Shown here piece by piece: positions 1 through 64,000 of a DNA stretch of 64,000 bases. The DNA comes from Candida dubliniensis CD36. Taxonomy: Eukaryota; Ascomycota; Pichiomycetes; Serinales; Debaryomycetaceae. Every line of letters begins with the position of its first letter. The first letter of the stretch is position 1. The stretch spans positions 868,001-932,000 of the forward strand of contig NC_012861.1 of the NCBI RefSeq assembly GCF_000026945.1. Reading direction: 5' to 3'. The translations under genes were made by a program, and so were the position numbers. Below the pieces are notes generated by a model. That model was not told the DNA's origin and did not search any database. It saw only the letters and a list, made by a program, of their open reading frames with translations.

Positions 1-36
1 ACACTGGATCTAAGCCAAAAGGCAAAGAGATTTGGT
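1..36 (-). ncRNA. U2 snRNA, 5' end only (gene runs off the left edge)
   Basis: Read on the minus strand, the first 36 bases contain CTCTTTGCCTTTTGGCTTAG followed by ATCCAGTGT. This is the near-invariant 5' end of spliceosomal U2 snRNA, which pairs with U6 and leads into the branch-site recognition region. The branch-pairing bases would lie just outside the window. The usual yeast/human run after the conserved stem is GATCAAGTGT; here one base differs (GATCCAGTGT). The mature 5' end is placed near position 36 by alignment from memory with S. cerevisiae U2, and is uncertain by a few bases. A TATA box lies about 35 bp upstream, as expected for a pol II snRNA gene. Confidence 0.85.
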
Positions 37-69
37 TTTCAGAAAAAGGGAGACTAGGGGAATGCCTAG

Positions 70-77
70 TATTTATA
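70..77 (-). promoter_or_regulatory. TATA box of the U2 snRNA gene
   Basis: The minus strand reads TATAAATA about 33-40 bp upstream of the inferred U2 5' end. The spacing fits a pol II TATA element. Confidence 0.55.
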
Positions 78-683
78 GTAAAAAAAAAGTGCGTGTGCTA
101 ACGTTCAATTTGTGAAAAATTTTTCTCCTTCTTCTTCTTTACCCGGAGAAAACAAAGCAAAAAAGAAATTTTTGTTTGTGTGAGGGTAGGGCCATCGGCA
201 ACAAATGTTTTTTTGTAGTATTTCCTAGGCTTTTGTATATAGTATTTATAAGTGATAGTAATAGGTGCACTAACATTCTATAGATCGGTAGCTTATTATC
301 GATATTGACCAATAAATAATAAAATGTAAAGCGTTGATTGTTAGGAATAAAAGTCATATGAAAAGTATACAAATGTTGAAGTTGAAATAGGTAGAGGATT
401 CGTCGAACTCTCTGACTTGAAATTACAAACCGTCTGCATATAAAATATCGCAGGTTTTAATTTATAACATCGTCAAATTGTGGCGAAAGGAAATATAAGC
501 TTTATGAGATGATAGAAATTCTTCACTTGTAAGAGAAGTAACATCTCTGAACAGAGAACAGTATAGCAAATACATTTGTTATAATTGGTTTCAATGTAAT
601 GAATATAGTTAATCTTGCCGTCTCTTTCACCTTTTTTGAATGTATCTAGAACCTTGCCTTGCCTTGCTTCGGCTCATCTCACA
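78..683. other. Intergenic region between U2 and the Hsp20-like gene
   Basis: This is shared upstream DNA for the leftward U2 gene and the rightward Hsp20-like gene. Short ORFs here have no protein-like character. I see no tRNA or other RNA gene. Confidence 0.5.
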
Positions 684-698
684 CTTCGAGAACCTTCG
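684..698 (+). promoter_or_regulatory. Perfect heat-shock element (TTC-nn-GAA-nn-TTC)
   Basis: The sequence TTCGAGAACCTTC at 685-697 is a canonical three-unit Hsf1 site, about 220 bp before the next start codon. A partial GAAccTT unit lies about 45 bp upstream. It predicts heat-shock control of the gene at 916 and supports reading that gene as a small heat-shock protein relative. Confidence 0.75.
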
Positions 699-915
699 TT
701 TCACAGTTTATTTGCTTGGTGGCAAGACAAAATAGGAAAAAGCCGCAGCATCGCGTCTAGAAATTTTTCCACAGAAATGCAAAAAAAAAATTGGCGTGGG
801 TTCCACATAAAAGGGGAGTATCAAGCCCTCCACCAAATTCTATTTTTTTTTTGCCTTATTTTTTTAGATTGTAGAAATCCAACTTTTATATTTCATTGAA
901 GATATTAAAACAATA

Positions 916-2844
916 ATGAGATTCAGACCAAGCTACAGAAGAAGATACGATACAAAAGGTTTCAGATCTAATAGAACTCATAGAAGTGAACCACGAAAGG
1001 CTTCTGGTCGTGATAGAAGAGGCTACAGAAGATATTACCACCAACAACCTTCAAAATATGTTTATGTTGAAGAACCTGATAGTGAAATTGATCCAACTGA
1101 GGATGAAGACGAAATACTCCACAATGAAGAATATGAACAAGAACCAGTTGTGTATTATGATGATGATGAGGAAGACGATGAAGACGAGGATGAAGATATT
1201 TACTATGATAGCGATGAGCAACCAGTTGAATATTATGAAGAAGATTCCAGTGATGATGACGATGCTAAAGAAGAATTACCAATTTATTTCTACAACGAGG
1301 ATGGTGCTGATGCTGATGATGTCGAGATTGCTTATGTTGACTCTGATGGCAATGAATTTATCATTGACAATGATGTCTTGGAAGAAGCTATCTTGGATGA
1401 ATTAGAAGCTAATGGAAGAGTTCATGACTTAAACAATGAGATCGTTGAATATTATGACGAGAATGATGGATTAAGTTCAAGTGATTCTGATAGTAGCAGT
1501 GAAAGCGATTTAGAAGTCGATTCATTGAGTGAATCTGACTCTAGTGATGAAAGTGGTGTTGAATCAGAAGAATCTGATGTTGAACAAGAATTGAAAGAAG
1601 ACTTATTATTAGAACTTATTAGAAGAGAATTTGAAGAAGAATTAGTTAGTTCTGATGAACTTACTTCTGATGATGAAGGTTCTGAATTAGGGTCTGAACC
1701 AGAATATTTTGAAGTTGATACCGAAGATGAAGAAAATTCTGAAGATGAAGGAATCACTATATATAAAAGTCTAGTTTTACCAGAAAACATTGAGGATGAA
1801 GATGTTGTGTTTTACGATGATCTTGGAGAAGAATCCGAAAATGAAACTACTGGTGATACAAAATTGCTTGCAGACGATAGTGAGGATGAGTTTCAAGTAA
1901 TTGATTTGACAGAGGATTTAAAAAATAGTCTGGACTATAAATTGGAAGAGATTGATGCCAACACTTACAAGTTGAACGTCAGATTTCCTTCATTAGTCAA
2001 AGATGAGTTGAAGATTGATTTTTTGAAAAACGAAAACGAATTGGTCATCAAAGGGAAATTGAATTTAAACGATGCAGAAATTGATGAAGAAGTTGAAGAA
2101 GTGAGCGAAGAAGATGATAATGATGTGTCGGAAGATGATAGCGATGCTGACTCTTTTGTTGAAGAGCTCAAAGAAAAAGATAAGAATAAGCGTGCAAAAT
2201 TGGCAGCCATTTTAGCAGAATTAGAGAAAGAACAGCCTGAGGAGGATTCTGAAGAAGACGACGATTTTGCAAGTGCTAATGAAGAAGACGAAGACGAAGA
2301 AGATAGTGAAGAACTCAGTGGAGACGAAGATACTTTTCTCGAACAAATAAAACAAGATGCAAAGTCCGCTAAAGCATCTAGAAAAGAAAGAATTGCAGAA
2401 ATTTTGGCCGATTTAAAAGCTCAAGAAGAGAATTATAATGAAGAATCTGATGACGATTTTGATGCTGATAAATGGGAAGGTGTTGAGAGTGAAGGCGATA
2501 ATCAATCTAGTGATGATTCCGAAGAAAGCTCCAGTGATGACGATGAAGAGATTCAGGAAGACGAAGAAGAATTAGCTAAACAATATAAAAACCAAGAGGT
2601 CCATTTTGAAAAACATTTCCAATTTGATAAAGTGATTAAATTCAACAAGATTAAAGCCAGATTCATTGGTGAAGATGAATTGGAATTAATAATTCCTAAT
2701 GAGAATAAGACTGTGGATGATGGTAATTGTATGTCAATTGGCATTGAACCTCTTCAAGATGACGATAGTAGTATTACAGAAGAAAGTGATAATACAGTTT
2801 CAATTCCTTCTCTTAAGGAAGTTGAAGATGCCATAATGGAATAG
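916..2844 (+). CDS. Very acidic Hsp20/alpha-crystallin-like protein (possibly Hsp42-like) with a split domain
   Basis: 642 residues. The N-terminus (1-45) is Arg/Tyr-rich and basic. Residues about 46-335 are dominated by Asp, Glu and Ser. Residues about 338-382 (YKLNVRFPSL...NELVIKGKLN) look like the first strands of an alpha-crystallin domain, and residues about 561-597 (VHFEKHFQFDKVI, IKARFIGEDELELIIPN) look like its last strands. About 180 acidic residues lie between the two halves. The insertion carries two similar helices-plus-acid units (RAKLAAILAELEKEQ at ~426 and RKERIAEILADLKAQE at ~489). S. cerevisiae Hsp42 is also acidic before its domain, so an Hsp42-like chaperone is the best guess. 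The perfect HSE upstream supports this. The alternative is an unrelated acidic nuclear chaperone. The ATG at 916 is the first in frame after the promoter. Confidence 0.65.
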   Translation: MRFRPSYRRRYDTKGFRSNRTHRSEPRKASGRDRRGYRRYYHQQPSKYVYVEEPDSEIDPTEDEDEILHNEEYEQEPVVYYDDDEEDDEDEDEDIYYDSDEQPVEYYEEDSSDDDDAKEELPIYFYNEDGADADDVEIAYVDSDGNEFIIDNDVLEEAILDELEANGRVHDLNNEIVEYYDENDGLSSSDSDSSSESDLEVDSLSESDSSDESGVESEESDVEQELKEDLLLELIRREFEEELVSSDELTSDDEGSELGSEPEYFEVDTEDEENSEDEGITIYKSLVLPENIEDEDVVFYDDLGEESENETTGDTKLLADDSEDEFQVIDLTEDLKNSLDYKLEEIDANTYKLNVRFPSLVKDELKIDFLKNENELVIKGKLNLNDAEIDEEVEEVSEEDDNDVSEDDSDADSFVEELKEKDKNKRAKLAAILAELEKEQPEEDSEEDDDFASANEEDEDEEDSEELSGDEDTFLEQIKQDAKSAKASRKERIAEILADLKAQEENYNEESDDDFDADKWEGVESEGDNQSSDDSEESSSDDDEEIQEDEEELAKQYKNQEVHFEKHFQFDKVIKFNKIKARFIGEDELELIIPNENKTVDDGNCMSIGIEPLQDDDSSITEESDNTVSIPSLKEVEDAIME

Positions 2845-3085
2845 TTATAATTGATATTTATTAAATATTCTTAGATTTGTAATTTTCAGCTACTTTTTGT
2901 TATATATAGAGAGATTGTAAAATACATTGTTTGCTTTTTTTTGAAAAGAACGAAAAAAAAAAAAAAACCGAAAGCTGTACTCTATTAGAAATGTTGTTTT
3001 TCGATTTTCTCACTTTTTTGCAACACCGCCTAGATAACTTGTTCTTCAATCCCATTTCGACTTTTATGGGCAATTACTAGTAAGA

Positions 3086-4570
3086 ATGTTTGCGAAAAAG
3101 TATACACGTCATTACCCTTACTCCAAATTTTCACCTGGAAATGAATTCAAAGGTTTGCCTGCAACTAGTCTTGGAATCACTTCGGAAACCAGGTTTATGA
3201 GTGGGTTAGATTCTGCTAAAGACGAATACACAACTTGGGATTTGTTTGTTGTTCATGTTTTAAGGGTAACCTTGAATTTCACAATTTTTACTTATATGCG
3301 TTTATTGGATATCCACACGTTTATAATCAATTCTTGGGAATTAATGTCCATTGTATTGTTTGATTTGAACTATAAAATATCCAGCCACAAGCGAGATCCA
3401 GTGAAGCACTATTATCAGACAATTATTGATGAATCAATTTTCTACTGGGAAACGTTGCTATACATTCCTTGGTTATTCTGGAAGGTTTTTAATCCAAGAA
3501 CCGGGACACCAATAGGATTGTCCAGATGCAGAGAGTATATTCCCAAATTGAATACACCAAAATCGGTAGCATTGGTTTTACAAGTTAATCAGCCGATGTT
3601 CCAGTCACCACCAGAAATTCCCCAACCCTATTTGGACGCCGATAGAAAAATCAGAATCCCTGAAAAGAAGGAAGTCCAATATGTGATTGCCATTAGAAAT
3701 GAATATTTTACCCAATGCAAATCTCATATGGCAGCCGAAAGAGTTCGAGTTTTGCGAGAGATTGGCAGGTTTATCACCTGGTGTTGTTTGGTACCAACAA
3801 TAACTGAAATATCAATATATGAGAAGTTGGGAGCGTGTTGGGACGGCGACAGCAGCTTTATTGACTCAATAAAGAATTCAATTTTGGTAGAATTAGTGGC
3901 TTTGGCCAACACTTGTGACCCATCAGAGTTGAAACAGTTTAGAAAAGTTCTACCTCAAATTGTACTATTAGACAAATACACTAAGGCTACTTATGTTGTC
4001 AATGATGAGGATTCCAATATACCCAATATCAATACAGATGTGACTGTTGATGATATATTAAGTGCATATGAAGATCACAAAAAATTGGTGGTAACATTGT
4101 GCGATCATCGGGTTAAAACCGCCAATTACAGAGTATTGTCCGCTAAAATTATTGAGAATAATCTTGGGCCCGATGATCCTGTTTTCACTGAAGAGATACC
4201 AACCTCACCAGAACTTATTTTTGCACCCTCTAATGAGGGGCATCAGGTAACTCGATTATGTGGCTATACGTGCATAGATCCCAACACCGAAACCAAAGTG
4301 AAATCGGTTTTATACTTTTCTCACATAAAGTTTGGGTATCCTTTTTTCTCGCGTGCCATGTATCATTATGCTTTGGAGTTTCCTTTTAAGCTTTTAGAGG
4401 AAGTACGTGAACAAGAAGAAGAGGAACATCCTAATATGATCCCACCATCTCAAGATATTGCTAAAATATTTAAGAAAATCAGTACTTCAACATTAAAACA
4501 AAATGCCATTACAAATAGAATTTCTCGTGTGCCTAGTCCGCAATCATTAATAGCAAAGAGTTTGGCATAA
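3086..4570 (+). CDS. Conserved fungal protein of unknown function, probably membrane-associated
   Basis: 494 residues; I do not recognise the family. Residues about 50-95 (WDLFVVHVLRVTLNFTIFTY followed by another hydrophobic stretch) and about 125-137 (TLLYIPWLFWKVF) are hydrophobic and could be membrane segments. The rest is soluble-looking with ordinary composition, and the tail is Ser/Lys-rich. Codon use and length indicate a real gene. It lies 240 bp downstream of the Hsp20-like gene on the same strand. Confidence 0.8.
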   Translation: MFAKKYTRHYPYSKFSPGNEFKGLPATSLGITSETRFMSGLDSAKDEYTTWDLFVVHVLRVTLNFTIFTYMRLLDIHTFIINSWELMSIVLFDLNYKISSHKRDPVKHYYQTIIDESIFYWETLLYIPWLFWKVFNPRTGTPIGLSRCREYIPKLNTPKSVALVLQVNQPMFQSPPEIPQPYLDADRKIRIPEKKEVQYVIAIRNEYFTQCKSHMAAERVRVLREIGRFITWCCLVPTITEISIYEKLGACWDGDSSFIDSIKNSILVELVALANTCDPSELKQFRKVLPQIVLLDKYTKATYVVNDEDSNIPNINTDVTVDDILSAYEDHKKLVVTLCDHRVKTANYRVLSAKIIENNLGPDDPVFTEEIPTSPELIFAPSNEGHQVTRLCGYTCIDPNTETKVKSVLYFSHIKFGYPFFSRAMYHYALEFPFKLLEEVREQEEEEHPNMIPPSQDIAKIFKKISTSTLKQNAITNRISRVPSPQSLIAKSLA

Positions 4571-4875
4571 AATGGAAACATAAAAGCGCATGTGTTAAAG
4601 TTTTCGTTGAGATTCTGTATGTGTGGGTCGTTAATTTTGTGTTGCTAGTTTGTTTGTATAAGAATGTTCGCTAGGAATTGTAGTTTTTTTTTGTTAGTTT
4701 TACGTACGAGTTATTTTTTATCAGCGTTGTACACGTAAAAGAAATGAGATTGAGTTGGATTTTTTACCAAAAAAAAACAAAAAAATCTACAGAGAAGTCA
4801 AGTATAGTCTCCTAACAAATATAGATACCCCCCCCCCCCCCCTCCATTTAAGAACCAAGATCACCTATTGATTTC
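4571..4875 (+). repeat. Intergenic leader with a C15 homopolymer (4828-4842)
   Basis: The 305-bp gap holds A/T tracts and then ATAGATAC running into 15 consecutive C residues, 33 bp before the next ATG. The same ATAGATACC(C)n arrangement recurs upstream of SSN3 at 40983. Confidence 0.8.
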
Positions 4876-5877
4876 ATGATAAGACTGTGCCTAATTAGAA
4901 CTGGAAACATACCCTCCGTAACTCCTTCATTGCATGTCACACCATTTTATACAAAGAGAATGTTTCAATCTTTATTTACACACTCTTCATTCATACGAAA
5001 GTTTTCATCATGCCCACCTAAATTTCAGGCTGTGCCGTCTTTAAATAACGACAAGACGTTCAAAGACACTCTGTCACAGCAGACGAATGGAAACAACAAC
5101 AAGGATACTAATGGCAAGGAAGAAGAAAAGGCGGATGGTGATTCAGATATATTGGGTTCGGAAAAAGTTCTCCCAGAAGGAGTCAGCAAAGATGAATTTT
5201 TGACAGAAATATTTGGAAATTTGGATCCTTATATTGACACTTATTCAATGTACAAGCAGTTACGTGAAGCAGGATTCACTCCAGAACAATCAGATCAAAT
5301 TATATCTTTATTGGTTCATCAATTAAACTCCAAATTGACTAAACTATCTACTGTATACGCCCAGAATTTCGAGTTAGAGAACGAGCAGTATTTATTCGAA
5401 AGTGCACAACAGGAAATACGAGTTGATATAACTAGGTCGAGAGACCAACACATCAATGAACTAATTGCATTAATAAATATTTTGGAAAGAGACTTTAATG
5501 TTATTAACGACGAATTGAATAATGATTATTTAAAATTGAAAAACGATTCTCAGGTGGCGATAAATGAAAGCAAGTCAGAAAACACATTAAACTCGAAAAA
5601 ATTATTTCTTCGAATTCAAGAGGCAAACCATAAGATCACTACAGAATTGAATTCAGATATCAAATCAGAGATAGAAAGTTTAAGATGGTACTTATCACGA
5701 TGGGGGTTGATTACATTATTGGTATCTTTATTCCTGGGACTAATTATATTTTACAACACCAAACGTAGAAATGTTACCAAGGAAGCTAAAAAGGACTTTG
5801 CACCTTTGGTCATTCGCGAACCGAGTGAATATGAAGACGATGACTATCATACTGAACTAGATAGAGGATCTGTTTAA
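4876..5877 (+). CDS. Mitochondrial inner-membrane coiled-coil protein, DUF1640/CCDC90 family (Fmp32/MCUR1-like)
   Basis: 333 residues. The N-terminus is rich in Arg, Ser and Thr with almost no acid, as in mitochondrial presequences. There are two possible starts, the ATG at 4876 and the ATG at 4960 (MFQSLFTHSSFIRKFSS); both look like presequences. Residues about 120-275 hold the family core: MYKQLREAGFTPEQSDQIIS, then a long coiled coil. Residues about 278-292 (LITLLVSLFLGLIIFY) form a single C-terminal membrane anchor followed by a basic then acidic tail. S. cerevisiae relatives (Fmp32) are mitochondrial; the animal family includes MCUR1. The exact role is not settled by the sequence. Confidence 0.8.
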   Translation: MIRLCLIRTGNIPSVTPSLHVTPFYTKRMFQSLFTHSSFIRKFSSCPPKFQAVPSLNNDKTFKDTLSQQTNGNNNKDTNGKEEEKADGDSDILGSEKVLPEGVSKDEFLTEIFGNLDPYIDTYSMYKQLREAGFTPEQSDQIISLLVHQLNSKLTKLSTVYAQNFELENEQYLFESAQQEIRVDITRSRDQHINELIALINILERDFNVINDELNNDYLKLKNDSQVAINESKSENTLNSKKLFLRIQEANHKITTELNSDIKSEIESLRWYLSRWGLITLLVSLFLGLIIFYNTKRRNVTKEAKKDFAPLVIREPSEYEDDDYHTELDRGSV

Positions 5878-6150
5878 GAATATGTTTATTACAATATATA
5901 TTCCACGCAAGAACAAGAGTAGCACAGTTTATACAATTATTCTTGAGGACTCCATTGAGTTGTTTATTTATTTACCTTTGGTTTTTTGTTGTTTTCCTAG
6001 TTCGCTAAGGATTGCAGTTTTCTGAGGAGCTTTCAGTTTTCCCCTTCGCTTATTGTTTATTTTTCTCGCACATTTATATTCGTATCGATCTATCCTACTT
6101 TTGTTGCAAAAAGTCTCATATTTCATCTGTTTAATTACAACAACCAATAA

Positions 6151-9100
6151 ATGTCATTTTTAAGCAGTCTACAACGCTTTCTTCAAGCAGAAGAGGGTTT
6201 TGATCAAGGTATTTATTCACATTAGGGATAATTTACTTCAACCTTTCTAAAGTTACTAACCTGTTTTAGAACAATCCAATGCTGAGTATACTGCTCCTGA
6301 TAAACCACAGAAGGTACCTGAAATCATTTCCGAACAGCTAGAACGGCCAGTTCATAACCAGAAGTTTTTCGCTGGTAAGACGTTTGATAAAAGTTATAAA
6401 AGTTTAGAAATGACTGGTACCCATTTAGAATCATCAAAAAAGATAACCTCCCATGTAATACCTGAAGATTCGGATATATTCAACTATTCCCCTGATGCAA
6501 ACAGCAAAACCAAAAGTTCCATAACTACAAATACCAATTTTCAGCAATCAAACAAACTGCAAAACAATTCATCAGAGTTAACTAGATGCCAGCCTGAAAA
6601 CCCATCCTCTTTATTACTTGCTACAGACGTGCTCCCTTATAGTCAAAGATCTGTTTTCCCGTTCAAACAATTCAACAAGATGCAATCAAAAGCATTTAGT
6701 TCAATTTACAACACATCGAACAATTGTGTTATTAGCTCTCCTACGGGTTCAGGAAAGACGGTTCTTTTTGAGTTGGCAATATTAAGAGAGATAGGACAAG
6801 AGTTTGAACCCAATTTCAAAGTTCTTTATTTGGCACCAACCAAAGCTTTGTGTAGTGAAAGGTTAAATGACTGGACAAAAAAGTTTTCGTTACTTAACAT
6901 CACAGTTGGAATTTTAACGGGCGATACAACTTTTAAAGAGGCTGAGAATGTACGAAAGTCAAATATTATAGTCTCCACCCCTGAAAAATGGGACATGATA
7001 ACAAGAAAATGGAAAGACTACTCAAGGTTATTTGGATTGATCAAACTATTGCTTGTTGACGAAATTCACATTCTTAAGGAGCTGAGGGGATCCACTTTAG
7101 AAGTTGTTATGACAAGAATGAAGCGAATATGTATAGGATTGAGAATATTGGCCATTTCAGCCACAGTTGCAAATGCCATTGATATATCAAAATGGATTAG
7201 ATTACACGACGAGTCTACACTTCCAGCAGAAACTATGTGTTTTGGAGAGGAGTTTCGTCCTGTGAAATTGTCAAAGATTGTGTATGGGTACAAGTCTACT
7301 AGTGAAAATGACTTTCAGTTTGATATTTTTTTGAATACTAAATTGCTTGAAGTGATAAACCGTCACTCGAACGACAAGTCTGTACTAATTTTTTGCTCGA
7401 CTAGAAACAGTTGCCAAGCTACCGCCAAATTCTTATTCAATAACTTGCCAGAGGCATCTAGAACAGATATCAAATTGAAGGATCGAGATGCCATGAACTA
7501 TACAACTAGGGGGATAGCATTCCACCATGCAGGGTTAACTTTTGGCGATAGAAAACAGATTGAAACTGCATTCTTGAATAGTCGTTTAAAAATACTTTGT
7601 TGTACGTCGACGTTGGCGGTTGGAATTAACCTTCCAGCATATTTGGTTGTTATAAAGGGGACAAAATGTTGGGTGGAGAGCAGTTTTCAAGAATACTCGG
7701 AAACAGATATTTTGCAAATGGTTGGGAGAGCTGGTAGACCACAGTTTGAAAGTGATGGTGTTGCAGTAATTATGACTTCTAGCAAATGGAAACATCGATA
7801 CGAAAGGATCATTGAAGGGACTGAAAAAATTGAAAGCAGTCTTCATATGAACTTTCGAGAGCACTTAGCGGCTGAAATCTCTGTTGGGGTGATAAAAAAC
7901 ATTGATGATTCCCTAGCGTGGTTGAAATCGACGTACTTGTACGTTAGATTTTTGGCAAATCCAGGATATTATGCCCTTCAAATACCAAAGACTCGTGATC
8001 CTGAAGATACGTTAACGTCGTTTTGTTTTCAACAGTGTAAAGCTCTAGCTCAAGAAAACTTGGTTACCATGGACGAACAAAATAATTGCAAAATAACGGC
8101 ATATGGCTATTCCATGGTTATGCATTACATAACTTTCAATACGATGAAAAATTTAATTCATTCTCAGGGTCAATTATCTGTATACGAAACACTTTGTTTG
8201 ATATGTGAATCATCAGAATTTGCAGATTTGAACCTAAAACATCAAGAAAAAAGACTATATAAAGAAATAAATGGTTCTCCTATCCTTAGGTATCCGTCAA
8301 AACTGAAAGATCTTGGAAAGAAAGATAAAATAAAATTAATCATTCAGTTTGAACTAGGAGGGCTAGATTTTCCTGCATACAATGGAGCATTAAAGCTACA
8401 TTCAAGCTTTTTGGGAGATAAATTCTACGTATTCAAACATATATATCGGATTATGATGGCTTTATTGGATGTTTTTATTGAGAAGCAAGATGCAAAGTCA
8501 CTACATAGTCTGAGTTACTTATTAAGATGTGTAAATGGGAAATGTTGGGAGGATTCACCAAATGAGCTTCGACAACTAGATGGGATTGGACCAGCAAGTG
8601 TTAAGAAGTTTTGTACACATAATATTTTATCCCTTAATGATGCTAAAGCGTTAACTAGTAGTCAAATTGAGTACTTTCTTGGTTTAAAAACTGGAGCTGG
8701 AAACAAAATTAAGAGAAATATTGCGTCGTTGCCAAACTTGCAGTTGAATATTGAGTTTGAAAATGAAGAGCTAGCAGAAGACAGAACTTCAGTGGAGATA
8801 ACATTGAATATATCAATTGACGTTGTAAATGCACTGACAACATCTGTGTGGAAGAATAAATTAGTATACATTCATTTGATTACAGATACTTCGAATGGTC
8901 ATTTATTGGATTTCAGGAGAATACCAGTGAGCAAGTTCAAAACTTCTGGATTAAAAACATTTGAATTATCATATCCCACTAAAGATTTAAACGAGGTTAT
9001 ACGCTGTCAAGCATCTGCTGATACCATAGCCAGTGTCAAAACCAATACAAGTATGTCAATCTATACACATTTGAGCGAGTCCACAATCAAGGATTTTGCA

Positions 9101-10021
9101 AACAATACCGACGATTTTGAGTTTAGTGAACTGGATGAGGATGACTTATTTAATTTGAAAACCAAGAATCAAGACGAGTCCAAGGTTATTGAATTACGCA
9201 ATGAGACAAGAGGCGAGAATCCAAAACTGGAGGTGTCAAAGCCGACTGCAAATGAAATCAAGACCCGCAAAGTTTTAGCAAATGGAAACTACGAGTGCAA
9301 TCATGTTTGTAAAGATAAACAGAAATGTCGCCATTTGTGTTGCCGTGAAGGATTACCCCCGAAAGCCAGTGGTGGCAATAAAAACCCAGAGAATGAAATT
9401 ACCACACCTCTAAATTCCAATGTTCAAGAGAATCCAATTGGAATAGGAGATAAAGCCGCTAATCAAAAAACAACACAAGCAAGTGCAAAAAAGCAGCTTA
9501 AAATTCGAAAGAATAAAGTCACACTAAAACGAACATTGTTTGATGACTCTGATCCAGAAGAAATAGTATCACCTATTGAGACAACGCAGTCGACAATGAA
9601 ACCAAAGAAGAAGACAAAGAGTACAGTTTTTTCTATTGATGATGGTGGTAATTATGAGAACGGAGAAATAGTGCATGGAATGAAAACGGGTCAAGATGGA
9701 GGAACTTTGCTGGCTATTCCTAAAGAAAGTATACAGTTGGAAACTAAAAACAAGGTTATTCCAAAAAACCAAGGTAATAGTCCTGAGTCATTTTTAATTG
9801 AAACGCTGGCAAATCAAAATGAGTCTTTGTCTTCTCTCGATGTCGAAGATATTAGACTGAAAGAAGACGATAGCTCACAAAATGTACTGGTACAAATTTG
9901 CAACAGCACAAGTGAATCAAAAGATGCAATTACAGATCTCAACAAAAATGAGCAAAGAAAAATATATAACAAGGAAGAATTACAAAATTTACTTGGATTG
10001 GATATAGATATTGATTTATAG
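6151..10021 (+). CDS. MER3: Mer3/Hfm1 meiotic DNA helicase (exons 6151-6208 and 6270-10021)
   Basis: After splicing a 61-nt intron the product is 1269 residues. Exon 1 encodes 19 residues plus one base, and exon 2 continues in frame through the ATG at 6410. Ski2-like helicase motifs are present: SPTGSGKT near residue 176, a DEIH box near 283, SATVANA, and QMVGRAGRP. A Sec63-like region with a helix-hairpin-helix (LRQLDGIGPASVKKF) follows. A late Cys/His cluster (CNHVCKDKQKCRHLCC, ~1029-1044) is typical of Hfm1. The enzyme unwinds recombination intermediates and promotes crossovers in meiosis. The S. cerevisiae MER3 gene also has an intron with meiosis-regulated splicing. The Lys/Glu-rich C-terminal tail (about 220 residues) is low complexity. 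The gene is intact although a conventional meiosis is not established in C. albicans. Confidence 0.9.
6209..6269 (+). other. Spliceosomal intron of MER3
   Basis: The 61-nt intron starts GTATTT, has a perfect TACTAAC branch site at about 6254-6260 and ends TTTTAG. Removing it joins codon 20 as G/AA and keeps frame into the helicase ORF. Confidence 0.85.
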
Positions 10022-10113
10022 AGGTTTCTCTTGTAATGAAGTAGTTCAATTGCTAGATTACACAAAGCCAAACTCCTTTTAGTATGCCTTGATTAAGAAC
10101 AACACGTATATAA

Positions 10114-11469
10114 CTATACCTTATTCATTGATTTCCTTTCTTCTTTAAACTTTGTTGATCTCTCTCTAATTCTTGGTTTCTTCACTTTTTTGCCTTTCTT
10201 TGATCCTTTTATTCCTTTTATAGCTTCTCCTTTGGTGGCTCTTTGACCTTCTAAGATAATTCTCTTGGATTTACCCACAGTGGATCTATCAGCTTTACCT
10301 AATGTTGATTGAGCTCTTCCTATTTTTGTTTTCTGATTATCAGTTAATTTCTGTTGAGATTTACCAGCTGCAAACTTCTTTTTTTGATTATCAAAATGAT
10401 TGGGTGACATTAACGAAGGTTTAGCATTCGATTTGGCCCTTGAAATTCTCAACTTACGGCCTTTCTTCAGTGCCCCAGATTCCAATGGTTTGTCGTTTAA
10501 TAATAATGCTTTATTAACGGATAAAGTGTCCTTGAACTGTACCAATGCAAAACCTTTCCCCAAATTAGTCTTGGAATCACGAATAATTCTTACAGATTCC
10601 ACATCTTCATCGAACTTACTATTGAAATATTTCCACAAAGTTTCTTCTTTTTCTTCGAAATCCAAATTTCCAACAAAAATAGTTCTTTTGTTGTCTTTGG
10701 GTGCTGGATGTGAAACATGATCAACTCGAAGATGATGGTCTTCAAACACAGCGGCATTCAATTCTTTAGCCGCAATTGATGCAGGCTTTTCTTTGTATAC
10801 AATATAGGCATTTACAGAATCTCTTGATTTATGTAAGTTCTTCTTTGCAAATGCAACCTTCCTGGGTAAATTTTCATCAAAAGAAATGGATCTGTATCTA
10901 ATAGAATCAATCTTTCCATAATGTTTAAACAAATTTTTGAAATTTTTTGCGATAATTTTTGATGTGATAACGTCTGCCGGAACATTTCCAACAAACACAG
11001 TTCTATCGGCTTTTTCCAATTCCTTTTCTTTTAAATCAACAGTAGTTGCAACTTTTGCCTTGGTGTGTTCCTTTTCAGCCTTTGAGGATTTTCTTTCAGA
11101 AGATTCATTTGAGTTATCTTCTTCCCCATTTTGTTCATTTAACAACTTGTCAAAATATTGTGCTTCCAAGTCTTCGTTTTCATCATCATTCTTAGATGTA
11201 GGTTCACCTTGTTTGTTGTCGTCATCTTTGTCCTCGTTACTCTCATTTCCTTCTTGTTCGTCTGATTCATCAGCAGACTGGCTTGATGTTGACTCATTTC
11301 CAGTAGTCTGATCTGTAGGAGCAGTAACCTTTGGAATCTTTATCACTGTTCTTTGTTTTTTAACAAGTTCATCTTTTGAGATAGGTCCATCTCTTGTGTT
11401 TTTAAACAACTGGTCTATATTCTCATCTACTTTTGTAGACTTTCCAAATAAATTAGCAAAACTTGACAT
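10114..11469 (-). CDS. NOP12: Nop12-like nucleolar RNA-binding protein
   Basis: 451 residues. The N-terminal 150 residues are charged and low complexity, with [20 protein letters not shown] at the start. Two RRM domains follow: RRM1 at about 157-258 ([12 protein letters not shown]...) and RRM2 at about 262-345 ([24 protein letters not shown]). The C-terminus is Lys/Arg-rich ([19 protein letters not shown]). This order matches Nop12, a nucleolar factor for 5.8S/25S rRNA processing in the large-subunit pathway. Its end is convergent with MER3, with only 92 bp between the stops. A PAC box upstream agrees with ribosome-biogenesis control. Confidence 0.9.
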
Positions 11470-11567
11470 TTCTTCTTATTATTATAATTATTGATACTAA
11501 AGATATAGTAAAAGTAAATCAAAGAGTTACCAAAATGCTCGATGAAGAATCTACAGAAGAAGTTCTA

Positions 11568-11577
11568 GCGATGAGAT
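11568..11577 (+). promoter_or_regulatory. PAC-type ribosome-biogenesis box upstream of NOP12
   Basis: GCGATGAGAT lies about 100 bp upstream of the NOP12 start (gene on minus), with a long T tract next to it. PAC (GCGATGAG) marks rRNA-processing genes in yeasts. Orientation relative to the gene is not critical for PAC. Confidence 0.55.
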
Positions 11578-12568
11578 GATGCGAATTTTTTTTTTTGTTG
11601 GAGAGAGCAAGATTTCTGAGATACAAAATGAATTAAATAATAAAATGTGATTCAAACGATTAATAGTACGTAATATAAGATAATTCACGAAGGTCATTTT
11701 AACAACTATGTTATTCTTAAATGCCGGGTTTCACTAACATAATGTAAACTCAAATATGGTCTCTATATGTTTATCCATATTGGTACACAATGTAGTTAGT
11801 CTGATACCGCAAAACAAATCCATATACATTTTGGGGTATGTCCACAGATTATTTCTTCGGTAGGGGGAAGGGGGAGGGGATTTATATAACTCTTTTGCCC
11901 AAATAGTACTTCCAAGTACCAGAAACCAAAATATGAAGATTTGATTGTTTGAAACTTTTGACTTTTATCATTATGGAATGCATGTGTTTCCTGTATGTAA
12001 GCCGAGCTTTCACTAATCAATCAAAAGCAGAATTGCTGGCGATATTGTTTAGTTTTCTTGAATTTCCTTACTTGTTGAAAATTTGTTCAATATGCACACC
12101 CACTATCTTTAACACTATTCTGAATAAAAAAAAAAAACATTAATCAACAAATTCCGACCTCCTATAGGAGCTTTTTTTATTATTATTTTACAAATAACCA
12201 CCGATTCAACATTTATTCCATTTCTATCACTTCTATTGTCTAGCAGTTTGTATTAATTGCTTTCTAATTTTATTATTCTGTTTAGCTTTTTTTTTTTTCT
12301 CCCCTAAGTTTTCATTTTCACCCCAAACTACAACCTTCAACATTAGCAAAGAGCTATTTCACTATCGTCATTGATATCGAAGAAAAAAGAACGATTCAAA
12401 CCTGACAAGATATCGCTTTGGACAATTTCCTGAATATATCCCGAAGCGTTTTCTAAAAAAGAGGAATTTCAAGTTTTAAATTGGTATTACATTCCCTGAT
12501 CAAATTGAAAGAAAGTAACATCTAAAATTGAGATTCTTATTTACCTACAATATACATAGATACCAATA
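11578..12568. other. Divergent promoter region NOP12/DEP1 (~1 kb)
   Basis: AT-rich DNA with poly(T) tracts. Short ORFs at 11796-12020 (minus) and 11949-12143 (plus) lack protein-like character. The DEP1 leader ends with TATACATAGATACC at 12551-12564, five bases before the ATG. I see no RNA gene. Confidence 0.5.
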
Positions 12569-14389
12569 ATGAGTCAATCACAAACAGAGGTCAATAATAC
12601 AGAATTGGTTGAGAATCCCCTGTTTCCGACCCCACTCAAAAATGATTCCATTTCAAATGGCGATGGTGACCTTGATTCAACTACAAACCAAGCAGCAAAC
12701 ATCACTTTGGGTAAAGAATCGCCGTTGAGCGATATCACTGCATCACCAGTCCCGTTTGATTTATCATTACGTGACGTCGATGGTGAGGTCCAAAGTACTA
12801 TTGACAATATTGAAAAATTTTTAGAAGAACGAGAACCAACTAATGAGAATCGTAACAATACCAAAAGTGAAGAGAGAAACGAGGCTGCAGAGAATGCAGT
12901 TCAAGAGGTTTTGAGAGAAATAGAAGCCGAGACCTTAAAGAAATTAGATCACGAAGAGAAAGTGAATAAAGATTCAAACATTAGCATTGGAGATGACATG
13001 AAAAACAGGGACAGCTATGAAAGTTCAGAATTGAGTGATTTAGATGAAAACCAATCTGAAGCTGAAACCGATAAAATGGATTTCTTGGATGAAATAGGGA
13101 CAGTGCAAGATGATGATGTCTCTAATGGGCAAAGTAATGGATTATCTGACTTGCAGAATTTATCCCAATTAACAGAACTAACCAGACTTAAGGATGTGGA
13201 TTCTGATTTTGGCGATGATGAAGAGGAAGACGAATCCAATAATCTGAATTCTCATTCAAATGGAACTAAGTTAGCAATAAATGGCGAATCCCTTAAGCGA
13301 ACACTGGAAAATGAACATGAACAACCCACCAAGAAGCTTAAATCAGCACCTCAGGTACCAGATCCTGAAGATAAGAATCAAGAAGAGGAACAAAAGGATA
13401 CTTTAGAAATTGAAACAAACGCAAATAATAAAAGCAAAAACAAATTGGACAGTAGGGAGGATAAAATTGAACTCATTTCCCTTAAAAGCGACCAGGAGAA
13501 CAGTGCTGAGGACAATGGAGCCGAGGCAGAGCCAGAAGATGAAGGTGAAGATAATGATAATGGTCACAATACTGATGCCCCAGAGGTTGAACAGGTGCCG
13601 AATAGCGAGGTTGAGCAAAATATTAAGGAGGATGCAGTTGCTGTAGAAAACGAGGAACGAGATGATGTTGACCTTAACAAACAAAGAAATCTAGCTATTC
13701 AGGAATTGATTGCTATAGAAGCAAAATTTGCAGAAGTCCGTGACAAGCTCTTCAAGGACAAATTATCGTTATTGCAAAAGGAATTGCAACTATGTCTTGA
13801 TGGTTCACACCCCGAACTATCGAAGATTTACGGAAGGATCAATGAGTTTTATCAAGATGGTCTCAGATTAGCAAATGCCAATTTGATGTATAAATTAAAA
13901 TGTGTCGATAAAGAGACCATTGCCACTAGAACTTCGATACACCAGAATTTCTTAAGAAATTTGATGGACACAAAGAATGGAATGATAACCGATACGACAT
14001 CGCTATGGTATAAAATCAATAAAGAAAGAAACCAACTAGATCAGTTGGTTCCTGATTTCACATTTGCAGCAATTCCTTCGATACCTAATGGTGCTATACT
14101 GGCAGAAGATTCCATAGCGAATGGAAATATTGATGGTTCTGCAGAACTGCCAGTATCCAAGAAATTACTGAAGCAGAGCACGCTAATAGAATTAGTAAAA
14201 CAGCGCAACAATATCAACGAACAATTGGGAATATTGAATGGCCTAGTGGAGTTTCATGGGTTTCCTAGTGCGATTTCCTCTTCGTTAAGTGAGGAAATCC
14301 TGGAAGAACAATCAAATGAATTACTATTAAAGAAGGCCACAGATGAAGAAATCAATAATGATTTGCGTGCTATGGGTATTTCCATATAG
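12569..14389 (+). CDS. DEP1: Dep1/Sds3-family subunit of the Rpd3L histone deacetylase complex
   Basis: 606 residues. The first 370 residues are acidic and low complexity. Residues about 375-500 hold the Sds3-like domain (RNLAIQELIAIEAKFAEVRD, LFKDKLSLLQKELQLCLDGS, HPELSKIYGRINEFYQDGLR), predicted helical and involved in Sin3/Rpd3 complex assembly. The C-terminal IELVKQRNNINEQLGILNGL then VEFHGFPS is a second conserved piece. Dep1 and Sds3 share the domain; the long acidic N-terminus and the C-terminal motif favour Dep1. It acts in the nucleus in transcriptional repression and activation by deacetylation. Confidence 0.75.
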   Translation: MSQSQTEVNNTELVENPLFPTPLKNDSISNGDGDLDSTTNQAANITLGKESPLSDITASPVPFDLSLRDVDGEVQSTIDNIEKFLEEREPTNENRNNTKSEERNEAAENAVQEVLREIEAETLKKLDHEEKVNKDSNISIGDDMKNRDSYESSELSDLDENQSEAETDKMDFLDEIGTVQDDDVSNGQSNGLSDLQNLSQLTELTRLKDVDSDFGDDEEEDESNNLNSHSNGTKLAINGESLKRTLENEHEQPTKKLKSAPQVPDPEDKNQEEEQKDTLEIETNANNKSKNKLDSREDKIELISLKSDQENSAEDNGAEAEPEDEGEDNDNGHNTDAPEVEQVPNSEVEQNIKEDAVAVENEERDDVDLNKQRNLAIQELIAIEAKFAEVRDKLFKDKLSLLQKELQLCLDGSHPELSKIYGRINEFYQDGLRLANANLMYKLKCVDKETIATRTSIHQNFLRNLMDTKNGMITDTTSLWYKINKERNQLDQLVPDFTFAAIPSIPNGAILAEDSIANGNIDGSAELPVSKKLLKQSTLIELVKQRNNINEQLGILNGLVEFHGFPSAISSSLSEEILEEQSNELLLKKATDEEINNDLRAMGISI

Positions 14390-14943
14390 AAATTGTTTAA
14401 TGTCATTTTGTTTAATTATGAATATCGGTAATTTTGACTGGTCTACAGGGTTTATTCCACTTTATTTTAGCTAATGTCTGCGTTGTCCACATTTTCTACA
14501 ATTAATCCTTTTATATAGTATCTATCTTCGATATAACTTTTACATTGCTTACTATAAACATTAAATTGTATTATTAATAAGATTCAATAGAGATGTTGTT
14601 AGTGGTTTAATTACGGGCTTCTCCAACCATATGTAAGAGTTCTCTTCTTCTTTTATCTTGTAAACAGATTACTTTACATCAAATATGGTTAATGTTTTGC
14701 AAGGAGAAAAGTGGCCCACAATAATACATTTGATGTCATACTGAGCCTCTTTTATCCAAACTCTTTTGGCTGTTGACCATTTTTGCACGACTTTGTTTGC
14801 TGTTCGTTAAGTGTTCAAAAAAACAAACAAAACGACCAAAAAAAAAAAATAAGAGATTTCTAATCGAATCAACAAAGAGTGAAATACCTGGAGTCAAATC
14901 AATTTATTAGATTTACTTAATTCTCTTATTTAATAATAATTCA
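14390..14943. other. DEP1-CHS5 intergenic region
   Basis: 554 bp of AT-rich DNA acting as DEP1 terminator and CHS5 promoter. I see no additional gene or clear regulatory site. Confidence 0.4.
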
Positions 14944-16611
14944 ATGGTTGAGGTATCACTAACAGTAGGTAAACTCGATGCTTCATTGGCACTTTTGCTA
15001 ACCAAGGATCATCATTTAATTGAGTTTCCAACTATTCTTTTACCAAATGGAGTCAGAGCAGGTTCGATAATCAAAATCAGATGCGATCAAGATTTCGATA
15101 GCGAAAAAGAAGAGGCAGAGAAGTTCACGAAGATTCAGGATGAAATTTTACAGACATTTGCTACAAACTTACCCGAGCCGCCGAATTTGAAAATTAAAAA
15201 CGTTACTCAAACCTCGTGTGTTTTAGAATGGGATAAACTAAACTTGGGCACCGCCACATTGAAGAATCTTATTTTATTTAAAGATGGTAAAAAATTAGGT
15301 TCAATTCCACAACCATTAAATAATCGAACCTCCAAATTGTCTGGTTTGCCAATTGACAAATCTTTCAAAGTGCAATTACGTTTGGATACCACTGCTGGTA
15401 CTTTTTTGTCAAATGAAATTGAAGTAACAACCCATAAAATGACTGATTTGTCTGGAATTACTGTGTGTCTTGGTGATCTCACCCCAAATGACCAATTCAA
15501 CAAGGAAGATATTGAAGAGACATTGAAGAATATAGGGGCAAAATATCCAGTGCAACTGCAAGTCAAAGTCGACACGACACATTTCCTCTGTACTAGAGAA
15601 AACAAACAAAATCCTGAGTATGTGAAGGCAAATGATATGAACATTCCCATCATTAGACCAGAGTGGTTGAAAGCCTGTGAAAGAGAGAGAAGAATAGTTG
15701 GTGTTAGAGACTTTTATGTGAAGGACTGTGTTTTACCAGATATATTTGCAAAGAACTATTGGCAAAAGAAGGCATCTGAGCCAGCAGGAAATTCTTCTGG
15801 TCAAAGTTTACCAAATGAATCACCAGCTGTACCTGATAAAGAGGAATCGCAAAAGACAGATTTGAAAAAAGAATTGGTCAAGGACGAACCAACTGAAGTG
15901 TACCAAGCCAAAGACGAACCTGTTACTCAAGAAGTAGTTATAGGGGAAACCCCTGCAGTTGTTACAGAGAATGCCACTACTCCAGATACTAACATAGAGG
16001 AAGCAGATATTGGTGAAGACGATTCTGCAAAAATTGAGCTGGTACCAGCTGAAGAAATAGACACCAAAGTTGAACCTACTCCAGTTGGGGTTGAAACTGA
16101 GGATGTTGTGGCAGAACCCTTGGCTGACCAAAATGTAACCGTACCACTAGAATCAACTTCAGTAGATGAACAAGAGCTTCCTAAATCAGATGAGACGTCG
16201 AAACAGGTCAATGATGATCAACAAGAGATTGAAGTTGAACAACAAGAAAAGGTAATTGATATTTCTAAAGAACAAGTGAATAATCCAGATAGTAATAATG
16301 AGGCACAGAAAACTACTACAGATGATGCTTTTGATACAGTCCCACTTGAAAACAATGAGCATACGGAATCTGTTTCAAGAGAAATCGAGCCAATTCCTAC
16401 AGAACCAACAGAGACTGTTGATGTTGCTAATGTTAATAGTCCTGCAAGTGAAGGAACTGGTGAAGATGATGAAGACGAGGAAGACGAGGGAGATGCAGAT
16501 AATGAAGGGAAATCTGATGAAACGTCAGAACCAGCACCGGCAGGAAGTGCATCTAGTTCTCCTACCAAGAAGAAGAATAAAAAGAAGAAGAAAAACAACA
16601 AGAAAAAATAA
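14944..16611 (+). CDS. CHS5: Chs5, exomer scaffold for chitin synthase export
   Basis: 555 residues. Residues 1-70 form the N-terminal dimerisation region ([20 protein letters not shown]). A fibronectin type III domain follows at about 75-165 and a BRCT domain at about 168-260 ([11 protein letters not shown] ... [20 protein letters not shown]). From about 280 it is Glu/Pro/Thr-rich low-complexity sequence. The end is a poly-Lys/Asn tail ([14 protein letters not shown]). This is the exact order of yeast Chs5, which with ChAPs forms the exomer coat on the trans-Golgi and sends Chs3 to the cell surface. The tail is longer and more acidic than a minimal Chs5 needs. Confidence 0.93.
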
Positions 16612-16848
16612 GCTCCTAGGCTTTAAGTATCTGTGTGTATTACATCGTGTTTTTTTTTTAAAAAAAATCTCAAGACACTTTGAAGAAATATAAACTGTTC
16701 TAGTTATACATATTTCTATAGTAACTTTTAGTTTCAAATATGAAGTGCATTAGACATGTTGGCGAACAAAATTGATAAATATATAAAGAAAGCTAATTGA
16801 AACTAAATGCCCCAAAAAATTATAAAAACTTCAAATAAACTAATACAT

Positions 16849-17217
16849 CTATTCTCCAAATAATTTTCTTACCTTTTTCAAAATAGAATCCTTTTCAGGA
16901 TCGTAAGGATGATCTTTTGATGGGATTTCTAAAATGGCAGGAAATGCATTGGAGAAACTGTCGACTTTAAATCTAATTAAATCAGCCAAGTGTTGGTTTA
17001 TCAATAAAATAGCAATATCATCTCTAGTTGAAGTAAAAGTGGTGAAAGCTTCTTCAATTTGTTCGACTGTAGTCTTTCCTGGTATAACAGTCAAAAAATT
17101 GGATTCTTTACCTGGCTCGTTGGAGATTTGGCCAATTCCGGCTAGAAGTAAACCCGTTACTGTATCTTCATCAGCAATTGCTGCCACTAATTTACGTTTT
17201 TCCATAGCTTCACTCAT
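16849..17217 (-). CDS. VMA7: V-type proton ATPase subunit F (Vma7)
   Basis: 122 residues, close to the usual 118. The core [19 protein letters not shown] and the later [20 protein letters not shown] are diagnostic of subunit F, which sits in the V1 rotor and couples to subunit D. It ends in a short acidic/basic tail ([11 protein letters not shown]). The gene is convergent with CHS5 and divergent from the TACO1-like gene, with about 280 bp between starts. Confidence 0.95.
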
Positions 17218-17498
17218 GATGAGATTCCAAGTTTGTGTTTAGGTAATGGTTGTCTTGAAAGTTTGGATCTCAGACAATAATGATAAGGGAAAGTTGGTGG
17301 TGGTGGAGGTTAATTCTTTTATGTCGTTGTTTTTTTTTTTTTCTGGACAATTTCAATTAATGCGCATTGACAAGATACCAGAATTCGAATCTATTGTTAA
17401 TGTCCTAGGCAAGGTTTTTTTTTTTCTGGTTTCCTTTCTTTTTTTTGGTTTCGTTACAATTTTTCAGATATTTCATTGAAATCCACAGATTAATTACA

Positions 17499-18356
17499 AT
17501 GATTAGAAGTCTAATTTCAAGAAACAGCACGAGGATACGTGGCATTAATACAAATTTAACTTCGGTAAGGTTTGCTGGCCATTCAAAATGGCAAAACATT
17601 AGACACGACAAGGCCAAAAATGATGCTAGAAAATCAAAAGAAGCAACCTTGATTTCAGGAAGAATTGAGAGTTGTGTGCGTGTGGGAGGAAAAGAGAGTA
17701 ATGCTAGACTAGATCAATTATTGGAGAAGGCGAAAACATTGAATGTGCTGAAGACGGTTGTTGAAAAAGCAATCAAAAGAGGATGTGGTGAATTAACAGA
17801 CACAGCACAACTTCAGAATGTTCAATATGAATTCATGGGACCAGGTGGAGTTGCTATTATTGTTAATGCTCTCACCGATAACAAGGCAAGAACAGTTCTG
17901 ATGGTTAAGAACGCAATGACTTATTTTCAAGCCACGTTGAGTCCATGTCTGTACATGTTTGATAAAATGGGGGAGGTTATCTTTTTGCCAAAGGATAACA
18001 GTGAAAATTTTGATGATGTGTTTGAAGTTGCATTGGAAATTGGTGCTGAGGATGTTGAAGAATTTGAATTTGAAGACGAGTTTGTCCCTGGTAAAGTACA
18101 TAAATTTTACAGGCTCTTGTGTGATCCCACTTCCATCAATCAAGTCTCCAACGATTTGAGCTCCAAAGGGTACAAATTACATGAATCAGCCGTCAGATAC
18201 TTGGCCAATTCAGATTCCCAAGTACCGTTCCCTGAGGAGCTGTCAAAGGGGTATTCGAGGGCGATAGACAATTTGGATCAGATAAACGACGTCACTGATT
18301 ACTACACAAATATCGAAGAGGAGCATAAAGAGCGTATAGTCTCATCCATAAATTAA
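17499..18356 (+). CDS. DPC29: YebC/TACO1-family mitochondrial translation factor (Dpc29-like)
   Basis: 285 residues from the ATG at 17499 (MIRSLISRNSTRIRG), which gives a good mitochondrial presequence; an in-frame non-ATG extension upstream is rejected. The mature start AGHSKWQNIRHDKAKNDARK is the hallmark of YebC/TACO1 proteins, followed by the three-domain core (ARLDQLLEKAKTLNV; YEFMGPGGVAIIVNALTDN). TACO1 and yeast Dpc29 support mitochondrial translation. Confidence 0.9.
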   Translation: MIRSLISRNSTRIRGINTNLTSVRFAGHSKWQNIRHDKAKNDARKSKEATLISGRIESCVRVGGKESNARLDQLLEKAKTLNVLKTVVEKAIKRGCGELTDTAQLQNVQYEFMGPGGVAIIVNALTDNKARTVLMVKNAMTYFQATLSPCLYMFDKMGEVIFLPKDNSENFDDVFEVALEIGAEDVEEFEFEDEFVPGKVHKFYRLLCDPTSINQVSNDLSSKGYKLHESAVRYLANSDSQVPFPEELSKGYSRAIDNLDQINDVTDYYTNIEEEHKERIVSSIN

Positions 18357-18589
18357 AAAAGCTTGTTCAACTCTGTAAATAGAATTACTAATACCATTTT
18401 TTTTTTTTATAAATGAACGCAATTGCTGTATCTCCTGTACTACACAAATCAATCAATGTTCTCTCATGTGACACGAATATATATTTTCAAAAGTTCATCC
18501 AGATATAAGGCAAACGTAAGTACATAAACAAAAACAAATAAAACTCGACAATACAAAACTGGCTTGGAATTCGGTTGAATTTAATGATC

Positions 18590-18820
18590 TTATTTCTTTT
18601 CTTCTTCCACGGCCTTGTCCAAAACTTTGTTCAACTCGGACAAATCAGCGTTCTTCCATAATCTTAATTCCTTATCGTAAGTGAAATGTCTGTAAGTGAA
18701 AAAAGTTGCTGAAACGAGAGCAACACCGACAGCAGCAAACAATGGAGTTAATTCAACTGGGTAAGTGAGTTTTGGTTTAACGTTTTTGGCACCGTTGAGT
18801 AAGATTCTAGTTGGTATCAT
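18590..18820 (-). CDS. Small B12D/MLRQ-like mitochondrial membrane protein
   Basis: 76 residues. One hydrophobic segment at about 25-43 (LTPLFAAVGVALVSATFFTY) is followed by RHFTYDKELRLWKN. That pattern resembles the B12D/MLRQ (NDUFA4-like, NI9M-like) family attached to respiratory complexes. Candida has complex I, so a respiratory accessory subunit fits. The assignment rests on motif memory only; other single-span mitochondrial proteins are possible. Upstream and downstream poly(T)/(A) tracts look like normal promoter and terminator sequence. Confidence 0.65.
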   Translation of the reverse strand: MIPTRILLNGAKNVKPKLTYPVELTPLFAAVGVALVSATFFTYRHFTYDKELRLWKNADLSELNKVLDKAVEEEKK

Positions 18821-19065
18821 TGTGAAATGAATATATGAATACTGGAACTAAGTTGTTTTGAAAGAAAGTTAAATGTTTTTTTCTAAAAAAAAATGGTTCT
18901 ATATTTTTCTATTCTATTCTTTTTTTTTTTTCTGTTTGGAGCTTTTTCATCATGTCATTCTCAATTATTTGCTTAAAATATAAGATTTGGTTGGCCAGAA
19001 GAAGGAGAAACGTATATGCAGGAATATGTATTGTTTATAGTCTAATGTGTTTGAGAAACTATATT

Positions 19066-20046
19066 CTACCATCTATTTATCCAATCCTTTAATGTATCAT
19101 AGCATAGCCAACTAACAGCCATTGAAGGGACAATCTTGTATAGATTTGCTGTTAACCCTTTATAAGCTCCAAAGAAACCCTCGGTGGTGAAGATTGAATG
19201 CAAAGCGTGCGCAACCGATCTGTATTGAAATCCGAGTTCCCCGCCTGCCATACTTGCTACCTGGTATCTTTTTCTTAATAAGTCTAAAGGATAGATTAAT
19301 ACTCCTCCAATAAAACTACTAACAGCACCAGCTGATAATTTCCATATAGGATTTGAGAAGTCACGGGGCGAATTATCCATCATTTCCCTTAATTTTTCAT
19401 AAAGGGCAAAATTGATAGCTACATAAGGAGCCACTCCCAAAGTTGTTGGTATTATTCCTCGGTATAGCCCTAAGAACCCACCTTCATTTTTGTAAACATC
19501 CTTTAAAGTTTCCATTACTTTAGGTGCTCGAACCATCTTACCTTTGTTTAACTTGCTAAGTGATGCGGTTTGGACAGTGATACGAGCTCTGACTAAATCC
19601 AACGGGTATGTTACAGCAACAGACACTATCCCACCAACAGAGCCAGCTATTAATCTTTCGTACCCATTTAGTTGTTGTGTGTCTCGAGGGTTGTAATGCA
19701 ACATAAGGTCCTTACATTTCTCAAAAGTTGCAAATTGGACAGCACTGTAGGGGAATATTCTAACACAGTTTAATAAATTTCCTCGGAATAATCCCTTCCA
19801 ACCTTCTTCTCGGTACATTTTTAGTATTGTGGGAAACATTCCTTGGTATGCTTGTTGCGATCCTGGTCCTTGTAGTTGCAACAATATTTTTGCTCTTTCA
19901 AAGGGTGATACCACCGTCCTGGAAACGGCACCGGCAATACCTCCAGCAATAAACGAAGCATTAGAGTCTATCTTTATAAAATTTTTGATGTCAGATAGAA
20001 GGTGATTTGATTCTTTGGGAATAGACTGTAGCTTGTATTCTTCCAT
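19066..20046 (-). CDS. Mitochondrial carrier family protein, YPR011C-like (APS/PAPS carrier)
   Basis: 326 residues with three solute-carrier repeats. Each has a Px[D/E]xx[K/R] signature: SPFERAKILLQ near 47, YPLDLVRARI near 147 and YPLDLLRKRY near 258. The first signature is SPFER, typical of the YPR011C/SLC25A42-like branch. YPR011C carries adenosine 5'-phosphosulfate and PAPS in S. cerevisiae; Leu5-type CoA carriers are the nearest alternative. There is no cleavable presequence, as usual for the family. It sits in the inner membrane. Confidence 0.85.
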   Translation of the reverse strand: MEEYKLQSIPKESNHLLSDIKNFIKIDSNASFIAGGIAGAVSRTVVSPFERAKILLQLQGPGSQQAYQGMFPTILKMYREEGWKGLFRGNLLNCVRIFPYSAVQFATFEKCKDLMLHYNPRDTQQLNGYERLIAGSVGGIVSVAVTYPLDLVRARITVQTASLSKLNKGKMVRAPKVMETLKDVYKNEGGFLGLYRGIIPTTLGVAPYVAINFALYEKLREMMDNSPRDFSNPIWKLSAGAVSSFIGGVLIYPLDLLRKRYQVASMAGGELGFQYRSVAHALHSIFTTEGFFGAYKGLTANLYKIVPSMAVSWLCYDTLKDWINRW

Positions 20047-20517
20047 AATTGTTTAAAAAATGGCCTGCCGACTTCAACTATCAACTCCAAATCCAGATAT
20101 TTCAAAATGATATCCCCTTTCAGAAAAAATTCAGGATGAACAGTAGCAAAAATGATAATAAATATAAACCAAAAATAAATTTTGTTGATATACTTCGATA
20201 CAGATAGTTGGAGGAGAATCAGAAAAAAATTTTTTTTTTCTCTTTGTTCTTATTTGATTGTTAACTGTGGAAACCAAGAAACAAAACAAAAAAAGAAAAT
20301 TTGCGGAGCCGATAGCCCCACCCTCCAGATCGGGGAATTGGTCTTATCCCGGGGTAGACGAAGAAAAAAAAAGAAAATTAATAAGAATACACCATCAGTA
20401 GAACAATAACCAGCCTTATTTCATACATAATTATTATCATATTATATCACATTAGGTACATAATCACATACAGACTATATCTATATATATATATATATAT
20501 ATATATATTTCAATTAC
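20047..20517. promoter_or_regulatory. UGA1 3' region and carrier promoter, with an inverted CGGGGA/TCCCGG site and a (TA)n tract
   Basis: 471 bp. At about 20331-20353 CGGGGA and TCCCGG face each other across about ten bases, which could bind a zinc-cluster factor; no specific factor is implied. A (TA)n run of about 25 bp at 20482-20508 lies just past the UGA1 stop and may act in 3'-end formation. Confidence 0.35.
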
Positions 20518-21933
20518 TTAGTAGCTGGCTAATAATTTGTCAATGGCGTTAACTAAGATATCAGCATGTTTTTCTTCAAAAACCAAAGTAGGTCTTAATC
20601 TAACAGAGTCTTCAGCACAACCACCAATATTGACACCAACAGTCTTCATGTCACTCAAGAACTTGTTTCTTGCTTCACCACTTTCTAAAGACCAGGCAAT
20701 GAAAGTAGCTCTATCCTTTCCTCTAAGGTCTTTAATATATTTAGGGTATTTTTCTTGCAATTGTTCCAATTTTTTGAACAAGTAGTCACCAACTTCGGCT
20801 GCTCTCTTAACTAAATCGTGTTTGAGAATTTCTTGTCCAATGGCACCAGCCAAAATCATTCTAGCTGGGTCACCACACCAGGTGTTGAATTGTCTGTAAG
20901 CAAAGTTTGGAATTATTTCTGGGTCGTGGAAGAAGTAACCAGCTGATTGGAATTTCTTAGAGAAAGTGACCAAATCTGGAGGTGGTTGCAAGTTGAATCT
21001 TTCGTGGGCCCACATGACACCAGTGGCACCGACACCAGTTTGAACTTCATCCATGATCAACAATGAACCATGCTTTAAAGTGATGTCTCTTAAACCCTGG
21101 AAAAATTCAGCAGAAGCATGGTTATCACCACCTTCGGATTGGATTGGCTCAACCAACACAGCGGCAACAGGAATCTTGTTGTTTTGGATGATATCGTCAA
21201 CAATCTTTAAGCATCTTTCATCCTCCTTCTTGTTTTCTTCGGCATACTTATCCAATGGGTATTTGTAAGATGGGAATTGAGCCTTTGGCCATTTAAAGGA
21301 TGGCATATCCAATTTGTGTATTGGTTTGGAACAGGTGGTAGAGCCTGAGGCAAACAATCTACCGTGGAAACCTCTTTCGAATGACAAAATAGCCAATTCT
21401 GGGGAACCTGGAGCTTCATTTTGCATAACTGACTTCATCTCTTCTTCAGAAAATTGTGTGGTGTAACCTCTCTTCTTGGCTTGGTAATAAAAGAAAGCAG
21501 CTTTGAAGGCTAATTCGTTGGCATCAGCACCAGACAAACCAGACCAGACTTTATCTTGGCCTTTTGGAGCAACTTTGAGAATTTCAGCAACAATCTCATC
21601 GGTGTCTTTGCCTGGGAAATTACCAATGGCTGGTCTGTCAACAATAGCTCTGATCATCTTGTCGGATTTGGCGGTTTCAATTAAGGCAGGATTGTTGTAA
21701 CCTAATGGGATAGATGCAATTTGAGCATAAACATCCAAGTAAACGTTTCCATCGACATCAGCAATGTAGTTACCAACTGATTTTTGATAATCTGCAACAA
21801 AATAGACACCACGGTTGTCAAAGACTTTACCTAAACGGTCAGCAATTTCATTGCTTTTAGCGTGTGAATCAACAACCACTGGTTCTTTTGGTTCTTCTGG
21901 GAAGTAAAGGGAAGAGACTGATTTGCTAGACAT
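20518..21933 (-). CDS. UGA1: 4-aminobutyrate aminotransferase (GABA transaminase)
   Basis: 471 residues, the normal length for Uga1. Class-III aminotransferase features are present: SGADANELAFKAAF (cofactor phosphate region), GFHGRLFAS, IMDEVQTGVGATG with the cofactor-contacting Asp near 295, and FSKKFQSAGYF with the PLP-binding Lys near 327. It converts GABA and 2-oxoglutarate to succinate semialdehyde and glutamate, letting the cell use GABA as nitrogen source. It has no presequence, so it is expected to be cytosolic. It is divergent from TBF1 across 753 bp. Confidence 0.95.
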   Translation of the reverse strand: MSSKSVSSLYFPEEPKEPVVVDSHAKSNEIADRLGKVFDNRGVYFVADYQKSVGNYIADVDGNVYLDVYAQIASIPLGYNNPALIETAKSDKMIRAIVDRPAIGNFPGKDTDEIVAEILKVAPKGQDKVWSGLSGADANELAFKAAFFYYQAKKRGYTTQFSEEEMKSVMQNEAPGSPELAILSFERGFHGRLFASGSTTCSKPIHKLDMPSFKWPKAQFPSYKYPLDKYAEENKKEDERCLKIVDDIIQNNKIPVAAVLVEPIQSEGGDNHASAEFFQGLRDITLKHGSLLIMDEVQTGVGATGVMWAHERFNLQPPPDLVTFSKKFQSAGYFFHDPEIIPNFAYRQFNTWCGDPARMILAGAIGQEILKHDLVKRAAEVGDYLFKKLEQLQEKYPKYIKDLRGKDRATFIAWSLESGEARNKFLSDMKTVGVNIGGCAEDSVRLRPTLVFEEKHADILVNAIDKLLASY

Positions 21934-22686
21934 TTTATGATATAGATATCTGGTGAAGTTCTAAAAAAAAGAAAGAGAAAAGGAAAGAAAGAAAGAAAGA
22001 ATTAAGAATCAAACAAAACTATAGGGCAACTGGGCATCAATTTATATTAATGGATTTGGAATCCAGGAGTGAAAAAGAAAAATGAATTAATGTGACTATT
22101 AGCGGCTCTTACTGCTTGTGGGATTCGCGCTAAACAAAAGTCATCGGTTTGCCTTCCCCGATGTAGACAACTTCTTATATTAAATTGGTTACTTTCCCCA
22201 TTGAATGATTGGATAACCAACAAAAATTCTTGGTCTGTCATGTCTAATAAAAAGAGAAGTTATACTTGGCTTGGCTAACTAGCGCATACTTATTGACCTG
22301 ATATTCTTAACTCTTTTACATTTTTTTGTTCTATCTTTTTTTTTGTTTTAACCGCTGGTATATAGTTTTACCAAAAATGTTGCTCCTGTAACTCAAGAAT
22401 TACAGCTGCCAAATACTAATCAACGTACTAATCTTGCTCTGATCATTGGAGAATTGATGTTTTCAAGTTTAAGGTGTTGAAAAAGTTGAAACTTGGAACT
22501 GGCCGCTTAGAGAAGTAGTATCTTCTGTTAAAGCGCATTCAATCCTGCATGCTATTTGATACACAATACTTGTTTTTTTTTTTTTTTTTCCCACTTCGCA
22601 CAGTTCGAAAAAGAAAGAAAAAAACAAAACTATAAACAAAGAGTTCAGATGAGATAATAGTAGCAAGGAAAAGACTAGTTTCAGGA
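21934..22686. other. Divergent UGA1/TBF1 promoter region
   Basis: 753 bp with a GAAA-rich tract next to UGA1 and a T21 run near 22566-22588 before TBF1. Short minus-strand ORFs in it are not protein-like. I could not assign a GABA-response (Uga3) site with confidence. Confidence 0.4.
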
Positions 22687-25140
22687 ATGTCAGACCAAAT
22701 AGAAAAAGATATAGAGGAATCGATTCCAAGTATCAATGATCAACAAAATCAAGAACACCAAGAAACTCAAGAAGCTCAAGAAGAAGAACATAAAAAACAA
22801 CAACATGTGGAAAAGCCATCCAGTCTAGAAGAAGCTAAAGCTATTGAACATCTTACGGATTCAAATAAGGATGATTCCGGTGTAACAAAATTGCAAGAGT
22901 CCGAAGACTTGATTGAGAATTTTTCAGTGGACCCCCAATTAAAAGAACAACAGGAATCCACCACCAAGATGCTGCTGTCAGAAAAAGATTTGGTAGATGA
23001 AATAGATGAGCTTTATAGCAGTTCAACAACACCATTCACAGAAAATAATCAACCAAGTGACAGTAATAAGAGAACATATGAATATTCGGATAAAGACCAG
23101 GAACCAACCACAAATGATAAACGCCAAAAGTTAGATGCAAGTACAGAAATATTGGTGGCATCTGAACTGGAATCTGCACCTAAACATAGCGAACAACTAC
23201 AGGCAATAGAGTCAAGCCAGCAAGGACAACCCTCTACAGCGGAAACAGCTAACTTCGTAGCAGCACCTGCATCTACCTTAAATGAACAAGAAGGAGCTTC
23301 TTCGCTGATCAATGAGGAAGAGGACCTTGAGATGATTGCCAAACAATACCAGCAAGCTACAAATCTCGAAATAGAACAAGCCATGGAGGGCCACGGTAAT
23401 GGGAAGCAAGAAGTATCAATTCAAGAAAAAGACCAGGCTTCTGAGTCAATGCTAATATCTTCCATTGTTCCTTCTGATTCTGAATTGCTCAATACCAACC
23501 AGGCATATGCTGCATATACTTCACTATCTTCCCAGTTAGAACAGCATTCTCAGGCAAATACAATGCTTTCTTCTGCCACCCTTTCTGCCTTGCCTTTGTC
23601 GATCATTGCACCAGTGTACCTCCCACCAAGAATTCAATTATTAATAAATACGTTGCCCACTTTAGACAATTTAGCAACTCAGTTGTTGCGCACAGTTGCC
23701 ACCAGCCCATACCAAAAAATCATTGATTTGGCTTCTAATCCAGATACCTCGGCGGGGGCCACTTATAGAGATTTGACATCCTTGTTTGAGTTTACAAAAA
23801 GACTTTACAGTGAAGATGATCCGTTTTTAACAGTTGAACATATAGCTCCTGGCATGTGGAAGGAGGGAGACGAAACTCCTAGTATTTTCAAACCCAAACA
23901 ACAAAGTATAGAATCTACTTTACGTAAAGTAAACTTGGCAACTTTTTTGGCAGCGACATTGGGTACGATGGAAATTGGGTTCTTTTACCTTAATGAATCG
24001 TTTCTAGATGTTTTTTGTCCACTGAATAATTTGGACCCTATGAATGCGCTATCCAATTTGGGAAGCTATCAAAATGGGTTCCAGACTACTGATAGTCCCA
24101 TAGGTGCGAAAGTGGGCAAATTGTTGAAACCTCAAGCCACGTTGTATTTAGATTTGAAGACTCAAGCATATATCTCGGCTATTGAGGCTGGTGAAAGATC
24201 AAAGGAAGAAATCTTGGATGATATCTTGCCTGATGATCTTCATATGTATTTAATGTCAAGAAGAGATGCAAAGTTGTTGACTCCAACGGAAACTGATTTT
24301 GTATGGAGGTGCAAACAGAGAAAGGAGCTGTTATTGAATTATAACGAGGAAATACCTTTGAGTGAACAATATGATTGGTTTACATTTTTGAGAGATTTGT
24401 TTGATTATGTCTCGAAGAATATTGCCTTTTTGATTTGGGGAAAAGTGGGGAAAACAATGAAAAATAGACGCGAAGGCACACCTCATACTCAGGAATTGCT
24501 TGATAATACTACTACTTCTGCTCAAGTATCAAATGAAATGCCTCCCTCTTCTGCTCCGTCTTCATCGACATCATCTGTCATAGATCCTAATAAGATGTTA
24601 GTGTCTGAGTTAAGAGAGGCGAACATTGCAGTACCAAAACCCTCACAGAGACGGGCATGGTCACGAGAAGAAGAGAAAGCTTTGAGACATGCATTAGAGT
24701 TGAAGGGTCCACATTGGGCAACAATTCTAGAGTTATTTGGTCAAGGGGGAAAGATTTCGGAAGCTTTGAAAAATAGAACTCAAGTGCAATTGAAAGACAA
24801 GGCAAGAAATTGGAAAAAGTTTTTTCTTAGAAGTGGGTTGGAAATACCGAGTTATTTGCGGGGTGTTACAGGTGGTGTAGATGATGGTAGACGGAAAAAG
24901 AATAGAGTTACTAAGAAAACCGCTGCTGCTCCGGTTCCAAATATGCTGGAGCAATTACAACAACAGCAACTGCGACAACAGCAACAGCAACAGCAACTAG
25001 ACAAACAACAAGAAGAAGAAGAGGAGCAGCAACAAGAAAAGGAGCCACAACAGGAGCCACAGGAACAGCAACAAGTGCAACAACAGCTGGAGCAACAACA
25101 TCAAGAGGAAATCCAACCACCAGAAAGTCTGGATAAATAG
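22687..25140 (+). CDS. TBF1: Tbf1, telobox/Myb DNA-binding protein
   Basis: 817 residues. The first 300 residues are Glu/Gln/Ser-rich. Residues about 310-600 form a TRF-homology-like domain ([20 protein letters not shown] ... [20 protein letters not shown]). Residues about 654-716 hold the telobox Myb domain ([38 protein letters not shown], where [11 protein letters not shown] is the telobox signature). The tail is poly-Gln/Glu. Tbf1 binds TTAGGG-like/AACCCTA sites; in C. albicans it is a main activator of ribosomal protein genes. The Gln repeat is likely to vary in length between alleles. Confidence 0.93.
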
Positions 25141-26154
25141 GAGTTTTTATATTTTTTTTTTTTTTCCATGTAGCATTGAATTTGTATCATTAACTCACTT
25201 ACATCCAAGGTGTGAACTAGTTTCATACTAATACGCAACAATAACTAAAACCAATTTATACAAGATCACGATACTTAAAAGAAAGTGCTCAAATTATTGA
25301 GGGCGGTATAAAGATTTGCATTTTAAAAAGACTGTATATAGTCGCACACAGTGGGCGCTATCACTTTGGAAAAAAATATGAATTGAGACGAATTTTAACA
25401 TGCAAAACTTACTTATGCAAGGTTTGTGTAATTTGCAATGATTTACAAAACATAAATACTTTTGCTTTTATAGTTTTATTCTCAAGACATGACCAAAGAA
25501 CTCTAATGTTACTATTGTGGATTTTTAATACAGAATTTGAGAAGAGAAGCAAATTTAAATCTATTTGCACGTGGCTAAACATGATTGAAAAATAGAAACA
25601 CTAATAATACGTTTCTTAGATCTGATATTTATCTTAGACATGTATTGTTGTTAACCCCAAAACGGAATAAAAAAAGCATTGGCGATACCACACAAACGGT
25701 TAATAAAGACAACTAAAACAAGACTGTCCGTGTTGACTCATAGTATAAATTGATTTCTTTTCTTTTTATTTTATTATATCTTTTTAAAAAATGGAATGAA
25801 ATTCAATCAAAGTAAAACTCCCTCTTCCCAAAAAAAATTAAACTTCGTTTTGTTCGTGTAAATTCCTTTTTCATTCTGTTGGTTATTATTATTATTAATC
25901 TCTCTTTGCCATTAATTTCCGTTTTTTGACGTAGAAAACAATTTTTCTCTTTTCATCACCAAAGACTCAATTGTCTCCGTTGCTTTTGTTAATCAACAAT
26001 TTAAAAAAAAAAGGCCACTTAATTGATACACCACTTTCAATATTAATATACTTTTTTAAATTCTTCCAATCTGAAAAAACAAAAAAAAAAAAAACTTTAA
26101 CATCAACTGAGTAGTACCCTGTGAGTTCATCCGTAGAGTCTGTGATACCAAAAT
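25141..26154. other. TBF1-STE4 intergenic region
   Basis: 1014 bp, very AT-rich with A and T homopolymers. No protein-like ORF and no tRNA-like element was found. It must hold the STE4 promoter; I did not find a convincing a1-alpha2 site by eye. Confidence 0.45.
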
Positions 26155-27525
26155 ATGTCAGATTATATTGCTCAATCGTTAATTCAACTGCTGCTGTTGC
26201 AGGAACAGGAACAGCAGACTTTGCTATCTTCAATTACAGGACAAATCAATACTGCAAGAAGTGAAGCCAAAGTATTATATACTGAGATTCTTAGTGTGAA
26301 ACGAAGAACACAAGATGCCACAATTCAAGTCATTTCCCAAAATGTTAGTCAAATACCCAAAAACTCATGTAATTTAACATTATATAACACCTTGCGAGGA
26401 CATCAAAACAAAATTGCCAAACTCTGCTGGAGCAGTGATTCTTCAAAGATATTATCAGCGTCTCAAGATGGATTTATGATAATATGGGATGCAGTCACTG
26501 GTTTTAAAAAACATGCTATTCAGTTGAATAATCCTTGGGTGTTAACTTGCAGTTATTCGCCTAACGAAAAGCTAGTTGCATCAGCAGGGTTGGATAACAA
26601 CTGTACAATATATAAAATCAAACCCGACACTTCAAATTTCCCAGTCACTGAAGAAAGAAGTGGAACTTATCAAATGCAGGGCAATTTTTATCAATCCATA
26701 CAGTCAATTTTCAAAGGTCACACGGCCTATATTTCAGAATGTGAATTTATCGGCAATAATTCCATAGTAACTGCAAGTGGCGATATGACATGTTCATTGT
26801 GGGATTTAACAAAAGGTTCCAAGTCTCGAGATTTCGTGGAGCATTCAGGAGATGTTTTGTGTTTGAGTGTATTCCCACAAAATATCCTCAGTGCCAATTT
26901 ATTTGTGTCGGGAAGTTCTGACGGTAGTGCCAAAATCTGGGACTTGAGATCACCTACTCCAACACAGTCATTTGGAATCTCTAATAGTGATGCCAATAGT
27001 GTGAAAGTGTTCCCAGATGGTAATGCATTTGCAACAGGTTCCGACGATGGTCTGATCAGGTTATTTGATTTGAGGTCCGATTGTGAATTGGGACATTATT
27101 CTTTGAGTCAGGAATTAAGGAACAAACAGAATTTGTCACACTTGACTATACCATCTCCAGTGGATGAAAGATACATAAAAAAATTTGGAAATGCAGCTGT
27201 TCAGGCATATGATGAACAACTGACTTCATTGCTACATAGTAATGGGAGCAGCAGTGGTAACCTTGATCAGTACAGCGTTAATAGTTTGCAATCAGTTATT
27301 GAAAATCAAGGTGTGTTTTCTTTGGACTTCGGTAAAAGTGGACGGTTTCTTTATTCGTGCTATTCTGAATATGGTTGTGTTGTCTGGGACACATTAAAGA
27401 GTGAGACTGTAGGTATTGTTGGAAGTGAGCATATGAATAAGATCAATCAAGTATCGGTCAGTCCCGATGGTGTAGCTTTGGCAACTGGTTCATGGGATGC
27501 TACAATCAAAGTTTGGTCTGTCTAA
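26155..27525 (+). CDS. STE4: Ste4, G-protein beta subunit of the pheromone pathway
   Basis: 456 residues, slightly longer than S. cerevisiae Ste4. The N-terminal helix (about 5-60) is followed by seven WD repeats starting with LRGHQNKIAKLCWSSDSSKI and ending with LATGSWDATIKVWSV. The FDLRSDCELGHYS segment matches G-beta proteins. It would pair with a G-gamma (Ste18) and signal mating pheromone at the plasma membrane. The codon at 27052-27054 is CTG in the DDGxIRLFDLR motif where G-beta proteins have Thr/Ser. Read as Ser it fits, which supports CUG-clade decoding. The insertion at about 335-375 with Ser/Gly-rich sequence is lineage-specific. Confidence 0.93.
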   Translation: MSDYIAQSLIQLLLLQEQEQQTLLSSITGQINTARSEAKVLYTEILSVKRRTQDATIQVISQNVSQIPKNSCNLTLYNTLRGHQNKIAKLCWSSDSSKILSASQDGFMIIWDAVTGFKKHAIQLNNPWVLTCSYSPNEKLVASAGLDNNCTIYKIKPDTSNFPVTEERSGTYQMQGNFYQSIQSIFKGHTAYISECEFIGNNSIVTASGDMTCSLWDLTKGSKSRDFVEHSGDVLCLSVFPQNILSANLFVSGSSDGSAKIWDLRSPTPTQSFGISNSDANSVKVFPDGNAFATGSDDGLIRLFDLRSDCELGHYSLSQELRNKQNLSHLTIPSPVDERYIKKFGNAAVQAYDEQLTSLLHSNGSSSGNLDQYSVNSLQSVIENQGVFSLDFGKSGRFLYSCYSEYGCVVWDTLKSETVGIVGSEHMNKINQVSVSPDGVALATGSWDATIKVWSV

Positions 27526-27798
27526 GAAATAACAAGCATTCCACATGAGTGAAAACAAAAGATCAACAAAGTAAAGAAAAAAAAAAAAAACTGAACAACG
27601 CTTTATCAAACACCTCTATACGCTACTTTCTAAACACACGATACATATATAAGCTTTTCTAATATTATAAAACAATGTTACAAAATTTTTTTTTATTATT
27701 GTTATAGTTTACTTAACAGTAGATAGTATATATCAACCAACATAAAAATGGAAAAAAAAGAAAATACAAATTTTAGAAAGTAATCGTAATAGCTTTGT

Positions 27799-28711
27799 TC
27801 AAGCTTCACCAGTGTGTTTTTTTACATAATCCCATAAACTCTTCAACAATGAGTCTGGTAAAGTATACAAATCCATAGTAAATTCACCGTTATCCACGTC
27901 ATTTTTAATATTCATCTCGTTGGTTCTGTTGTCAGTTACCATTTGAACCACAACAATCAAGTCATCTTCACTCAATTTAGTCAATCCTTGTGATAATTTC
28001 TCTAAATCAATATTACCTTTCATAGCACCCTTAGATTTTTTGGACTTGTTATCAACAGATGTAGCAGCAGCAGCAGCAGCTCCATTATTTGATTCTAATT
28101 TTCTTTTAATCCCAACACTGCCACTGCTGGCTGAAGATGCACTGGCTCCACTATCTTCAAATGGTAATGATCCTGTTTCAGCTAACACTTTGTTCAAAGC
28201 TGGATTCTTGGTAGGTGAAACTGGAATACTGATCACATGGTCATTCACATACTTTTCTTGTAAAAAGTTCAAATCGTGTTGAAACTTACGTTCACCAGCT
28301 TTCCCTGGAATACCCAAGATATGAACGGCAATTGGTATATCGAATTCACCCCAACCTTGTTCTTCGACTTTGAACGGCTGTTGTTTCAATGTTCTTATTG
28401 GGTTGGCAAATGTCGGATGTAATGTGTATGTAACTCTGTCTAAAATTTTTGCTGGATGCTCTTTACCTTGGGAGTCCAACATAGAAATTTGTATTGACCA
28501 TTTCCTCATAGGGAAGTTGTCTACTAGAGGGACATCGGTTAAAATATGCTGCTCCGTAGTTATCCTGATTGTCCTTTTTACCTAAACAATAACACTATGT
28601 TAGTATTTTCAAAAAAAAAAAACAAAAAAATCCAATGGGGCCTTCCTACGTTTGATGGACAAAAGTTTGTAGGAAGATGTCACTATTTGTTTCAGCACAT
28701 ACTTCTGACAT
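27799..28711 (-). CDS. TAF14: Taf14, YEATS-domain protein (exons 28703-28711 and 27799-28581)
   Basis: After splicing the product is 263 residues. Exon 1 is only ATG-TCA-GAA; exon 2 starts VKRTIRITTEQHILTD, the conserved YEATS start. YEATS residues include WSIQISMLDSQGKEHPAKIL, HPTFANPIR and EEQGWGEFDIPIAVHILG. A low-complexity linker with an Ala run (about 155-165) leads to a C-terminal ET-like domain (LSEDDLIVVVQMVTDN). Taf14 is shared by TFIID, TFIIF, SWI/SNF, INO80 and NuA3 and reads acylated lysines. The gene is intron-bearing in S. cerevisiae too. A LINE insertion lies about 200 bp upstream. Confidence 0.92.
28582..28702 (-). other. Spliceosomal intron of TAF14
   Basis: 121 nt on the minus strand: donor GTATGT immediately after codon 3, branch site TACTAAC, acceptor TGTTTAG. 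The exon junction is in phase 0 (GAA|GTA). Confidence 0.9.
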
Positions 28712-28908
28712 TTTGACAAAAAAAAAATTTCAAATGACCTGTCCAGCAAAGTAATATGTAAATTTATAGATCAAAGTAAATTGATTCTTTCTATATCAAA
28801 TGCAATAGATTTCTAGTCAATTCTGATTGTAATGAATTGTTTATTTTGACAAATTTATTTCTCCTGGTTTATGTTGTCTCAAAAACATTGCCTTATTGAC
28901 CAAAGAAG

Positions 28909-29652
28909 TTTTTTTTTTTTTTTTTTTTTCTTTCTCAACATATATTTAGTCCTTATATACAGGTATATAACTATGTCACACACTCAGCCAATATTACCGC
29001 GAATACAGGCTGATAGGATCAAGTGCGACATCTAGATAATTACTCAACATCTTACAAATGATGGACAATGACTATAAGTAATTATCTACGACATTTTAGG
29101 GTAACAGAAATTTAGTGTAAGTGTAATACTAATTGGTGGACACACATCCGTTCTATATTGCACATAAACTACATTATTTAAGAAAAATATTTAGAAATAG
29201 TAAAAGAATTATTTTATATTATATAGGTTTAATTAGAGAAATGAAAGTACCATGTACTTGAGTACATTTTAGATGAATATTATCGCTGGTAAAAGGGGTT
29301 AAATGTGTAACCATTCATTAAAAATGGTTCAACCGTAGTTACAGGAATTGAACACTAATGGAAATCCCTATAAAAATTACTATGTTATAAATTAGTTTAA
29401 GTTAACTGCTGACCGTATGCGCTGAGAAGTGCTACGTCAGGACAAACTATAAACATACGAGGGGGTTACAATCATTTATTCAAATAAGTTCAAGATGGAA
29501 AACCTTTTGAGGCCATTTTCATGGAAAGAGATACTCATAGTGAGAATCCCTTTAAAAACCATCATGTATAATGTGTAGTGTAGGGTGTATTGTTGACAAT
29601 GCTAAGGGGCATTGTATAAGCAATCTTCAGATATGATTAAAATGTTTAGTTG
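28909..29652 (-). mobile_element. LINE 3' UTR with poly(A) run
   Basis: Downstream of the ORF2 fragment on the minus strand about 720 bp has no ORF and ends in 21 A. It holds two loosely similar stretches with AATCCCT followed by TAAAAA (near 29363 and 29548). Confidence 0.6.
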
Positions 29653-30813
29653 TTATGTCTGAACGAGTACATTTGTTCCAGCGTCCACATTTTCCTTTTC
29701 CCCATGATTCAAAATTGGTGAACCTCTTCGTCGTTTCACCTTTTGAACCACTTCTTTGATGTACTCGTTTAAGGCATGTAAATCTTTCTTATGTAGATGT
29801 TTGTTTCCAATAATAAATTGTGGAGTTCTCTGACTATTAAAATGTTTCAGCCATAATTCCATAGTCTCACCACATTCAAAAATATGATGTACTATCGAAT
29901 CAGTACCCGTATTACACAATTGGCAAAAGTGTATCTCCAGTTTTTTATAATTAGGATAAAAAGGATAATGTAAATAATAACCAAGGATAAAAAGATGATA
30001 ATCTTGTAAAGATCCAACGCTCTGTTTTTGGACTTTGTTCATATTCTTCCAAAATTCAGTCCAATCTGAAATGGTTAGACTTTTAATTGTATCAAAATGT
30101 TTGCCCCACCCTTCTGGAATAATCGGAGCTTGAGGACATAATTTCCTTGAAGTGTGATGAAAAGTTTGCTCAGATAAAGGTTGTTTTTCAAAATTTGGAG
30201 ACATTAAATTAATAATTTCCGTTTTAGGTTGGATAATTAAATTTGCATAGTCTTCTATCAGCATGATTCTAATTGGAGTTTCCACAGGAGGACCTGTGTA
30301 GTGGACCAATTGAAACCAAGCTTCGAACCACGAAATTTCCAGCTTCGTAAGATTCTCATATACACGTTCTTTTAAATATCTAAATTGTAAGGACGGATGA
30401 CAGGATACTCCCATCCCAAAATAATACCATGGGTAAACCATCAATTTATCTGGTTCTGTTGGCATCAATTTATAATCCTTTGCAATATTATCAAGAATAT
30501 CTTGAATTTTAGTTCTCATAAATTTAATTATCAAATCATCTTCTTGTGTGTATAAAAGATATATCTGTTTACCTCTTCGACCTTTCACTTGATGGTTGGG
30601 GTTCATCAAACCGAAACCACCCAAATGATTAGGGGTTTGTAATCTCTGAAGCTTGAAGTATAAAGGAAGTCTTTGTTGAACTGTTGTTACAACGCTCGAC
30701 ACTGCTGTCGTCAGAATCGGTGAATGTAAATCTCTATAGTATAATTTGGAGAAAATGAAGATATTCATCAATTTCATAATCAACTGATATGAAAGATCCA
30801 GTATCGGTGTCAT
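29653..30813 (-). pseudogene. C-terminal part of LINE ORF2 (reverse transcriptase thumb and zinc knuckle)
   Basis: 386 residues, open throughout. It begins in the post-catalytic RT region (MKLMNIFIFSKLYYRDLHS; LGGFGLMNP) and carries a CX2CX8HX4C knuckle (FCQLCNTGTDSIVHHIFEC near residue 296-315), the usual LINE C-terminal motif. No palm YxDD motif remains. The start codon is probably fortuitous, since the upstream junction at about 30813 joins inverted ORF1 sequence. Confidence 0.8.
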
Positions 30814-30883
30814 TCGAATTTGAGCGTTGAGGTTTAATACAAACAGTGTCCAAGGATCAAACTCTTCAAAAAAAAAAATTATT

Positions 30884-31330
30884 ATGACTACGAACGGTAC
30901 TAATGGTTTTGAAATTGCTGAAAAAGGTGATCATCCGCCTCGGCAGTCTCAAGAGAATCCCCCTGGGAATTTTCAAGAGCTGCCGTTAGATGGTGGTCAA
31001 ATTCGGAAATCATCGTCGACAGATGGTGTTTCCAAAAACGTCGAATTCAATACACAAACAAATGCGCACGAGTCGTGGGCTGACTTTCCAGAATCAGACC
31101 AGATGGATACTGATTCATCTGAATACCCATCAGAAGAAGAAAACGAAGAAGGAAAGATCTCCAAAGGTCCATATCATGCTTTTAAAAACTTCAGTACTGA
31201 AGAATACTTTACACCGGAAACCGCAACAAACAAAGTTGTGGACAATACTACCCCATCTCAAACTACACAATCAATTAATCAAAACTCTACAACATATGCC
31301 TCAGTGGCAGCAAACTACAAATCTAATTAA
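30884..31330 (+). pseudogene. Inverted N-terminal piece of LINE ORF1
   Basis: 148 residues from the ATG at 30884 (MTTNGTNGFEIAEKG), acidic and Ser/Thr-rich, ending in TTYASVAANYKSN at the rearrangement junction. It runs opposite to the rest of the element. The identity as ORF1 rests on its position and composition. Confidence 0.55.
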
Positions 31331-31332
31331 CG

Positions 31333-31684
31333 TAATCTCCAAGATGCTAATACGACCTTCAAAATGTGTTGTTTGATGATTTTCATTTTCATTTATTTTG
31401 AATTTTAGTTTAGCATGTGGCGAATGAATAAGAAAACCAGTTAGATCTTTAAAATGATGCATTCTAAGCTGTGCATTGTGTTGTTTTAATATTGTGTTGA
31501 TATAAGTAAATTGTTCCTGTGAAACGAATCTGATTTCTTGAATAAACCAAATATCAATAACCGGGTGTTCACCTATTAATTTAAGAAAGATATCAAGCAA
31601 TTTCTTGAAATCAGTGGTTTGATAGCTGCCAATACTTTTGGAGCCTATTGTTAGACTGGTAATATAAGAATCATTTCTCTTCAT
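31333..31684 (-). pseudogene. N-terminal piece of LINE ORF2 (AP-type endonuclease)
   Basis: About 115 residues from ATG 31684 up to the junction near 31333. DIWFIQEIRFVSQEQFTYIN contains the conserved Gln-Glu of AP-type endonucleases, and FKDLTGFLIHSP and the GRISILEITLI strand follow. Reading then passes into the inverted segment and stops at 31301. Confidence 0.7.
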
Positions 31685-31853
31685 TCTTGATAATTAACGG
31701 TTGGATTGTAAGTAAGGGTGTATATGTGTGAATTTGGTTTTCGTTTCTTTTTCTTTTTTTCGTATTTTCTATTGTTTTTGGTGGTTTTTGTTTTAATGTA
31801 ATATACTAACGGAAAAATCAATCTTTAAATGCAAACATGTAGGAGTTCTCATC

Positions 31854-32079
31854 CTACTGGAGGTTCGGTGGCAGATTTAGCCCTGGGTCCTTCGTAGGAC
31901 TGCATGACTGACCTGTTGAATTGGTTTTCTTCCTCGGAGACGCTTCATCATTGGAAGAAATGGTGTCCTTATTGGTATCCATTTCTATGATACCAGCCGT
32001 CTTGGTTTTTAAAGTTTCTGTATTGGAAGTAGCTTGTACTGGATCTCCCTTGGGGTCAGTAACTGGAACCAGTGTTGAA
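31854..32079 (-). pseudogene. C-terminal tail of LINE ORF1
   Basis: About 75 codons open on the minus strand, Ser/Thr/Lys-rich (GDPVQATSNTETLKTKTAG; DEASPRKKTNST), ending in TAG at 31854-31856. This is 170 bp before the ORF2 start, the expected ORF1-ORF2 spacing. It is broken on its 5' side by the inverted-repeat segment at 32080. Confidence 0.6.
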
Positions 32080-32380
32080 GAAGGGCACTATTTCGCCTCC
32101 TATCTCATCACAAAGGAGAGCGAAAAAAGATTTTTATGAAGAATTTTTTCGAAATTAAAAAGATTAATAACACCTCCTAAATCAATCTCTTGACTTAGTT
32201 TATACAATTGTAGGGTAATCTGACCTCCTGGATTTGATTGCGCAGACCATTTTGTATATATCAGTTGGTAAAACTGAGTTTTCTTTTGTTTTGTATTTGG
32301 ATGAGTTTTTCAGAGAATTCGGATGCGCACCTTTTTCCTAACAATTTATATGCAAGATAGGAGGCGAAATAGTGCCCTTC
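32080..32380. repeat. 301-bp segment bounded by a perfect 26-bp inverted repeat
   Basis: GAAGGGCACTATTTCGCCTC... at 32080-32105 is repeated exactly in reverse complement at 32355-32380. The interior is AT-rich. LINE ORF1 sequence ends at the left copy. A minus-strand ORF of about 64 codons (32261-32455) crosses the right copy. It could be a MITE-like insertion or the footprint of a local inversion. I see no clear target-site duplication. Confidence 0.6.
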
Positions 32381-32781
32381 GTTCGCTATAGAGAGATTTC
32401 CTAGCCGAATTGCACGACAATACCTGAGACGGAAATTCATCGTGTCGATGACCATGGTGCGAGGTGAAAAGTTTTCATAGAAAATTTATTCTTTCCCTCA
32501 ACTGCTTTTAAGAGAGGAGGTTCAAGTGGTGGAAGGATGATGCCCACAAAGGGTGCGCCATCTGAGAAGATCGTGGTGAGAATACGAAATCAAGATATAT
32601 TTTATATACTTATTTGTCCATATTGTTTTTAATAATACAATCTTCAGATATTTAAATTTCCCGTGTATCATCGCACAAGCGAGGCATACTTAGTACATTT
32701 ACATACTGAGTTGAACTTGACACCTGTGACATTCAAGATAACTGTTTCGCGCACGCTGGCAGACGAACATGAGCTTCTTGA
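32381..32781. other. Unassigned accessory DNA
   Basis: About 400 bp between the inverted-repeat segment and a T17 run. No convincing ORF. Part may be decayed LINE ORF1. CAATCTTCAGATAT at 32639 also occurs at 29621 beside the LINE ORF2 end. Confidence 0.3.
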
Positions 32782-33153
32782 TTTTTTTTTTTTTTTTTCT
32801 GAACATATATATTGGAAAAAACCTATACATACGTAAAGCTTAAGTAAAAGCTCAATAACCTATTTCATATTTAGGGTGGTACAAAAATTTTTTTATAAAA
32901 TCTATACTTAAAAAGTATAGGTGAGAATCTGCAGGCCACATTGGCTGCCCTACTCACAAAAAACCACTATTATTCATTCTTTAATCTTTCTGCTGTTTTA
33001 TTATTTTTTTTTATTTTATTATTTATTTTTTTTTTTATTATTTATTTTATATTTTTTTTATTATTTTTATTGTCTATTTTTTTTTATTTTTATTGTCTAT
33101 TTTTTTTTTTATTTTTTATTTTTTATTTTTTTTTATTTTTTGTTTTTATTATT
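32782..33153 (-). other. A-rich tract, hairpin and poly(A) downstream of the toxin-like ORF
   Basis: Read on the minus strand, three bases after the stop codon at 33154 an almost pure A/T-with-A-runs tract of about 150 nt begins (33000-33153), with two tandem ~23-nt units. About 200 nt of ordinary sequence follows, with an 8-bp hairpin (CTATACTT/AAGTATAG, 32902-32920), and then a run of 17 A (32782-32798). The layout looks like the 3' part of an RNA copied into DNA. Confidence 0.55.
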
Positions 33154-34089
33154 CTAGCACCCGTTTGGCCTATTTGACACACATATTTGGTGTTTGCCTC
33201 TCTTCGCCAAGCTAGTACGATCATATTGATCATCATCCACATTTATATCTCTTTTATTCATATCCTCTATACATCCAGGACAGTGTCCACTGAAGCCATT
33301 GTATTCATGGAAGAACCCGCCGAGTGAATCCATCACTTCGCGTGCCATACACATTTCCATTGTTTGACCACCACCTGACCATGAAATACACGCCTGGCCC
33401 CCATCTCCACTATTCGCGCATATAGCTGATCTGCCTAACAGCAATACCTGACATGAACTCAGTATGATTGACAGAAGAGTAGCTAAGGCAGGTATCCTTG
33501 CTACGTGATTCCTTGATCTTATCCATCTTCCATATAAATACCTCCACGCTCTTCTTACCTTGTTATTATCGTTTCTACTGCTATCATCGTTGTTTGAATA
33601 ACTAAATTCAGTCCCTGTGAGATAGCTGGTATTACCTGTGTTATAGTACGCAATCACATTGTCAACGTATGAGTCTCTCTTAGCGTATTCTTCTTCCTTA
33701 TCATCTAACCATATTCCAGATGTCATCAGTGCTAACCAATATGCAGCCCTGACTGTCACATTCTCAATATCCCATCCATGGGGCTTACCATACATACCGC
33801 CGGCTGACATAAACTCGGCTTCTTCCCAGTTTGTTAACCATTCAGGTGTCGTAACTGTGTTTTTAATATTATCTGGAATTTGCACTAACACGTACGTCTG
33901 ATTATTGACGATGTCCTCCCTCCTGTGAGCATCAGTGGTTTTCATATGTTGGTCTCTTTTGATCTTGTAGTCCATCATCTCGCCGTTCCTGTAATTTCTG
34001 TCTAACACTAATGATGACACTCTGGCCACCCATAATAGTGAACAATATATCACCAAGTAATATTGCTTTAAATGTAATATACTTTCCAT
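33154..34089 (-). CDS. Secreted preproprotein with Kex2-type sites, killer-toxin-like (function unproven)
   Basis: 311 residues from the ATG at 34089; a 15-nt extension would use TTG and is rejected. The N-terminus has a hydrophobic, signal-like segment (about 8-25). Dibasic Kex2-type sites lie at about 44-45, 56-57, 137-138, 279-280 and 296-297. There are three N-glycosylation sequons (about 63, 110, 153), a second strongly hydrophobic segment at about 199-219, and nine Cys, seven of them between 224 and the C-terminus or just before (213, 224, 234, 247, 270, 273, 303, 311, plus 16). Signal, hydrophobic core, glycosylated pro-part and Kex2-released Cys-containing peptides is the plan of yeast killer preprotoxins. 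I do not recognise a specific family. A second ORF overlaps its 5' end in another frame (33932-34168), so the true N-terminus may be broken or displaced. Base composition is richer in G+C than its neighbours, consistent with transfer. It may be inactive. Confidence 0.5.
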   Translation of the reverse strand: MESILHLKQYYLVIYCSLLWVARVSSLVLDRNYRNGEMMDYKIKRDQHMKTTDAHRREDIVNNQTYVLVQIPDNIKNTVTTPEWLTNWEEAEFMSAGGMYGKPHGWDIENVTVRAAYWLALMTSGIWLDDKEEEYAKRDSYVDNVIAYYNTGNTSYLTGTEFSYSNNDDSSRNDNNKVRRAWRYLYGRWIRSRNHVARIPALATLLSIILSSCQVLLLGRSAICANSGDGGQACISWSGGGQTMEMCMAREVMDSLGGFFHEYNGFSGHCPGCIEDMNKRDINVDDDQYDRTSLAKRGKHQICVSNRPNGC

Positions 34090-34168
34090 TCTTAAAATAG
34101 TCAATAACTTTCTTGTCTATTTGTTTTCTTAACACGTCTAATAATTTAAGATACTTAATCTCCGCCAT

Positions 34169-35089
34169 TAAACTCTATGTTGATGAAATATAATCTACTT
34201 TAACAGTTCATATATGTTTTTGTTTTTTTTAGGGATTTTTATTTTGAACAGTTGTATGTAAATATGGATGATCGTATAGAATGGCCAATATATTATTTGA
34301 TAAGTAAAACAGTGTATTAGGTTAATCCTGCCTCTTCCACCCTCTATACCTAACATAGACACTGGGAGAATCTATATACTTATATACCACTCCTTCAGAG
34401 TATTGCTCTCTCGTGCTCCCCGCACGCCTAAGCAGCTTGCTCATATCATTGCTGTCAATGGATATATAATGCTTAGCAGCTTAAACACTTGTTGTATACT
34501 GTCTATCCCGCCTTAATGGCAACGTCATGTTGATTGTTGTCACATTTACCCCTTGTTTTAAATTGGGATCCGCGATCTTTTATATGCAGTCCCTTTTTAC
34601 AGGTGTTTAGTGTTAAAATGTATCCAGTTTCACAGAATTATTTTTAAGCGATAATTAAATTATTGATTGATAATACTTAACCTGTTATACATATATTTCT
34701 ATGTATACTAAGCTGATCTTCTAGATGCTCTATCCTGTTAGTAGAAAATACTTTTCGTCTCCTTTTTATATTAAAAAAGTTATTCCGCGTATAGAACTTC
34801 CGGTCCCGTATTCTGATCACAAGGACACAAAATACTTCCGCTCTGTTGTGCTGGATTGGATCACATGACTAGGATTACGCCACGACTACTTCCAACATTC
34901 AGTAGGTTCGTCGAATTCTCTAGCTTTTGTAGTTCAGTAGTTTCTATATTCTCTATTACTCTTATTCTTTTAACACATATATCACTTTTACTATTTTAAT
35001 ATCTAGTTAATAAATCACGAAACTTTTAAGTTAGTGCATCGATTATTAACATTAAAATAATAACCCCAGAACAAATAGAACACGATCCA
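34169..35089. other. Unassigned accessory DNA upstream of the BAT region
   Basis: About 920 bp. No protein-like ORF, no tRNA. TGTTG at 34842 and CAACA-like sequence at 34890 hint at LTR ends but no LTR could be delimited. It probably includes the promoter of the downstream genes. Confidence 0.3.
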
Positions 35090-35685
35090 ATGGCATCGTT
35101 TCTATTGGATGTGAGTAAGGTTTGAGCGTTGTACTACCTAACGCAGTCTAGGTGTGTCTTTTCATTTTTTCTTCCTCTCACTTTCTCTCTTACTTTTCAA
35201 AAAATTGTGTTCTGCACGAAAATCTCTCCTACTGTTAAGATTAGATTAATGAAAATGCCATACAATGTTGATAATATTAATGATCTTTTTGATTTAAAAG
35301 TACCAGTGGATTAAAAGTGGTGTGTTGAAAAAAACTGACTCAAAATGTGACAATATTTATACTTATAGCTCACTTTGGGTGTGTAGATGTAAATTAAGTT
35401 TTTAGTAATGGTATAGATGCCAATCTTTATATGAAATCTCTTAGTAAGTGACAAGCTGTTTTTGTTTTGCAGAGAATACAATCTGGTTCAAGATCCACTA
35501 AAGTTTTAAAGTATATTACAAGTGGTGACCATCCGGTAAACCTCATTTCATTCCAGGCGGACTTGGCTCAATTGAGCGAAAACGGAGAGTGTGAGTATAC
35601 TTTTTTTTTCACTCACGAGATCAATCAATCAAGGTTTATTTTTCTCATCCATTGAGTCATTCTAGATATCGAAAAGAAATCCTAG
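35090..35685 (+). CDS. Possible three-exon microgene (35090-35110, 35473-35590, 35666-35685), unknown
   Basis: Two GTGAGT donors and two AG acceptors (TTTTGCAG and TTCTAG) allow a 52-residue product: seven codons, then 39 codons (IQSGSRSTKVLKYITSGDHP...LAQLSENGE), then six codons ending TAG. The junctions keep frame (phases 0 and 1). Exon 2 has good protein-like composition and stops being open on both sides. Against it: no clear TACTAAC branch site in either putative intron (362 and 75 nt), and a Gcn4 site lies in each intron, so the DNA may simply be BAT promoter. I do not recognise the protein. Confidence 0.35.
35336..35342 (+). promoter_or_regulatory. Gcn4-type site TGACTCA
   Basis: It lies 425 bp before the BAT start codon. 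Gcn4 activates branched-chain amino acid genes. Confidence 0.5.
35653..35659 (+). promoter_or_regulatory. Gcn4-type site TGAGTCA
   Basis: A perfect consensus palindrome 108 bp before the BAT start codon, followed by a TATAAA at about 35705. It fits general amino-acid control of the aminotransferase. Confidence 0.6.
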
Positions 35686-35766
35686 TCACACGGCAAGTTC
35701 TTTTTATAAAGTTCCTATTTTCTGTTTTTAATTTAATTACTTTATTGCTGATAAGAAAATTAAAGC

Positions 35767-36948
35767 ATGATATTGAAACCTAGTTCACTACTTAGATCTG
35801 TTGTACAACCAAGACAATGGTTAAGATACACCTCATCTGTTGCACCTTTGCAAGCTTCTCGATTAATTATTGAAAAAACCAATAATCCTAAACCAAAGTT
35901 ACCAAAAGACAAATTAGTCTTTGGTAAAACATTTACTGATCATATGTTGGAAATTGAATGGACAAAAGAAAAAGGTTGGCATACTCCGAAAATTTCTCCC
36001 TATCATAATCTTTCATTAGATCCATCGACTATTGTATTTCATTATGCCTTTGAATTATTTGAAGGAATGAAAGCATATAAAGATACAAATGGTAACATTA
36101 GAACTTTCCGTGGGGATAAAAACATGATTAGAATGAACAAATCTGCTGAAAGAATTGCATTGCCTACTTTTGATGGTGAGGAATTACAAAAATTGATCGA
36201 TAAACTTTTGCTTTTAGATAAAGATTTTGTTCCTGAAGGGAAAGGTTATTCTTTATATCTTAGACCAACACTAATTGGTACTACTGCCTCATTAGGTGTT
36301 GGTACACCTGATAGAGCTCTTTTGTTTGTTATTGCTTCTCCTGTTGGTCCTTATTATTCATCTGGATTCAAACCAGTGAGCTTAGAAGCCACGGATTATG
36401 CCGTCAGAGCTTGGCCAGGTGGTGTAGGTGATAAAAAATTGGGTGCCAATTACGCACCTTGTGTAAAGCCACAACTTGAAGCAGCTGAAAGAGGATTCCA
36501 TCAAAACTTGTGGTTGTTTGGTGATGAAGGGTATGTGACCGAAGTGGGGACCATGAATTGTTTTGTAGCTTTTGAAAATGATGATGGTACTAAAGAATTG
36601 GTCACTGCTCCTTTAGATGGTACTATTTTAGAAGGTGTTACTCGTGATTCTATTTTGGAATTAGCTAGAGAGAGGTTACCAAGTGATGAATGGACTGTAT
36701 CAGAACGTAAATACACAATTTATGAAATTGAAGAAAAAGCTAATAAGGGACAATTGATTGAAGCTTTTGGTGCTGGTACTGCTGCTGTCGTTTCTCCTAT
36801 AAACAACATTGGTTTCAGAGGCAAGAGTATTAAAGTTCCTGTTGCCTTGGGCAATTCTGGTGAGTTAACTGCAACTGTTGCTGAATGGATTAGAAAGATT
36901 CAGTATGGTGAAGAAGAATTCAAGAATTGGTCAAGGGTTGCAAAATAA
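35767..36948 (+). CDS. BAT21: Branched-chain amino acid aminotransferase, mitochondrial type
   Basis: 393 residues. The N-terminus (MILKPSSLLRSVVQPRQWLRYTSS) is a mitochondrial presequence, pointing to the Bat1-like mitochondrial isozyme. Fold-type IV features: FHYAFELFEGMKAYK, the PLP Lys region KLGANYAPCVKPQLEAAERG, YVTEVGTMNCFVAFE, and the late GTAAVVSPI. It catalyses reversible transamination of Leu, Ile and Val with 2-oxoglutarate, the last step of their synthesis. C. albicans has two BAT genes; the symbol follows my memory that the one beside TAF14 is BAT21. Gcn4 sites upstream agree with the role. Confidence 0.9.
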   Translation: MILKPSSLLRSVVQPRQWLRYTSSVAPLQASRLIIEKTNNPKPKLPKDKLVFGKTFTDHMLEIEWTKEKGWHTPKISPYHNLSLDPSTIVFHYAFELFEGMKAYKDTNGNIRTFRGDKNMIRMNKSAERIALPTFDGEELQKLIDKLLLLDKDFVPEGKGYSLYLRPTLIGTTASLGVGTPDRALLFVIASPVGPYYSSGFKPVSLEATDYAVRAWPGGVGDKKLGANYAPCVKPQLEAAERGFHQNLWLFGDEGYVTEVGTMNCFVAFENDDGTKELVTAPLDGTILEGVTRDSILELARERLPSDEWTVSERKYTIYEIEEKANKGQLIEAFGAGTAAVVSPINNIGFRGKSIKVPVALGNSGELTATVAEWIRKIQYGEEEFKNWSRVAK

Positions 36949-37082
36949 TCAACCATGTGAACTATCAAAAAAAAAAAAAAAAGAAAATTTGATCTTCTTC
37001 TTCTTTCTTATATTATAGACATAAGGTATACATAAAGTCATAGATTGCAATATATAGACAGCAAACGAAAACATACTCATTG

Positions 37083-38096
37083 TTAGTGTATTCTATCTGG
37101 TAGATTTTTAATTTCTCCCAAAGTGTAATCTCGTTCTTCAATTATATTGCTATCATGGAAACTTGCAATGTCAAAAGTTTTGAAAAACTCAATAAAGTTA
37201 GCTTTATTTTTGATTAAAATATCTGTTACTTTTTGAGATCTTTTTGGGTTAGCAACAAAGAATTTTAAAGTATGAAACCCTTCCAATTGCAAATTTTTCA
37301 GCTTGTCACTCAATAGAAGCATGGTTAATTTCAAATTGTTGGCATCATCAAAAAACTTTGATAGAAACTGTTGGTTTGATCTTTGCGATACCAATTCATT
37401 TAATAGCTTGACACTCTGTCTTTTAGTCACGTAGTTTTTCGATGTAATTAGTTTATTGATAGCAGTAATAAAGACATCATAATTGTTTCCCAAAAACTCC
37501 GAAACTAATTTTCTATGTGTTGTTAACAATTCATGCAAAGTCATCATAGCATCTGTGGCAATTTCAAAAGTGGGGATTTGGACGTATTTGAAGAAATTAT
37601 AGAAAGAAGGGCTGTAAAGAACGAATCTATTGATAACTTCAAATTTAATACAATCTCGTAAAATCTGTCCACATATTAATCCAATTTCAGGATTTTCTGG
37701 TCCTTTGATCAACATAGTAATGATCTCAGGTTTGGAGTGCACTAAATAATCGACAGTGGGTGATTTATTCGCCATAGTTCGTCGTAACAATGTCAGAAAC
37801 AATATAACCACATCTTTTCGTGAATCAAAATCCAACTTCCGTAAATTGACAACTAAAAAGTATAGACAATCGGTCGAATATATTTCTTGAGCCAATTGTG
37901 TTATTTGATCTGGTTGTGGTTCCACTTCATCATCACCGTGCAATATCACTTTCATATTCTTCAAATATCTCGCGCATTCATCTTGATACTTTTTGGCGTT
38001 GTCAGGCAATGCACAATCTAGTTTCAGTACTTGGTCATTTAATGCTCGTACCAACTCCGGTGGAGTCTTGGGATTCCTTTTAAATAAAAATGCCAT
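37083..38096 (-). CDS. HYM1: Hym1, Mo25-family scaffold of the RAM network
   Basis: 337 residues of alpha-helical repeat typical of Mo25 (MAFLFKRNPKTPPELVRALN at the start; CGQILRDCIKFEVINRFVLY; FEIATDAMMTLHELLTTHRK; NYVTKRQSVKLLNELV). Hym1 works with Kic1 and Cbk1 in polarised growth, cell separation and Ace2 control. The length equals the family norm (~340). It is convergent with BAT (134 bp between stops) and divergent from VPS36. Confidence 0.93.
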   Translation of the reverse strand: MAFLFKRNPKTPPELVRALNDQVLKLDCALPDNAKKYQDECARYLKNMKVILHGDDEVEPQPDQITQLAQEIYSTDCLYFLVVNLRKLDFDSRKDVVILFLTLLRRTMANKSPTVDYLVHSKPEIITMLIKGPENPEIGLICGQILRDCIKFEVINRFVLYSPSFYNFFKYVQIPTFEIATDAMMTLHELLTTHRKLVSEFLGNNYDVFITAINKLITSKNYVTKRQSVKLLNELVSQRSNQQFLSKFFDDANNLKLTMLLLSDKLKNLQLEGFHTLKFFVANPKRSQKVTDILIKNKANFIEFFKTFDIASFHDSNIIEERDYTLGEIKNLPDRIH

Positions 38097-38678
38097 GACT
38101 ATATATGTTGATTATTGCAATGGTTATAAGCGTGTAAAAACTTTGTAAATTGAATTGTAGATCACAAATTTTTTTTTTTTTGATTTTTTCTGGAGAGGGT
38201 ATAGAAGAAGAAGAAGAAATAGAATCGAGGTGGTAGTATTGTGACTAAAAATATCAAACGAATAGTTTTCCAGTATTCGGCGAAATAGGTTTCGTTTAGA
38301 TTAGATGTGAATGTAGACTTTATGGAAAATGATTAAAGTATAATGATTTTGTATGTGTTTGGAAGAAAGAAACAAAACCTTTGGAATGAAAAAAATAAAG
38401 AAAGAAAAGGGTGAAGGAGGAGAAATTGAGGTCTTGAAATTGTGAAAAAATTTGGTCGACCGATAAAAAAAATTAAAGAGAAAAAACTGTCACAACGAGT
38501 CGACAAAAACGACGACGACGACGAAAACAACATCGACGAGACGACGAGAAATCAAATTAAAAGAGGCAACACTACAAAAAATAAAAGGTTTTGTAAGGGT
38601 TGTAAAATTGGAGAGAGAGAGAAACAACAAAAAAAGATAGGTGAGTGAGAACGAGTCAGATCCAATCTATCTTCATAT
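38097..38678. other. Divergent HYM1/VPS36 promoter region
   Basis: 582 bp with T and A tracts and an Arg/Asp-codon-like GACGAC stretch at 38500-38545 that is not part of a credible gene. No RNA gene seen. Confidence 0.4.
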
Positions 38679-40715
38679 ATGCCAAAAACCTCAATTATTA
38701 TGACAACATCATGGCTACATATATGGAATCCAATACTTATAAATCGAAGTAATAGACCAATTTTACAAGATAATGAATATAATATTTATATTAGAGATAA
38801 TGTTGGATTATATCAAGGCCGACAAAAGATTGTTAATCGTCAAAACGGAAGAATTTATTTGACTAATAAGAGATTGATTTATTTTGATAATAGTGATAGT
38901 TCTAAAAGTATTGCTGTTGAACTTAAATTGTTCAAGAATGCAGAACTAGTTGCTGGGTATTTCAGAAGATCACCAAAAGTCACTTTATACATTAAAACTG
39001 AAAATGGGGGAACTACAAATATTGGTGGCAATGAAAATGGTACTAATTCCAAAAATATTACAATCGATTGGGTTTGTAAAATATGTTCATTTAACAATCA
39101 TTTAGCTAGTGATTACAAAATTAACGAAAATGAACTACCCAAGTGCACATCATGTGGTATACGGCCCAGCAAGTCATATCTTCTGCAAATATTAGAGTCT
39201 GCACAAAACAATGTTTCAGTTAAAGAAGATTCACCTGCTTCAATGACACCAGAACCAGAATCTGTTTCTCCAAACAATAACAATCAATGTCCCAAATGTA
39301 CCTTTATCAACCACCCTGCTTTAAGGTATTGTGAAATATGTGGAACAGAATTAAAGCCCTCAAATGATAGTAATACTAAGCTACTTAAGGCCACACAAAG
39401 TTTAAGTAATGTGTCTATAAATAGTAATCCTTTAAACTTGAAATTGGAAACTGGAGAAGAGCTATATACCAATAATCAACCATATATTAAATTGAGTTTC
39501 CGCAAAGGAGGAGAATCCAAATTTTATCAAGAAGTTTGTAAAGTTTTGGATGATATGAAATGGCAAATTTTAGAGCAAAAGGGAGGCATAAACAAAGATG
39601 CAGTTAAATTGGTTGATAATTCAACCTCAGTTAATAAGAATTCTACTACTGCTGCTGCTGGTGGGGGTGGTGGAGGTGGTATTCATGCATTAGAAAGACT
39701 TGGTGAGTTACAAAGAAAACAGAATGAGATAATATTAACCACATCTTTGGACGATTTGGAACAATTGATGTTTAAATATCAAGATTTGATCAAATTATCA
39801 ACTTCATTCAATAAATTAATCAAACAACCACTATCATCAACAACAACAACAACAACAACAAAATCGGGTGTGGTAATTCCAGCATTGAGTATCAAAAAAT
39901 CATCACCATTATATCATCAAGAATTGAGTAGACACATTAGTGAATTTTTAATAAATTTCAAATTGACTCAAAAAACATCAATGATATCATCTCAAGATTT
40001 ATTTGCTGAGTATAATCGATTTCTTATCAGGAATCAAGGATTTGGAAGTGCATTAGTAAATTGTGATGATTTTAAATGTGCCATTGAATTATTTGACGAA
40101 TTGAATTTACCAGTTGTGGTTAAGCAATATATGAAATCAGACATTTATGTAATTCGACCTAAAGTTGATGCAAATATATATGGTCAACATATTGTACAAT
40201 ATTTGAAAGATCAAGAATATGAATATAAATTAATGACTTTACGACGAGAAATAACTTCTGGTGACTATGAAAATATCAATAATGAATTATATAACGCGGT
40301 CAATTATGGGAAAACCGTATCGGAAATATCCAATAAATTCAATTGGTCATATAATATAACTATTGAGGAATTAGAAAAATGTGTTGAGACTGGACTGGTG
40401 GTGATAGATCATCATATTTCAGGAACATTTTATTATGTAAATAAGTTTCCCTTTTCGGATGGAGAATGGGATGATTCAAAAGAGATACAAGAAATGAGAG
40501 AATTGTTGATCAAAGAACAACAAGAGATTACATTAACCTTGAGGAATGAGTACGTTGAACAAAATATGGATAATTTGGTGAATATAGATCCTGATTATAA
40601 TTTTTTTGGTGTTGGTAATGAAGAGGACAAGGATGAATTGGAGAGTACAGTAACTACTAGTGTACCTGAAAGTCAAACACAATCTTTTAATGATTTAGTT
40701 GGATTACAATTTTAA
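38679..40715 (+). CDS. VPS36: Vps36, ESCRT-II subunit with GLUE domain and two NZF fingers
   Basis: 678 residues from ATG 38679; the ATG at 38700 (MTTSWLHIWNP) is an equally good start. The split GLUE/PH fold (NVGLYQGRQKIVNRQNGRIY, TNKRLIYFDN) is interrupted by two Npl4-type zinc fingers: WVCKICSFNNH...CTSC near 130-155 and CPKCTFINHPALRYCEIC near 204-222. The rest of GLUE resumes at about 268. The EAP45 winged-helix part occupies about 340-625 (LSRHISEFLINFKL; LFAEYNRFLIRNQGF). Vps36 binds ubiquitin and PI3P on endosomes and recruits ESCRT-III. It also feeds Rim101 pH signalling in Candida. A poly-Gly and a poly-Thr run separate the modules. Confidence 0.95.
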   Translation: MPKTSIIMTTSWLHIWNPILINRSNRPILQDNEYNIYIRDNVGLYQGRQKIVNRQNGRIYLTNKRLIYFDNSDSSKSIAVELKLFKNAELVAGYFRRSPKVTLYIKTENGGTTNIGGNENGTNSKNITIDWVCKICSFNNHLASDYKINENELPKCTSCGIRPSKSYLLQILESAQNNVSVKEDSPASMTPEPESVSPNNNNQCPKCTFINHPALRYCEICGTELKPSNDSNTKLLKATQSLSNVSINSNPLNLKLETGEELYTNNQPYIKLSFRKGGESKFYQEVCKVLDDMKWQILEQKGGINKDAVKLVDNSTSVNKNSTTAAAGGGGGGGIHALERLGELQRKQNEIILTTSLDDLEQLMFKYQDLIKLSTSFNKLIKQPLSSTTTTTTTKSGVVIPALSIKKSSPLYHQELSRHISEFLINFKLTQKTSMISSQDLFAEYNRFLIRNQGFGSALVNCDDFKCAIELFDELNLPVVVKQYMKSDIYVIRPKVDANIYGQHIVQYLKDQEYEYKLMTLRREITSGDYENINNELYNAVNYGKTVSEISNKFNWSYNITIEELEKCVETGLVVIDHHISGTFYYVNKFPFSDGEWDDSKEIQEMRELLIKEQQEITLTLRNEYVEQNMDNLVNIDPDYNFFGVGNEEDKDELESTVTTSVPESQTQSFNDLVGLQF

Positions 40716-41011
40716 AGAATAGTTGAACATATGTAGTATGTAATAATAAGACGTTTAGCATATATTATATAATAGTTTGCTTGGGTGATGTCTTTTTCTT
40801 CTTTGTTTTGATATTTCATCACTTTCCTTTTTTTTTTTTTTTTTTTTTTGGTTTGTTAGAGGTGGTAGTTTATTCGCAGTTTTAGTTGGTTCTCTCGTTC
40901 CAAAACTTATTAGGATATTCTCAGCGTTATTTTTCTCTCTTTACTTAAATTCAATTCTGATCACCAAGTAAGAAAATTATACATAGATACCCCCCCCCCC
41001 CCAATGCAAAT
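40716..41011 (+). repeat. SSN3 leader with T23 and C13 tracts
   Basis: 296 bp. A long T run lies at about 40829-40849, and TATACATAGATACC running into 13 C at 40990-41002 ends nine bases before the SSN3 ATG. Confidence 0.7.
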
Positions 41012-42701
41012 ATGAGTTATAGTTCAGCTTCATTTAGAAAACTTAATAATGTTGGGATATCTCAACCATCACAAACAGTATCGGCGAATCAACCACAACA
41101 TCATCAACAACTGCATCAGCAACAGCAGCAGCAACAGCAACAACAGCCTTTACAACAACTGCAACAATCCTTACATATGAAATCAAATCCTCATATCCCA
41201 CATCATCAATTACCAGGAACTGTTGGTACCAGGACTTCAATCCCTCAACCAGCATTAATGGCACTGAATTCAATTTTGACTTTGGGTCCATTTAAACATC
41301 GGAAAGATTTAACACGAGAGTCGGTCCTATCGACCTATCAAATTATGGGATATATTGCTGCTGGAACTTATGGGAAAGTCTATAAGGCGAAATTGAAGAG
41401 TAATAAACTAAATAAACCTGATGATGAAAGTGGTGGTGATGGTTTTAATAATAACAAAGATATTCTTTCAGAATCAATGAATGAACTTCATCATGATAAT
41501 AATTCCAATATTGGTGTCAATACCACCAATACTACTACTGCCACCACTACTATTATTAATAATACGCTTCCTCTTCCACAATTTTTTGCCATCAAAAAAT
41601 TCAAAAGTGATAATCATCATCATATAAATAATAACAACAATGGAGCCAATCATTTATCCAAGGGCAACAATAGTATTCATCAAGATGAAGTTTTACATTA
41701 TACCGGGATTTCTCAATCGGCTATTAGAGAAATGTCATTATGTCGGGAATTAAATAATAAGAATATCACTAAATTGGTAGATATTATATTAGAAAATAAA
41801 TCGATTTATATGGTTTTTGAATTTTGTGAACATGATTTATTACAAATTATTCATTATCAACTGCATCCAGAATTTAAACCAATTCCTTGTCCAACAATTA
41901 AATCATTAATTTGGCAAATTTTGAATGGAGTTACATTTTTACATAAAAATTGGATTCTTCATCGAGATTTAAAACCAGCTAATATAATGGTATCATCTCA
42001 AGGAGTTGTTAAAATTGGAGATTTAGGATTAGCAAGAAAATTTAAAAGTCCTTTACAAAGTTTATATACTGGAGATAAAGTTGTTGTGACTATATGGTAT
42101 CGAGCTCCAGAATTATTATTGGGTACAAGACATTATACTCCAGCAGTTGATTTATGGGCTGTTGGATGTATATTAGCAGAATTGTTATCTTTACGACCGA
42201 TATTTAAAGGTGAAGAAGCCAAAATTGATTTAAATAATAAGAAATCAGTACCATTTCAAAAAAATCAATTACAAAAAATTATAGAAATTTTGGGGATTCC
42301 AACAACTGATATTTGGACAAATTTGAATAAATATCCTGAATATTTGTCTTTTACTCAACATTTTAATCAAAGTTATCCTAATAATTTATCTAATTGGTTT
42401 AAATTGATCAATGGTGGTAATAATCAAAATTCAGAAAAATGTCTTGAATTATTGTCAGGATTATTGAAGTATGATCCTGAATTAAGATTAACTGCAGATC
42501 AAGCATTACTACATCCTTATTTTTTGGAATTACCTAAAGTCAATGAGAATGCTTTTGAAGGTTTAAATTATAAATATCCCAACAGAAAGATTTATACTGA
42601 TGACAATGATATAATGACCACTGCTGCAAATATTAATAACAATAGTACTAATAATAGTGGCCATCAGCATCAGCATCATCACCATTCACAACAATTGCCG
42701 C

Positions 42702-42738
<37 letters not shown>

Positions 42739-42880
42739 GCAAAATGTTCAAATCCAACAAGTTCATCAAATGCAACAACAAATACATCTGCAACAACTAC
42801 AACTGCATGGTGCAAATAATACATATAAGAGGAGTGGTATTGATGATTTACCTGGTGGGGCTAGAAAGAAACGTGGGTAG
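41012..42880 (+). CDS. SSN3: Ssn3/Srb10, CDK8-type kinase of the Mediator kinase module
   Basis: 622 residues. The N-terminus is Gln/His-rich (21-55). The kinase domain starts near 110 ([18 protein letters not shown]). About 60 Asn/Ser-rich residues are inserted before the catalytic FAIKKF. The CDK8-type helix [12 protein letters not shown], the catalytic loop [18 protein letters not shown] and [14 protein letters not shown] follow. The C-terminus is poly-Gln/Asn/His (about 545-605). With cyclin C (Ssn8) it phosphorylates pol II and transcription factors, repressing and activating genes. CAK1 follows 161 bp downstream on the same strand. Confidence 0.94.
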
Positions 42881-43041
42881 ATTAGAAAGAAATAGATGTC
42901 ATTTTATTTGTGTATAGTGTGTATTAAACGATTTAGTTGGTGGTGCATACTATTCTATTCAGACTTGTAGCAAAAAGAAAAAAAAAAAAAAAATCAACTG
43001 TACAAAACTCAAAGCGCAAAAGTACCAAAATCATCATCTTG

Positions 43042-44076
43042 ATGAAGTTGTCCGATTATTATACAGATAAAGAATTAATTTATAATAGTGCTATTTCTGA
43101 TATATATAAAGCAATTGATAAGTCAAATAAATCACCAGTATGTCTTAAAATAGTTGATGAAGATTTCAGTCTCCCACCACATTCAATACATCGAGAAATT
43201 CTCATACTCAAAAACTTGAAATCACACTCACACCCAAACATAATTGAATATATTAATGATCTCAAAGTTTATGATGATATTATATTAGTCACAAAGTTAT
43301 ATCGTTATAATTTAACTCAATTGATGGAATCATCAAAATATTGTAAACGAACAACTCGATTCATTTATGAAACTGATACTGATACTAATGGTGTTGTTAA
43401 CAAATACATTCTTTCCAATAGAATTGAAGAAACTGATATTAAATTATGGTTAAAATCAATGAGTTCAGGACTTGAATTTATTCATTCACAACAAATAATC
43501 CATCGTGATATAAAACCCAGTAATATTTTTTTCATTCTGGATGATATAACTCAACCAATTATTGGAGATTTTGGTATTTGTTATGATTTAAAATCACCAC
43601 CTAAAGATGAGCCAATTATGGAGAAATATATTGATGTATCTACAGGTATTTATAAAGCTCCAGAATTGATTCTTGGTATAACTAATTATGAATATGAAAT
43701 TGATATTTGGTCATTAAGTATAATTTTGACAATTTTATATTCTAAAGATTTCCAAAGTATTTTAATTAAAAATGATAAAGAAATAATGATTAATGATTCT
43801 CATATTAGTGATTTATATTTATTAAATCAAATTTTCCAAAATTTTGGTACACCAAATTTAATTGATTGTAATAATGAATTATTTTGTGATGAATATAATC
43901 ATGAAAATTTACATTTTAAAAAATTTAATTTACAAAATTATTCAAGAAAACAATGGGATATTATTTTACCTCGATGTAATGATGAATTAATGAAAGAAAT
44001 TTTTACTAAAATGATTAAATATGATAGAAGTCAAAGAATTACTTCAAAAGAAATCTTTCAATTAATATTAGATTGA
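43042..44076 (+). CDS. CAK1: Cak1, monomeric CDK-activating kinase
   Basis: 344 residues from ATG 43042 (MKLSDYYTDKELIYNSAISD); the upstream in-frame extension begins at a non-ATG codon. The Gly-rich loop is absent, a known property of Cak1. Catalytic features remain: VCLKIV (Lys), HRDIKPSNIFF, GDFGICYD and YKAPELILG, with WSLSIILTIL after. It phosphorylates the T-loop of Cdc28 and other CDKs. AT-biased codon use is stronger than in neighbours such as VPS36. Confidence 0.85.
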   Translation: MKLSDYYTDKELIYNSAISDIYKAIDKSNKSPVCLKIVDEDFSLPPHSIHREILILKNLKSHSHPNIIEYINDLKVYDDIILVTKLYRYNLTQLMESSKYCKRTTRFIYETDTDTNGVVNKYILSNRIEETDIKLWLKSMSSGLEFIHSQQIIHRDIKPSNIFFILDDITQPIIGDFGICYDLKSPPKDEPIMEKYIDVSTGIYKAPELILGITNYEYEIDIWSLSIILTILYSKDFQSILIKNDKEIMINDSHISDLYLLNQIFQNFGTPNLIDCNNELFCDEYNHENLHFKKFNLQNYSRKQWDIILPRCNDELMKEIFTKMIKYDRSQRITSKEIFQLILD

Positions 44077-45668
44077 TCTTAGTCACGTAGCTTTGTGTAT
44101 TTGCTTGCTTCCTTGCTTGGCATTAGAATTAGAATAATTGTTAATAAAACAACACTTTCTCAAGAGAATTGTTTTTTTTCGTATCTCTATAGTTAACTGA
44201 TAAAGTGGGAAGAGAAACTCAAACAATTCATTAAAATCGTAAAGAAGGGTTTGAATATTATAAGTATTATGAATTTCAATTTACTGTTGGAAAAAAAATA
44301 TTATCTAATATGTGTTGATTTCTTTTTTATAATTTTAAGTATAAATTGGTTGAAATATTACCCCCAAAAAAAAAAATAAACCGTTAAAAAATGGGTCAAC
44401 TCCAAAAGTACTCCTTAACAACAGCAAAAGAAAAGTGAAAGATAACAATATTCTTAACATAATCACATAAAATTAGATTACACAGTCTAAGAATGTTTAA
44501 ACACTTAACCAATACAATGTTACCATAGTGACCACCTCCTCCAAACAGTTTTATTGGACCGTTCTTGGTTATTTTATTTGGTCTCATTGTGTGTGGTTCA
44601 TTTTTTTTTTTTTGCGCCCATTATACATGAAACTCGTAAATAATATCAAATCATCACATTACCCAATAAACATCATCACCATCATCCCTTTCGACAAAAA
44701 AAAGGACTTAATTAGTGACTACATATCTATGCATCAATTAATTAATTAATTAATTAATTGCAACATCTTCAAAAAAAAAAAAATAATTCATTATATTGGT
44801 GCAACACTGGAAAGATTGAGATACAGTCACGTGATTTTGACATCATTGAATATTGGATCAGTAAGTGGTGATGATGACTTTGTTGTGAGGGGAAAAAAGA
44901 AACAATACACACACAGACACACAGATTATTTAATCCCTTTATTTTGGATCCAACACAGAAAATACTTGTAGAGAGATTTCAACTCTAATTGTTTGATCTA
45001 ACTTAAATAATATCAAACAAGTCTCTTTAATAAGGGATTAGAAAGAGAAAAAGAATGAGTAGAGATAGAGGGAAAACAATTGGAATTTCAAAAGGAAAAT
45101 CACGAATAAACAAAACTCTATTGTGTTGAAATTGGAGGAAGCCGTGCGAAAAAAAAAAAAAAAAAAAGATTGTTAATGCTTTTTTATCTCTGGTAAGTTA
45201 AACGAAAAAGAAAAAAGCAATAGTTGAAAGAAATGGATCCACTAGTGGTGGGCATATGTATATATCTACAAAGATCAAAAAAATGGTGGTAGTGGTGGTA
45301 ATTTCTTTTGTAGTGATCTGTTTTAGTCATTATTTCTTTTTTTTTTTTTGGGTTTTGTTTTGTAGGTGGATGTGTTTCTTTTAGTATAATAATTTTGTGT
45401 GAAGAATGCATCTGAAAATCCACCTGCACAAAGACCTGTGGGGACGTGGAGGAGGAGGAAGAAGAAGAAGAAGAAGAAGAAGAAAATTTAACTAAAATTT
45501 TAATTAACGAATATTTTGTTTATAGAAATAATATATATACACAATTTCTCAACTAAGAAAGAAAGTGAGAAAGAGAGAGTGTGTGTGAAAGAGACAACAG
45601 AAACAGGTCAAATCATTTTTTACTTGATTATCTTTCAAAAACATACACCATAACAATAGATATTAGCC
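44077..45668. other. Long intergenic region CAK1 to the basic/Asn-rich gene (1.6 kb)
   Basis: It contains an (ATTA)n run at about 44731-44759, several A and T homopolymers, a perfect TCACGTGA (Cbf1-type E-box) at 44827-44834 and an (AGG/AAG)n purine run at 45451-45485. Short ORFs (44528-44749 plus, 45184-45429 minus) look spurious. No tRNA or snRNA seen. Confidence 0.5.
44827..44834 (+). promoter_or_regulatory. TCACGTGA E-box (Cbf1-type)
   Basis: A perfect palindrome about 835 bp before the next start codon. Cbf1 in Candida binds such boxes at ribosomal, sulfur and respiratory genes; the target here is unclear. Confidence 0.35.
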
Positions 45669-46504
45669 ATGTCCGCCAACACAGATCAAAAATTTATCAG
45701 AACTGCTGATTATGACTTTATTCAAAAGCTAGGCATCAATGTATATTATCCAAGTTATATTGAAAACCCTCAGATTCTGGGTGGGGAACTTAAAGACCTT
45801 ATAATCGACAAACCCATTTACAAAGAAGCCAATAAACATGCAAAGAAACGACTGGATTTGAAGAAATTGAAAAGAGAACAAAGACGAGAGAGTTCACAGA
45901 TGAAACATGACCAGAAAAGTCAACTCAAGGAAGCAAAACGACAACTGCATTTAGAAAGAAAAGAATTGAAAAAAGAACTACATCAACAAAAGGCAGAAAT
46001 GAAAAAAGAACAACATCAACAACGAGCAGACATACGAGCAGAGCATCGTCTTCAAAAATCAGATTCTCTTAAACAATCTTATTGTGGTCATTATATGAAA
46101 CAAGGACTAAGCATGAACAGTCAAATAGATCCAAAAAATGATAGTTATCCGCAACCCACAAATAACAACAACAACAACAACAATAATTACCCACAACCCA
46201 ACAGCTACAGTAGCTACAATAATTACAAGAATTTATTTGATATAAGCAATAGTGATATGACTGACGATGAAAAAACAGAAGTTGAAAGTGACATGGAATC
46301 AACAATTAAGTCGTTGCAATCAACTACTTTGGCAACAACTGTTAACCATTCAGTAGCTTACAACCATAAGGAAGAACATCAGAGTAAAATGGCACGAGCT
46401 AATTCTTATGATCAAACCAAATCAACTTTTACTAGTTTCCGATCCAACATTAAGAACAAATTGAAATTTAGAACTCTTAGAAGTTCAAGTGAACAATTAG
46501 GTAT

Positions 46505-46539
<35 letters not shown>

Positions 46540-46594
46540 TTCTGTTTATTAATTGGTTGACTTGATTATAGTGGAGGTGTTTGCAACAAACTAA
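45669..46594 (+). CDS. Basic coiled-coil/Asn-rich protein, unknown (exons 45669-46500 and 46572-46594)
   Basis: The first exon gives 277 residues: a conserved-looking N-terminus (FIRTADYDFIQKLGINVYYP), a long highly charged Lys/Gln/Glu helix (about 60-130), poly-Asn, an acidic patch, and a basic Ser-rich end (FRSNIKNKLKFRTLRSSSEQ). A GTATGT donor follows codon 277 in phase 1. Joining to an acceptor at 46570-46571 gives a short ending VEVFATN and TAA. Without splicing the reading continues through (ATT)n into a poly-Tyr tail and stops at 46565. The donor match and the better ending favour splicing; the branch site (GGTTGACTT) is not canonical. I do not recognise the protein. Confidence 0.65.
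46501..46571 (+). other. Probable intron carrying an (ATT)n microsatellite
   Basis: 71 nt: GTATGT at once followed by about eleven TAT/ATT units, a T-rich stretch and ATTATAG. If retained it encodes a run of Tyr residues. Confidence 0.6.
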
Positions 46595-47280
46595 ATTTGA
46601 AATCTGAGGAAAAAAAGAGGGAGCGAGGGGGGGGGGGGAGAAACAAAACAAAGAGAAATAGTGAGGGGTGTGCACAAAAGAAAGAAGAAGCAACATTTTT
46701 AGTCACTTTAACACGAATTCTTTGCTTTCCATCAGGTCACGAACTTTTTTTTTTTTAGTTTTTTTTTTTGTCCTCCCTCCATTTAATTTGTTTATGTGTG
46801 GGGAGACAGTAAAATTAACAAGTGGAAAACTGAGTCAGTGAGTGGAATTAGAGTGAGAGAAAGAGAGGAAAAAAAAAAGTGAGAGAGGATTCGACATAAT
46901 CAACGAATTTTTTTTTTTTTTTCCTTCTTTACTTTGTTTGCTAGTCCTTCTTTTTTTTTTTTGTCGTTGTCGTTGGTTGTATTGATTTACTTTCTATATT
47001 CATTCCTTTGCCTTTTTTTTTTTCTTCTTCTTCTTCATATTATTTATAATTGTTGCTTCTAGTTGTATTGTTTTCTTCACTTTTTTTTTATATAATTTTT
47101 CCTTCATATTTGGTTTTGACAAGAATCTAGCAATCGTCCAAACTCCCCGTTGTTATAATTTAGTTTAGTTTGAAGTTGTGAATTTTTGAAAATCAAATCA
47201 AATCGAGTCAAGTCGAATCAAGTCGAGTCAACCTAAAAAGAAAGAAAGAAAATTGATCCAATTTTTTTTACTAACAAAAT
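46595..47280. other. RIM11 upstream region with G12, T tracts and a degenerate GTCAA/GTCGA repeat
   Basis: 686 bp. G12 at 46627-46638, several T10-12 tracts, and at 47191-47232 a run of AATCAA/GTCGA/GTCAA units just before the start codon. No ORF or RNA gene. Confidence 0.5.
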
Positions 47281-48510
47281 ATGTCTGCTAAAATAGAACT
47301 TGTAACTGAAAATGTGACCAATGGCCACTCTGGTGCATCAGAAACAATCCAATACACTAAATCACAGATGGTTGGACATGGGTCATTTGGAGTTGTGTTT
47401 CAAATACAACTTCAACCTTCTAATGAAATAGGAGCTGTGAAGCGTGTGTTACAGGACAAACGGTTTAAAAATCGTGAATTACAAATTATGAAATTGGTCC
47501 ATCATAGAAACATTGCTGATTTGAAATACTATTTCTACACTAACAATGAAAAAAATGAACTTTATTTGAATTTGATTTTGGAATTTGTACCAGAAACCCT
47601 TTACAAGGCTAGTCATTATTATGTTTCCAAAAGATTAAATATGCCTCCATTAGAAGTTAAATTATACACCTACCAAATGTTTAGAGCATTAAATTATATT
47701 CATTCACAAGGCATTTGTCATAGAGATATTAAACCACAGAATTTACTCATCAACCCGGATACGGGGGAGTTGAAATTATGTGATTTTGGGTCGGCTAAGA
47801 TTTTGAATCCAAGTGAGCCCAATGTGTCTTATATTTGTTCTAGATATTATCGTGCCCCAGAATTAATTTTTGGTGCTACTAATTATACCACTAAAATTGA
47901 TGTGTGGTCAGCTGGTTGTGTGATGGCTGAACTAATTTTGGGACAACCATTATTTCCTGGTGAATCAGGTATAGATCAATTGGTTGAAATCATCAAAATA
48001 TTGGGTACTCCATCAAGAGAACAAATTAAAAATATGAATCCAAATTATATGGAACATCGTTTCCCACAAATAAAACCAATACCATTACAAAAAATTTTTA
48101 AGAAAATGAGTCCAGATTGCATACAGTTTTTAATCAAAGTATTACAATATTCACCAATTGATAGAATTTCATGTATTGAAGGATTAATTGATCCATATTT
48201 TGATGAATTGAGGAATGAAAATACTAAATTACCAAATTATAGAAAAATATTTCTGCAACAATTTCATAGTAATAATTCTAGTGGGTTTGGTAATGCTGCT
48301 AATTACCAATTGTATAATGCTCAACCTGATTTAAGAGATTTACCAGAATTATTTGATTTCGATGATCGTGAATTATCAGTTGCCCCCCGCTTAAACAAAC
48401 AATTGGTTCCAAATTGGGCATATTCGCATTTAAGATTAAATCAGCATATAAATAGTTTGGATGAATTCTCACCAATGTCTGCCGATGAATTAAAAGTTAC
48501 CCTTGAATAG
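47281..48510 (+). CDS. RIM11: GSK3-family protein kinase (Rim11-like)
   Basis: 409 residues. The GSK3 signature runs through: [53 protein letters not shown] and [20 protein letters not shown] with the activating Tyr, then the Axin/FRAT-like pocket helix region. The N-terminus is short, as in yeast Rim11/Mck1. Yeast members phosphorylate Ume6, Ime1 and other targets. The exact paralogue (RIM11 versus MCK1) cannot be settled from one sequence; the location next to ERG10 fits C. albicans RIM11 as I remember it. Confidence 0.88.
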
Positions 48511-48798
48511 AGTTTTTTTTTTTTTTTATATTTGTTGGTTCCACACTTATTGATGATGATGACGACGACGCTTTTATTTATGTTATTATAAACCTTTTAT
48601 GTATTTTTGTTGTATATTATTTTGTCTATTAACTATCTCTCTCTCTCTCTCTCTCTGGATCCCTCCTCATCCTCCATCTCTTCTTCTGATGCACCTGTTC
48701 CTTTTATTGGTTCATATATATATATATATATATCTATATACATATATAACATTATACACACTTTTTTTTTTTCTTCTTGTTGTTAATCAATTTCTCCA
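48511..48798. repeat. RIM11/Mrx11-like convergent 3' region with (CT)n and (TA)n runs
   Basis: 288 bp. T15 directly after the RIM11 stop, GATGATGACGACGACG at 48553, (CT)n at about 48637-48656 and (TA)n at about 48716-48731. The ORF across it is low complexity and rejected. Confidence 0.6.
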
Positions 48799-49536
48799 TT
48801 ACAATCTAGGTTTATCTATATGTTTAATTTTAGCATTATCAAATCTTGTCTTTTCTTGTTGTTGTTTAATTTTTTTATAATTTAATAATTTTGTGAAATT
48901 AGGGAAAATATTCACTATAGGAACAATAAACCATCGAGCAAACCATGGCATTAATGATAAACTAATTATAATTCTTAATGGTAATAAAAATTTAACAATA
49001 CTAAATGCATAAGCTCCTTCAATAATAATCAGCATTTTATCTTTAGAATTGATTTCCCAATTAGTGATTTTTGATAAACCATAATCAATTATTTTAGCAC
49101 CTTGATCAATAGCCCAAGATGGAATTTCCATTGGGATATAATTAGGATGATTATGGAAAAAATACCATAAAGAAAATAAAGGAATTATTGCAGTTATTTC
49201 ATGAAGTACTAGAAATGAAATTAAATGAGAAAATGGTGCATTAATGAATTGTTTAGTATAAGATCGAAGAAATTTGGGCACTCGTTTTAAAATTGGATGA
49301 TTTTGGAAATCTTTTTCTGTTGGATCTATAGTTGGTGATGTAGTAGTAGTAGCAACAGTGTCAGGCTTGGTCTTGATGGTAGTTGATGAAGTGGTTTTGG
49401 AAAATAATTTCAAAGTTGATGAGCTTTGACAAAATGAACGATTTAGAAGGATAGGTGAACATGTTTTGATATTACTTAAATACGGTTGAGATGCTTTAAA
49501 TATTCTTGGTGATGTTACTATGACTCTTCTAAACAT
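48799..49536 (-). CDS. Mitochondrial inner-membrane protein, Mrx11/DUF1279-like
   Basis: 245 residues. The N-terminus (MFRRVIVTSPRIFKASQPYL) is a mitochondrial presequence. A Ser/Thr linker leads to HPILKRVPKFLRSYTKQFIN and three hydrophobic segments (HLISFLVLHEITAIIPLFSL; about 165-190; about 195-215). S. cerevisiae MRX11 (YPL041C) and FAM210 proteins share this layout, and Mrx proteins associate with mitochondrial gene-expression complexes. The family call is from pattern memory. Confidence 0.65.
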   Translation of the reverse strand: MFRRVIVTSPRIFKASQPYLSNIKTCSPILLNRSFCQSSSTLKLFSKTTSSTTIKTKPDTVATTTTSPTIDPTEKDFQNHPILKRVPKFLRSYTKQFINAPFSHLISFLVLHEITAIIPLFSLWYFFHNHPNYIPMEIPSWAIDQGAKIIDYGLSKITNWEINSKDKMLIIIEGAYAFSIVKFLLPLRIIISLSLMPWFARWFIVPIVNIFPNFTKLLNYKKIKQQQEKTRFDNAKIKHIDKPRL

Positions 49537-51509
<1,973 letters not shown>

Positions 51510-51734
51510 AGAGGAAGACAATTTCTACCAAAGTTGATAAAAACACACACATCACATCAAAGGTATATACACAGGCATAACGCAGTTTTAAATAGAAAAT
51601 CAAAACTTTCTTTTTCTTTTTCTTTTTATTTTTTTTATTTTTTTTTTCTACTTTAGAAAAGGGCTTTGTAATGTGTAATATAAATTATGGAATAAAATTC
51701 TTTTCTTCTTTTTAATAAAAGTAAATAACCACCT

Positions 51735-51748
51735 CCCCCCCCCCCCCC
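51735..51748 (+). repeat. C14 homopolymer in the leader of the Ecd-like gene
   Basis: Fourteen C residues 53 bp before the ATG at 51802, the third poly-C tract found in a 5' leader in this window. Confidence 0.85.
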
Positions 51749-51801
51749 ATCAACCAAACACTATAATAAGTGAATTGTGGGATAAAGTATTTAAATTAGA
51801 A

Positions 51802-52594
51802 ATGTCATCTGTTGATTATTTATGGACAGAAGATTATTTAAATGATTTTGAAATTGAAAATAGATTTATAGACACGACAATAACATTTATAATAGTTTCA
51901 AAAGATCCATCATCATGTTATGATAATTTAATTGGATTTTTCCAACCTTGGTTAAAATCTTATCCTTGGACAATTGATCGACCAAATATTACTCAACAAT
52001 CAACTAGAATCAAAAATATTTTAATTAATTATATATATGGAGAATTAAATTATCATGAATATACTTTTGAATCATTATTATTAATTTCTATATTATTTCA
52101 ATTCAGTAAATATCATCAAGATTGTTATATTCATTTATTTGATTCATCAATTATTGAACCAATATTATTTTATTGTCATGATTTTTTACCTAATGATTTA
52201 CAAGATATTATAACTTCAATTAATCGAACTTGGATTCATGATTTTAATATTATTGTATTAAATTTACATGATGATCGATTTATTAATTTATTTATTGCCA
52301 TAAACCAATTGAATAATTTAGATTATATTATAAATCAACAATTAAGTCAATTTTGGCAAAAAAAAATTGAATTTAATGAATATTTAACTAATATTCATGA
52401 TTTGGAAATTATAAATATACCAATTGATATAGGGAAATTGATTATTAATGATCCAACAATGATAGGAAAAGCACTTTTAGAATTAGAACAAATACTGGAA
52501 TTGAAAAAATTATCAAATATTGAACAATTAAAATGTTGTAATGTGATTGTTCCTATAAATGATATAAATTTACTAACATTATTATCACTTTGTC

Positions 52595-52649
<55 letters not shown>

Positions 52650-53431
52650 TATTCAAATACGTGATATACTTGCTCAAGGATTATCCAAATATTATAGATC
52701 ATCAAATTCAAATTCAAATTCAAATTCAAAATTACCACTACCACCTCTACCTTTAATTCCATCATCAATTTCTCAAATTTCAAGATTAGATTTACAACAA
52801 GAATTAATAAATCGAGGATTATTATCACATATAGTTGAAGAAAATAAGGATGTTTATCAAGTGATTGAAAATTTGAATAATAATAATGAAACAAGTATTG
52901 AAAATGAAGAAGAATTAGCTAATCAATTATATCAAATTTTGTTAGATAAAAGAATTCAAAATATAATAGAAGAAGAAGAAGAAGAAGAAGACGACGACAA
53001 CGACAATGACGACAATGATCCTGATTATCTGGATTTTTCTGATGATGATGATGAATTAATTGAATTTAGAAATAAATATTATGAAATAACTAATATATGG
53101 TTAGATAAAATTCAATTGAAATCCAAATATAATCAATTTAAACAACTGATAATAACTCTGGTTAATAATTTTAAACAAGAATTTATTAATACTGAATTTG
53201 ATGATTTCCCAGAATTTATGGAAACTAATGTAATTTTAGATTTAAATAAAGATTATAATGATGATAGTGATTATAAAAGTGATGATAATAATGAAGGAAT
53301 ATATCAAGGTGATATGGCTTTTGAAGAGTATCTTAGATTTAAAAAGAAATTACGTAAACAAGGTGAAATTATTGGTGATGATCATGAACATGATGACGAT
53401 GAGAATGATGAAGATTGGGAAGATATTGATA

Positions 53432-53463
<32 letters not shown>

Positions 53464-53664
53464 AGTGATGAAGGAGATAGTGATGGATATATTGAAGAGA
53501 TTTATCAAGAATCTCCTAAAATAAGTGAAATTCATGATCCTGATCCAGAAATCATTGAAAGATTGTCAAATAATTTTCAAAATCTACAAACTAATGAAAT
53601 ACAAAAGTCATCAAATCTTGAAGATATCATTAAGAAGAAGAAAAAAAAACATACATACATATAA
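51802..53664 (+). CDS. Ecd/SGT1-family protein (ecdysoneless-like)
   Basis: 620 residues from ATG 51802 (MSSVDYLWTEDYLND); an upstream in-frame TTG is rejected. The N-terminal half fits the Ecd/SGT1 family: an opening strand DTTITFIIV, then the FFQPWLKSYPWTIDRPNI segment where animal Ecd has its own APxLxPYxW motif, and EYTFESLLLISILFQFSKYH. The C-terminal half is highly acidic with DPDYLDFSDDDDELIEF, also a family habit. A poly-Asn run from (AAT)n lies at about 264-282 and Ser-Asn repeats follow. Animal Ecd links to pre-mRNA splicing (Prp8) and cell-cycle control. Role in Candida unknown. Confidence 0.6.
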
Positions 53665-53842
53665 ATAAGTAAATACAATTATTCAATGGTATAATATTTC
53701 TTTCAATCCCCCACCTCCCCCCCAAAAAAAAAAAAAAAAAAAAAATAAATGCAGAAAAGTTATAAATGGTAGTAGTTTTTCTTTTTTTTTTTTTTTTTTC
53801 GTAGATCTTTATTATTGATGGATGGATGGATGGATGGATGGA

Positions 53843-54853
53843 TCAAGGATTGGGTATTTCAATTCCTCTTTGATTCAATTCTTTTATTGTCCAAATCCAA
53901 GTTCTTGCTGCATAATCCATATTTGTAGCAATATTAGATGGTTGAGATTCTTTACCATTTGGACCAAAATATTTACCATTATCAATTTCTACCGTTAAAT
54001 TTTCATTTAAAGCACATTTAATAACAACATTAGCTCCTTGTTCACTAGTAACTCCAAAAAAATATCCAAATAAATAAAATACAAACCAAAATATTATTCC
54101 AACTATAGGTAATCGAGTCCAATAAGAAAATAAATTTGTATTCATAACAAGACCTGGATGTACGGTTAAAAATAATACTTTAGGATTTCTTAATGCAAGC
54201 ATTTTCATAAAATGAATTCCTGCAACTTTTGCCATACCATATCTAATCCAAGTGAATATGAAATTTGGATAATAATTCAATCCATTATTTAAATTAAAAT
54301 ATTGTAAAGCAAATTGATGACCAAATGAACTTAAATAAATGATTCTTGGTGTTGGTAATTTAGGAAATTTATCAGTAGTTTTTTGTAATATTGGTAATAA
54401 TTTAGTTGTTAGTACTAATGGTGAAATAAAATTTGTTTGTAATTGAATTTCAAATTTATCAATAGTTAAAGTATAAGGTAATGCCATTGCTCCAGCATTA
54501 TTAATTAAAATATGTAAATGATCTTCTAATTTTTTGAAATTTTCAACAGCAGTTATAACCAGAGTTAAATTACTCAAATCTATTTCTAAAAATCGTAAAT
54601 CACCTAAAAATCTTTCATTTAATTGTAATGAAGTATATGTCAGTCTAATATCAATAGCTTTATTTTTCAATTCTTTAATTGATTTAAGACATCGTGATTT
54701 GCTTCTACCAGCAATATAAACAGTATATCCATGTAAATATAGTTGTAAAACAGTATAAAATCCCAATCCACTACTTCCACCAGTGATAAATGCAATTCTT
54801 CTATCGACATTAGGATTGAGATAGGGTAATGAGTCTAGTTCAAAAGAAGACAT
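53843..54853 (-). CDS. ENV9: Short-chain dehydrogenase, Env9-like
   Basis: 336 residues from ATG 54853 (MSSFELDSLPYLNPN); a longer in-frame form adds 20 hydrophobic residues and is less likely. Rossmann motif FITGGSSGLGFY at about 22-33, HILINNAGAMALPY, IIYLSSFGHQFA and catalytic YGMAK (Tyr-x3-Lys). A strongly hydrophobic segment (about 250-275) could anchor it. S. cerevisiae Env9 is a lipid-droplet oxidoreductase of this type; related RDH-like SDRs are the alternative. Substrate unknown. Confidence 0.75.
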   Translation of the reverse strand: MSSFELDSLPYLNPNVDRRIAFITGGSSGLGFYTVLQLYLHGYTVYIAGRSKSRCLKSIKELKNKAIDIRLTYTSLQLNERFLGDLRFLEIDLSNLTLVITAVENFKKLEDHLHILINNAGAMALPYTLTIDKFEIQLQTNFISPLVLTTKLLPILQKTTDKFPKLPTPRIIYLSSFGHQFALQYFNLNNGLNYYPNFIFTWIRYGMAKVAGIHFMKMLALRNPKVLFLTVHPGLVMNTNLFSYWTRLPIVGIIFWFVFYLFGYFFGVTSEQGANVVIKCALNENLTVEIDNGKYFGPNGKESQPSNIATNMDYAARTWIWTIKELNQRGIEIPNP

Positions 54854-55801
54854 ATATGAAACAATACAATGAAAAAGGAAAGTCAAACGAAAACGAAAAC
54901 AAAAAAAAAGCAAAAACGGAAAATAAAAATAAAAATAAAAGCAAATGGAATAAATTAACTAAAGTTCCAAACTCTATGGGTATATAGTAATAGTAATAGT
55001 AATACTAATAGTAATGATGTATAGGGTTTTTTGGCAGAGGAGTTGATAGATAAAACAAGATTATAAGATTATTAGAGACAAAAAAAAAAAAATATTACAC
55101 ACACACACACACACACAGGCACACTTCTAGTCAATCAATTTGATTAAAAAAAAAAAATTTACAAACAAAAGAAATTTTGCTGGCCTAAAAAATTGTGTTT
55201 GCTTTTAGGATTACTATTAATTAATTAATTAATTAATTACTTAGTTAGTGGTGAAAGCAAAAAAAACACACACACACACACAACATTGTATTGTATTGTA
55301 TTGTCTATTAATGCCAGCCGATTAAGCTCGCGCACATACACCAATCTACGTCGTCGTCGTCGTCGTCGTGGTAGTATTAATGAGAGCCAATTATATTGTA
55401 ATTATCCTTCTACTCCATTCTCATTACTGCTTCAGATTTACCCCCACACATACAAGGGAGGTGAGGGGGAAGAGATTAAATTTGATTTCAGGGGGGTTGG
55501 AGAGGAGGGGATCACCAGAAGTTAATAATAATAATAAAACACCCTTTTTCTCAGTCCCCCCCTCCTCCTTTCAATGCTTACCACTACCAGATTATTATCG
55601 TGATATTTCCAATTATGTAACATATTACTAACAACGTCAATTTAATTAAATCTTACCATTCTACTCTTACAGGCTTGCCATCTTTTATATTGTCTTGTCT
55701 ATGTGCGACAATGAATGCAAAAATCAATGGATTTCTAATGCTTTAACATACTTAACAAACATATATAATCCTTTATATGCAATTCTTTTTTTTTTTTTTT
55801 T
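54854..55801. repeat. ENV9 upstream region with microsatellites
   Basis: 948 bp. It holds (AAAATA)n, (TAG/TAA)n at 54986-55012, two (CA)n runs (55096-55116, 55266-55280), (ATTA)n at 55216-55240, (GTC)n at 55349-55368 and T20 at 55787-55801. Overlapping plus-strand ORFs here are low complexity and rejected. No RNA gene seen. Confidence 0.55.
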
Positions 55802-56368
55802 TCAATTCTTTAATAAGATATTATCAGTACCAATAATTTCTTTAAAAATTTCTTCAGGTGATTTACCACTTGTATCAACAGTAATTGCATCACCACCATT
55901 TTGCAACAATTCTTCATCTTTAGGAATTTCCATAATATCATATTGTGATTTCACCATATCTGATTTCATATAATGACCTTTCCTATTTTCAACTCTATTC
56001 ATTAATTCTTCAAATGTAGTATATAAAAATACAAATCTGAAATTAATCAATGAATCAACAGAATTTTTTTTAATGAAATCTCGATATTTTTTTTTTAAAA
56101 TTGAACATGAAACAACAGAAATATTGGTGATATTTTTCAGATCTTTAGCTTTTATACTTGATACTTGACTTAATTGTTTTAACCATCCCCATCTATCTTC
56201 ATCAGTTAATGGGATTCCTTGAGACATTTTATCGATATTTTCTTGAGGATGTAATGCATCACCTTCTATAAATGGACATTGATAATATTTGGATATCAAT
56301 TCACCTTGAGTGGTTTTACCGGTACCGGCTGGCCCCCCTACTACTATCACTGTTGTGGTTGTTGTCAT
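55802..56368 (-). CDS. Gluconokinase
   Basis: 188 residues. The N-terminus carries a Walker A GGPAGTGKTTQGELIS, then FIEGDALHPQENIDKMSQGI and LTDEDRWGWLKQL, the diagnostic gluconate-kinase motifs, and NRKGHYMKSDMVKSQYDIME. It phosphorylates D-gluconate to 6-phosphogluconate for the pentose phosphate pathway. S. cerevisiae YDR248C is the likely relative. The Thr repeat after Met (MTTTTTV) is coded by a short ACN run. A poly(A) tract precedes it. Confidence 0.92.
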   Translation of the reverse strand: MTTTTTVIVVGGPAGTGKTTQGELISKYYQCPFIEGDALHPQENIDKMSQGIPLTDEDRWGWLKQLSQVSSIKAKDLKNITNISVVSCSILKKKYRDFIKKNSVDSLINFRFVFLYTTFEELMNRVENRKGHYMKSDMVKSQYDIMEIPKDEELLQNGGDAITVDTSGKSPEEIFKEIIGTDNILLKN

Positions 56369-56805
56369 TCGTCGGGCAAAGGGGGAAAGAAAAAAAAAAA
56401 AAAAAAAAAAAGAAAAGAAAAGAATGCTATAAAGAATAATGCAAAAAAAAAAACTTCAAAAAGTTTTTCCAGTTGATTGTTTGGTGATGGAAGAAGGAAA
56501 TTTTTCAGATTATTATACTTTTTTTGTGGTTTTGAGTTTTGAGTTTTGAGTTTTTGGATGGAGATTTTTAAATCGGACTTGATGTGGGGGAGACTGGAGA
56601 AAAAATTTTTTTGGGGGATTTATTTAATCTTTCCTCCAACAACAACAAATTGATAAAAGTGGGTGTCTATGTGTGTGTGTGGGGGGGGGGGGGGGGGTAA
56701 CAGCCAATTATAAATCTTGTGTATCAATATTTATATATTTATATATACGGTCTATTATAATATTTACTAATGCATTTCTATTTACAAATTAATTTATCTT
56801 CTATA
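56369..56805. repeat. Gluconokinase upstream/SUV3 downstream region with G17
   Basis: 437 bp with A20 at about 56391-56411, GAGTTTT repeats at 56533-56552, (GT)n and a G17 run at 56681-56697. On the coding strand this is C17 about 310 nt upstream of gluconokinase. Confidence 0.6.
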
Positions 56806-58974
56806 TTAATACCCTTTTAATCGATCCAGATAAAAACTATTTGCTCTTTCCACATTAACTAATTCTTGATTAATTCTTTTTTCAACTAAAGCTTTTACTT
56901 CCATGGCACTATCTTTATCAATAAATAAAGTTGGGAATCTTTGACTTAACCAAAGAAATAATAATACTAATTTATGCATATCTTCAAGTTTTTCAACTTT
57001 TTGTAAAGGTACCATCACATTAGTATCAACAAATGATGTTTGTGATAATAATTCTAAATCTAAAAATCCAAAATCCAATATTGACTTACAATCACGTTTA
57101 ACAATTGTCTTATAAAACTGGATTACCGTATTTTGGAGCAATTTAGGATTATTTGAAGTTCTGAAACTAATTGGAGTTTCACTTATAGTTAATTGATCAT
57201 CAATTATCATGGTTGATAAGAACCGGTCTTTCGAAACTAAATTCAAAAGTTGAACTTTTTGATCTAATTCAGAAATGAAAAAATTATCATTTTGAAATTT
57301 TAATACATTGGTTAAAAAATTTTCATACACTGATGATAATGAATTCTTTTTAGGATTATTTGCCATATATTGTCTCCAAATACCATTTGTGGGCCATATA
57401 CTAGCTTTTAATATTTCCGAAACCGGTGTTTTCAAACATTGATTAATATAAACCAAACTTGATCGATGTAATGCAGTAACAAATCCTTCTTTCAGTCCAT
57501 GTTGAGCACTAAATCTTCCTGCTCGACCAGCAATTTGTTTAACTTGCAGAACAGATAATTTTTGTAGAGTAGAACCATTGAATTTATTGACTCCACTGAA
57601 AACAATACGATTTATTTTCAAATTTAATCCCATACCTATAGCATCTGATGCCACCAAAACATCATATTCACCATTATTAAATTTAGATGCCTCTTGAGAT
57701 CTAATTTCTGGTGGTAATGCTCCATATATTACTCCAACTTTTAATCTTGTATTTCGTTCTATATCACATTTATATTTCAATATTTTTTTTTTAGAAAATA
57801 CCACTAAACAATCACCTTTTTTCAATTGCAAAAGATTAATACTCAGTTTTTCTACTGTTAATTTCCCTAATCGATCAAATTTTTTAATTTCTAATTCATC
57901 ACCAGTGATTTTAACCATTTTTTGAATAAATGGTACGGCACTTTCTTCTCCACAAAGATGAATCTCATGAGCTAAAACTCCTAAAACAGCATTAGTCCAT
58001 ACTGATCCTCTTAATGGATCAGAAATCATTTGAATTTCATCTATAACACAAAGATCCATTTTTTTATGTAATGGAATCATTTCAATTGTTCCTGATGCTA
58101 TACCACTAACTTTCCCATATTTATCAATTGAAGGAACAACTTCTTCTCCAGTTATCAAATTACATCCAATACCTTGAGAATTGAATTTTTCATAAATTTC
58201 ACGAGCAAGTAATCTTAAAGGACCAGCATAATAACCAGTTTTACTTTTAGATAATTTGATTAATGAATTATATGTTTTACCACTATTTGTTGGTCCAACA
58301 TGCATAATTATTTTCCGTTTCATTTTTCTTGCCTCAGGGAACCATTCAGCTGGATTAGAAAAATCAACTTTAGCCTTTTCAAATGATGCATTTTCTATTC
58401 TATATTGAAGAAATATTTTATGTAGTAATTGAGTGAATAATTGCATTATTAATTCATTATTCGAAGATAAGTTATTGAATTCAAGAAAATTATTGGGATA
58501 AGTATTAGTGGAAATTAATTGTAATAACAGGGGAATATTGTCAAGAGTAGGATTTAAATAATCTACCAAAGTTATTTTATTTTCAGGAATGGATTTTGAA
58601 AATAATGCTTTGGTAAGTTGTTGTTCAAATGATTTGAAAATTGCAGTCTTTACATCTAATGGTTGATTATTGAGAATGGAATAAGGTGAATCAAATTTAC
58701 CTTGAATTAGTTTATTGTTCAAATCTAAAAGTATTGGATGTATCAAAGTATTAATATATTTAATATTTTCAAGTTGTACTTTATTATTATTGTTCAAAAT
58801 AGGTGACAGATCACCATGATTAATATTCTCTTCTGCTATGGAAGTTGCATAAGTTCGATGAAGTAAATTAACTCTCGTTGAACCACGTAGACTATATAGA
58901 CTTGTCAGATATTTCTTAATACTATATCTTAGTAGTCTATACGTTGGCTTTTGACACAGCAACAACAACAACAT
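56806..58974 (-). CDS. SUV3: Suv3, mitochondrial ATP-dependent RNA helicase
   Basis: 722 residues. The N-terminus is Leu/Arg-rich with a presequence (LRYSIKKYLTSLYSLRGSTR). Helicase motifs: HVGPTNSGKTYNSL (Walker A), YAGPLRLLAREIYEKF, a DEIQ box (CVIDEIQMI), LLQLKKGDCLVVFSKK, VASDAIGMGLNL and QIAGRAGR. The Suv3 C-terminal domain follows. With Dss1 it forms the mitochondrial degradosome that turns over introns and mRNAs. It is divergent from the YPL150W-like kinase across 655 bp. Confidence 0.95.
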   Translation of the reverse strand: MLLLLLCQKPTYRLLRYSIKKYLTSLYSLRGSTRVNLLHRTYATSIAEENINHGDLSPILNNNNKVQLENIKYINTLIHPILLDLNNKLIQGKFDSPYSILNNQPLDVKTAIFKSFEQQLTKALFSKSIPENKITLVDYLNPTLDNIPLLLQLISTNTYPNNFLEFNNLSSNNELIMQLFTQLLHKIFLQYRIENASFEKAKVDFSNPAEWFPEARKMKRKIIMHVGPTNSGKTYNSLIKLSKSKTGYYAGPLRLLAREIYEKFNSQGIGCNLITGEEVVPSIDKYGKVSGIASGTIEMIPLHKKMDLCVIDEIQMISDPLRGSVWTNAVLGVLAHEIHLCGEESAVPFIQKMVKITGDELEIKKFDRLGKLTVEKLSINLLQLKKGDCLVVFSKKKILKYKCDIERNTRLKVGVIYGALPPEIRSQEASKFNNGEYDVLVASDAIGMGLNLKINRIVFSGVNKFNGSTLQKLSVLQVKQIAGRAGRFSAQHGLKEGFVTALHRSSLVYINQCLKTPVSEILKASIWPTNGIWRQYMANNPKKNSLSSVYENFLTNVLKFQNDNFFISELDQKVQLLNLVSKDRFLSTMIIDDQLTISETPISFRTSNNPKLLQNTVIQFYKTIVKRDCKSILDFGFLDLELLSQTSFVDTNVMVPLQKVEKLEDMHKLVLLFLWLSQRFPTLFIDKDSAMEVKALVEKRINQELVNVERANSFYLDRLKGY

Positions 58975-59629
58975 TATTTTTTTTTTAAAAAAAAAGAAGA
59001 AAACTTCAATGTGGAGGTTGTAAATAATTGATAATGATCTATCAATTTCTTCCTCATCGAGAGTAATTTGTATAAAGAGAGAAAGAGAGACAAGTTTTTT
59101 TTTTTTTTTTTTGGCTTGTTTTGCAAAGTGCAGGCTAATATACAGTACCAGGCTTATTCCGACTTAACTACGATCAGCTAACAATCATGAGTATACATGT
59201 AATATAAACATATCACAACAACAACAACAACAACATTAGAAGTAGTTTGTTGGTTGGTTGGTTGGTTGGAGGGTTCATTTTTCTTTTTTTGCCAAGGGTT
59301 TTCTTTTCTTGTATTAGAATTGTTTTTTTACATATTTCATCAACAACTACAACTACTACTACTACTACAACAACAACAACAACGGCCATTAATTAGAAAG
59401 ACCCAGAATTAAAGGTTACAACATTTTCATTTTTATCAAATTTGAAATTCACTCGTGGAACGTTTCAATCAATTCCACCCAAAAACTTTTTCTTTCTTTT
59501 TTTTTTTTTTTTATGAAAATAAATTTCTATTTTTATTTTCAATCTATCTCACAATCACCGCGTAATTTCAACCATTCTTCATATTAATTTTATTGGTTTA
59601 TATATATCTATATATAACCCTATATCCAA
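58975..59629. other. Divergent SUV3/kinase promoter region
   Basis: 655 bp with T18 at 59095-59112, (CAA)n at 59215-59232, (TTGG)n at 59249-59268, (CTA)n/(CAA)n at 59346-59382 and T14. A TATATATAACCCTATAT box lies about 25 bp before the kinase start codon. Confidence 0.45.
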
Positions 59630-62530
59630 ATGAATGGAATAGGATCGTCTAAAGTTATTAATCATACTGCTCAATTAGCAGCTCAATTCAATGAATTTTA
59701 TTTGGAAATCACTTCCCCGAAAATTAGTCAAATTGGAAATTATAAAATCATTAAAGAAATTGGTGAAGGAGCATTTGGTAAAGCATATTTGGCAACTCAT
59801 GTACTACTAAATATAAATGTTGTATTGAAATGTGGATTAATTGATGATCCTAATATTGTTCGAGAAATTTATTATCATAAACAATTGAAACATAAGAATA
59901 TCGTTAGTCTATATGAAGTGATTAAAACAGAAAATCATTTATGGATTGCATTAGAATATTGTCAAGGAGGAGAATTGTATTATTATATATATGAGAAGAA
60001 GCGATTAGAATTAGATGAATGTCGAAATATATTTTTCCAAATTGTTTTAGGAGTCAAATATGTTCATTCATTGAATTTGAGTCATAGAGATTTGAAATTG
60101 GAAAATATTCTTTTAGCTGATCAAAAAAGAACCATTGTTAAATTAACTGATTTTGGATTTATTAGAGAATTTAACCCACAAAGTAGGAAATTTTTATCAA
60201 CCATATGTGGTACCACGGTATATATGGCCCCGGAATTGTTGACAGGTCAAAAATACTCCGGGTTTGCCATAGATATATGGTCCATGGGAGTGATATTGTA
60301 TACTATGCTTAATGGGATGTTACCATTTGACGATGATGATGAAATGAAAATCCAACACAAGGTAATAAATACCGATCCCATGTTTTATGATCACGTGCCC
60401 GTTGATGCCAATCAATTAATTTCGAAAATGTTACTGAAAGATCCTAATCAAAGACCAAGTTTGAATGAGATTTTAAATTCATCTTTTTTAATTGATTTAT
60501 ACAATAAATATTTGGAAAAAGGTAACAAAAGAAATTCTAGTGGTAGTGGAGATGCCGAGTCAATTATATCTATTAATCAACATTATAATACTGTTGATCG
60601 ACCATTTGAGGCCAAGATAGAAAAAGATTTACTCCGGAAATTACAAAGAATAGATTTTGATACCGAAGAATTAAAGGCCACCATGTATAATAATGAAATC
60701 AATCTGTTGACGGCATTTTATGAACTATTACTTACTCAGGAATATTCTAAAAAGAAACAGAAATACATTCGAGAAAAGAAACGGAAACTTTATGAAGCCA
60801 AAAAATCAATTAAAAAATCAAGGAAAAGAGTGAAAAGTGCTTTATCATTGTCGGATCAAGCTCTGAATTCACAACCATTGGAGAGAATAATGTCAAGTTT
60901 GAGTATAACATCCAATAAAAACTCATCATCTAGACACACTCTGTTTATTGCAAGAAAATCATTAGATAAAGCTGATACTAGCCAAATCCCTCCACTGCCT
61001 AAATCATCACAAGGTAGTCGACTTAATATTGAAATCCCTTCACCAAGAGCAACTAACACCAGTATTGCCTTACCACCCAGGTCAAGACGAAGTTCCCGTG
61101 AAATTTCAACAACTACAGCAGCATCCAGTATAACCGCTGATTTAACTACACCTTTGCGTCGTACCGTCTCATTTGTTCCCGACGGTAGAAGATTATCACA
61201 AGTGATATCTGAACCTAAAGAGGCAAACAAAAAGACTAACAAGAGTGGGAAAATACTACATAAGCTTCAATTTTGGAAGAAAAATAAAGGTGATGAGTAT
61301 CAGGATGATACAATTTCTCATTATAGTACTAAATCAAATCACAGTAAATCAACTAATGATGTGATGATGGAGTCAGATGGGGAAAACCCATTAGAGATTA
61401 TTGTCAAAGGAGGGGGTAACAAGAACAACAACAGCCCAATAAAACTTGACAATACCATGCATACTGTTGCACCAGAAGTTTTGGATCAACAAAGATTAGC
61501 ATCCAGATTTCAGAAGAATGATGGTACACAGAAACAACGAGAAAATCAAAATTTAGAAGGACAATCGGGAAAGTTGGAACGTCCTCAGCAAGTTCAACTG
61601 CAACACCATCGTCAACAGCAACTACAATCTTCAAACACTGGCTTGAGTATAAATGCCATTGATTCTCCTCACACTCCACCATCGGCAGAGACTTCACGAT
61701 TTGCTCGAACCCGACCTTCATCTATGATATCACAAATAAGTCAGTTTAGTAAATTGAGTCAAATGTCTACCATGTTGTCAGAATCTGAGTTGGACATTCT
61801 TGATGAAACCGATACAATGGATGATGATGATGATGATGATGATTATGATGATGAAGTGTATGAATCTAGTATAAACACATCGCAAGATAATAAAATATCC
61901 GGATCCAATGCTCCACCATCATCTTCAAATCAAGGTGGTATGAAAACTTCAAACAAGAAACGACCAACTTATAGAAGAGGAGTTGCCTCTGATACTTCGA
62001 TAACTTCAACACCATCAGCATCTGGTGGAGGTGGGAGTGGCATTATTTCCACTATACCGAAAAAAAAGAATTCTTTATCAAAATTGAGAAGCAATTCATC
62101 CGAAGATATATCAGAAGATTCATATCGTTTCAATGATGAGAATATTCCTCTAGGTAGATCTGGATCTCCTGATCTTGGTAAAAAACGAAGTTTCCGAGCT
62201 TTACAACAACCAGTTCCTTTGATTAATGGTACTATTGCTACATCGATTTCAGAAAAACTCAATGATGCTACAAAAATGCCGTATGTTCGTGCTCCATCTC
62301 CACCCGTCGGATTCAAATATAATGCTAAAGCAAATAAAAAAATGATGACAACTGCTGTTAATGGGAACAACAACAACAACAACAACAACTACCATCAACC
62401 TCCAGGTTATCAAGATACTAAACAGGTTGAAGATTGGATTCATAATGGCACTACAGGAAATACAAATACTTTTACCAAATCAACAATTTATCAACCAGTT
62501 ATTAATGAAGAGGAAGAAGAAAATGTATAG
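59630..62530 (+). CDS. Serine/threonine protein kinase, YPL150W-like
   Basis: 966 residues. The kinase domain spans about 43-295: IGEGAFGKAYLATHVL, VVLKCGL (catalytic Lys), HRDLKLENILL, LTDFGFIREF, CGTTVYMAPELLTGQ and the GVILYTMLNGMLPFDDDDE typical of the Snf1/Nim1 (CAMK-like) group. About 670 residues of Ser/Lys/Asn-rich tail follow, with a Lys/Arg-rich segment (about 365-405), a poly-Asp block (about 728-740) and a poly-Asn run. The layout and the MNGIGSSKVINHTAQLAAQF start recall S. cerevisiae YPL150W, whose role is poorly known. Other Nim1-type kinases (Kin4, Hsl1) are less likely. Confidence 0.8.
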   Translation: MNGIGSSKVINHTAQLAAQFNEFYLEITSPKISQIGNYKIIKEIGEGAFGKAYLATHVLLNINVVLKCGLIDDPNIVREIYYHKQLKHKNIVSLYEVIKTENHLWIALEYCQGGELYYYIYEKKRLELDECRNIFFQIVLGVKYVHSLNLSHRDLKLENILLADQKRTIVKLTDFGFIREFNPQSRKFLSTICGTTVYMAPELLTGQKYSGFAIDIWSMGVILYTMLNGMLPFDDDDEMKIQHKVINTDPMFYDHVPVDANQLISKMLLKDPNQRPSLNEILNSSFLIDLYNKYLEKGNKRNSSGSGDAESIISINQHYNTVDRPFEAKIEKDLLRKLQRIDFDTEELKATMYNNEINLLTAFYELLLTQEYSKKKQKYIREKKRKLYEAKKSIKKSRKRVKSALSLSDQALNSQPLERIMSSLSITSNKNSSSRHTLFIARKSLDKADTSQIPPLPKSSQGSRLNIEIPSPRATNTSIALPPRSRRSSREISTTTAASSITADLTTPLRRTVSFVPDGRRLSQVISEPKEANKKTNKSGKILHKLQFWKKNKGDEYQDDTISHYSTKSNHSKSTNDVMMESDGENPLEIIVKGGGNKNNNSPIKLDNTMHTVAPEVLDQQRLASRFQKNDGTQKQRENQNLEGQSGKLERPQQVQLQHHRQQQLQSSNTGLSINAIDSPHTPPSAETSRFARTRPSSMISQISQFSKLSQMSTMLSESELDILDETDTMDDDDDDDDYDDEVYESSINTSQDNKISGSNAPPSSSNQGGMKTSNKKRPTYRRGVASDTSITSTPSASGGGGSGIISTIPKKKNSLSKLRSNSSEDISEDSYRFNDENIPLGRSGSPDLGKKRSFRALQQPVPLINGTIATSISEKLNDATKMPYVRAPSPPVGFKYNAKANKKMMTTAVNGNNNNNNNNYHQPPGYQDTKQVEDWIHNGTTGNTNTFTKSTIYQPVINEEEEENV

Positions 62531-62913
62531 ATGCTTGATATTTAGTAATAATAGTTATATAATTTTATACAATACAACTGTTGTGGATGAATTTATCTTC
62601 TATTTAAATTGACTTAGCCATGATTTTGCTAGTAAGAATATAGCCATTACAAAAGACCCAGGCCCTCTTTGTTGGTAATACTACTTTTTATTTGAAAGCC
62701 ACAAGTACTCTCTCGTGGTGACTTCAATTGTTCAGTGTAAAAATATGGGTTGGAATACACGACCTATATTATTCAATGGAACTGCCATTGAAAAATAAGA
62801 AAAAAATTTTTTTTTTTTTTCTTTTTCGAAATCAAGGACAAGAAACACATTTGGAAAACTTATACATCTCACTACACCCAGAAGACTAGATAGTTATTTA
62901 AAAACCCTAAAAT
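62531..62913. other. Kinase 3' region and promoter of the PCI gene
   Basis: 383 bp with a T14 run at 62807-62820. AAAACCCTAAAAT at 62900-62912 ends one base before the next ATG and contains an AACCCTA Tbf1-type core. Confidence 0.45.
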
Positions 62914-64000
62914 ATGGCATCTGTTATAGTAGTGGATTCTGAATTAAAGGATTCTATTCAAGAATATAGTCAAATTATTGACAATATAAAGAAATCCCAA
63001 GAATTTTCAACATCTATCAAATCATTCTTGCCAGAAAAAGAAGGTGAAGAAGTAACCAATAAATCAGAATTATATAACCAAATTTTGAATGTTTCTACTA
63101 GTGAAATTTTAAAACAATTAACTGAAAAAGAATTTGAACCAACATTTTATTTGTTGATTTATATTTTAATTCAACTTTCCAATCAAACCGAAGTTTTAGA
63201 TAATGAAAAATCACCAATTTTCCAAACCTTATTAGAAATCAATCCTCAACAACCACCATCTTTAAGAGATAGAAAATCAATTAAATCTACTTCGATATTA
63301 TCTATATTAAGTACAATTTTCAATTTATTACCAGTTACTTCCAACACTAGAGTTTTCATTTTGAAAACAATTTTAAACGTTATTAAAACATCAGGAATTG
63401 ATTTCAATTTGATTCAAGATAATATTGGATCAAATTTAATTAATTGGTTGAAAGAAACTAACACCAATGAACAAGAAATTAAATCTATATTTTGGGAATT
63501 TATTAAATTAGATGGGACATTTAATGAAAATTCATTGAAATTAATTAAAAATTTCACTCATACTAATACTTTATCAACTCAAGAATTACGTGAATTAATT
63601 TATATTGCATTATCTTCTAAAACTGTTGATGTATCATTTTTGGTTAATAATAATGTTGCTCAAGCTTTATCCAATAATAAACATGATGATAAATTGGTCA
63701 CTATTTTCAATAAATATATTCATGGAGAAATTATACCAATTGAAGAAATTCCAAATGGTTTACCTGGACAATTTATTCATTCCAAATCGAAAATTTTGTC
63801 TTTGGCCAAATTTTTCGCTGATGCTTCAACCTCTTCTTCAAGTCATGATGGTGTTATTTTCAAATATAATGAAATACCAAATATTAAATCTAGTTTAGAA
63901 TTTGAACAAACTTTAGTTGAAGCAATTAAAGCTGGTGTTATTGAAGGTAAAGTAAATCAAGTTGAAGAAACTTTTTATTTGAGCAGAGTCAATAGATTTA
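62914..64000 (+). CDS. PCI-domain protein, eIF3m-like (partial, runs off the right edge)
   Basis: 362 codons are open from ATG 62914 (MASVIVVDSELKDSIQEYSQ) to the window end, with no stop, so the C-terminus is missing. The helical N-terminal half carries the SILSTIFNLLPVTSNTRVFI segment, comparable to the eIF3m RLRLLxNLFN region. The PCI winged helix starts near 340 (LVEAIKAGVIEGKVNQVEET), as in eIF3m and COP9 subunit 7. eIF3m is a translation initiation subunit kept in Candida though lost from S. cerevisiae in its canonical form. CSN7-like is the alternative. Confidence 0.75.
   Translation, partial: MASVIVVDSELKDSIQEYSQIIDNIKKSQEFSTSIKSFLPEKEGEEVTNKSELYNQILNVSTSEILKQLTEKEFEPTFYLLIYILIQLSNQTEVLDNEKSPIFQTLLEINPQQPPSLRDRKSIKSTSILSILSTIFNLLPVTSNTRVFILKTILNVIKTSGIDFNLIQDNIGSNLINWLKETNTNEQEIKSIFWEFIKLDGTFNENSLKLIKNFTHTNTLSTQELRELIYIALSSKTVDVSFLVNNNVAQALSNNKHDDKLVTIFNKYIHGEIIPIEEIPNGLPGQFIHSKSKILSLAKFFADASTSSSSHDGVIFKYNEIPNIKSSLEFEQTLVEAIKAGVIEGKVNQVEETFYLSRVNRF

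Follow-up and report, generated by a model that had tools for sequence, protein, structure and literature searches.

A probable killer-like preprotoxin gene with a LINE stump at its end on a Candida chromosome

The minus strand of the window, by which we mean the whole 64-kb stretch of DNA analysed, carries a 311-codon open reading frame (ORF) at 33154-34089. Translated with table 12, it encodes a cysteine-rich precursor with a signal-like N terminus, Kex2-type sites and a layout resembling that of killer preprotoxins. The ORF is longer than expected by chance: when the 7258-nt region that contains it was simulated 300 times under a first-order Markov model, the longest ATG-started ORF had 180 codons. 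The initial annotation had proposed that this ORF and the sequence 3' of it are a nuclear copy of a killer-satellite-like RNA. Its description of the protein was largely accurate: the length of the ORF, the hydrophobic N terminus, the second hydrophobic segment (residues ~196-210), the three sequons (residues 63, 110 and 153) and the cysteine as final residue were all recovered, and only the number of dibasic sites had to be corrected, from five to six (residues 44, 56, 137, 179, 279 and 296). The host had been taken to be C. albicans, which is very probably wrong by one species, C. dubliniensis being the probable host, as XOG1 of the window's genome matches PDB chain 2pb1, presumably the C. 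albicans enzyme and perhaps with engineered changes, at 382 of 400 residues. On the coding strand between 33200 and 34100, G clearly exceeds C, with a GC skew of ~0.18 to 0.32 (300-nt steps), and an upstream ATG at 34168 opens an overlapping 78-codon frame in a different phase from the 311-codon ORF. Two AlphaFold models had mean pLDDT values of 33.9 and 34.6, too low for use.

The ORF is a member of a real protein family with a conserved dibasic and cysteine pattern. A single-sequence search with the ORF against a database of ~5.8 billion proteins returned one relative, P0001, with an E value of 4.8e-31 (494 candidates), and two profile searches each found P0001, P0002 and P0003 (5295 candidates each). 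The window's own protein was absent from the matches, so yeast genomes are perhaps thinly represented in this database. P0001 and P0002 are full length and show 34 to 38% identity to the ORF and 59% to each other. All three full-length proteins have hydrophobic N termini (Kyte-Doolittle) and share, in window numbering, dibasic sites at residues 137/138, 179/180 and 279/280, the six cysteines 213, 224, 234, 247, 303 and 311, and the sequon at 110. Conservation is concentrated in two segments, 67-138 (identity of the ORF to P0001 and P0002, 31/71 and 33/71, respectively) and 181-280 (42/99 and 43/99). The variable segments 28-66 (4/31 and 2/31) and 139-180 (3/29 and 5/36) adjoin the cleavage sites. 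Opposite the four CTG codons of the ORF, the relatives have Ser in 5 of 8 aligned cells and Leu in 0 of 8; opposite its ordinary Ser codons, they have Ser in 17 of 48. Subject to the code used in predicting P0001 and P0002, this pattern suggests that the frame has been read in a CTG-Ser host.

An A-rich tract of 150 nt (33004-33153, minus strand) starts directly after the TAG stop of the ORF. As had been described, it is strongly biased, with 123 of 150 positions being A (82%); the next best 150-nt stretch in the window reaches 66%. The tract is built of ~25-nt units and contains, besides A, 22 T, 3 C and 2 G. The ~200 nt 3' of it had been reported to contain a hairpin and to end in 17 A, and both observations stood: of 200 shuffles of the 205 nt after the tract, 198 gave a less stable fold than the native sequence (z, -2.66), and the A run occupies 32782-32798 (minus strand). 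The origin of both features proved to be different from that proposed. The stretch at 32784-32967 (minus strand), which includes the hairpin, matched the 3' untranslated region (UTR) of a Zorro-like LINE at three other loci of the window's genome, with identities of 71% over 208 columns (L063), 80% over 125 columns (L003) and 88% over 72 columns (L004). The end GTTCAG-A(n) also recurs in L003 and L004. In L004, ~50 nt of LINE 3' UTR and an A tail lie within an unrelated intergenic region. The L003 match ends in an A tail; ~270 nt ahead of it stands a 17-A run that is possibly, but not necessarily, the 5' limit of this copy. In L063, the 3' UTR is preceded by a decayed CxxC...HH...C peptide, a pattern also found near the ends of the ORF2 proteins of L060 and L061, and the motifs around the hairpin of the L060 3' UTR follow, by eye, a similar order. 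Since the 3' UTR recurs at L003, L004 and L063 and an ORF2-like peptide precedes it in L063, the hairpin and poly(A) beside the ORF belong to a 5'-truncated Zorro-like element. A common 3' UTR with poly(A) at unrelated sites, together with 5' truncation, is what identifies this copy, by its sequence, as a Zorro-like LINE insertion. Beyond the A-rich end, its 3' UTR gave no BLAST match to those of L060 and L061, and it thus represents a third Zorro type. A satellite-RNA 3' UTR as the source of the hairpin and the 17 A was ruled out by the LINE 3' end matches at the three loci.

The C terminus of the ORF lies at this insertion. P0001 and P0002 extend 22 and 29 residues past the motif CVSNRPNGC, where the window ORF ends, and a search of the window beyond the LINE for a remnant of this tail gave nothing above shuffles. 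The LINE insertion may therefore have trimmed the C terminus of the ORF. Despite its shorter C terminus, the window ORF retains all six shared cysteines.

The ORF lies in an intergenic region whose bordering genes are presumably BAT and TAF14, and further mobile-element sequence lies on both sides. The Zorro pieces that had been noted beside the ORF were resolved into three. The C-terminal part of a young Zorro ORF2 lies downstream of the ORF at 29445-30868 (minus strand); over 1424 nt, its identity to the intact copy L061 is 98.7%. An inverted Zorro 5' part at 30868-31326 (plus strand) carries the ORF1 start preceded by an 11-A run. The third piece, at 31324-32079 (minus strand), contains an ORF2 start and the region before it and is 91.5% identical over 766 columns to L062. 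The inverted 5' part at 30868-31326 is joined to its own 3' part, an arrangement that resembles L1 twin priming. Relative to L061, the tail of the young Zorro has ~470 nt extra at 28975-29444; on the minus strand, this insert starts with TGTCC, ends with GACA and has TAGTT on either side, features that resemble those of a solo LTR flanked by a 5-bp target duplication. Directly adjoining one Zorro piece where it ends, an exact 26-nt inverted repeat (32080-32105 and 32355-32380, ~250 nt apart) has no further copy in the genome. Upstream of the ORF, an LTR-like dispersed repeat spans 34240-35163, with blocks at 34240-34468 and 35088-35163 that are 80% and 88% identical to L064.

The third relative, P0003 (65 member sequences), records a second encounter of this gene with Zorro. 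Over 133 residues it is identical to the ORF at 122, after which it runs on into an off-frame reading of Zorro ORF2; at the joint, both corresponding window sequences read AACAAC. The window's downstream Zorro shows 0/117 nt differences from L061 in the compared stretch, whereas the Zorro part of P0003 must differ at at least 7 of 117 nt; older Zorro copies in the window's genome are at 78-85%. On these counts, we rejected P0003 as a simple deletion allele of the window locus. The Zorro copies of P0003 and of the window look independent, barring gene conversion, and Zorro would thus have met the gene at least twice, as the first half of the gene in P0003 is joined to a different Zorro copy than that of the window. 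If the copies are independent, the relative lost the second half of the gene at its Zorro junction, and the window has a different Zorro at the gene end. The close match to the ORF and the large number of member sequences lead us to infer that P0003 comes from C. albicans. As a test of constraint, the differences in the toxin part (11/133) and the Zorro part (7/39) of P0003 were compared, and they were not significantly different (Fisher p, 0.13).

The initial annotation had stated that the resemblance to killer toxins lay in the architecture only, with no sequence match, and this held throughout. Pfam gave nothing above cut-off for the ORF or P0001, and P0002 and P0003 have no precomputed Pfam assignment. 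DUF5341 (PF17276), which marks K2 and KHS1, had no match at E values up to 10 in the ORF or P0001; it also had 0 matches in the window's own genome, in a scan that gave none in control genomes either. The best hit in a PDB sequence search with the ORF was unrelated (E, 0.13). No relative was found in prokaryote contigs, which, like the viral contigs scanned, are not expected to include yeast chromosomes, and we found no paper naming the 311-codon gene among titles and abstract openings. The killer-preprotoxin-like character of the ORF is supported by its relatives with conserved dibasic sites and cysteines, though none of the matches obtained in these databases is a known killer toxin. The ORF has a putative secretion signal and conserved Kex2-type sites, as killer-type preprotoxins do, and is predicted to be processed in the same manner. 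In the killer preprotoxin layout, as given in passages of PMC13404059 and PMC13211469, the pro- and gamma pieces are discarded, and the variable pieces beside the predicted cleavage sites of the ORF family correspond to this pattern, a likeness in architecture. By analogy, the product is most likely a secreted antifungal toxin.

The A-rich tract probably represents the 5' poly-A of the LINE insertion or an A-rich target that the LINE entered. In the sections of PMC1965478 that describe Zorro3, each of 19 new insertions with a known 5' end lies at a genomic A-tract and opens with a stretch of 6 to ~160 A, 1 of the 19 is 5' truncated (section 10), and no large deletions and no large duplications are reported at the target sites. 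The 150-nt tract between the gene end and the truncated Zorro 3' UTR could be a leftover of such an insertion. Zorro3 is a different Zorro type from the copy at the ORF, so the comparison is made by extension, and as it draws mostly on full-length insertions, it slightly lowers our confidence in a killer-like gene with a LINE stump. Seven Zorro copies of the window's genome were examined for A-runs. Those just before ORF1 measured 26 (L069), 16 (L070) and 11 (the window's inverted piece); L004 had no 5' A-run, L003 had its 17-A run, and L061 and L063 were not delimited. The length of the tract, 150 nt against runs of 11 to 26, speaks against a LINE origin, as do its ~25-nt units and the predominance of T among its non-A letters (22 of 27). 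The main alternative is a native A-tract that drew in the LINE.

Taken together, we consider it likely that a killer-like preprotoxin gene lies here in the chromosome, with a LINE stump at its end. The gene would belong to an undescribed yeast family of secreted, Kex2-processed, cysteine-rich precursors with killer-preprotoxin layout, in the order signal, variable pro-piece, conserved segment 67-138, variable spacer 139-180, conserved cysteine-rich segment 181-280 and C-terminal cysteine pair. By analogy, the chains would be cut at KR/RR sites in the Golgi and joined by disulphides. The 3' side would have acquired its satellite-like look later, when a 5'-truncated Zorro-like LINE landed where the ORF ends and brought an A-rich 5' junction, the 3'-UTR hairpin and poly(A). 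In a close relative, where the gene lacks its second half, another Zorro copy is joined to it. Should the product prove to kill yeasts, the C. albicans/C. dubliniensis group would have a new family of killer toxins, and the contrast between the intact copy here and the broken one in a close relative would illustrate toxin gain and loss. In Zorro-bearing genomes, the succession of ORF, A-rich tract, hairpin and poly(A) should not on its own be taken as a sign of a satellite copy, since a LINE insertion can produce such an arrangement.

The reading as a satellite-RNA copy consequently keeps the killer-like ORF and loses the 3' side, which is a Zorro-like LINE end preceded by an A-tract that a Zorro insertion can explain. 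It could be kept in a modified form, in which reverse transcription brought a killer dsRNA satellite into the chromosome, the A-tract is the satellite's own central tract and a poly-A-preferring Zorro landed there later. According to passages of PMC7888664, the toxin ORF of a satellite precedes a central poly(A) tract, and here too the tract directly follows the stop, yet with 82% A in repeat units it is not homopolymeric and fits a Zorro 5' junction. The T-rich minority of its letters (22 T, 3 C, 2 G) is unlike the expected decay of a simple poly(A) tail, few relatives were found, and the GC3 of the ORF, at 0.42, is the highest among eight ORFs compared (0.19-0.32 for the other seven), all of which would agree with a satellite source. 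Against this, the DPA motif had 0 matches in the 64-kb window with up to 3 mismatches allowed; the carriers named in passages of PMC7888664 are M1L and seven others, so the motif is not required of all satellites. Satellite 5' ends read G(A)4-6, and the 156 nt before the ATG, where the 5' end of any such RNA may or may not lie, contain no GAAAAA and a single GAAAA at -39, which also occurred in 69% of shuffles. The hairpin, being a LINE 3' UTR, does not represent the structured 3' UTR of a satellite, with its VBS and TRE elements; the 3' flank at 32500-32781 had no unusual structure (z, -0.28), and the flank past the LINE had no other genomic copy except for the 26-nt internal inverted repeat. 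Rfam gave 0 matches in 32000-34300, and three scans of viral contigs, a collection that may hold few yeast RNAs, gave no relative. We regard this modified form as unlikely. Retrotransposon-mediated capture has been proposed for K1-like genes (PMC7888664), so the idea of capture as such is not new; within the scope of those passages, a LINE as the agent would be. An ancestral Candida killer satellite RNA, or its mRNA, fixed in the chromosome by the Zorro reverse transcriptase, with a LINE and not an LTR element as the agent, is in our judgement quite unlikely; under that capture by Zorro, free RNA relatives such as P0001 and P0002 may still circulate.

The gene and the LINE could also have arrived in one step, if the Zorro reverse transcriptase, after copying the 3' end of its own element, switched to the toxin mRNA and inserted the chimera at once, with P0003 as a second chimera with another junction. 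The same order and orientation, toxin 5' and Zorro 3', in both the window and P0003 and the AACAAC present in both window sequences at the P0003 joint agree with such a jump, but insertion of Zorro into or beside an existing gene covers both cases with fewer steps. A repeat of the 3' flank (8-12 nt) was sought upstream of the ORF, and none was found; this says little, since no large target-site duplications are reported in the Zorro3 sections of PMC1965478. We consider a template switch very unlikely. Finally, the same setting could hold an ordinary secreted protein that is not a toxin, such as a cell-wall or signalling precursor, in line with the lack of killer homology in our searches. The cysteine-rich end, the several conserved Kex2-type sites and the variable spacers argue against this, as do the few relatives in the searched database and the broken copy in the relative, which suggests that the gene is dispensable. 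This explanation seems to us rather improbable.

A killer-like gene with a LINE stump has counterparts among known systems for both of its parts. K1/K2/KHS1-type preprotoxins, including the chromosomal KHS1 and KKT, likewise have a signal, dibasic sites, a variable removable spacer and a cysteine-rich C-terminal chain, and some of them are chromosomal, like the ORF. The ORF differs from them in having no DUF5341, no other Pfam match and no detectable common sequence, and the K2 beta-chain pattern given in section 12 of PMC13404059 is, by eye, absent from it. For Klus and KHR, the comparison with the ORF used published descriptions. On that basis, a Klus-type cysteine spacing was rejected, the positions given in section 36 of PMC13211469 being different. 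Klus and KHR, as described in sections 35-36 of PMC13211469, resemble the ORF in having their cysteines mostly in the last two pieces and a hydrophobic stretch in the third. The 3' side, in turn, resembles the Zorro LINEs of Candida, with which the copy at the ORF shares the 3'-UTR hairpin, the poly(A) tail, the A-rich 5' side and the 5' truncation.
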